Part shown: positions 1 through 64,000 of the stretch, piece by piece
Position numbering within the stretch: position 1 is the first letter of the stretch
Layout of the letters: every line of letters begins with the position of its first letter
DNA from: Cristatella mucedo
Lineage: Eukaryota > Bryozoa > Phylactolaemata > Cristatellidae
Assembly: GCA_009760855.2 (NCBI GenBank)
Contig: WPIO01000050.1
Coordinates: forward strand, 2,852,501 to 2,916,500
Direction of reading: 5' to 3'
Length of the DNA stretch: 64,000 nucleotides
Notes under the pieces: model-generated
Told to the model about the DNA's origin: nothing
Databases searched by the model: none
The model's input: only the letters and a program-made list of their open reading frames with translations
Made by a program: the position numbers and the translations under genes

Positions 1-55
1 GAGTTAGCGAGCGACAAGGCGATGTGCCACAGACGCAAAGCAAAGGCTCCACTAC

Positions 56-13238
<13,183 letters not shown>

Positions 13239-16200
13239 CCCAGCGAGCAGGACGCCGGAAGACACTTATCCGGACCTAGACGTTAGAGATTTTAGATTTG
13301 ATTCGCTTAGAACATGAATTAGTCACTTCAAGCAGCAGCCTATACCTTCGACAAGCGATGCCAACCCTAGAGCCACGGGCTCAGTAAACAACCGGGCCCA
13401 CGATCCCTCAGCTGAAGCGAGCTACAATGGCCTCAAACTAACGCTATGATGGAAGCAGATCCCTCACCACCAATTCAGATGTGCAGATTGTAATTATTCT
13501 GCCGCCGAGCGGCTGGCTGCAATATTCGCTGCAGCCGACCACTGGACGCCAGGCCCGTCGGGGCCCGGAACCCACGCAGCTCGCCTGGTGCTATAGAAAC
13601 GACAGTTGACGCTCACCCGCGTCCATTTTGAACTCTTTGGCGCCGCAGCCTCGAACTCGAACTTACGCCTCGCTCCCGCTGGGTGACAGGGAATGGTCCC
13701 TTTTAACTGGTCGGGCCATGCTTCGGCGAACTTGAAGAATACGGAAGAAGAGAGTGTTCACTTAGCTCCGCCAATGCTCTATGCCGGTAGCAGCCGATCG
13801 CAGCTACTGACATTCAAGCCGAGACGTGGACCTCGAGCGGCATGCCGTACGAAGTCACGTTTGTTACGAAGTTACGAATTCGCGTCCCCTTTTTTACGTC
13901 GAGGTCAAGCTTCTTTTTGGCGGATAGTTTCTCGGGAAAGCTGGGAGATTATTCTCTCACGTAAGGCTTGACCTAAGGCCCGACTTCCAGCTTAAATTAC
14001 CGCCAACAGAGAGCAGCGGCGGACCGGAGAGTGTAGGGTCGAGAGGCCGAATGAGAGACTCGACTGCGTCATTTTGCTGGTCGGCTAGACGGACAGTCGC
14101 ATGGGCTTACGCTACCGCACGCTCGCTGCGATTCAGACCGAGATGCCTGCAGTACGACCGGCAGTGTGCGCACGGAAAGTATACGAGCACTTTCCGGAGC
14201 TTCGCTTTCAACCGAGTGCTACTGGCGGCTAATCTTAGACCGCTGCCCCGTCCTCGACTCGCCACTGGCGTCAGGATCGCCTGCACAGTGAAGCGCTGCT
14301 GTCCCTGCGAGCTAAGTCACACGCACGAATTGGCCCTAAAGTGTAGCACTCCTGCCAGCTTTGCCCACGACCTCTCGCTGTCGGCAAGCTTGGGCAAGCC
14401 TCTCCGAGCCAGCAGCCGCTGCTGCTTGTCGTCTGCCGGCGAGCTTCCGCCGACCGATAGCCTTGCAGGCACGCGGCGGTCTCGGTCGCTGGCACCGCGG
14501 CTTGGACGCAATTATCTGGCACTGTCTTTATCAACTGTGAACTGGTGTGAACTGAAGCGGAGCCGAGAATTTCAGGTCAAGGGGCAAGGGAGGCTGAGGG
14601 CAAGGTAGCTGTGGGCTTCTCGAGGCATACTGGCATAAGTACCGTGTAAAAACAGTTCACAAAACAGATTAGAAAAATCTAGTCGCCTAGATCCTTCCGC
14701 ACTGCTCCTATCTTTTGGGGCCAGGGAAAATTCCCCCCCCCCCCCGGAGTAAAGATACTTCCCTCTGTCCATGCGAGGGGGGCAATTGCTCCCCCCCCCC
14801 GCCTGCCTTCTTGGCTCGCCCCCGAGTGCTTGGACGGTGCCACAATTTTGGCAGGAGCAACTAAACCTCAAGTTTAGGAGCATTGCACGAGGTCACGAAC
14901 TGTTCCTCAAAATTCATTCATTGAAGCCCGCATGCCCCCTAAAAAAAACTTTATTTTAGCTCCTATTTCTATTTAGCTGTTTAATTTGGGTGTTATTTCA
15001 GCCGGGAAAAATGCTTGCCTCTAATTACATGCCGAATGCGTGCCACCAGAGAACGCCTTTCACCGCAATTCTAGAGGGAAGCTCTCACCTGCGAGGCCGA
15101 AGCCGCACGCTTATGGCGACGCACCGCTCTGCGCTCTGGCCTCTTTGAACCTGCGAACAAAGGTGTCATCAATTTGGGGTATAACTAAATCTGCGATGCC
15201 CTTTCGGTAAAGAATTACAGGTTGTAGTTTGGTTCGCACATCAGAGAGCCAGCTGATGATCCACGCCAACGGTTTATTGCACAAGGCACGGAGCAGCAAG
15301 GCGCACGACTGCCTTTGCCCCTTCTCACACTCGAGTCTCCTCTCGTCGACTCCCGCTGTGCCTTGGCCGACCCCGATGGTGAATCCGCCATCTGTTTACC
15401 AGCGGGTTATCGGCCTGTGTCAACGCCTCATTAGAAGCGGACCACAGCCGTGCACAGGCCCCTCTCGAGGATGCTCCCACCAGCTCTTGAGGAAAGGAGC
15501 GGTACCGGCCCACATGCAATCGAACTACACAGGTTATAATTATGCATGAGCAAAATTAAAGCTCATCTGACAGCCGATTCCGAACGTGCGCGCCTTAAGG
15601 CATGCTGCTTGAGCGAGCTGTCTGACGACAATCTCGTGCTTGCCCCTTCTTGTAAAAACCACCTTGAAACTGCTACACCCACAGGCTTCCAGAAGCTTCC
15701 TGGACGGCTACGTGCCAACTTCAAATCTAAAAAATCGTGACAAATAAATCTTCAGTACAGACGCCTTCTCGAATGAGAGAGAATCTCTGGGAACAGCCGG
15801 AAGTCTGCCGAGCTTCCCTAGTGGATAGAATTGATTTTTAAAGCGAGTGGTTGATGGCTCAATGGATGCACTTCTCTATTTGCCTCACTGCGATCGTTAA
15901 ATAGAACAAACAGGGACAAATATACCGAGTTCAAACATCCTTTGCTGACTTGCTGTTGTCTGTACCCTTCAGTTGCCGCTTGCTAGCAGGGTAGCTGATT
16001 TCGAAAGCGAGATTCCCTAGACTGCCTTAAAACTGAGAGTCACCTCCCAAGACCACTTTGGCACTAGAGCCCTCAAAGGGGCGCACCATTTGTAGGTAGC
16101 CTTCTAGGCCTCGCAGTGCTCCGCGTAGACATGCAGCGAAGCTTTGCTGCAAAGATGCACCACTAGGCTGATCTCGGTAACCTACCGTCGATACACGAAT

Positions 16201-17650
16201 ATTGCAGCTGCTTCACTCAAGAAATGGCTGCTTTTCCGGTAGTCGACTCCTATTTTGCACGCCGATAAGAAGCCTTTAATGTGGGCTTGTCAGCATCTCA
16301 GCCGGAATCTCCCGAATTTGGGAAAGTCCAAATAACTGCACTGAGCGTTGACTTCCAGGAAACCGTGGAGGTGTCTAAAAATTGACTGGTGCGGCCATGT
16401 TTAGGCCTCGAGCTTCACCCCGAATGCCTAAGCAACGCTGCTTAAGAACATTGGTTGCATAAGTTTACTCAAGGACTTCCGTAGCGGTGGCATCCGGAGA
16501 ACCTCGTGAAGCAGTGAGTAGCCGACGCGCACTGCCACATTGACTGCACACCACTGCAGGAAAGTCTTTCTCATAGGGACTTTCTAGCCCCTCTGACGGG
16601 AAGGAAGTGCTGAGTTCTAGCAATTTCTGATGATCCCGAAGCTCTGCTCACAACGCTCGCGGCCTGCTGCACGTCCAAAAGTAATTTGCATCCTCGTTTG
16701 AAGAGGCCAGAGTTGCCCGCCGAGGGCATGCCACTTGGAAGGCCTCTTTAGACCTGACTAAAATGAATCTACCTCCTTAGGAACTCTACAGAAACTCGAT
16801 TGCCCTTTCATTGAATCGTGACATTTTTTCTGAAAAATTACCACGGATGTGCGTGCAAGCCTAGTGTTCGTTCGCCGCTCTTAGCCCCCACCTGAGAGGA
16901 AATTATTGATTTTTCTTCGGGGAAACACTTCAATGAGTTCGGAGACGGTGCGTGGTCCGATAAGCCTCAGGAAAAGCTACCTATGCCATGTACCTCCTGC
17001 TCGGAAGCCGATAGCTAGCCATCCGACCTCCATAGGGGACTAGCAGGTCACTGATTAATCCAAGCGAAGCTTGAATGGCTGTAATTTCTTGGGGCAGCTT
17101 AACCTCCGTTCTTCAGTCAGATCAATGGAAAGGGTTTATCTCCCCGCCCCCCACGGCCCTTCCTCTCCTACGCCATCGAGGGGCATAACTCTTGCTAAGG
17201 CACCGAGTCCTTAAAACATCGACTTTTCCACCCGATTGAGTTAGTAAAGGCTCCGCTTACAGCCTGTTTCCCTATCTGTGCTGATTCTATTCCTTAAAGG
17301 CCTTTCGTTTGGTAAAGCGTACCCCACTCGTGAGTAATTAATGAGGTGCAAATGCTGCCAATTACGTAGATAGTACTCGCGATGACGCCGCAGAGCTGTC
17401 CGAGGTGACCGCTGCCAAGAGTCCGAGTGACTGGGCGTCGCAGCAATCTTACACTGACCGACTGGACATTGAGAACTATTTATTCGAATCTACGATGTTC
17501 TCCAGTCCTCAGGTGCCGGATTTTAGAAGAGCTTAAGTCACGTGCCCCACTGAATCGATGCCGTCGGCCGTGACCCGCAGCACTGATCCCCTTCTCGGAC
17601 TGGCTTGCCGCCTTAGAAAAGCCACCAAACCAACACTGGCAAGTGCCAAA
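13239..17650. other. Unassigned sequence upstream of DZIP1
   Basis: No recognisable gene or repeat apart from short poly-C runs near 14735 and 14790. Frames up to 185 residues (14051-14608 plus, 15111-15299 minus) lack family features or a convincing splice context. The DZIP1 promoter should lie just above 13238, but no clear TATA motif is visible. Confidence 0.5.
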
Positions 17651-17652
17651 AG

Positions 17653-18180
<528 letters not shown>

Positions 18181-18660
18181 TATGGAAGTTCTGGGCTTTT
18201 CTAACCTACGACTGCAGGTCGCGACGGCTAAAAACGCGCGAGCGCCGCGGCAGGAGGACAGGGCGCCGGGTGAGGGAACCCCGCTTAGCCGACGACTTTC
18301 GGCGAGGCGTCTGCGGCGGACGCTCTGCTTCAGGTTCTCCGCCAAAGGTTTAGCTGCGACAACGAGGGAAAGGCCAAACCGAGAGAACGCAGCTTCGAGG
18401 CGCAGTCTAATGTGCATCAAGCTGGGATCGGTAGCGGTGACAAGCGCGCGATGCGTGAGACGGGCAGAGCAAGGGGGCACTTCTAAGAAAGCCGCGAGAG
18501 GCTGAGAGAGCTCCACTAGCGGCGGCGGAAAATCTTGACAAGCCAGCACGGAGCACTAGAGCCTGAGAATTATGCCCAGTTGAAGGCCGGATTATCGTGC
18601 ACATCTTTTGAGAGCCTCTCACTAAATTCATCGACGAAGAAGCGCCGCAGCCGCAGCAGA

Positions 18661-18812
18661 AATTGTAATATAGAATATAGAATATAGAAATAATATAGAA
18701 ATATAGCATATAGAAATATAATAATAATATAATATAATATAATATTAATATAGAAATATAATGTAATATAGAAATATATAAATCGTATAGTAAAAATCAT
18801 AAGTTTGTATAC

Positions 18813-18870
<58 letters not shown>
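18661..18870. repeat. AT-rich repeat followed by (CT)n
   Basis: TATAGAAATA/TAATATA units to about 18785, then (CT)n at 18813-18869 abutting the LINE-A tail. Confidence 0.9.
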
Positions 18871-18871
<1 letters not shown>

Positions 18872-19735
18872 AGAACTGAATCTCGTTCTAAGAACTTTGC
18901 GGATACTGTACAGAGGAGCATTACCGAATGTTTGGTGGTAGCATTCGCAAGCGCGAGGCACACTGTAAGCTGGTACATGCGCACACGAAGGACGAATCAC
19001 AAGACTCACCAAATGCTGTAACAAACAGATGCATTTTAAGCTTTCTTTTTAAATGTCTTGACAAGATGTCAGGGGACTTTTTGACGCGAGTCAGTAGTGA
19101 GTTTGGGGGCACGCGATCTAAAGGCATGGTCTCCAAAGTGTTTGAGGTTCGTACGAAGTAGGGCTACACAATTCAAGCCATAGCAACAGGCTGAACGGTT
19201 TTTTACCTGGTAAGGGAATTATTCGGATAGGAAGGCTGGAGCCAGAGAATGAAGGGACCTACAAGTAAGTAACAGAGCCTTTAAGTCGATATGCTGTTTG
19301 ACTGTGAGCCAGTGCAATTCGGCGAGAATGGATGTGACATGAATACTTCGGCGCTCACGATATACAAGCCTTGCTGTTGAGTTTTGCACCAACTGCAGGC
19401 GCCTGATTGCACGCTCTGGTAGACCTGTAGGCAGTGTGTTCCAGAAGTCAAGATGGGATACCATAAATGCATGGACCGGTTTCGATGTGGTATTCCAGTC
19501 TAAGCCATTTATGTAGCTAAAAGAAGGCAGACTTGAATGTGGAACTGATGCGGTCGTTTAATAACAAATGAATATTTAATATTGAATATGAATATTTATT
19601 AATCACTTTGAAACAGGAGAACTATATCACGTGCAGATTCAAAAGGAGATCTGCTGTTTGCGGAGCCGATTTTCAGCACTTTACAGTTTCTGAATCACAC
19701 TTGGTTTGCCCATAACTAGCAAAATAGCCGGTGTT
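18869..19735 (-). mobile_element. LINE-A copy, decayed
   Basis: Minus-strand reverse-transcriptase C-terminal half and 3' UTR. The hairpin is degenerate. Fragments such as LTSGTHCLQVYQ and LVQNSTARLVYRERRS match other LINE-A copies. Confidence 0.8.
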
Positions 19736-20469
19736 AATTTCAATAGAAGCCTTTTATGGAAGAGGCAAAGTGTCCATACATTTTTCGTTTGAAAATAAAA
19801 TGCCAGGCATTGACCATCTAGAAAATAGCATTTCGAACCACGAATCACGGCGAGGAAGTTTCATGATTTGTGCTAGGACTCTAGGGAGAAACGAGTTTCT
19901 AAAACGAGAATGGGTGCGAATAATTGGCGAGAACTGAATGCGACGACAATATCAAATAGTATGCAGAAGACACATCCATGCTGAACAGCCAATAGCTGAC
20001 TTGTCAATATATGAGCACATTGCCTATCTACCGCCTTTAAACTAACGAACATCGCCAAACTACAAGGCCTACATTGACCAGAGTGGAACCACTTAACTGG
20101 CTCACGTCTTTGAAGACATTGCCAATCAAAACCATTTACACCCATTTCATTTTGGAATCCCGGTACCAGCCCTTTACAGGCTTCTCCCTAGTGAAGGAAA
20201 ACTCCACAGCCCGTTTGCTGTCATCGGCAGTGTAGCTGCCATATCGCACCACTTTAGATTGGGCTCTACTCGCTACCAAGCGAACATCGAACTGACTTCA
20301 GACTCCTCTGCCTAGCCTGCAGTTTGCCTCCCTCGCTCGTGGCAGCTCATCGATACGCTTAGCTCTCACCTCCAGTGAGAGCTGATTCGGCACTGCACCC
20401 GCTCCACGACTTCCGGTCATTTTGCAGCTCTCCAATTAAATAGAAATGTCTGCGATAGAGCCTTCAATT

Positions 20470-22855
20470 TTCCTGAATTTCTGTATCTTGCTTCTTGAAT
20501 TCCAGTAGTGTTGTCGCTACCTGTGGTCACCATCCAGATCTCTACTATCTGCAAAGACATCGCTTCATCTTTTCCTGTCAACATTCATTTGGATAACTTA
20601 TCTGACGCATTAAGCACTGATTTTCGTTCGCTGACTCACTCATTGTCTCTTGTGGCTCAAACGTATGGCCCTACTCATATCAAGGGTCACACACTCGACC
20701 AAATTTGTTACTACAACTGCACTTTGTCACCCCTATCATTACCAAATCCGGCTTATCTGATCAAATGCAAATCTCATCCAGTCTACAATGTGTGCCCTCC
20801 TCATCCTCATCTAAAATCACTTGCGAATCGCGAAACTTCAAGACCCTTGACATCGATGCTGTCCGTGCGAGGATATCTGCTTCAGCTCTGCCGCTCAATC
20901 CTCCTTCCGACCTGTCATCATCGTTAGATTGCTTTAACACAACACTAGCTGACGAGTTTGCACCCCAGACTAAGTGCACACTGTGAGCCCTCGCCCAGAC
21001 GGCCGATGGTTTACCACACACATTAAACTAGCTAGGTCTACTAAGCGAAAGCTTGAAAAGCATGCAAAAGATCAGGACAGACTTTTCATCTACAGGCGTA
21101 CCAGGACTACTGTAGTTCGTATCAATTGATCCAAGCAATGGCCAAGTCTAGCTTATATAAAAGAACAGTGTTGAATCACAAATGCACTATCCAAAAATGC
21201 AGACTTCGACGATCAAACATCTCCTTAACTGCTCCCATGTTAGCTCCTTACCTATTGATCCCTATGATGACCTAGCTGATCGCTTTTCTACCTTCTTTGT
21301 AAACAAGATAGACGAGATCAGAGAGTTCGTGCCTAAGATGGCAGCATCCCTCTGGAATCCCGTCCCTCAATTTCATGCAGCACCTCAATGTCTACATTCA
21401 AGCAGGTCACTATAACCATTGTCCTCAAGTTCATATCCCAATCAGAGAAGACTACTAGTATTCTGGACCCTATTCCTACTGTCCTGCTTCAACGATGCGT
21501 CGATCTGCTTCTGCCATGCATAACTAACGTCATAACTATGTTATTAGCCTCGGGTCATGTCCTACCACCTTTCAAAAAGGCTGTGGCCAGGCCACTACTC
21601 AAGAAAGCAATAGACTAAGACTTGATAATACTAGACCAAGAGAACTCGAGCAACTACCGCCCAGTATCCGCTCTACCATTCCTATCAAAGACACTGGAAC
21701 GAGTCGTGGCAAACCAGTGGAATTCATGTATTTAAACTTTGAACCTTGCTAGTACGTTCCAGTCTGGTTTTAGAGCTAATTACTCCACAGAGTGAGCATT
21801 GCTTCTGTTGTACGATGACCTGCATAGAAATGCAGACTTAGGTAGAACAGTAGAATATCTCTGCTTGTTTTGCTCAATCTATCGGCACCATACAATATTA
21901 TTTATTACCAAGTCCTTCTTAAACGCCTCTAATCTCGCCTGGGCATTACTATCACTGCACTGCAATGTTTCAGATCCTATCTCAGTTGGAGACTTCAGAG
22001 TATGGATGTGAATGGCCAAAGATCATCTAAGGAACCTCAGAAGTATGGCGTACTTCGGTGCTCTTTGCTTTTTTCCGTCTTTTTCACAGTGTATGCTCTC
22101 CTTCTTGCCAATGTGATTGCCAAACACAATCTAGGCTTTCACTTCTATGCAGATGACGCTCGGTTGTACCAACGCTTTGAGCCCTCCCAGCAATCTCGCA
22201 CGTCGATTTCTCCCAACCTCCTTGCTGCACATATTGATGACATCTGCACGTGGATGGCAGCAAACCTTCTTAAATTGATTGATAATAAAACCAACTCACT
22301 AGTTATGGGCAAACCGGGTGCGATTCGGAAATTTGAAAGGCTAACGCTCAAAATCAGCTCAGCCAGTGTATCTCCTGTTGAATCTGCACGAAATCTAGGT
22401 GTCCTGTTACCAAGTTACCTTTCGTTAGACGACCACATCAGCTCCACAGCTAAGTCTGCCTACTTTCATCTTCATAACATTTTTAAAATTCTAGCTCATT
22501 TAAACAGAGATACCACATTCAAGTTATTCCATGCATTTGTGAAATCCCTTCCCGACTTCTGTAGCTCACTGTTTGCTAGTAGACTGACACTCGGGCGCTG
22601 ACAGTTGGTGCACAACTCTGCAGCTAGGCTTGTCTGTCGTGAGGTTCTCATCTGCTACAGCACACCACTCGTGCTGACACTGTGCATGCTGCCAGTAACC
22701 AAATTTGCATGCTGACCCTGTGCATGTCACCCCTAACCATGTTATTCATTTTGTTTGTTTTTCAAGCATGATTGCATTTCTCTTTGCAGCAAATGTAAAG
22801 CGCCTAGAAAGAGATTAAGTTCTCTGAGGGCGCTTTATCAAGTACATTATTATTA
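20470..22855 (+). mobile_element. LINE-A, longest copy (endonuclease to tail), broken
   Basis: The endonuclease C-terminal part is visible near 20510-20930 (THIKGHTLDQICYYN), then a linker. The reverse transcriptase has a FYADD active-site box at about 22140-22160. The C-terminal domain is truncated and joined to a 3' UTR and hairpin tail near 22800. Stops and frameshifts are numerous. L2/CR1-like by motif pattern. Confidence 0.8.
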
Positions 22856-23437
22856 TTGTTACCACTTCTCGCCGACCTGTGCTGGCTCCCATTCAAGCAT
22901 TGCATCGACTTAAAGGTTTTGTTACTCACTTTTAGGTCCCTTAATTCTTCGGCTTCAGCTTACCTATCAGCTCTACTCCCCCACCTGTCTAAGTATCTTA
23001 CCGCCAGCTTTTCGGAATCTATCTGTTTACCTATACCTCGTACAAACCTCAAAGCTTTTGGAAACCTAAATTTCGTTCGCATGCTCCCAAAACCTGGAAT
23101 TCACTCTCAACTTTCGTCACGACATCTCCTGGTTTGACTACGCTTAAAAACAAATTAAAAACGCATCTATTTAGCACATAATTTAGTGGGTCCCTGTGAT
23201 TCGTCTCTTATGTGCTTATGTGCACTGACCCTGTGCATGCTGCCACCAGCCTTACTTGGATGCTAACCCTGCGTATGTCACCCTAGATATGTTATCCTTG
23301 TTGATATTTTGGATATATTATAATGATATGGAGCATTCTACCACTAGCCACTCGATCGTGCTCCCCTTTGCAGCAAATGTAAAGCGCCTAAGAAAGAGAT
23401 TGAGTTCTCTGAGGGCGCTTAATCAAATGCATCACTA
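22856..23437 (+). mobile_element. LINE-A 3' fragment
   Basis: Encodes LADLCWLPFKHCIDLKVLLL and the following C-terminal block, then a 3' UTR with hairpin near 23380-23420. It follows the previous copy's tail directly. Confidence 0.8.
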
Positions 23438-23473
23438 TTGTTATCACCTAGTGGAAGAGCAAAGCTTTCTAGT

Positions 23474-24520
23474 CTAGCTGCGTGCTCGGGGCGTCTTAAG
23501 CATTTGCTTTTCATCTTCATTTAGTTTAAAGGAATTTGCCGACATCCAGTACCGAATGTCTGATAGGCAAGCGTTCAGTTTATTAAACCCTGCAGCAGAG
23601 TCTAGTGGTTTAAATGACATACAGCTGAGGACCGGCAGCATACAAGTGGTAGCCAATTCCGTGGGCTGGAATATAATTTTTCCTAGAGGCGCTCAGTACG
23701 AATGGAGAACAGACAAAAGCCGTGGATGGACCCGCATGGGACTCCACAGTTGACTGGTCTGGTGGATGAGACCTGAGTCCCACACGACACGGATTGAATA
23801 TGATCAGGCGATCAGTACGATCTAAACCACGCCGGTGTCTCCTATGCCAGAACGATCGCTGTTCTACTTCGTTTAAGCAGGACATCGTGATCAATGGCGT
23901 GGAAGGTAGGTCACAGATCTAGCAGAGCTAGGGCAGTGGCTTTTATGTCATGGTTGCTGAATAGGATTTCATTGTATACAAGGAGAAGAGTAGTTTCAGC
24001 GTAGTGCTGCCGCTTGAACCCCGATTAAATTGTATTCGACATTTCATTATTTTCAATGTGTGCTACCAGCTGCTTAAGGACGATTTTTTCAAGAATCGTT
24101 GACAAAAAATGAAAAAGGGAAACTGGATGATAGTTTCCAAGGACCCCTGTATCTAATCCAGGCTATTAAAGTATCGGTCTAAGGATTGCCGATTTCAATG
24201 ACTTGGGTACAACCCCTTTTTCTAAAGATGCGTTACAAAACTCGGTTGTGGCTGGGCTAAGTTGGTCTGCCAGCGAAGACCACAGCGATGATGGTATAGG
24301 GTTTTCAGGAGACGAGCTCTTTTTACTAGACCTAATTAAGGTAGCCACATTACATGAAGAACTCTTAGAAAATCTCTTGGGGAATGTTAAAAATTGCGAT
24401 CCAACCATCACTTTAGTCGTCGGAGGCTTTTAGGAGACGCAAATGAGCCCAATTCTTTCAGTGACGAAGGGTGAAAATCTCTCAGCCAAACCTTTTAACA
24501 TCCGGGGAGTGAGACTCTCA
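23474..24520 (-). mobile_element. Non-LTR reverse transcriptase remnant, other family (LINE-C)
   Basis: Minus-strand fragments read in order: ENPIPSSLWSSLADQLSPA (reverse-transcriptase N-terminal block), YIPAHGIGYHLYAAG at the position of the FHxYADD box, and YWMSANSFKLNEDEKQ (FLKLNxDKT block). The family differs from LINE-A; it may be close to LINE-B. Confidence 0.6.
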
Positions 24521-25040
24521 CAGCATTGGCCATCAAATCGTTTACCGTCATATAAATCTGTTTTGGGTCCAACTGGTAACAATTCAGTTTTAGCGTGGAA
24601 AAAGAAGCCATGGCTTTTTCCAATCTTACCTGTCTAGTTTAGTGTCCTGAGAAGCAAGCGGATGCTTTTCTAGTAGCTCTGACATTGTTCGTCATATCGT
24701 CCACTGGTAGCTAGGAATCAGTCACCATCAGCTCCAGCGACTGTAACTAGATCACTAAAGAGATCACTTGCTCAAATCGGCATTTTATCGTTGAAGATGG
24801 CGCCCCTTCTTCGAATATCGCCACACCACTACTCCAGCGGCTGCTTGAAGATATAGGATCAGCACAGTAAAGTGGTTAGCCGCATTCAGCTTCACTGCAT
24901 CTGCGACGTCGCATGTCGGACAATGCAGCCAGCCCATACTGTGATAGACATTCGGTGCCCACGAATCGCCTCTCGCTCGGGTTGGGGCGGCATGGGCGAA
25001 TGAGTCATCATCATTGCGATCGGATCATCGCATCATCACC
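24521..25040. other. Unassigned
   Basis: Nothing recognisable; may be more decayed retrotransposon. Confidence 0.4.
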
Positions 25041-25042
25041 GA

Positions 25043-25185
25043 GCTGGTTTGGTCTAGTGGTTAAGGTGCACGCCCCGACCAAGGTCTGACTGAGGTCGTG
25101 GGCTTGAGCCCCGAGGCATTTGTGAAGCGCCTGAATAGAGATTAAGTTCTCTTGGGGCGCTATATAAATGAATTATATTTTTATA
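25043..25185 (+). mobile_element. SINE1 copy (tRNA head, LINE-like hairpin tail)
   Basis: Head GCTGGTTTGGTCTAGTGG (A-box-like) and a B-box-like GGCTTGAGCCCC. The tail AAGCGCCTGAATAGAG...CTTGGGGCGCTATATAAATGAA folds like the LINE-A hairpin. The second copy is at about 50000. Confidence 0.8.
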
Positions 25186-25416
25186 TTTATAATTCTCCCC
25201 TGACAATACTCGAGCAGGGCCGTCAACGACGAGACTGGTCGTTACTAGCCCGCGAGCGTGACACGCTGGTCAAAGAATGCTGCAAAAAAAACGTGGCGCT
25301 CGATATCAGGGATCGGGACCTTTCTCGTCGCCGGCGCCTCGCTGCCCACCTCCGATTCTGGCCGCTCCGGCATCCAAAGTTCTGATGCCTAAAGATGAAG
25401 CAGAGATAACAAGTTC

Positions 25417-25474
25417 GGGAAGTGAACTCACCTCTCTCCCGCGTTCGTGAGGGAGAGAGGTGAGTTCACTTCCC
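25417..25474. repeat. Perfect inverted repeat, 24-bp arms, 10-nt loop
   Basis: Arms 25417-25440 and 25451-25474 are exact reverse complements; the loop is GCGTTCGTGA. It is not part of any element recognised here. Confidence 0.95.
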
Positions 25475-26259
25475 AGTTCACGCACGCGACGACTGTACGC
25501 CTATCAGCTCTAAGCGGCGGGGCTATCGAACCCTCGCCACTGGCAGCAAATGACGAGCTTCCTCGTTTGCTTTGCTGACTGTGTGCTGTGCCTTGCACGA
25601 GCCGCCACCTGCCGTGCCGTACGAAGGTACGCGCCGAGCGAGCCGAGGTATAGCAGCTTCCCTCGAGGCCTCGACTCTTGGCGGCACCGCGTTCTCTGCG
25701 CCTATCATTTTCGTGCTTAGAGGCACCTTTGACTTTACGGTTCTGCTTGTGCCGCCTGCTCTCGGAAAAGTATTGCCACGCATATCTAGGATTGCAGAAA
25801 ATTTAGCACGCAAGATGAAATTTTTACCAATACCTATCCACACGAAATCAGATTCAAACTACTAAGTGATGTGTAAGCAGTGATGAACTCATACATTTCA
25901 AATTTAATTTTAATCGTGAAGCATTGGTTGATTTTTATAATTTATAAAGAATCAAGCCGCAACGTAGATGGAGCTTTTTAAAAGGCCTAAGCGTACATTT
26001 CAATGAGCAGCGATCATGTACCTCGAAGCATTCATTTTCAACTAGTAATGACACAAGTCGTATACGATGCAGATATCGGGACATTTATTATTGGTAGACA
26101 TGGTGCTTCCGGGTTAATTCCATGTTAGACATGGCTTGCACATAAGCAATTCCTTTATGTGGAGGTCATCAAAAATTTTAATCTCATTTCTAAAATGTTT
26201 ATCTTGTTTAAGGTACCCAAAAAAATTATAAATTGCTGGGCCGATTGTTTCAGAATATT

Positions 26260-28260
26260 CTCGGCATTAATCCTTAAACTAGCTAGATTGACTAAGCTCA
26301 AGCTTTAGAACGATTACCAAAGATTAAGACTGACTGTCCATCGACAAAAATTCAAGAACTACTGCTGATTACACCAATTTGTTCAAGCGGAAGCCACATC
26401 TTTTTACTTGAGTGAAAACATTGTCAAATCAAAATTGCAAAATCAAATATACTCCTTAACCCATTCAAGGCTAGCACCTTATCTAGAGATCTTTTAGGCG
26501 ATCTTGAAGATCGCTTCTATAACATACTTATCAGCAACATAGATAAGGTTCGCATGTTCCGTCTCTAATGCCACAGCACTGCCACTAGACTCCTTCAGCA
26601 GCATCCCTCACAGTATTCCTTTCCTCAAATCCTTGCAGCACCTTGACACGAGTATTCAAGCCTTCCAGTAGAGACTTCACCTGTGGAAACTGACCTCCCA
26701 GCGTAGATCTGCTGCTGCTGCATACATGCGTCCTAAGCTTCGAGTCTTGTCCATGCATCTTTACAGTGACTGTTGTGAGGCCACTCATTACGAAGGCAAC
26801 ACTAGACCAGCAGAGCTTGTGCAACTTTCCCCAGTACTCCAACAGCTGCCGTTCCTATCAAAGACAGTGTGCCAGTAGTCGCAGATTAGCAAACATTGTA
26901 AGTAATGTAATGCATCTCCTTCTGTAACTCCACAAAGTCATAAAGACCTTGTGGGTGTTACGCAGGAGAGTTTTGTATAGCGCACTTACAGCCTAAGAGG
27001 CTTTCGGTATGCATTCGGTAGCCAACAGACTTCTTCTCACGCAACAAAGAGAAAGTGGGAAGCATAGCAGAATCAGGAGAGCAGTTGAGGTAGTGAGTAA
27101 CATGGAAGTAGCAGCTGTATAGTCAATCTTCGAACCTAGCTAGTAAGTTACTGTCAGGTTTAAGTACTAATCGCTTCACTAAGTCAGAAATGTTCTGGTT
27201 TATATGTGCAATCTTGTAAATGCAGATTCCGGTAGCGTCTCTCTGTTCGTTTGGCTCGATCTTTTGGCAGCGCTCGATACTATCGATCACCAAGTCCTTC
27301 TTGAGCGTCTCTCGTCTCGCTTTGGGCGTCAATGGAGCTGTATTTCAGTGGCATACGTCATATTTCAGCGGGAGACTCGGTGAGAGCATTGAAGTCAAAG
27401 TGCCTACAATCATCCGTGGAGCCTATACGGTACGGCAAACCCTAGGGCACCTAGTGTTTGGTCCACTTCTTTTCACAACTTATGCACACTCCGATCTGCA
27501 ATGTCATCTCCGAGCGAAATCTTGACATTTATTTCTATGCCGATGAAGCGCAGCTATGCCTGCGCTTTGACCCTCTCCTAGCCTTACAGAATGTCACACT
27601 CTCTCAACTCTCCTCCTGCACATATTGCTGAAATCTGCACTTAGGATGGCAGCTAAACGCCACAAACACAACGGTGATCAAACCAGCTTAATAGTTACGA
27701 GAAAACCTGAGGACACCCAGACATTGGAAAACGTATCCCTTGTAATGGTCCCATCCAGCATATTCCCACTAGAATCTCCACAAAATCAGTGTCCGGTTTC
27801 AACTGGATCTCTCACAGACCAACTTATTTACTCTGCAGTCAAGTCTGCTTACTTTCAGCTTAACTAGCTGCTTACTTACTTTCTGCTTACTAGCAGCTAG
27901 GTAAGAATGCAAAAACTCAGGCCCTCTTAAACTGTAAACAAAATCCGAGTTTGCTCATGCACTTGCGACATTCAATTTCGACTTCTGCAACTCAGTAGCG
28001 GCAGGTCTTCCTGCTTATTTGATTACGTACAGTTGGTGCATGACTTTGCTACCAGGGTCGTCTGTCTTGAGCGTCAGATTCGCCACACGACTTTTCACCG
28101 CCGACCTATACTCGATCCCCATCAAGCAGTGCATTGGCTCCAAAGTTGTTTGTTGCTCACTTTTTGGCCCCTTCGTTATCTTGCTCCACCCTACCACCTG
28201 TCAGTGTTACTCTATAATCAGGTTAAGTATCGCGCCACCCGTTCACCTCGATTAAGTCGT
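26260..28260 (+). mobile_element. LINE-A, very decayed, interrupted by LINE-B
   Basis: Follows the order of the 20470 copy. A linker near 26280-26560 is followed by reverse-transcriptase blocks near 27220-27520 (DLLAALDTIDH-like, then FGPLLFTTY). The FYADEAQL box is near 27530 and C-terminal blocks run to about 28260. A minus-strand LINE-B piece sits inside at 26905-27120. Confidence 0.65.
26905..27120 (-). mobile_element. LINE-B 3' UTR insertion
   Basis: On the minus strand it ends in GGAGATGCATTACATTAC. Shares the ACCGAATGC, GGCTGTAAGTGCGC and AGAGTTTTGTATAGC landmarks with the other LINE-B copies. It splits a LINE-A copy, so it is the younger insertion. Confidence 0.75.
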
Positions 28261-28660
28261 TTGGTAGTGTAGCGAACCAAACTCAAATGTGTGGAGAATA
28301 AATCGCTATTGCGCACCATCCTAACCTCTGCACGCGTTTGACTGACGTTCCGACATACCTTAACTTGACGTTTAAAAGCAAAGCTAAAAGCGCGTCCTTT
28401 TTTCATATCCTTCACTGAGTTTTTGTGAATAGTCCTCGGCGATTTCATGCAGGCTGACATTTCTCATGCCATCCCTTACCTTGTTGACATGCATTCTCTA
28501 CAGGTTGAGCAGAAATTGCCTAAAAGGGAATTATTTGTCTGGGTGTGCTGCAAAAATTTATTTTTATTCTTATTATTTCATAAGGGAGGTAGAGCGATGG
28601 AGGCAGAGAGATCCTGATAGACCCAGAGAGAGATATGGAGAGACAGAACGACCGCGAGAC

Positions 28661-29083
28661 GTGTTGGCTGAATCAGCTATACAGCCAGTGTGTCTCAGCT
28701 ATAGCGAGCTTTCTAACCTTGAAATGTAGAGCAGCACTCATGACTCAGGACGCCAGGTCTATTTTGGGAGCCGCAGACAGTTGCTAAAGGCCTGGATATC
28801 ATTCACCGATAGACCAATTGAACTCTGCCAAGGCCACTTCAGCTGCTGCTGATCAGAACACGCTCCTTACGAGAAGCCAATTACATTAGAATTTGCATGC
28901 TTGATTGCTTACTCAGCCAATTAGTAATCAGTTAGGGCTACTGTATATTGAACCATTTTGTTGCTAATACTTTGTCCGACTTTGATACGATCCTTATTCC
29001 GTTTTCCGCCTGCCTTATTAGACATCGTGATTTTTCTCGACCACTGACTCGCCCATGGCTTCTCGGCAGCACTGCGTCTCACA
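28661..29083 (+). repeat. Unknown dispersed repeat (family D), copy 2
   Basis: Second copy of the element at 4033-4457, same strand. Confidence 0.75.
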
Positions 29084-29089
29084 AGACAA

Positions 29090-30060
29090 ACAGTCCGAGT
29101 CCGAGGGAACGGAGAGTCTGAGAGCCCGGCCTACGTAGCCGCCCCATCGAGCGCGAACGAGCTCTCGGCCGTCGCGCCTTGCCGAACAAGCCGGCAGCTG
29201 ATTTTGGTTACGGCTGACTGAAGGAGAGCCAGCGTTCTCCGACGGCGCGAATCCGCCGCGCCTGGACGGCGCCGCGGAGCGTGGGCGTGGGCCAGGCGTT
29301 GAACACGGGAGCTCGGGCGACTCGTCTCCCGACGCTCGACGTCCCGGCACATTCTCGCTGCACAGTCCCGGGCGTTCACGATGCGGCCGCTCACGTCTTC
29401 TTCTTCGTCGTCGTCGTCGCTCTTCGGCGGCTTATACGCCCGCGCAGCCAAGGTCGCCCATCGTTGGCACGCCAGCCCCGCCGACTCCGCTGTGCAGGTC
29501 CACGCCACGTGACTGAGTGTACCGAGCGCGAGCGATTAGGGCGTCTGCTTCGCTAGCTGTTTCCGGGACACGCTCAGGCCGCTCGAAAGACTGCGGACCG
29601 ACCGACCGACGTACTGAGCAGCTGCACGCGACACACGCTGTGCGTGACCTCTCGGACTAATTCAGTCTCAACCAGCAGCGCGGAGAGACCGCGGCCGAGG
29701 CTCGGCAGTAGCAGTGGCCTGCCAGTGGGTGAATCACACCTGTAATTGCCCAGCCAGCCGATGGCAATTCCTAATCCCCACGCGGCGCGCGCTCGCGCAA
29801 GCTCCGCCGCTAGTCGCATCAGCTCGCACCGGGAATGCGCCGCGCCTAGCTTGGAAGTTCATTGTACCGCCTCGGCCATGCGGTCCGGCAAGCCGGTATT
29901 CGGTGTTGACGGGACTATAGGCTCCCGCCGTTACGTAAGCAAACTAGCACGTGCTTATGCAAACCGCTAGCTCCGACCAGACGCGCCTGGCGGTAGCAGC
30001 TGGGTAATGTAATGTGGCGCCTCTCTCGCTGAGGGCTAGGCTGTCTAGTGTGACTTTCTT
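29090..30060. other. GC-rich, CpG-containing stretch, no gene assigned
   Basis: A minus-strand frame at about 29131-29508 includes PPKSDDDDEEEDVSG, but it has no ATG near its open end and no splice-supported partner. It could be a promoter or a 5' exon of an unseen gene. Confidence 0.35.
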
Positions 30061-30069
30061 AATCACAAT

Positions 30070-30810
30070 AGTAGTACCACACTTGATAAAGCGCCCTCAG
30101 AGAACTCAATCTCCATCTGGGCGCTTTACATTGGCTGCAAAGGAAACACGATCGGATGGTTAGTGGCAGCATGCTCGATAAACAGCAAGAATAGCATGGT
30201 TAGGGGTGACATGCACAGGGTCAGCGTGCAAGTGTGGTTAGTGGCAGCATGCACAATGTCAGCACGCACAAGCACATAAAGGACGAATCACAGGGACCCA
30301 CTAAATGCTGTCCCAAATAGGTGCGTTTTTAATTTCTTTTTAAATGTGGTCAAGTCAGGAGATGTTGCGACGCAAGTCGGGAGGGAGTTCCAGGCTTTGG
30401 GAGCATATAAACTAAATGCACGGTCTCCAAAGGATTTCTGGTACGTACGAGGTATCGATAAACAGTTAGATTCCGAAAAGTGGGTGGTACAATGTTTAGC
30501 CTGGTGGCGCAGTAGATCTGATAGGTATGCTGGAGCCAAAGGATGAAGGGACTTAAAAGTGAGCTACAGAACCTTGAAGTCGATGCTTTGCTTGATTGGT
30601 AGCCAGTGCAGGTCCGCGAGAAGTGGTTCGATCCGGCAACTGCGACGCTCGTGACAGGCAAGTCCAGCTGCAGAGCTTTGCACCAGCTGTAAGTGCCTGA
30701 GTGCAAAGACCGGTTGACAAGCAAGCAGGTAGTTACAGAGAAGTCAAAACGGGATGTCACGAATACAAGGACCAACTTGGACCGGGGTATCCCTGTCTAA
30801 GCAAGCTCAG
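30070..30810 (-). mobile_element. LINE-A 3' part
   Basis: Minus-strand hairpin tail at 30085-30135, 3' UTR, then C-terminal reverse-transcriptase blocks (APAYLSDLLRHQAKHCTTHF) to about 30810. Confidence 0.85.
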
Positions 30811-32900
30811 CCATGTGGTCTTTTTCGTCAGAGCGAGGCTGTGTAGCATCGCGATACATCGGTTCAGCTTCGCCTCTGTGAGCCCCAAATGGCACACGTC
30901 TGAAAATGTATAGTTGCGAGCACCTCCGTCTGAGACATTTAGACAAAGCCGCAGGGGTGGCAGTGGGCGGGTGCTGAGCTGGCAAGCAGCCTTCTCCTTC
31001 CGGCTCAAAGCTTCCGCCTTCCGCTTACGCCGCCCATTCGGACGTCGATAGACGCAGCAGTCACGCAGCCAATCTGCCAAGACGCAGCACTGAGTCAGAC
31101 GTGCAGTCACGCCCTGGGTAAATCGAATGGAAGCAGCAGCGCACTGGAAAGACGCTGGAAAGGATGTGTCGCAGACGTCAGCACAAGAGAAAGGTCGTTG
31201 AGTAAGAATTGTGGAAATTATTTTCACAAGTTTAAGAGCTGAAGAGTAATCGCCTGCATTCCGCGTCAGTTTCAATGGGGCCCTTGCAACGGGGTTCCAG
31301 TTGCAAGCGATGCTTCAGCCAATCGATTTCGCTCTCTTACGCTCTGTCTTGCGTGCGTTTATCCTTTCTCATTCACCTACGCTGCTAGCAGCTCGCTTTG
31401 CAGACCAGCCAACCCAACATGGCGTGATCTATTTATAGATTGAACTCACTTTCGGCTACGGGCTCAGCGCTCATACCAGCTAATGCTGCGTCGTTACGTC
31501 ATCGTTTGGCACAGAGCAAGCTCACTTCCGGCTAGTCCTGCTATGAGCACTGCGCCCGTAGCTTGATAGCGAGCTGGCTCTACAAACAAACGGCGCTGTA
31601 TTAAATGTGCGGACACATTTTAAAAGAGTGGACCATTTCAAAGTTCCAGCTCCGTCTGACGACGTAGCTTTAATCGGCTGTGCGGCCAGCTGGCAGCACG
31701 CTGTCAAACACTCGTGGTCAACGACTTACAGTCAACTATTCACCGTCCCCAATACTTATTAGGAGCCCAAGCGTAGAGCTTCCCTTTATCTAGTCGTAGC
31801 ATGTGCCATTCTCCTTCATAAGTTGGTGAACAACTCATCCGTTTGTCCGCGTGGGGTGTCACGTGGAATGTCGCAGCGTCCTCGACGAGTATCACAGCAA
31901 GCTGTCATCGACTAATTCATTGTCCGAGCACGATTTCATTGGCAGGTAATGGCTATCACACATCGGGCTGTTAATTCAGTTTCGGTAATCAATACAGCAA
32001 GGTGCGTACAAGTTGGTTTGATTGTTGTGGTGGAAATCTAATCTTGGCGGCTATTCCACCAAAAAGGTTTTACGAATTCGCATAAGCATCCGGAAAGTCC
32101 TTGAACTTTATATTCTGCAATCATGGTCACACAAGGAGAACTTGTTAAATCTAAATCAGAAATTAACTGTAGCCGTGATTTAAAAGGAGAGCTTTACTTA
32201 AATTGAACTTGCAAGTTCATCCTTTAAGTATTGGCAGAGTTGTGTAATTTAAAAGGCACACGGGTAGACTGTAAATGAATTTGTCTAAAAGTCACAAGCA
32301 TGTTCTTCAACAATGTGCAAACATGTACCTCAATGTAAAAAGATTCCAAAGTCTGGGGGGCAAGTCATATCTAACGCACTTATTGGTAAATTGTATACTT
32401 GTCGATATTTTGCTCCAGTTTTAAAAACCGGGATAATACCTAGTTAGCCCAATCAATCTTAATGCTTTCTTTGAATATAGAAATATTCACAACTTTAGAT
32501 CCCTTTTTCAAAGCTGCTGTCTTTTTGGAAATTACCCTACACAATTCTTTGATTTTTGGGCCAATCCTCTTAGTATTTTCTTGACCTTTTCCCTAAATTA
32601 AAATCAAGAAAATTCTCTTACGTAATCCCTTCGCCAGGTTTGATGACTTTGCTTGAAAGAGTCTCGTTATCTTATTCACGAGACATGGTTTCCTAACGGT
32701 CCGTTTCACTTCTATGGCGTATTTTATCGCGGTCAACCGAAAATTGTAGTTACTCTTTTGGCTTTTCGAACAACTTCACTGAGATCCGAAGGGTCGAGCT
32801 ATATCGTACTTTCACGGCTGCATTCACTTTCGAGCCAATCACCAGCAGCCGTGCCAGAGCCAGAAAAAAAACAGTGAACCTGGAAAACCAGTTTTACGCG
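30811..32900. other. Unassigned
   Basis: No gene or repeat recognised. A minus frame of 172 residues (30757-31275) starts outside and runs into LINE-A sequence and has no family features. The right part is AT-rich. Confidence 0.4.
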
Positions 32901-32905
32901 CGAAG

Positions 32906-32911
32906 TTTATT
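32906..32911 (-). promoter_or_regulatory. Candidate poly(A) signal of opsin A
   Basis: AATAAA on the minus strand about 250 bp after the opsin A stop codon. Confidence 0.5.
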
Positions 32912-33157
32912 CAGTCGTCCAGTGCGACACCTTGGCTAGTAGGCGGCAGTGAAACTCGACGCCGGCGCAGTCACCGGACCGCCGCACGCGCTGTCACTTC
33001 CACTGGTGGCAACGATTGTCTCTGCTGCCTCCGCAGCAGATTTAAGCCGGCACTCTGCCCTTTCTTATTATCTATACGACAACTCGTGCGCCGTCACGCA
33101 CGGCTGCTTCCTCCTCGTCCAACCGGCGACTGCTGCCCAACAGAGTTCAGGGAAGTT

Positions 33158-33418
33158 TCAAGACGGCAGCTTGCTGTCAATGGCCAACGGCCGCCGTCGC
33201 CTCCATTTCGCGAGCAGCTGTCTCATGGCCGTTCGATGGTACTTGCTGGTGAGGAACAGCACCGCAGCGTTGCTCAACGCCGAGCTCTTGCTCAATATGG
33301 CCGGTATCGGAGCTAAGACTGTCGGGAAGCCAGAAATGTCGCCGAAAGCCGCCCAGAAGCTCATGGCGCCGTACGGTGTCCAGCAGATGACGAACGAGAG
33401 GCCGATGAGGGCACCGAC
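33158..33418 (-). CDS. Opsin A exon 5 (TM6-TM7, C-terminus)
   Basis: The acceptor is ATTGCAG|GTC. Contains SFVICWTPYG (TM6), PAILSKSSAL with K330 (TM7), NAAVL in place of NPxxY, then a basic tail and a TGA stop at 33160-33158. Confidence 0.92.
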   Translation of the reverse strand, partial: VGALIGLSFVICWTPYGAMSFWAAFGDISGFPTVLAPIPAILSKSSALSNAAVLFLTSKYHRTAMRQLLAKWRRRRPLAIDSKLPS

Positions 33419-34979
33419 CTGCAATTAGAACGCGGCGGCGGCGGGTCAGGCGACGGGTCGCAAGTCGCCGAAGCGTCGGTCCGCCGGACTCACTCGACTC
33501 GGGGATGAGGAGGCAGCTGCGCGCGAGGCCCGGCGCCGCTGCGTCCATCCGCGAGTGAATGTGATGTAATGTAACGTATCTCCGTCTGTAAGTCCACAAA
33601 GCCACAAAGACTACGTGGGTGCCACACGGAAGAGTTTTGCATAGCCCACTCACAGCGTAAGCGGCTTTCGGTACGCATTCGGCGAGACTGCCCTTCGGCG
33701 AACCGGACCAAGCGCCGCGCCGCCTCGTCCTTCGCCGATTACGTAGCCTCGCAGCGCAATTGAGCGTCAGCGCACTGACGCAAGCAGGCACGGCACTCGA
33801 CGCTCGCCAGCCAGCCAGCCAGCCAGCGCCCCGTCGGAGCGAGCGCCCCACAGCGCTCGCGAGCGGCCGCGCTAGGGGGCGTCGGCGACGGTTAGGACGC
33901 TCGCCTGCGCCCCCTAGCGAGCGAGGCATTCGACGGCTGGCGCCGTGCCATGCTCGCGTCACCAGCGCCCCCTAGCGGGCGAGCGCGTCCGATCCCGATC
34001 GGCCGCGGCGCCGAACTGTCAAGCGCCGTAGACGAAGTAGCGGTCAAAAGCTCGTCGAGCTAACTGGCTCGTCGCTACTGCGCGCCGGCCGAGCTCGTCG
34101 GCCGCTCTAAGCCGCAGCTCGCTCGTCGCCGCCGCCTCACTCGTAGCAGACGACGCGGCAGTGAGCCGCTCGCCAGCTGTTGATTCTCTGCGAGCGCCTC
34201 ATTCGGCTGCCTGGCGGCTGGCGGTCGCCGAAAGCGGCACCCGATCGCAGAGCCGATGCGACGGTCGGCGACATTGGCGACGTAGCTAAGCGTGCGAAGC
34301 GTCGCCTCGCACCGCCACCCCCGCCTCGCTCCTCCGCCGCCGCCGCTACTATTTCGGCGACCCTCACCTTGGTGGTGCGCACGTGGCGGCTGAGGTGGCG
34401 CGTCGCCGACGCGCCGGGCACGGACGAGTAGTGGACGGCGCTGTCAGAGCCACCGTGGCCGCTGGACTGCGTAACGGACTGAGTAGAGCTGTACACGTGA
34501 CGCGTGATCCAGCCGTAGCTCAACAGGATGAGCGACATGGGTATGCATATGGCGGCGATGAACATGGTCAGGACGAACGAGGCGTTGCAGCGGCACGCCC
34601 ACTCGATGGCGCACGCCAGGCCGAACGGCTCTGGGCCGTAGCTGCCCCATGCCCAGAGCGGCAGCGACGACCAGAGGCCGCTATACGCAACGAGGCAGGC
34701 GCACGTGATCGCGACGCTTCGCACCGTGATGAGCCTGGCGGCTAAAAGGGAACGAAGCCTGAGCTCGCGAGCGAGCGACGGCGGCGGCGGCAGGCGAGTG
34801 CGGCGCAGCCCGATTGACGCAAGAGCTAAGCACGTCGGAGGCACGATTGACGCGCAAGCGAAGCAGAGTGATAAGATGCGGCCGCTGCAGTTCAGCCCGT
34901 CGTTCGCGAGGCCAGAACCATTTCGCTTTAAAAAAATATCTACGCACGCACGATTGATTGATTGCTCATACACCGACAT

Positions 34980-35031
<52 letters not shown>

Positions 35032-35780
35032 AGGAGTGAGGGAGAGGGAGGAGTGAGGGAGAGGGAGAGGTGGGCTTGGAAGGCAGAGATAGACTGAGAG
35101 AGAGATGGCAGAAAGAGAGAGTGAGTGAGTGAGGGAGAGAGAGTGGATCGGGCCGCCTGCGGACCACACGACAAGCCGCCACGAAGAAGGGCCCCACTTG
35201 GCTAACCCCCGTCCGCACCGACTCATCGGGGGTGGGTTTGGATGTGACGTTGAGGCCGGTCGAGGCTCAAGATGGCGAGGCGGCGCGTGCATTCGAGCGC
35301 AGCGCGAGCGCTCGAGGGCGGTCGATCGGACGCCGCCACCGCAGCCGAGACTCGGTATCGGCTAGCGATTGGAGGCGAGTGGCCTTCTTAATTGTCACGC
35401 GCAAGGGCCGGCCGTACGTACGACGACAATACCGAGTCCGAGTGCCCCCAGCTAGCGTCTCAGCTTCGCAGGTACTCCCACGGGGAAGCGTCTCCAGGCG
35501 AGACGCCTCCAAGCCGCGCCTAGCCTGTATGCCCACTGTAATGCCTCAGCCGTAAGGTCTTTCGCCGGTGAAGAGATTCTGTCCTCCCGGGGCTGACGTT
35601 TCGTGAGCGAAATAGCGAGTGCTGACAAGCAGCAAAGCGCAGAGAGCCGACGCCCTGATGTGCGATTTGGTCGGCCGTCGCATCCGAGGTACTGCCGCCG
35701 AGGAGGACCGCACGAGGGCAGTGCTCGCGGGGTCTGCGGTGAAAGAGAGAGGGATAGAAGAAGAGAGAACGATAGAGAGG

Positions 35781-35812
<32 letters not shown>

Positions 35813-36172
35813 GACACGGAGAGAGAGAGAGACACAGAGAGAGACAGAGAGACAGAGAGAGACAGAGACAGAGAGAGACAGAGACAGAGAGAGACACATA
35901 CAGAGAGACACACAGAGAGAGATACAGACAGAGACAGACGGAGACGGAGACAGAGAGAAAGAGCGAGAGAGAGACAGAAGACAGAGAGAGAGAGACAGAC
36001 AGACTGACAGAGAGTGAGAGAGAGAGGAGAGGGAGAGAGAGAGAAGGAGCAAGATCTATTGACTTATTAACGGGCGCCCTGATAGAGAGCTCGTCGTCCT
36101 GATAGATAGCCCGAGAAAACGGCCACAGCTCACAAGTTCGCTGCCCGCCCTGCCCCTTCACTCTCCCTCACA

Positions 36173-36211
<39 letters not shown>

Positions 36212-38273
36212 TCTCCACGGAGCACGGAGCCGGGTGAGCGCTCGATCTCGAAGCTTCTCAGCTCTTCTCCAGGCCGCTCTTCTGACCGAGTCTAATACGA
36301 TCAGCGATAACCCCAATGGTAGCACGTGACTCACGAAGCGCCCAATGTGAACTAGATCCGTTCATGCGCACTTTACGTAGCAGCTTACTTGAAATGCGAG
36401 ATCGCACGGCCGAGCGTCCTGCGCTCGCACCTTCTGACTTCCGGGCGCCTGCTCACCGACCCCGGGTGAGGAGGGGGAGGCGGTGCACCTCCTCACATCT
36501 TCCTCTTCCCGACTCCGTCGCGCCGGAGACACACGAGCGACTCTCGTGGTAGCGCTAACGTAAGAGGCGGCAGCGGCGGCGGAAGCCGGTCGCTGCGTTG
36601 GGGCAGCACTGCCGGCTTTAGGTGGTGGCGGCGGCCGGCAATCGGTTTCACGCGTCGCCAGACTCGCGTCAGCGCCTCAGCCGCTGGGCGAGAGGGAAGC
36701 GCGCGACAGAAGTTGGAACCCTCGAAGACGCCGGCGTCTGCGACGGTAGCGACCGCGACAGAGGACGGCCACGGAGGTGGCGGCAGGGGCGCTCGGAGGG
36801 ACGTCAGAGGGCGACGCGGCTGCTGCCCGAGCCCGGCGCCGGGTTCGCGCAGGCAGCGTGCGACTGCCGCTGTAATTGCCGGCGCAATTGGTCGCTCTTT
36901 CTGGCAATCCAAACGATTTATCTCCCGCATCGCAGTGCGGCCGAACGAAGGTTACACGACGACGGCTTCGTTGCGTGCTCACTGTACCGCTACCGCTCTC
37001 GTCGGCTTTCAGTCACCACAACCACGCGTGACCGAATCTTGAGCTTTGCAAAGCGCGTCTTGGCGGCGGCTTGAGCTGCGAGCACGTGCACATGCACACT
37101 CGCATCTGCTGCGAGCGCGATCGTAGCAGATGCGACGGCTGGAGGAGCTGGAGTGGGGGGGAAAGCCAGAAGCCGCGATTAGTCGTCGCCGCGACCGAAC
37201 AACCGAAAATCGGCTGAGCGAAATGCAGACGAACGGCGAGCGCATGGCAACGCAGGCAACTCGGCATCTTCAGCGGCTCGCCTTAACTTCACGCCAATCC
37301 GCCGACTCGCTCTCGGGAGCGATGCCTGCGAGGGGTGAGCGCGGCGCTCCGCGACGAAAAGCGAGTGGCTCGAGGCCCACCCGCGGCATTCCCCCCCACG
37401 GCAGTCGTCTGGTCGATCTGCCGCCGGCGAATTCGCGAATCGCTGCACGAAGCTCGGTCGCCGATCGTCCGCCGAGCGATGCGCATCCGGAAATCCGGGA
37501 TCCGCATCGCTCGCTCGAGAGCCGGCGGCGACGGCGGCGGCGGCGGCGGAGGCGTCGGCGCTGACGCAGCCGCTCGGCGCCTGACGACGGGCGACTCGGT
37601 GCTGCAGCTGGACGCCCCTGGATGCTTCTCACTCTCCGGGGGGTCGACAAAATCTGGCGTCTGGCCAATTCCGCCGTGGCGCTTCCGCAGTGCGGAGCTC
37701 TCGGCGCGCGGAGCCGCGGGAGCAGCAGCGCTGAGCTCTGAGAGCTAGCGCTGAGCGCTCGATCGATGATGGCGGAGCAGCGAGGAGCCCGAGGGTTCCG
37801 TCGAGCGTGCGGCTGGTACTCGCGCGACGGACGATATTACTCGCGTGCCGGAAGCTCGCGCTTCGCGGCGCTAGCGAGTGCTCTCCGATCTCCCGTCGCA
37901 AGGAGCGGTCGCTCCCGCGGCGGCGAGAGATGCTAGCGTAAAGGTCGAGGAGGGCAACACGAAAGGTTCGCCAAGCGCTCGTAAAAAGCTGCTTCCTGAG
38001 AGTTGCCGTGCAAGTCACGCACCGCCCTGAGCCGGATCGGGCTTTGTTCACAGCTGGATGACTTAGCGAAGCACGCGAGGTCGGGTCAGCCGAGCGAGCT
38101 GTGCCTAGCGACAGGATTCGACGCCCTACTAGACACTGCCCATGTACATACGTATTGCGCACATCGCGAAAGTGATTGCACCGGTGATCACCTATGGCTG
38201 CATACCCTACGCGTCCTTGGCAAATATGCATCCTTGTAGCTGGAGCTCTCTCTCTCTCTCTCTCTCAATATAC

Positions 38274-38364
<91 letters not shown>

Positions 38365-40376
38365 TGTGTGTGCGTGTGTGTGTGTGTGCGTGTGTGTGCG
38401 TGTTTGTATATATTTATCAATCCTGCGTCTCTTTGCTTTTTCTCTCGCTTTGTAAACTCTGCTGCCTACACCTATATATATATATATATTCCTCTTCTTC
38501 CCATCACCTTCTCGCGTCAATCCAAGCTTTCCCAAGCGCACGCACGCACGTGCAAGTACTCAGAATCTTACATATCAAAGCGCTCAATCTTTATTGGCAT
38601 CTATTGCTCTCTCTCGCACTCTCTCGCTCTCTTCCTCCCCCGCTCTCTCTCTCTCTCTCACGCTCTCTCTCTTTTCAACGTACATGGTACAGGTAGATGC
38701 ATTTGCTACTACCTGTCCGCAATTTTGTTCCAGGTTGTAATAATAATAATAATAATAATGCACTTGATAAAGCGCGCTCAGAGAACTAAATCTCTTTCTA
38801 GGCGCTTTACATTTGCCGCAAAGGTTAGCTCTGTATAAGCGGTCGGTTACGTCGCTCACGCGCATTCAGTGCATGCTCGCGCGCATTATCAAATCAGCTC
38901 ATGCGCCCGTGCATCGCGCTTTAAAGATGCATCGTGCGTGCGAGCTCCACACAGCCGGCGCACGCCTCAACTTACCGGCATCGGGATAGCAGATGCCGAT
39001 GCACCGCGTGACCGCCATCAACGCTATTGTCATCAGGCCGAGGAAGCCAAAGAAGAAGGCGACAAAGCCGTACCCCGAGCAGCCTGCGACGGAATGAACT
39101 GCGCGCTGCTGCAGACGCCACCCATCGGGGACTGTCGCGCTAGAGCGAAAGTTCGGCTACTCTCATTATTGAACACGGGACTCGCATTGTCGGACGTCAG
39201 ATTCGCATTATCGGACATCAGACCCGCATTATTGCACAGCGTCGAGCCGGCAACGTCGAGCGACAGCGCAGCGGCCGATCGCTATCTGCGCCGCTCGCCG
39301 AGCCCGATTTTGCGCCGCTCCGCAATTGCACGGAAACGCGGTCGGGACCTCGCCCGTGCGGCGACTCAAACTCATTAATCACCTGCACGGCCTCTTAAGG
39401 CCAGGGCGCCAGCTCTGCTAATCAGGGGAGCGTGCGTGCGTGCACCGCAGCCGATACCGCAGCCACCGCAGACGTGCAGGTGGCTCGAGATACATCGATT
39501 CTCTTGGTTAAGAAAGAATGCCCGGCGTCGCATCTTCGCTCGTAAGCCCATGCCGTTGCCATTGCCCCATGTTGCTGCCGCCGCTGCGGCGAAGTGTGCT
39601 CGAAGAGCCGCTGCCGCGGCGGCGTCGCCGCTGCAGCGGCTCTGAGCGGTGCGTGGCAGCGTCCGCTCACCAGAGTCGCCAAAGAGCCATCGCGCCGACA
39701 GAAATGACGGCACCGCCATGGAGTAGGTGGCGATCACGAAGCTTGAGTCGCACGCATTTAGCACGACGATGAGCAGCTGCATCGGCGTCAGCGTCGTGGC
39801 TCGTCGAACCACGACGTAGATGCTCATCGAGTTCGCCGCCACGCTGATGGGTCCTGCCGAATCCGGAAGTAAGCACTAGGGGTGGCTCAAAGCATTCCGT
39901 CGCTCACCGGACGGCTCGCCGTGGGCGGAGCGCCAGCCGCAGCCACCGCTGCGGCAGCGGAACTAGGCACGCGAGCGAGCTCGCGAAGCAGCGGGCGGGC
40001 AGGGGGGGGATTGTCGCCCGACGACCATCGCATCTCGCGCTCGGAAGAAGCAACAGCAGCGCGCGGAGCGTGCGAAAGCGTACCTCGGGAGACGCCGTCA
40101 GGCGCAAAGTGCTGAGGAGGAGGAGGTGCGAGGAGGCAGTTTTACGACTATAGCTGGCGCGGCAGCGAGCCGGCGATACGCACCGATCGCGAGTAGATAG
40201 AGGCCCAGCGCGATGCTCTCCCACGGGGCAATGGAGGAGCTGAACTTGTCGCGCACCTCGCTCTTTGTCGCCGCCGTTGCATTCGCCGAAGGATAGTCGT
40301 CGGCGTCGGCAGCGAAGCTTCGTAGAGTCGTAAACGACGCGAGAGCGCCAGCCGAGCCGTTCCAGTCGGCGGCCAT
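33158..40376 (-). CDS. Opsin A, five exons, 372 residues
   Basis: A light-sensing, retinal-binding seven-helix receptor of the plasma membrane. Segments on the minus strand: 40376-40184, 39853-39671, 39083-38976, 34741-34368, 33418-33158; all junction phases agree. Visible features: two N-terminal glycosylation sites (NGS, NAT), TM1 from about residue 48, a TM2 aspartate in LNACDSS, and disulphide cysteines C127 and C205. The second extracellular loop is SYGPEPFGLACAIEW, CWTP is in TM6, and the Schiff-base lysine is K330 in PAILSK. The bovine E113 position is Tyr (Y130) and the E181 position is Glu (E199), the usual invertebrate counterion arrangement. Odd points: DRY is TRC and NPxxY is NAAVL. 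The loop and TM6 resemble the neuropsin/peropsin (tetraopsin) group, but the class is not certain. Start: ATG at 40376; an in-frame ATG pair at 40409-40404 would add a hydrophobic leader. Confidence 0.88.
33562..33690 (-). mobile_element. LINE-B 3' UTR fragment in opsin A intron 4
   Basis: Minus-strand match to the other LINE-B tails, ending in GATACGTTACATTACATC. Confidence 0.75.
34368..34741 (-). CDS. Opsin A exon 4 (TM4-TM5 and third loop)
   Basis: The acceptor CTTTTAG|CC fits the phase of exon 3; the nearer CCAG at 34735 does not. Holds TM4, the second extracellular loop with C205, TM5 (SFVLTMFIAAICIPMSLILL) and a Ser-rich third loop ending RTTK. The donor is AAG|GTGAGG, phase 0. Confidence 0.9.
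34978..35130. repeat. (GA)n-rich block
   Basis: Purine-rich GA/GGGA repeats in opsin A intron 3. Confidence 0.9.
35131..38250. other. Opsin A intron 3, mostly unassigned GC-rich sequence
   Basis: Holds (GA/GACA)n at about 35740-36045 and (CT)n at 36172-36208. Between 36210 and 38250 it is GC-rich with many spurious frames on both strands and no recognised gene. Confidence 0.5.
35740..36045. repeat. (GA)n/(GACA)n microsatellite
   Basis: About 300 bp purine-rich repeat on the plus strand, including a run of GACA units. Confidence 0.95.
38250..38406. repeat. (CT)n, (TA)n and (GT)n compound microsatellite
   Basis: CT run, then TATATA, then more than 100 bp of GT, in opsin A intron 3. Confidence 0.95.
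38758..38823 (-). mobile_element. LINE-A hairpin tail only
   Basis: Minus-strand hairpin with a TTATTATT-type end at 38740-38758; severe 5' truncation. Lies about 150 bp from the opsin A exon 3 donor. Confidence 0.85.
38976..39083 (-). CDS. Opsin A exon 3 (TM3)
   Basis: The acceptor is GTCGCAG|GC and the donor GCCG|GTAAGT. Starts with the disulphide cysteine (CSGYGFVAFFFGFLG) and ends MAVTRCIGICYPDA, the TM3/loop 2 boundary with TRC in place of DRY. Confidence 0.9.
39671..39853 (-). CDS. Opsin A exon 2 (TM1-TM2)
   Basis: The acceptor is GGCAG|GA and the donor TCTG|GTGAGC. Reads PISVAANSMSIYVVVRR (TM1), then PMQLLIVVLNACDSSF (TM2). Phase 2 in and phase 1 out, matching both neighbours. Confidence 0.88.
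40184..40376 (-). CDS. Opsin A exon 1 (N-terminus, TM1 start)
   Basis: 64 residues from MAADWNGSAG to ALGLYLLAI. The donor is ATCG|GTGCGT, phase 1. Confidence 0.75.
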
Positions 40377-40584
40377 GACAATCAAAATAATTACGCGAGC
40401 CGCCATCATCGGGCATCGATCGCCGCTAGAGGTAATGGAGGCGGCGATTGCGGCTGAGGCCACGCCTGATTACACAACGTCGGTTCGTGCTGCCGCGTAG
40501 CGACCATCTTGCAAGAGTCGGGCACCCTATTGTTCGTTCCTCTCCAATCTACCCCTTACTCAGCAACGAAGTCGGGCTTGTGTG

Positions 40585-40607
40585 TGAGAGAGAGAGAGGC
40601 AACAAGT

Positions 40608-40655
<48 letters not shown>

Positions 40656-40895
40656 AGAAAGAGGCAGATAAGCAGACATAATGAGAGACAGAGAGAGAGA
40701 CAGAGAGCCAGATATAGAAACAGAGAAAGGCAGAGAGAGAGAGAGACAGAGAGAGGCAGCTAGAGAGACAGAGAGAGGCAGCCAAGTAGAGAATGCGAGA
40801 GAGAAGGGGAAAGAAAGAGGCAGATAAGCAGACATAGTGAAAGCGAGAGAGAGAGAGAGAGAGAGAAGCAGACAGAGAGAGAGAGAGAGAACAAT
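40585..40895. repeat. (GA)n-rich microsatellite
   Basis: About 300 bp of GA/GACA/GGCA repeats immediately before a minus-strand LINE-A tail and upstream of opsin A. Confidence 0.95.
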
Positions 40896-40904
40896 GATAA
40901 TAAT

Positions 40905-42666
40905 AATAATAACAATGCACTTGATAAAGCGCCCTTTGAGAACGCAATCTCTCTCTAGGCGCTTTATATTTACTGCAAAGGGAAACGAGATTGAATGGTG
41001 AGTAATATCATGCTTGATAAACAAACACCATTAATAACATGGTTAGGGGTGACATGCACAGCATCAGCATGCAAATGTATTAGTGGCAGCATGCACAGTG
41101 TCAGCACGAATAAGCACATCAAGGACGAATCACAGGGACCCACTAAATGCTGTCCTAAATAGGTGTGTTTTTAAGTTCTTCTGAAATGTGGTCAGGTCAG
41201 GGAATGTTCTGACGCAGGTCGGGAGGGAGTTCCAGGCTTTGGGAGCATACGAACTAAATTCACGGTCTCCAAAGGATTTAAGGTTTGTACGAGGTATTTG
41301 TAGAATGTTGGATTCCGAAAAGCGGGTGGTACGATGCTTGGCCTGATTGGGGAGTATATCTGAGAGATAGGCTGGAGCCAAAGAATGAAGTGACCTAAAA
41401 GTGAGCGACAAAGCCTTGAAGTCAATCCGTTGCTTGACTGGTAGCCAGTGCAGGTCGGCAAGAAGGGGCGTAATGTAGCAACCGCAACGCTCGCAACAGA
41501 CAAGCCTAGCTGCAGAGTCTTGCACCAGCTGCGATCGCCTAATCAAACATGCTGGTATGCCAGTAAGCAGTGAGTTGCAGAAATCGAGACGGGATGTCAC
41601 GAATGCATGGACCAGCTTGGACGTGGTATCCTTATCTAAACAAGCCCGAATTTTAAGCAATGTTATGTAGCTGAAAATAGGCAGATTTGACTGTGGAGCT
41701 GATATGGTCGTCTAACGAGTGGTCGCTTTGGAATATGACACCTAGATTTCGAGATGATTCAACAGGAGATATGCTGGCAGAGCCAATTTTGAGAGTCAGC
41801 CTTTCCAATCTCTGAATCACACTGGGTTTGCCCATAACTAGTAAGTTAGTTTTATCATCGTTTAGCTTTAGAAAATTGTGCTGCCATCCATGTGCGGATG
41901 TCATCAATACATGCAGCAAGTGAGTTGAGAGAATTTGAGGTGGTCGAAGGCTGGGAGGGATCAAAGCAAAGGTACAACTGAGTGCAAAGCAAAGGTACAA
42001 CTGAGTGTCATCCGCATAGAAGTGAAAGCCTAGATTGTGCTTGGCAATCACATCAGCAAGAGGCAGAGTATAAACCGTGAAAATAACTGGACCTAGCAAG
42101 GAGCCCTGAGGTACCCCATATTTCAGAGGTGCCTCAGATGATCTTTGTCCATTCACGTCAATACTCCGGAGTCTTCCACTGAGATAGGATCTGAATCACT
42201 GCAGAGCAGTGCCAGTGATGCCCAGGCGAGATGAGAGGCGCTCTAGAAGAACTTTGTGATCGATGGTATCAAAAGCTGCGGAAAGATGGAGCAAAATAAG
42301 CTGAGACGCTCTACCCATGCCTGCATTCCTAAGTAGGTAATGTAATGTATCTCCTTCAGTAACTCCAAAAAGTCATAAAGACCATGTAGGTGTTACGCAG
42401 GAGAGTTTTGTATAGCGCACTCACAGCCGAAGCGGCTTTCGGTACGCATTCGGTAAGTCGTTGTATACCCTAAGCAATGCTGACTCTGTGGAGTTATTAG
42501 CTCTAAAGCCAGACTGGAACTTACTAGCAAGGTGTGAGCTTTCGATATATGAGTTCAGCTGGTCCGCTACGACCCGTTCCAGTGTCTTTGGTAGGAATGG
42601 TAGAAGGGAGACTGGGCGGTAGTTGCTTCAGTTCTCTTGGTCTAGTGTCGCTTTCTTGAGAAGTGG
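40905..42666 (-). mobile_element. LINE-A, long copy with RT domain
   Basis: Minus strand: reverse transcriptase with GVPQGSLLGPVIF and FHFYADDTQLYL, then the C-terminal domain (LLADLHWLPVKQRIDFK, APKAWNSLPTC), 3' UTR and hairpin tail at 40920-40970. It has a 22-bp tandem duplication near 41975-42015 and a frameshift around 41870-41890. A LINE-B piece is inserted at 42345-42455, and the copy ends at a (GA)n tract. Confidence 0.88.
42345..42455 (-). mobile_element. LINE-B 3' UTR insertion inside LINE-A
   Basis: Shares GTAATGTAATGTATCTCC and GGCTTTCGGTACGCATTCGG with the other LINE-B tails. It interrupts the LINE-A sequence between CCTAAGTAGG and TCGTTGTATAC. Confidence 0.8.
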
Positions 42667-42672
42667 CCTGAC

Positions 42673-43145
<473 letters not shown>

Positions 43146-44835
43146 AGTACGAACGTCCTAATTTGAATGAATTTGCGATGACGACGAACGCTTTCGCTGT
43201 TGCATTCCTGGAGTGAAAAAGCGCACTCCCGCAGTGTCCGCCTTCATGCGACAATCGGCTAGCGACAACCCTTAGCGTCGTCATCGCGTCTGCGAAGTAG
43301 CCATGATTCTGGAAGTAGAGTTAGTGGATTGGAATAGGCGTAGACGAGGCACGAGGATGCGTCGCTTGGCTATACTCGCAAAAGAGGACGCGCTGCGCGG
43401 CACTGACGGCAGAGCTTTCTGACATGCTTCAGGGTATGTATCCGGCACACCCCAAGCGCTAGCGATTGGCACGTGGGTGCGCCGGCCAGGCGGCAGCGCC
43501 CAAGGCGTGACTGGGTGCGCCGGACCTCGGAAGTAGAGCCGTCGCGGAGCCAAAGTTTGGTTTTGACACGCGTGCGGAATTATCCCGGAGGCCGCCGCAC
43601 GCTTTCCACGTGAATACACGTTTGACCGCATGAGAGCTCGAAAGCGGATTCTCGCGACAAAGAGTGCCTCGTCATCATCGCTATAACTGGCCGCCGAAGT
43701 GCCTGAACCGAATTACCGCGTACTTACCCGCAGAAAGCACGCGATTGCGTGCGATTGCAGCGATTGCGTCGGTCATTGATTGGCCAATGAACATAATATC
43801 GTTGCACACTGGACGTAGCGGCTATCGCCTCGGAGTAGTATTAGGCCGCAAACACAGTGCTCATAACGGCTCTAGAATTAGCCGACGCGTGACAAGTGAC
43901 GGCAAAGTCTGCGTTTTGAAATCGCGAGAAACCACATGTAGATGCAGCGACAATGCATGCAGGTATAGCGACAAACTGGAGAAAGACAGTAGCGACGACG
44001 ACCGTGCAATTAATGAATAATATAAAAATTCCATATCCATAGCGTGGAAAAGTCGACTCCATAACGACGGAGGGTTACAGTCTCCTAGATTCTGGCATAG
44101 CGTGCTGCCACCACTCTTTTGCGCCTTAAGGCCAAGACCGCAACTCAGCGCTCAGCTGCTAGGGTGCCAACACCTAATGCCTAATGTACAGCTGCGGCTT
44201 TAGCGCTACCTAGCGATTGATTTATTGCACAACCGGTGGTTCCTAATCACTAAAATTCACGAGCCACGAATGAAAAATATCTCGGGTGTCATTTTCTGGC
44301 TAACTTAGCAAGCTGCTATTTAAATATCGCCACTAACTCCAGCCTGCTGAGGTTGGCGTTGCCTGGCTATTTATTGACTAAACTCATTATCGCACAACGG
44401 GATTCCAAACCAGGATCGAAGTGAGGAATCCGCGATCAGCGCTATTAACTATGGGAGTGAATGAGAATTGCAGCGCGCCGAAACGCCGAAACTGCTCGGG
44501 AACCAAAGCAGCGGAGCGTCAGGCGGGGCCCACATCCGGCGGATATCCCTTCGCTAGCTAGGACCCCGTCTGTCTGTGTGAATGTCTCGTTAGTAGTACT
44601 GCTTGGTGAGAGTGGACCGGATAGAAATAGTACACAATCGTTATCTCGAGAGAGTCGCTTATATAGCTACGCTAAAGGGGCTTGGCGGCTTTCAACCACA
44701 CTCCACGCGGACCGTTTGGCTTCGCTTGCTAACATCCGACACCTCGGACTGCTGCGCTTTGCACTACGCGAGAGGGGCGACCGCGAGTGAGCCCATGGGC
44801 GCTCACCCGCTGCTAAAATTTATTTAGCCTACCTA
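43146..44835. other. Unassigned
   Basis: No recognised gene or repeat. A hydrophobic minus frame (43841-44062) has no receptor motif. Confidence 0.4.
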
Positions 44836-44839
44836 CCTA

Positions 44840-45285
44840 CCCTGTAACTGTTTAAAGCCACGAAGACTAACTAACTAGGGTGCACCGGCAGGAGAGTTTT
44901 CTATAGCGTTCTCAAAGCCTGGGCGTCTTTTGGTGCGCTTACAGTGATGGACATACTTCATCTCACGTGACATACTTCATTCATCTCGCGCATACTTCAT
45001 CTCGTACTTCATCTCGCGTGACATACTTCGTCTCACGCATCAAAGAAAGAGAAAGTGAGAAGTGCAGCTGAGTCAGCAGAGCGGCCGAGCAGCAAGTGAG
45101 CAGCTCAGGACGACTGGAAACGATGCGCCGCCGCCGGACCTTCGGCCTTCGGCTGGAGACTGCAGATGGCGTTGTGCAAAAATTGTGGCAGCGAGCTCCA
45201 CAGTGTAAGTCCTGCAAAGCAATTGCTGCAGTCGGCAGCAGTATGTAGGCGCAAGAAATGGAAGCGCTAATTTATTATCCACGGG
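44840..45285 (-). mobile_element. LINE-B copy, 3' part
   Basis: Minus strand: a C-terminal reverse-transcriptase scrap (VDNKLALPF) followed by the LINE-B 3' UTR, in the same order as at 49640. Confidence 0.65.
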
Positions 45286-45409
45286 GGACCCGAGGGCAAG
45301 CGGTGGCTGAAAGTAGAGCAGCAGCTAAGCTAAGCATGATAGATTCAGGCCTTTTGGGTCAGAGTAAGAGCATTGCCCTTAATCCGTAGATGATATGATA
45401 AATTATTTG

Positions 45410-45640
45410 TGCAGCACCATTAGAGGACTTATCTTTCTAGGTACTTTACATATGCTGTAAATTAAGCATGATCAAATGGTTAGTGGTAGCATACATAATG
45501 ACAACACGCATAACTTGGATAGAAGTGTCATGGACAGGGTCAACATGTCAATACGGTCAGTGATAGCATGCACAGTGTCATCACGCATAAGCTAACAAAG
45601 GACGAATCACAAGGACCAACTAAACACTGACAAACAGCTG
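45410..45640 (-). mobile_element. LINE-A 3' UTR, decayed
   Basis: Degenerate hairpin near 45420-45450 and the GTTAGTGGTAGCAT...GGACGAATCACA landmarks. Confidence 0.75.
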
Positions 45641-45831
45641 TAATGACAGAAGGCCGTTTGCCTTAGCATAGACTTTAGAGCTGTCGTATTTGCAAGCAGC
45701 AGCGAGCTAGCCAGATATCTCGAGCGAAGAGTTAACATCACATGAACGTGCTAGCGTCACCAAGCTTGTACATATCGCTTGTACCCACGGCCCGCTGCGT
45801 GTTCACAAGTACAAATGTGTCACTCAAGCAT

Positions 45832-45834
<3 letters not shown>

Positions 45835-45906
<72 letters not shown>
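45835..45906. repeat. (CA)n microsatellite
   Basis: About 35 CA units. Confidence 0.97.
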
Positions 45907-45909
<3 letters not shown>

Positions 45910-46199
45910 GCACTCACGCACACACTCCCGCACACACCCGCGTGCGAGCACACGTGCCCAAACACAGGCACATGACAGACGGCAATGGCCTGCTGACTGC
46001 CCCAAATATGTTTGGACAGCTCCGGCTTCAAACTTTCTTTCGTTTCTGGTTTGCGTCCAGTTTCAGTCACTCGTTGCCGTCTAATCCCTTCAGCCTGGTT
46101 CATCACAGTTTAGCTCAGCAGCATATCTTCCAATACTGTGGAGGCACACGCAGACGCCAAACAAAAAAGTGCTGCTAGCAAATCTCATGCTAGTGGTGC

Positions 46200-46990
46200 T
46201 ACCGATCACCAATTCAGCTGTATTTGTCATTCAAACCGTCAAAATATGTTAAAGCAACTGATAAACTGAATTCTCGCCTTACCGACATTTGATCCTGGAT
46301 GTCAGAAAACTTCTTAAAGCTAAATGACGATAAAACCAAACTGCTGCTCATAGGACACCCTAAGCGTGTGGCTGGATTAAATGGCTTTGCTCTTCTAATA
46401 GTGTATGCTGTTGTGCGACCATCATCACGTGCTCAAAATGTAGTCTTCGTTTTCGACAGCTGCCTAAACTTTAAAAACTTAATTCAGAAGACTGCTTCTA
46501 CTGCTAGCCATCACGTCCTATCCATATCTAAGATTAGGAGCTGTCTTCCACAGTGGCTTGCGAAAATTTAACTAGCTCCCTAGTTCTGTCTCGGCTTGAT
46601 TATTGTAAGTCCCTTTTGGCTGGGCTACCAACAAAAGCAACTAGCCCACTGCTGCTGGCTATGAAAATGGCTGCAAGCTAGTTTTCTAGTCCCAGAGGTT
46701 TGACTACGCGTCTCCTTTGCTAAAAGAGCTTGGATGGCTGCCGGTTGATCAACGGATACAGAGCAAAGTTCTTACGGAGACCCACAAGATCCACCACGGC
46801 TTGGCTCCTCCGTACTTAGCTGAACTGTTGCACTAGTTTCAGCCTCTTCGTGCCCTCAGGTCCTGTATGGACAATAAATTAGCTGTTCCATTCCTCCGCT
46901 TAAAGACCGTTGGCGACAGAAGCTTTAGCTCTGCAGGTCCTAGGCTGTGGAACTCACTTCCACAATTCTTACGCAACGATAACTACTCTC
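46200..46990 (+). mobile_element. LINE-B reverse-transcriptase 3' half
   Basis: Reads FLKLNDDKTKLLLIGHPKR, then SRLDYCKSLLAGLP, then THKIHHGLAPPYLAELL, MDNKLAVPFLRLKTVGDRSF and GPRLWNSLPQFLRN, with stops and shifts. The order is that of the C-terminal part of CR1/L2-like proteins, but the sequence is clearly different from LINE-A. Confidence 0.75.
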
Positions 46991-47157
46991 CCGCTGCCAA
47001 CCTAACCATATTATTCATTTCGTTTGTTTTTCAAGCATGATGTTACTTACCATTCAATTGCATTTCACTTTACAGCAAATGTAAAGCGCCTAGAGAGAGA
47101 TTAAGTTCTCTGAGGGCGCTTTATCAAGTGAATTATTATTATTATTATTATTATTAT
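46990..47157 (+). mobile_element. LINE-A tail inside LINE-B
   Basis: Hairpin tail and (ATT)n separate the LINE-B coding end from its 3' UTR, which resumes near 47160. Confidence 0.75.
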
Positions 47158-47159
47158 TC

Positions 47160-47460
47160 CAGAGTGACCTCCCGCTAGACAACCAAATCAGCTCCGCAGT
47201 CTAGGCTGCCATGGCTTATCCTTTTCAGCGGTCCTGAGCTGCTACTTTCATGCTACTCACAACCTCAACTGCTCTCCCGACTCTGCTATGCTTCCCACTT
47301 TCTCTTTTTTCCGTGGGATAAAGTCTGTTGGCTACCGAATGCGTATCGAAATCCGATTAGGCTGTGAGTGTGCTATGCAAAACTCTCCTTCGTGGCACCC
47401 ATATAGTCTTTATGGCTGTGTGGGTTTACAGACGGAGATACGTTACATTACTCATCGAAT
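47160..47460 (+). mobile_element. LINE-B 3' UTR
   Basis: Full-looking 3' UTR: TTCAGCGGTCCTGAGCTGCTAC near its start, GGCTACCGAATGCGTATCG, and ends GGAGATACGTTACATTAC. Confidence 0.75.
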
Positions 47461-47830
47461 GCCTCACATTCCGCCTGGGCATCACCGGCACAGCACTGCA
47501 TTGGCTTAAGTCCTATCTCAGTTAGAGACACCCGAGTGTTGATGTGAGTGGACAAGGGTCGTCCGAAGAGCCACTCAAGTATGGCGTACCTCTCTCGTAG
47601 CTCTGTGCTCGGGGGTCCACTTCTTTTCCCAGTTTATACTCTCCCTCTAGCCGATGTGATCGTCAAACACAATCTAGGCTTTCACCTCCATGCGTATGAC
47701 GCTCAGTTTTACTGTGATCCCACCCAGCCCTCCAACAGTTCAAGTTCTATCAAATCTCTTACGGCTTGTGTTGATGTCATCTCGCTAGAGAGCAGCCTCG
47801 GGCGACTCCAAGCGCGGCGTGGATCTTTAC
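47460..47830 (+). mobile_element. LINE-A RT fragment
   Basis: From the GITGTAL block to just past the HNLGFHLHAYDAQ block (catalytic YADD changed to AYDA), with stops. Confidence 0.8.
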
Positions 47831-48070
47831 GTACCTGACTTCTCGCGATTCCTTCGGGTATTCCGCTACTATCTTTGTTGTGACTGTTTATGAGCTGTCC
47901 TCTGATATGCTACTCAAAAAAGAACCTGCTCAGCGTAAGCAGCGATGTCGCCATTACTCGATACCTACTTGCCGGCCTCCTTCGGCGCGTCAGTAAGAAC
48001 CTCCCTTCATCGTGCGTTCTTCCTATCAACAGCTCAAAAAAAGAGAAAATACTAGTTGATTTAACAGCCT

Positions 48071-48212
48071 CTTTTGTACAGCGATAAAAGAGCCTTCACA
48101 GCTATCACTACCGCTTGCTGTGACAATAAAGAATCGCTCACAGCAAGATTCGAACTCGCGATTTTGGTACCGAGGTCGTAAAAAACAACCGCCTTACCTA
48201 GTGTGCCATCAC
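48071..48212 (-). mobile_element. SINE2 copy (tRNA-derived)
   Basis: Minus strand: A box TGGCACACTAGG, B box AGTTCGAATCT, then the family body. Confidence 0.75.
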
Positions 48213-48254
48213 GGCTCATCAAACCTACGACCCGTAAGTTTAAAGCGCTGATTA

Positions 48255-48370
48255 GAACTATATTCTATTGCGTATCACTTTGCAGCAAATGTAAAGCGCC
48301 TAGAAAGAGATTAAGTTCTCTGAGGGCGCTTTATCAAGTGCAATATTATTATTATTATTATTATTATTAT
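48255..48370 (+). mobile_element. LINE-A hairpin tail
   Basis: Nearly consensus hairpin followed by (ATT)n. Confidence 0.88.
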
Positions 48371-48529
48371 GTGGTATTAGCTCACTTGCTGTGTCTTAGC
48401 ATGCTGTGAAAAGTCAACCGGCGATCGTTACTAAGTCCAATTTAAATTCTAAGGGGCTGCATCTGCCGGGCCGGCTATATGCCGATGAGAATGCAAGCCA
48501 CTTAATCGGGGTTTCGCAGGTGACCTCTT

Positions 48530-49195
48530 AAAGACTCCGCCTGCTAAATGTCCGCTCGTTCAAAACCAGAGGGTTACTTATCCGCGATCCGGTAGAAACT
48601 GGATGCATTTCTGCTGGCCGGAACGTAGATGACGCCCTGCTTCGGCAGCTTTATATCTCAGACCACCCAACTCGGGTTCACATTCTTTCAGCTCATGCAA
48701 TCTGTCAAGGTTGGTGGCAGGGTTACTATTATTGTCCGTGGATCGTTTATCTGAAAGACATGCGTTTATTCACACGGGCCATCGTCTAAATTGGTTGCAT
48801 TCAGGTTCTCATCAAAGACGGTGCCTCTCACTGTTGTGACATACCAACCTCCTTCCGGCTGCCTAAACATGTTTATAGAGGAGTTTTCGTAATTCATTAC
48901 TAAAATATTTTTGTGTGACAGGCCGTTACTGATTGTATGAGACTTCAACATTCACTTGACCACCCTAGAAACCACCAGGTCTTCCCATCTCTTGAGTGCC
49001 TGGAGAACTTGTCCAATAACTGGTCCAATACGTTATTGATACCCCACACGTCGGTGGCCATAATCCGTATGTGATGCGAGTCTTTTTGACCTGCACCCAG
49101 ACTCCACCGACAGCCTCGATGCCCTCACTGATGCAGTGAACATGACACTTAAGAGTGCTCTTGACAAGCATGCCCCGTGCATTTGACGGGCATGC
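48530..49195 (+). mobile_element. LINE endonuclease remnant
   Basis: LLNVRSFKTRGLLIRDP resembles the start of the AP endonuclease of CR1/L2 elements. Near 49090-49190 DLHPDSTDSLDALTD and LKSALDKHAP match the linker after it. Stops in between. Probably LINE-B or LINE-C. Confidence 0.6.
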
Positions 49196-49640
49196 TTTTC
49201 AAGTGTGTTCCAGTGGAGTCCAGGCTTTAGGATAGTATGAACTAAATGCACGGTCTCCGAAGAATTTGAGGTTTGTACGAGGTTTAAGTAAATAGTTAGA
49301 TTCCGGGACCTAAAATTGAGTGACAAAACCTTGAAGTCGATGCGTTGCATGACTGGTATCCAGTGCAGGCCGGCGAGAAGTGGAGAGATGTGGCAACTGC
49401 GATGATCACGACAGACAACCCTGGCTGCAGAGTTTGACAGCCGCTGTAAGTGCCTGATTGCCCAGGCCGGTAGGCCTGCAAGCAGTGAGTTATAGAAGTC
49501 AAGACGGGATGTCAGAAATGCATAGACCCAACTTAGATGTGGTACCCTTGTCTAAACAACCCCGAATCTTAGCAAAACAATGTAGCTGAAAGTAGGCAGA
49601 CTTGATTGTGGAGCTGATGCGGTCGTCTAATGAAAGGCTT
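49195..49640 (-). mobile_element. LINE-A fragment
   Basis: Minus-strand C-terminal reverse-transcriptase region with internal deletions; LQPGLSVV, RIDFKVLSL and LVQTSNSSETVHLV landmarks. Confidence 0.75.
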
Positions 49641-50230
49641 GGCTCCTCCATACCTAGCTGAACTGCTGCACTAGTTCAAGCTTCTTCGGGCCATCAGGTC
49701 CTGTATGGACAATAAATTAGCTGTCCCATTCTTCCACTTAAAGACCGTCGGCGGCAGAGGCTTTTGATCTGCAGGTCCTAGACTGTGGAACTCACTTCCA
49801 CAATTCTTACGCAACGACAACTACTCTCCTGCTGCCGACTATGGCACATCCTTTCCAGCCGTCTTGAGCTGCTACTCCCGTGCTACTCAGTACCTCTACT
49901 GCTCCCCTGACTCAGCTATGCTTCTTAGTTTCTCTTTGTTGCTTAAGATTAAGTCTGTTGGCTCCCGAATGCGTACTGAAAGCCGCTTAGGCTGTGAGTG
50001 CTGGTTTGGTCTAGCGGTTAAGGTGATCGCCCCGACCAAGGTCTGACTGAGGTCGTTGGCTCGAGCCCCGAGGCATATGTGAAGCGCCTGAATAGAGATT
50101 AAGTTCTCTTGGGGTGCTATATAAATGAATTATATTATTAATTATATTATGAGTGCTATGCGAAACTCTCCAGCGGTACAGCCACATACTCTTTGTGGCT
50201 TTGTGGAGTTACAGACGGAGATACGTTAAT
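49640..50230 (+). mobile_element. LINE-B 3' end split by SINE1
   Basis: C-terminal coding scrap, then the 3' UTR as at 47160. The UTR is cut between GGCTGTGAGTG and CTATGCGAAAC by a SINE1 copy. Confidence 0.8.
50000..50149 (+). mobile_element. SINE1 copy inserted in LINE-B
   Basis: Same head and hairpin tail as at 25043. Flanked by TGAGTGCT at 49995-50002 and 50150-50157, a likely target-site duplication. Confidence 0.85.
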
Positions 50231-50305
50231 CTGTAAAGTGCTTAGAAAGAGATCAAGTTCTCTGAGGATGCTACGCAAGCATATTGCTATTAATATTAGC
50301 ATCAA
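50231..50305 (+). mobile_element. LINE tail, variant hairpin
   Basis: GTAAAGTGCTTAGAAAGAG with a diverged 3' arm and an ATT-rich end. Confidence 0.6.
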
Positions 50306-51025
50306 TAGATGGATGGCGGCAAGCTTTACTTTCTCAAACTTAACGATAATATAACTATATTATTAATATATTGATTATAATTACTAATTATAGTGTATAT
50401 TATTACTAATATTAATATCACTATTTTAATTAAATAATAAACTATTTTTAATCCAAACAGATAGTTCATCGCTCTTAGAAAACCCGAGGGCAGGAGGACG
50501 AGGAGGCTGGAAACTGGTGCTGCTGCTTAGCTTGGCATGAAGAAGCCAAGCGATGACCTTGGCCTTGTGAGTCGGAGTGAGAACTTGCTCTTTTCATCCA
50601 CTGATCAAACAGGAGCCAAAACGGCTAAGCCACCCGATGGCTTTGCTGACCAACCTGGCAGCCAAATTCGTCGCCGGCTGCAAAGGCTTAATGGAAATCC
50701 CAAGCGCATCATCTCTTAGGCTTTGAGGAGATGCAGACGGAGACACAAACACGCTCACACAAGTAAACGCATGCACACATAGCACACGCGTGGTTCGACA
50801 GCCAGCCAGGGCCACTCGCTAACAAGGTTTAAATATTGTGTGAACTCCATTGTCACGATTGTTTTCGTCCACTCTCTTCGTAGACTGCGTCATTTTCCGT
50901 TCCGTCCATTGCATTTTTAGTCCCACAAATGCATTCAAAATGATTCAAAAAGCGGCAGTGCATTCAAAGCAGGTACTTTTTTTAGCGCAATATCAAAGCA
51001 ACAAATTAACCTTCTATGTATGAGC
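50306..51025. other. Unassigned, AT-rich at left
   Basis: Nothing recognised. Confidence 0.4.
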
Positions 51026-51026
51026 C

Positions 51027-51027
<1 letters not shown>

Positions 51028-51109
<82 letters not shown>

Positions 51110-51116
51110 TCTCTAT
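51028..51116. repeat. (CT)n microsatellite
   Basis: About 85 bp of CT. Confidence 0.97.
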
Positions 51117-52079
51117 TACCAAACCCAACATTTTCGGGGACAAAAGGGGGCGGTAAAATACGCGGTAAAATACAGTACTCGGCTACACCATAACCCTCAT
51201 CACTACCACCTGCATTAGTAAAGCGGTGACGGAGCGGCGCATGTGCACCAGGCGGGGGCGTGACTAGCCGCAGCCCCGATCTAGAGCGCACCGGTTTCTA
51301 GAATGTCCTTGTGCTTCTCGCTAGCACTTGCGGCCTGCGTGGCCCCGAGTTGAACTCGCAGCTATCGGCGGCGTCGGGCTGCTGCTGGCTTGCTTCTGCG
51401 ACGGAGGCGGCAGCAGCTTAGATTCTAATGCTGCGATGCAGTCGCGACACGCTCCTCAACTCAAGGGTCGCCTCAAGCGGCGTTGACCCGCTTTCGTTAC
51501 CGCTTCGAGCCGCCTCCATTGGAAAGTGGAATCGCTCCTAGAATGCAATTATTTCCGAAGAAAAAAAAAAGGAAAAAACTGATTCACGGTGCGTAGTCGC
51601 GAGGATGCCATTGGAATCCCGAGTTGCGCACCTCGGGCCGTCAGGCTTGTTGCCTTTGCGAAGTATACGGTTTTCTTTTTTAAAATAGCGATAGCTCACG
51701 CATGAGTTGAGTCGAAGCGGAATTACTGAAAATCATTTCTTGGCGAACCTTTGGTACGCCCCCGAATCTTTCTGACGAGAATATCGCAAGCAGCGCCCGT
51801 TCAGCAGAGATCTCATTCATGAGAAAGAGAGAGGGAGTGGGGCTTAAGGAAGTCCAGTGAATAATTTCACCGAGGGCTTTAGACTTGACCAGGCGAAACT
51901 TTTTTAAGGCTAAACTCGAGTCTTTAATTGAAACTCCAACACGGCACGCAGAATCCAGAGTATCGCGATGCCTCATTTCAAAAGTAGCTGCACAACCCAC
52001 CGCTCCTTAAGGCCTTTTCCCTTTCGCGTGAACTGTACTTTAATTACTCAAGCTGACAAAATGTGGCATACTAATTACT
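51117..52079. other. Unassigned
   Basis: Nothing recognised. Confidence 0.4.
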
Positions 52080-52260
52080 CAGTGTGCATGCACTGTACCT
52101 GCTGCTAACACTGCTTCTATTGCTTATACTGTGCCTGCTGCTTGCGGATGTTACCATCAATCCTTAAGTAATGCTCTCCATATATCATCTGTAATGTTCC
52201 TAGAAAGAGATTGAGTTATCTAAATGCGCTACATTAAATATATAATAATAATAATTAGTA
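52080..52260 (+). mobile_element. LINE tail, variant subfamily
   Basis: Matches the 11283 variant (CCTGCTGCTTGCGGATGTTACC) with a decayed hairpin and ATA-rich end. Confidence 0.65.
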
Positions 52261-53175
52261 TTGCGGCTTACCAATTGAGATTCTTTTTCTAAAAATGTAA
52301 AACGGCCTACTAGGAACTTGGTTCTAATGGAGTAATACATACATTTGTGTTTCTTTCGAATATTTCTGTAATTATTGTTGGCATCCATGCAAGGCTTTGA
52401 AACTCGATCCAGTAAAGACTCTTTGAAAAATTTACCTTTTTGGTGGATTAAAAACTGCAATCATGTTAGAAGAATTGCGATCAATCTATTGGGCACAGCT
52501 GCTTAATGTGCGTGGTCTGCAATCGCTTCGTGGCGAGACAGTAAATAATAATTTCACAACGGAAGCGCTTATAAGGGAATATTTTAGAACCAGAGAGGCT
52601 CGATGATCAAAGGAGAATCCTAGTAAAAGAACGTGCATTCGGATACTGTTAGATAATGTGAGACCAAGAGAGGTACATCCTTCTGGACCGGGAAGCCATC
52701 ACAAGGATTTACGTCAATTTAGGTCCGCCGACTTTAATTATTACTGTCGACCCAAAATCGTGTACACACGGAAGGAGGCATAACTTTCAGATCTTTCCAG
52801 CCAGTGGGAGATATTACCACTTACTCAAAGATATACGAACCCGTTTTTTAAGTTTACCATCAAGGAGCGATAGCGATCTTGGGCGATACATACATTTCAC
52901 AATTATCGTTAGCATTAATTAAAGGCACTTATGGACACCGGAACCGTTTCGCTTCAGTTGCACAGTAGCTCGGTTTTCGTCAGTGTATCTTGAGATACCA
53001 GTCGGCCAAGAAGCCCAGGAAGTGGGTGCGTAAGAAAAGCCGTGGGATTTGACGTAGGTTAAAGGACTAGCTAAGTGACAGGATTGAGAGGAATGGGTAA
53101 TGTGGGGCAAGAGGACCGCGACTTTTCTACGCGGTTGGTCTCTCACGTACCTGATCCGCATTAATCAAGCAACAG
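52261..53175. other. Unassigned
   Basis: Nothing recognised. Confidence 0.4.
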
Positions 53176-53895
53176 CAGGCAATATACACACAAAAGCTCA
53201 CCAGGCCTACCGGCCAGCTACCTACCAGCCAGGCCTACCGGCATGTGTAATCAGTCACTTACAGCTGGTGCCAAACTCTACAGCTAGACTTGTGTGTCAC
53301 GAGCGTCGCAGTTGTCATATCACACCACTTCTCGCCAACCTGCACTGGCTACCAGTCAATCAACGGATCGATTTTAAGGTTTTGTCGCTCACTTTTAGGT
53401 CACTTCATTCTTTGGCTCCAGCTATCTCTCAGATCTACTCCCCCATCACGCCAAGCTTCGTACCACCCGCTTTTCGGAATCTAGCTGTTTACCAATACCT
53501 CGTACAAACCTCAAATCCTTTGGAGACCGCGCATTTAGTTCGTACGCTCCCAAAGCCTGGAACTCACGCCTGACTTGCATCACAACATCTCCTGACTTGA
53601 CCACATTTAAAAAAAAAATTAAAAACGCACCAATTTGGAACAGCATTGAGTGGGTCCCTGTGATTAGTCCTTGATGTGCTTATGCGTGCTGACACTGTGC
53701 ATGCTGCCACTAACCACATTTGCATGCTGACCCTGTGCATGTCACCCATAACCATATTATTCATTTTGTATGTTTTCAAGCATGATTTTACTCCCATTCA
53801 ATTGCATTTTCCTTTGCAGCAGATGTAAAGCGCCTAGAAAGAGATTGAGTTCTCTGAGGGCGGTTTATCAAGCGAATTATTATTGTTATTATTAT
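53176..53895 (+). mobile_element. LINE-A 3' half
   Basis: C-terminal reverse-transcriptase blocks (LLANLHWLPVNQRIDFK, LHSLAPAISQIYS after a shift), 3' UTR, hairpin near 53826, ATT-rich end. Confidence 0.88.
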
Positions 53896-53974
53896 CACTA
53901 TTATAAGAATAGTATATTCGCTTCCCACATTCACTCTAGCACTAGTCTCACTCCGCATATGGGAATACTCCGCC

Positions 53975-55505
53975 TATGAGCTGGCTTTAGAGCTAATCAC
54001 TCCACAGAGTCAGCATTGCTTCGGGTATACAACGACCTACTTAGGAATGCAGGCATGGGTAGAGTGTCTCTGCTTGTTTTGCTTGATCTTTCGGCAGCTT
54101 TTGATACCATCGATCACAAAGTTCTTCTAGAGCGCCCCTCATCTCGCCTGGGCATCACTGGCACTGCTCTGCAGTGGTTCAGGTCCTATCTCAGTGGGAG
54201 ACTCCAGAGTATTGACGTGAATGGACAAAGATCCTCTGAAGTACCTCTGAAATATGGAGTACCTCAGGGCTCCGTGCTAGGTCCGGTTCTTTTCACGGTT
54301 TATACTCTGCCTCTTGCTGATGTGATTGCCAAGCACAATCTAGGCTTTCACTTCTATGCGGATGACACTCAGTTGTACCTTTGCTTTGATCCCTCCCAGC
54401 CTTCGAGCACCTCAAATTCTCTAAACTCACTAGCCGCATGCATTGATGACATCCGCACATGGATGGCAGCACAATTTTCTATAACTTAACGATGATAAAA
54501 CTAACTTATTAGTTATGGGCAAACCCAGTGTGATCCAGAGATTGGAAAGGCTGACTCTCAAAATTGGCTCTGCCAGCATATCTCCAGTTGAATCAGCTCG
54601 AAATCTAGGTGTCATATTCCAAAGCGACCTCTCGTTAGACGACCATATCAGCTCCACAGTCAAATCAGCCTATTTTCAGCTTCATAACATTGCTAAAATT
54701 AGGGCTTGTTTAGATAAAGATACCACGTCAAAGTTGGTCCATGCATTCGTGACATCCCGTCTCGACTTCTGCAACTCACTGCTTATTGGCCTACCAGCAT
54801 GTGCGATCAGGCGATTGCAGCTGGTGCAAAACTCTGCAGCTAGGCATGTCTGTCGTGAGCGTCGCAGTTGCCACATTACTCCACTTCTCGCCGACCTGCA
54901 CTGGCTACCAGTCAAGCAACGGATTGACTTCAAGGTTTTGTCGCTCACTTTTAGGTCCCTTCATTCTATGGCTCCAGCCTATCTCTCAGATATACTACCC
55001 CATCAGGCCAAGCATCGTACCACCCGCTTTTCGGAATCCAACAGTCTAGAAATACCTCATACAAACCTTAAATCCTTTGAAGACCGTGCATTTAGTTCAT
55101 ATGCTCTCTCCCAAAGCCTGAAACTCCCTCCCGACCTGCGTCAGAACATCCCCTGACCTGACCACATTTCAAAGGAACCTAAAAACACACCTATTTATGA
55201 CAGCATTTAGTGGGTCCCTGTGATTCGTCCTTGATGTGCTTGTTCGTGCTGACACTGTGCATGCTGCCACTAACCACATTTGCATGCTGACCCTGTGCAC
55301 GTCACCCCTAACCATATTATTCATTTCGTTTGTTTTTCAAGCATGATTTTACTTACCATTCAATTGCATTTCACTTTACAGCAAATGTAAAGCGCCTAGA
55401 GAGAGATTAAGTTCTCTGAGGGCGCTTTCTCTATTAGGGCGCTTTATCAAGTGCCATTTGCCGGCCCGATTATTAGTATTATTATTATTATTATTATTAT
55501 TATAA
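53975..55505 (+). mobile_element. LINE-A, best-preserved reverse transcriptase
   Basis: RT blocks in order: VLLDLSAAFDTIDHKVLLER, LQWFRSYLSGRLQSIDVNGQ, GVPQGSVLGPVLFTVYTLPL and FHFYADDTQLYL with the catalytic YADD. A frameshift at about 54470 follows, then the C-terminal domain continues in another frame to about 55156. The 3' UTR ends in the hairpin and (ATT)n. The 5' half with the endonuclease is missing. Confidence 0.92.
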
Positions 55506-55550
55506 GAATGGCCATTTGCCGGCCCGATCGTATTCTTGTAAGCGGAGTCG

Positions 55551-55554
<4 letters not shown>

Positions 55555-55591
<37 letters not shown>

Positions 55592-55775
55592 TTTGTTGGT
55601 TATTTATATTTATATATATTATTAGTTATATATATTAGTATTATTATTATATATTATATATTGTATATATATTAGTATTATTATATATAGATTATATATA
55701 TATTATATATATATTATATATATTATATATATTATATATTAGTTATATATTCTATTAGTTATTAGTTATATATTT
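55555..55775. repeat. (TG)n and AT-rich repeat
   Basis: Short TG run, then about 180 bp of TATATATTA units. Confidence 0.95.
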
Positions 55776-56095
55776 ATTAGGAAAGGCTGCTATAGACACG
55801 CATATATAAATGAAATGCCGCCTGCTGTTGGGACCCGAATGTGTGCATTCGGTGTCCTGGCAATGTTCTGATAGCAGAACCACGTGCAGGCTAGACGAGT
55901 GTTACCTGTACTTGTTAGAAGGCCCGTCACGAGTTTTCATGGTACTTGGGCTACATTTTAGAGAGCTTCCGATCGTTCACACCTAATGTGCGAGCTTGCC
56001 TGTTTTAGGACTAATTGCACGTGATCGAGGTCGGCCGCACGTCTTGAATCAAGCAATTTTGATGCCAGCGTCCTAGGCTAGCTCGTAGCTTTGAC
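55776..56095. other. Unassigned
   Basis: Nothing recognised. Confidence 0.4.
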
Positions 56096-56097
56096 TC

Positions 56098-56250
56098 GAG
56101 CATATGAGGTAAGGTGCTAGCTTTTCACGACCCAGGGGTCGCGGGATCGAATCCTGAAATGGGCAATCCTGTATTGCCAACTGCAGGCGGTGGTGATAAG
56201 CCGTTCACGGCTCTTCTGCCGCAACACAAACGAGGCTGGTAAATCACCTT
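56098..56250 (+). mobile_element. SINE2 copy (tRNA-derived)
   Basis: A-box-like GAGGTAAGGTGC, B box GGGATCGAATCCT, then GGCAATCCTGTATTGCCAACTG and GGCTCTTCTGCCGC as in the other copies. Confidence 0.75.
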
Positions 56251-56419
56251 TATTGGTCAATTCTGTACACCTCGCAGTAACCGGAGCGAACGCGGTCAAG
56301 GCCGCTAGGGCCGCTGCGCTCAGATATATGTGAGGAGCCTAAATCATTCGCTCTTTACTTTACCACCGGTTTTAAGGCCAGCTGTATGGTGCCCGCAGTT
56401 CAGGGCCCCAAGCTCTGAG

Positions 56420-56694
56420 GTGCAGGGCCCGAGTCCTGAAGCACGCGTCCTGCAGCACGCGTCCTGCAGGGCCCGAGTCCTGCAGGGCCCGAGTCCTGCA
56501 GGGCCCGAGTCCTGCAGGGCCCGAGTCCTGCAGGGCCCGAGTCCTGCAGGGCCCGAGTCCTGCAGCACGCGTCCTGCAGCACGCGTCCTGCAGCACGCGT
56601 CCTGCAGCACGCGTCCTGCAGCACGCGTCCTGCAGCACGCGTCCTGCAGCACGCGTCCTGCAGCACGCGTCCTGCAGCACGCGTCCTGCAGCAA
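56420..56694. repeat. Mixed 14-bp/16-bp minisatellite
   Basis: Two unit types, CTGCAGCACGCGTC (14 bp) and CTGCAGGGCCCGAGTC (16 bp). Order: one 16, two 14, six 16, nine 14. Open in all frames of both strands, so long frames here are artefacts. Confidence 0.97.
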
Positions 56695-57132
56695 TAGCTG
56701 CCGTACTCGTGCTGTGAGCGAGGCGCAAGCCCCTAGGGCTCCTCCTCTGCCGCACCAGCGTTGACGCTTTTGAGACTCAGTCAGTCTTGGCAGACTTGTC
56801 ACCTCCCCGCACGAGATCAAATCCCTGCGCGACTCGCTGTCAGCAGCAGCCTGCGCGAAGACCGCGCTTTGACGGAGGCTGCTTTCGCGAGCTGCCAGTG
56901 CACGCCGCCTCCGCAGCTCGTTTTCTCTCCGCCATTATTTGGCAAGCCCAATTTTTGAGCTCAGCGCCAAACGCGCGACCCGGGCAAATAATTGGACACC
57001 TTCGTGACGAAGGCTCCTTGCGCTGAACCGCCGCGCCGCAATGCTGAGCAGCGCATATCGCGCGAAGCCAGCGTCACCGCCCGCGCGTTTTCCAGCGCTC
57101 GCGAGACGCAGCCGGCGTCGCGCATCCAAGCG

Positions 57133-57202
<70 letters not shown>

Positions 57203-57205
57203 CTC
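57133..57205. repeat. (CT)n microsatellite
   Basis: About 70 bp of CT, 3' of opsin B. Confidence 0.95.
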
Positions 57206-57401
57206 TTCGGCTGCAAGCTCCTAAGCGGCGGCGCGCGAAACACTGCCGCGGCTAGCCGAGGCAGCGTCGCGCCCGGAGGTAGGATCTCCTCCACGGGCAG
57301 ATGCGAAATCGCGTCGAGTCGCGTCGTTCGAGCAAAGGCAAGCCGACGGCCAGCCGATCGCGACGCCTCTCAAATTGGAAGCCAGCGCGTCGTGCGCCTC
57401 G

Positions 57402-57821
57402 CTAGGCGCAGTCCGCGTGCGGCAGCGGTGGCGTCGGCGGCGTCGGCGGCGTCGGCGGCGTCGGCGGCGTCGGCGGCGTCGGCGGCGTCGGCGGCGTCGG
57501 CGGCGTCGGCGGCGTCGGCGGCGTCGGCGGCGTCGGCGGCGTCGGCGGCGTCGGCGGCGGCGTCGGCGGCAGGGGATCTCTTGACTCCTCTCGGGCTGGC
57601 CGTCCGCGCATGAGCAGTCGTGACTTGATGGCTCGCATGAGCCGCTCGTTGGTGAGCAAGTAGAGAATCGGATTCAGAAGCACGGAGGTCTTGCACATCG
57701 TGGCCGGTATTGCCGTCATCACGAGCGATATGTCCTCGGGGTTCCCGAACGCGGACCAGAAGCTCACGACGGCGTACGGCGACCAGCAGACGATAAAGGA
57801 CGCGCTCAGCAGGAAGCCACG
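57402..57821 (-). CDS. Opsin B last exon (TM6-TM7 and tail), gene partial
   Basis: 139 residues plus TAG. The acceptor TTTTGCAG|CGT is phase 0, the same position as in opsin A exon 5. SFIVCWSPYAVVSFWSAFG is TM6 and the following loop. TM7 is PATMCKTSVLLNPILYLL with the Schiff-base lysine at exon residue 44 (also 44 in opsin A) and an intact NPxxY (NPILY). After ESRDPL the tail becomes Pro-Pro-Thr repeats encoded by a 9-bp minisatellite. Upstream exons were not found between 57822 and 64000; they may lie beyond the edge, or this may be a stranded exon. Confidence 0.88.
   Translation of the reverse strand, partial: RGFLLSASFIVCWSPYAVVSFWSAFGNPEDISLVMTAIPATMCKTSVLLNPILYLLTNERLMRAIKSRLLMRGRPAREESRDPLPPTPPPTPPTPPTPPTPPTPPTPPTPPTPPTPPTPPTPPTPPTPPTPPLPHADCA
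57429..57570. repeat. (GGCGGCGTC)n minisatellite inside opsin B
   Basis: About 15 units of 9 bp with one unit variant; in frame with opsin B as (PPT)n on the minus strand. Confidence 0.97.
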
Positions 57822-58091
57822 CTGCAAAATTAATAGGAATTATTATTAGTAATCATTCTAGTAATTATAATATATATATATATATTATAAGTAATATATG
57901 TAATATATTTGAATTACTATTCTATCGACAGTGAAAACAGACCTCTGGATTGCAACCCAAAAGTAGCACCTCAATGGGTACTCCTCCCAGGTCACTACTA
58001 TACACACTGAAAATGAAGCAGGTCAAGAGTCAAGTGATAGCGTCAGCACGCACAAGCTTACAAAAGACTGTTCACATAGACTAGACTAGTC

Positions 58092-58284
58092 CGGTGGTTC
58101 TCAACCTTCCTAATGCCGTGACCCTTTAATACAGCTCTTCATGTTGTGGTGACCCCAACCAACCATAAAATTATTGTGTGCAAAATGTGGAAATGCGTGT
58201 TTTCCGATGTTCTTGGGCGATACCTGTGAAAGGGCCGTTCGATTCGCATAAGGGTCGCGAACCGCAGGTTGAGAACTACCACTG
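58092..58284 (+). mobile_element. SPIN-like hAT miniature element
   Basis: Left end CGGTGGTTCTCAACCTTCC and right end GGTTGAGAACTACCACTG form terminal inverted repeats. Internal blocks GTGACCCTTTAATACAG, GTTGTGGTGACCCC and TGTGAAAGGG match the SPIN (space invader) hAT family as I remember it. About 190 bp and no transposase. Flanking 8-mers GACTAGTC and GACCAAAC are a possible decayed duplication (5 of 8). Confidence 0.82.
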
Positions 58285-58749
58285 GACCAAACGCTTTGAG
58301 GTACGCGGAGGTTTTTCAGCTCTTTTTTAATGCCCTCAAGTCAAGAGGACATCGTGAAGTGAGTCGGCTGTGAAATTTCTGACTTCGGGAAGCATACAAA
58401 CGGAAGGCTTTGTCGTATTACAAACTGCAAGCCTTCGGGTGGAACTCCACAAGAAAAAGAGGTCCTCAGCATCCAATGGTCCGTGATGAGCCGCGATGCC
58501 AAGTAGGAAAACCTCTGCTATTTTTATAAAGTAATTGGCTCGCTGCTCGGCGTGTTCGCGTGCGCGCGCGTGCTTGTTGCAAAGAGCCACTGCCTTTCCT
58601 TGAGCTTTCCTTTGCGCTCTTTTCGCTATTTGAATAGCTCGAACGCGAGCGACACGTAGCGGCGTACTGCGGATCCCTGTGTGCAGTGGGCCAAACAGAG
58701 GCGGAAAAAATTGGGACGCCGTTAAGTTCGTCTGAAATCACCGCGTGCA

Positions 58750-58845
58750 ATAATAATAATAATAATAACAATAATAATTCACTTGATAAAGTGCCCTCAG
58801 AGAACTTAATCTCTCTCTAGGCGCTTTACATTTGCTGTAAAGTGC
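58750..58845 (-). mobile_element. LINE-A hairpin tail only
   Basis: (AAT)n on the plus strand, then the reverse of the hairpin. Confidence 0.85.
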
Positions 58846-59006
58846 AAGATTCCGGGCCAGCAACCTTTGGGAAAAAGCCCGCGAGAAGCCATTTTCATTA
58901 AGGACGGAGTGAGTCTGATTATGGGGGGGGGCCAGTCAGAGCAGAGAGGCTCATCTTTTCTGACATAGGAAAAGGAAAACACGGGGCTACAGCACAGTGC
59001 ATGAAA

Positions 59007-59043
59007 AATCCTAAAGCTTAATTAATAATTAAGCTTTAGGATT
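59007..59043. repeat. Near-perfect palindrome, 18-bp arms, 1-nt centre
   Basis: Arms 59007-59024 and 59026-59043 are exact reverse complements around A59025; AT-rich with AAGCTT in each arm. Confidence 0.95.
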
Positions 59044-59589
59044 AATAAATTAATTAATTAATTAATAAAATAATAATAATAATAATAAGCTTGATAAATT
59101 AATAAATTAATAGCGCCTGGTTTTTGGGGAGTGAAAGCTGGCGCGTTAAAGCAACCATAGTGGCAATCAAGTAGCATCTTGGCTCAACTTTAACGGGCGT
59201 TGTGGATTAAAGATTGCGACGGACAAGCTGACGACTACCCGATTTGAAGAAGATGACCTGGATGAGAGCATGTATATGAACTAGAAGACCTGAGTTGAAT
59301 CACGAGTGAAGCACGAGTGGAGCGAGTTGTTACCACGGCGACCGCGCGCTAGCAGCACGACGAACAAACGGGATTTGTCGGTATGCATGAAGTAACAACA
59401 ACCGCCCCCCCCCACTGAACGTATCGACGGGATTGGCTATAGGGTGTGCAAAAAGTGTCTCTCCCCCCTCCCCCAGGTTCGGGGTCTAGAAATGGCATAG
59501 TCGGTTCGACGAATTAACGCAATCCGCTCTAATTAAGCAATAATCGATAGGAAATAGGTGCTGCCGAGCCCATGTTTCGAATGGATAGA

Positions 59590-60995
59590 TCAGGGAGTCC
59601 ATCCCTAAGATGGCGGCATCCCCCTGGAATCATGTTCCTTAACTCCATGCAGCACCTCAATGTCTAACTTAAGGACCTCATCAGTGACCTCGTCCTGAAC
59701 ATTATACCCCAATCAAAGAAGGCAAATAGTCCTCTGGACCCTGTTCCCGCTGTCCTGCTTCTACGATGCATTGATCTGCTGCTGCCATTCATAACTAAAA
59801 TCATTAATACGCCATTAGCCTCAGGTCACGTCCCACCACCTTTCAAAAATGCTGTAGTCAGGCCACTTCTCAAGAAAGCGACACTCGACCAAGAGAACTT
59901 AAGCAACTACCGCCCAGTCTCCCTTCTACTATTCCTATCAAAAGACACTGGAACGGGTCGTGGCGGACCAGCTGAACTCACGTATTGAAACTTCAAGCCA
60001 TGTTTCAGTTCGTGTTTCAGTCTGGTTTTAGAGCTAATCGCTCCACAGTCAGCATTGCTTCGAGTGTACAACGACCTACTTAGGAATGCAGACTTCGGTA
60101 GAGTACCTCTGCTTTTTTTTGCTTAATCTTTCGGCAGCTTTTGATACTATCGATCACCAAATCCTTCTAGAGTGCCTCTCATCTCGCCTGGGCATCACTG
60201 GCACTGCTCTGCAATGGTTCAGGTCCTATCTCAATGGGAGACTCCAGAGTATTGATGTGAATAGACAAAGATCACATCTAAATTGGTCCATGCGTTTGTG
60301 ACATCCCGTCTTGACTTCTGTAACTCACTGCCTGCTGGCCTACTGGCATGTGCAAGCAGGCGCTTACAGCTGGTGCAAAACTCTGCAGCTATGCTTGTCT
60401 GTCGTGAGCGTCGCAGTTGCCATGCCACACTACTTCTCGCCGACCTGCATTGGCTCCCAGTCGAGAGACGCATCGACTTCAGGGTTTTGTCACTCACTTC
60501 TAGGTACCTTCATTCTTTGGCTCCAGCCTACCTATTAGATTTACTCCCCCCACGAGATAAAGCCTCGTACCATCCGCTTTTCGGTATCTGATTGTTTACC
60601 CATACCTCGTACAAATCCAAAATCCTTTGGAGACCGTGCCTTTGGTTCGTATGCTCCCAAAGCCTAGAACTCACTCCCGACTTGTGTCACGACATCTCCT
60701 GACTTGTCCACATTTAAAAGTAAACTAAGAAAGCATCTATTTATCACAGCATTTAGTGAGTCCACGTGATTTGTCCTTATGTGTTCATGCGTACTGACAC
60801 TGTTCGTGCTGCCACTAACCACACTTGCATACTGACCCTGTGCATGTCACCTCTAACCATGTTATTCTTGTTGTTTATCGAGCATGCTTCCACTAATCAT
60901 TCGATCGTGCTTCCTTTGCGACAAATATGAAGTGCCTGGAAAGAGATTTGAGTTCTCTGAGCGCACTATATCAAGTGTATTTATTACTATTATTA
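59590..60995 (+). mobile_element. LINE-A with internal deletion
   Basis: Linker and RT N-terminal blocks (LNLSAAFDTIDHQILLE, LQWFRSYLNGRLQSIDV), then at about 60275 a jump straight to the C-terminal KLVHAFVTSRLDFCNS block, losing the GVPQG and YADD motifs. A 3' UTR and a degenerate hairpin end it. Confidence 0.88.
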
Positions 60996-61119
60996 TTCTG
61001 ACATCTTCGATTTTATCTATCTATCAAATTTCATATCATTGTGTTTGCGCGTACGGGCACTCGTGCAAATGAGATGCCAAGACGGAGGCGTGTACTGCAA
61101 TTCCCTTTAGTTCGCCTCA

Positions 61120-61648
61120 GATCCAGACTTCAAGGTTTTGTCGCTCACTTTTAGGTCCCTTCATTCTATGGCTCCAACCTATCTCTCAGATATACTCCCC
61201 CATTAGGCCAAGCATCGTACCACCCGCTTTTCGGAATCCAACAGTCTACAAATACCTTGTACAAACCTCAAATCCTTTGGAGATCGTGCATTTAGTTCAT
61301 ATGCTCCCAAAGCCTGGAACTCCCTCCCGACCTGCGTCAGAACATCCCCTGACCTGACCACATTTAAAAGGAACTTAAAAACACACCTATTTAGGACAGC
61401 ATTTTGTGGGTCCCTGTGATTCGTCCTTCACGTGCTTATGCGTGCTGACACTGTGCATGCTGCTACTAACCACATTTGCATGCTGACCCTGTGCATGTCA
61501 ACCCTAACCATATTATTCAGTTTGTTTGTTTTTCAAGCATGATTTTACTTACTATTCAATTGCATTTCCCTTTGCAGCAAATGTAAAGCGCCTAGAAAGA
61601 GATTAGGTTCTCTGAGGGCGCTTTATCAAGTGCATTATTATTATTATT
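61120..61648 (+). mobile_element. LINE-A 3' fragment
   Basis: C-terminal RT remnant, 3' UTR, hairpin near 61585-61630, (ATT)n. Confidence 0.88.
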
Positions 61649-61784
61649 ATCTACCACAAATCAACTATGTAAAGCTCCAAAAGTTTGGATTATAAAACTA
61701 TGTTACATTTAAAATGTATCCCCAATTTGTTTTGCGATTCTGCTTAAGCGCTCTCATGATGTCCAATGAAAACATTATAATACA

Positions 61785-61860
61785 TTTGATATAATACCCT
61801 CAGAGAACTAAATCTCTTTCTTGCCATTTATATTTACTGCAAAGGAAGCACGATCGAATG
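61785..61860 (-). mobile_element. LINE-A tail, decayed
   Basis: CTCAGAGAACTAAATCTCTTTC and GCAAAGGAAGCACGATCG landmarks, no clean hairpin. Confidence 0.65.
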
Positions 61861-61989
61861 GACAGGTTGCAGTTGTCCAGGCCAATACAGAAATCCACTG
61901 GATTCAACCTCACAGCGAAAGAAATCCTGCGCGAGAATCTTCTGTTTGATTGCATTTGACAGTTCGCTGTGTGGAAATTGTACTTATTA

Positions 61990-64000
61990 CATTGCACTCG
62001 CACTGGCACGGGCGTTCTAGTGCAATGGGTTGCAGTCTAGTGCAACGGCCGGTTCGATGCCAAAATCCACTTCAATCCACAGCATCCGTCGCAAAATGAC
62101 AGAAATAGATTGCACCTAGCTCCAGTTTCAGCTTCATATTAAGGCACAGTGTGGTGCGTGCGCATTCATTTAAAATCAAGAAAGTGTGCATTTCGCGAAC
62201 TCCGGCAAGGGGTGACGATCGCCCAAAATGGCCTGAGTAAATACCGAAATCCACTTCAATCCACTGCAAATTATCCTCAAATCGTTAGCATGAAGCTCTA
62301 ATTTACATTGCATATAAGACTAGACTCAGTCCACGGTTTACCCACAAGATTTCACTCCATTGTGCATGCGCGTTCTCAAGCAATGAGTTGTAATCAACTG
62401 CAACGACCAGGTCCCATAGCTCAATCCACCACTATCCGCCGAAATGCGACCAGAACGCGTTCACTAAAAGCTGTAACTAAAATTGTACGTTTCTCTACTC
62501 TTTGATTCTTGTGTACTCTCCCAATTTTACTACAATTGCCTTGGCCATCCTGCAGCAACACACTGCAATCGATTGCAATAGCCCGGGTCAATACTGCAGT
62601 CCACCGAAATCCACCGCAAAAAGACTATGAATCGCTTTCTGTGCTCCAATTTTTATTTAACTTGACAAACAATTTACCTAAAGTGCAAAAAATATATTTT
62701 TAAATTTTTGTGCTCGTGCAGTCTGGGGCAATTCACGGCAATCTAGGGTAACGGCTCAGCTCGAAGCAGCAATGCACCACAATCTGTGGTAAATCGACAA
62801 GATACTGGCTTCGCGATGCTCCAATTATCATTGCATAGAACCATTCATTGTGCTAAAAGTGAAACCATAGGATTTTCAAACTATTGTGTCATTTCAGTGT
62901 TAGCAATGCACGGCAAGCGACGGAAATAGCAGGGGCCAATACTGCAATCCGTGGAAATCGACGAGAAATCGGCTGCACTAAGCTCTAATTCTCATTCCAC
63001 GTAATATATCACTGCGCTCGAAAACACTTTCAACCAACTCTGTGCGTTCAATCTAGCGCAGTGCATGAAAATCGACGGCAACGGCCCGGGAAAATAATGA
63101 CATTCCATTACGATCCATCACAAATCGTCTGAAAGTTCTGGGCCAAGGCCAAATTTTTCTTATGTATCACAGCACACTGTCTTAAAAGTGCAACTGCACC
63201 CTTTCAATCATTCATGAATGGCCCGGGCTATTAGCTCAACCCCGAGCGGCTAATCGACAAGAAATTAGTAGGTTGAAGTTCAAATTGTCATTTCATATAA
63301 AATTTTGCTGCGTCTAAAGTATAACCGTGGCATTGTCAAGCTGCTTTGCTCGTTAACTGTCAGCGATGGATGGCAGTCGACAGCAATGCTTGGGACCAAC
63401 AGTCTGCAATCGATAGAAAATCGACAAGATTTGCAGCACAAAATTGCAACTCTCATTCTACGTAACATCTAACTTGTGTGCACATAAGATGTGCACATAT
63501 TTTGCCCGCTCAATCGACGGCAATGCGTGGCAATCGATGGTAATGGCCCGGCGAAATGCGCCAATCCACATCCGTTACAAATGTACGGACAGTTGGTGAG
63601 AAAAGCTCCAACTTTTCTTTCGTATTTCAGCACACTGTATTAAAAGTAAAGCCTTCTTTTTAAACAATCTCGAACGAGCAATCGAGGGTAATGTATGGCT
63701 ATCAACGGCAATTGCCCGTCTGTAACCGCAACCCGCTTCAAACTGTCTGGAAATTGGCTTTTCGAAGCCCCGATTATCATACTACATAAAGTTGTTTGTG
63801 CACCCACATACTGTCAGCACATTTTTCGCGCTCAATCTTGACAAATGCATGGCAATCGATGGCAATGGGCCGGCTTTGATTGCAATCATTTTAAATTGAC
63901 TATTGATTGGCTGCTCGAGCGCCAATTGGTATGGCATATTAGTACAGCGTACTTTCATGTGTAACCACGTCTGTGCAACTCTAAGGACACGGCTGAAATA
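61990..64000. repeat. Degenerate tandem array, period about 140-180 bp
   Basis: At least eleven recurrences of a block like GGCAATCGATGGCAATGGCCCGG, followed by AATCCAC/AATCGAC pieces and a second block like AGCTCCAATTNTCATT. Block starts are near 62045, 62228, 62407, 62578, 62752, 62930, 63085, 63223, 63390, 63547, 63712 and 63867. It continues to the right edge and has no coding potential. Confidence 0.75.

Follow-up and report, generated by a model that had tools for sequence, protein, structure and literature searches.

The 193-bp sequence at positions 58092 to 58284 of the window (the whole 64,000-nucleotide stretch of DNA that was analyzed) is confirmed as a SPIN-type nonautonomous hAT element (MITE). 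The original prediction of a SPIN-like hAT element is supported by a genomic family consensus, by the ends and internal blocks, and by 8-bp target-site duplications, the SPIN reference being a working consensus. Ends and blocks are shared among copies, target duplications are present at the family level, and the copies have decayed and are spread over many contigs. The element very probably represents a nonautonomous SPIN transposon, mobilized in trans, that belongs to a shortened subfamily and was acquired horizontally by a lophotrochozoan lineage. SPIN, which we take to belong to the Buster group of the hAT superfamily, is a model case of DNA jumping between distant animals and is best known from mammals and reptiles.

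Positions of the element, its ends and flanks, and the opsin exons in the window
Feature	Position	Strand	Basis or remark
SPIN-type hAT MITE, 193 bp	58092..58284	+ (orientation follows family consensus)	One among the 40 copies scored in the genome
Left terminal inverted repeat, CGGTGGTTCTCAACC	58092..58106	+	Family consensus CAGTGGTTCTCAACC; 1 mismatch versus CAGNGGTTCTCAACC
Right terminal inverted repeat, + strand AGGTTGAGAACTACCACTG	58266..58284	.	3-bp insertion versus consensus end GGTTGAGAACCGCTG
Left flank GACTAGTC	58084..58091	.	Candidate decayed 8-bp target-site duplication (5/8)
Right flank GACCAAAC	58285..58292	.	Candidate decayed 8-bp target-site duplication (5/8)
Last exon (TM6-TM7, presumed retinal lysine) of neuropsin/Opn5-like opsin gene	57597..57821	-	tblastn, human neuropsin
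Exons of the other neuropsin-like opsin gene	39854-39669, 39108-38953, 34778-34488, 33421-33200	-	tblastn, human neuropsin and window exons

The inverted repeats of the window copy pair at 58093-58107 and 58266-58280 (15 nt, 93% complementary), and its first bases are CGG, versus the CAG start expected of hAT terminal inverted repeats. Its flanking 8-mers are equal at five of eight positions; among 255 end placements tried, five gave 6/8 agreement and none gave 7. Given this 5/8 agreement and the insertion at the right end, target duplication is evidenced at the level of the family. With up to 3 mismatches allowed, the 15-base end motif had 6 matches in the window, where 5.45 are expected by chance; being no more frequent than that, it is no evidence by itself. 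The 64-kb window yielded no other copy, the next match to the element and its flanks measuring 16 bp. Scans for Rfam families and tRNAs found nothing in the window, and Pfam assigned a hAT family to none of the seven window open reading frames (ORFs) or exons that were scanned.

The original prediction had suggested looking for other copies in the genome. The element was searched against 572 Mb in 688 contigs of the window's assembly, which is possibly partial. The first look gave 2109 candidates, of which 40 were scored; these copies lie on 28 contigs that reach 24.8 Mb. All 40 scored copies, including that of the window, were aligned, and their majority consensus is 187 bp long (CAGTGGTTCTCAACC ... 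GGTTGAGAACCGCTG) and ends in short terminal inverted repeats that start with CAG, a feature of hAT elements.

With ends placed by the consensus, the flanking 8-mers were equal at seven or eight of eight positions in 23/39 other copies, versus 28/1482 mispaired controls, in which left and right flanks were taken from different copies; the 8-bp target-site duplication of hAT elements is therefore found at the family level. Agreement was complete in 10 copies, 7/8 in 13, 6/8 in 5, and 5/8 in 3, with a low tail of 3/8 (3 copies), 2/8 (3 copies), 1/8 (1 copy), and 0/8 (1 copy). The 11 copies at ≤5/8 were all retained in the count and none was dropped; in some (e.g., L005 and L014), an end may have been lost or misplaced. 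Target position 4 was T in 33 and position 5 was A in 34 of the 39 copies, and the family target looks like nTnTAGAn. The central T and A fit what we take to be the SPIN target preference, a central TA.

Twenty 10-kb regions at fixed positions contained one further copy (K2P, 0.106), with part of its left end missing. Extrapolation of one copy per 200 kb gives ~2,900 copies in 572 Mb. Resting on a single event, this estimate carries a very large error; its order of magnitude matches that of the 2109 candidates, of which almost all were unscored. The shortened derivative probably totals hundreds to thousands of copies. At a K2P distance of 0.104 from the family consensus, the window copy has decayed by about 10%; the 39 other copies, all best matches, averaged 0.060 (0.052 at non-CpG sites). 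These figures are biased low because the copies behind the consensus were picked for likeness to the window copy, a selection from which the copy in the fixed-position regions is free.

Assignment to SPIN relies on a working SPIN_NA consensus and not on a repeat-library sequence. The window element aligned with this reference with a score of 191 and 161/187 aligned bases identical; the highest scores were 30 in 1,000 dinucleotide shuffles and 32 in 652 further pieces of the window, each 193 bp long. The remaining differences are a central gap and two 3-bp insertions. The family consensus matches the reference at 79/81 positions in the left block and 81/81 in the right, together 160/162. The reference was fixed after the window copy was known and before any other genomic copy was. 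The window copy and the reference disagree at 18 sites of the end blocks, and at 17 of these the consensus has the SPIN base; the working reference is therefore not a mere echo of the window copy.

The center of the consensus is unlike that of the SPIN_NA reference and 38 bp shorter. Together with the provisional nature of the reference, this could favor a different hAT family (e.g., OC1, hAT1, or an unnamed one) merely with SPIN-like termini, and CAGNGGTTCTCAA-like ends are common to many hAT families. Such a family is nevertheless unlikely, as the match goes well beyond the 15-bp repeat, at 79/81 and 81/81 positions of the two ends. Nor is the differing center taken as excluding SPIN, because MITE centers vary within a family; a shortened MITE with its own center would instead mark a separate SPIN subfamily. 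A text search of the literature for SPIN end and core words returned papers that, in the parts available, were not about SPIN. No copies were found in viral (4 patterns), prokaryotic (2 patterns), plasmid, or phage sequence collections, an absence that says little about animals because of what those collections contain.

The host is probably a lophotrochozoan invertebrate, as suggested by its Hox genes. A query with an Antennapedia-type homeodomain gave 24 matches in the genome, four of them above 85%. Two of these four, the Lox5-like homeodomains L069 on contig C665 (closest PDB match, Antennapedia) and L070 on C221, read on into NIAKLTGPN, and the KLTGP motif after the Lox5 homeodomain is presumably a lophotrochozoan signature. 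The other two are Hox4-like, one near each Lox5-like gene (L071 on C665 and L072 on C221), and a Post-like gene (L073) is in line on C665, these names being given by motif; neighboring Hox matches on the two contigs are 110 to 295 kb apart. As Lox5-like and Hox4-like genes occur on both contigs, this probable lophotrochozoan has at least two Hox clusters. Paired clusters are a sign of cluster or genome duplication, and some gastropods have duplicated Hox clusters. The available portion of one review describes protostomes with one Hox cluster and Hox gene duplicates in clitellate annelids and flatworms (PMC5831810), and the KLTGP motif is absent from that portion.

A jawless vertebrate host (lamprey or hagfish), which would turn the case into a vertebrate one, is very unlikely. 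Lamprey was an early idea that came from GC content, GC3, and CT repeats. GC content is 47.1% in the 20 fixed-position regions (CpG observed/expected ratio, 0.83) and GC3 is 0.82 in opsin exons, which fits the 40 to 50% genomic GC and 70 to 90% GC3 given for lamprey in the part of the source available (PMC3141671), and more than one Hox cluster would also suit a lamprey. Protein searches of the same 572 Mb argue against it, short of proof as the genome may be partial. A lamprey hemoglobin query found no match, an empty answer that proves nothing alone; lamprey VLRB gave 39 matches, the best at only 47%, in LRR/TLR-like frames, and of two loci inspected, one resembled a Toll-like receptor and the other a Slit-like piece (names by eye). 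Lamprey rhodopsin gave 47 matches, with opsin-type exons, as judged by eye, at 29 to 38% and none near a vertebrate visual opsin. These searches, together with the two Lox5-type genes with KLTGP, led us to reject the lamprey. The invertebrate host of the original prediction thus gains indirect support from the presumed Lox5 signature and from the lack of close matches to lamprey proteins. Several LRR open frames of ~590 to 910 amino acids on contig C58, among the VLRB matches, and one of 873 amino acids on contig C270 (L061) have the look of Toll-like receptors.

The renown of SPIN in tetrapods might point to SPIN-bearing vertebrate DNA within an invertebrate assembly, and a contaminant contig was the circumstance that the original prediction had named against itself. 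Contamination is, however, most improbable: the scored copies are spread over 28 contigs of a single assembly, some as long as 24.8 Mb, a further copy lies among the 20 fixed-position regions, and the window copy adjoins an opsin exon with relatives on the same contig. Vertical inheritance from a bilaterian ancestor, in favor of which nothing was found, deserves practically no credence in view of noncoding ends that match the working tetrapod SPIN reference at 160/162 positions though the copies have drifted by 6 to 10%, and of the reportedly patchy distribution of SPIN.

The element is located ~270 bp upstream of the last exon of a neuropsin-like opsin gene. This short exon matched human neuropsin by tblastn (E value, 2e-12; 40% identity) and is 38% identical to the last exon of the other opsin gene in the window; it had no Pfam or PDB match, while Pfam 7tm_1 matched one opsin piece below the curated cutoff. 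The element probably sits in an intron of the gene, a position that we infer because the preceding exon was not found. The two opsin genes adjoin in the window on the minus strand (33200-39854 and 57597-57821). The lamprey rhodopsin query located another opsin-type exon on the window's contig (C453:2960942-2961151), and opsin-type exons are also grouped on contigs C581 and C441; opsin clusters may therefore be expanded in this genome. Just past the 3' end of the homology of the last exon, a 9-bp repeat (CGGCGGCGT) spans 57426-57568 (15.9 copies, 97% matches).

Elsewhere in the window, fragmentary copies of an apparent non-LTR retrotransposon occupy 21933-22601, 41130-42195, 49033-49551, and 53088-55156, and Pfam RVT_1 matched one (53980-54489) of four retrotransposon-like ORFs scanned. 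A 38-bp unit (TGCATGCTGACAC.GTGCATGC...) recurs in similar copies as a doublet at 3722-3797, 53683-53758, and 61439-61514; the doublet at 53683 has a reverse-transcriptase-like ORF on either side and could belong to a LINE. An ORF at 5505-5963 (minus strand), with a C2H2-like finger and a coiled-coil-like stretch, presumably resembles DZIP1.

hAT MITEs are mobilized by the transposase of a full-length relative: the enzyme binds the MITE ends, cuts the element out, and joins it to a target with an 8-bp stagger. The MITE described here would carry only the terminal and subterminal sequences recognized by SPIN transposase. The SPIN family would have arrived in the lophotrochozoan lineage by horizontal transfer, and transposase from a full-length element elsewhere would excise the MITEs in trans and insert them at nTnTAGAn with duplication of the 8-bp target. 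In this way the shortened 187-bp derivative with its own center could have multiplied in the genome, and the window copy would have inserted near the last opsin exon, probably in an intron, and then decayed by about 10%.

Horizontal transfer of SPIN between very distant animals is inferred because noncoding ends agree at 160/162 positions with the working tetrapod SPIN reference across a split of >500 million years, while copies within the genome have drifted by 6 to 10%; the working reference and general knowledge both enter this argument. SPIN (SPACE INVADERS) hAT transposons and SPIN_NA MITEs are known from tetrapods, and SPIN has reportedly been found also in a snail, Lymnaea stagnalis, and in a bug, Rhodnius prolixus, where it was read as horizontal transfer. 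As SPIN in a snail is already known, the present case extends a known pattern.

According to the portions of the literature available, SPIN was transferred into several mammals 15 to 46 million years ago (PMC5857283), the painted turtle has 385 SPIN elements (PMC4054807), and transposons of R. prolixus, left unnamed there, share >98% identity with transposons of opossum and squirrel monkey (PMC5791352). For lampreys, the pages available report Chapaev and not SPIN (PMC4079192). The literature sampled, in searches not aimed at lophotrochozoan hosts, held no report of SPIN in lamprey or in the present host.

On this evidence, the case concerns a known kind of element, in its own MITE subfamily, in a possibly new host. 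We tentatively suggest, at somewhat less than even odds, that SPIN separately invaded a lophotrochozoan that has duplicated Hox clusters, in an event not reported before that built the shortened MITE subfamily and could link invertebrates to the tetrapod waves of SPIN. An invertebrate that combines long contigs with a high-copy SPIN subfamily would provide many insertions for asking when transfer took place, whether it happened once or repeatedly, and which animals may have been the carriers.

Among known systems, tetrapod SPIN and SPIN_NA share with the present family the terminal inverted repeats and the 81-bp blocks at both ends (160/162 versus the working consensus), the high copy number of the MITEs, and the target duplications of 8 bp that have TA at their center. 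The present MITE differs in its center, is 38 bp shorter, and lives in a host without a tetrapod look. The SPIN elements of L. stagnalis and R. prolixus resemble it in their invertebrate hosts and in their reading as horizontal transfer, whereas the genomes of those hosts are AT-rich, with ~34 to 38% GC, compared with 47.1% (20 regions) here; the present host is therefore probably neither species. TcBuster and other Buster-group hAT elements are alike in their 8-bp targets with the pattern nTnnnnAn.
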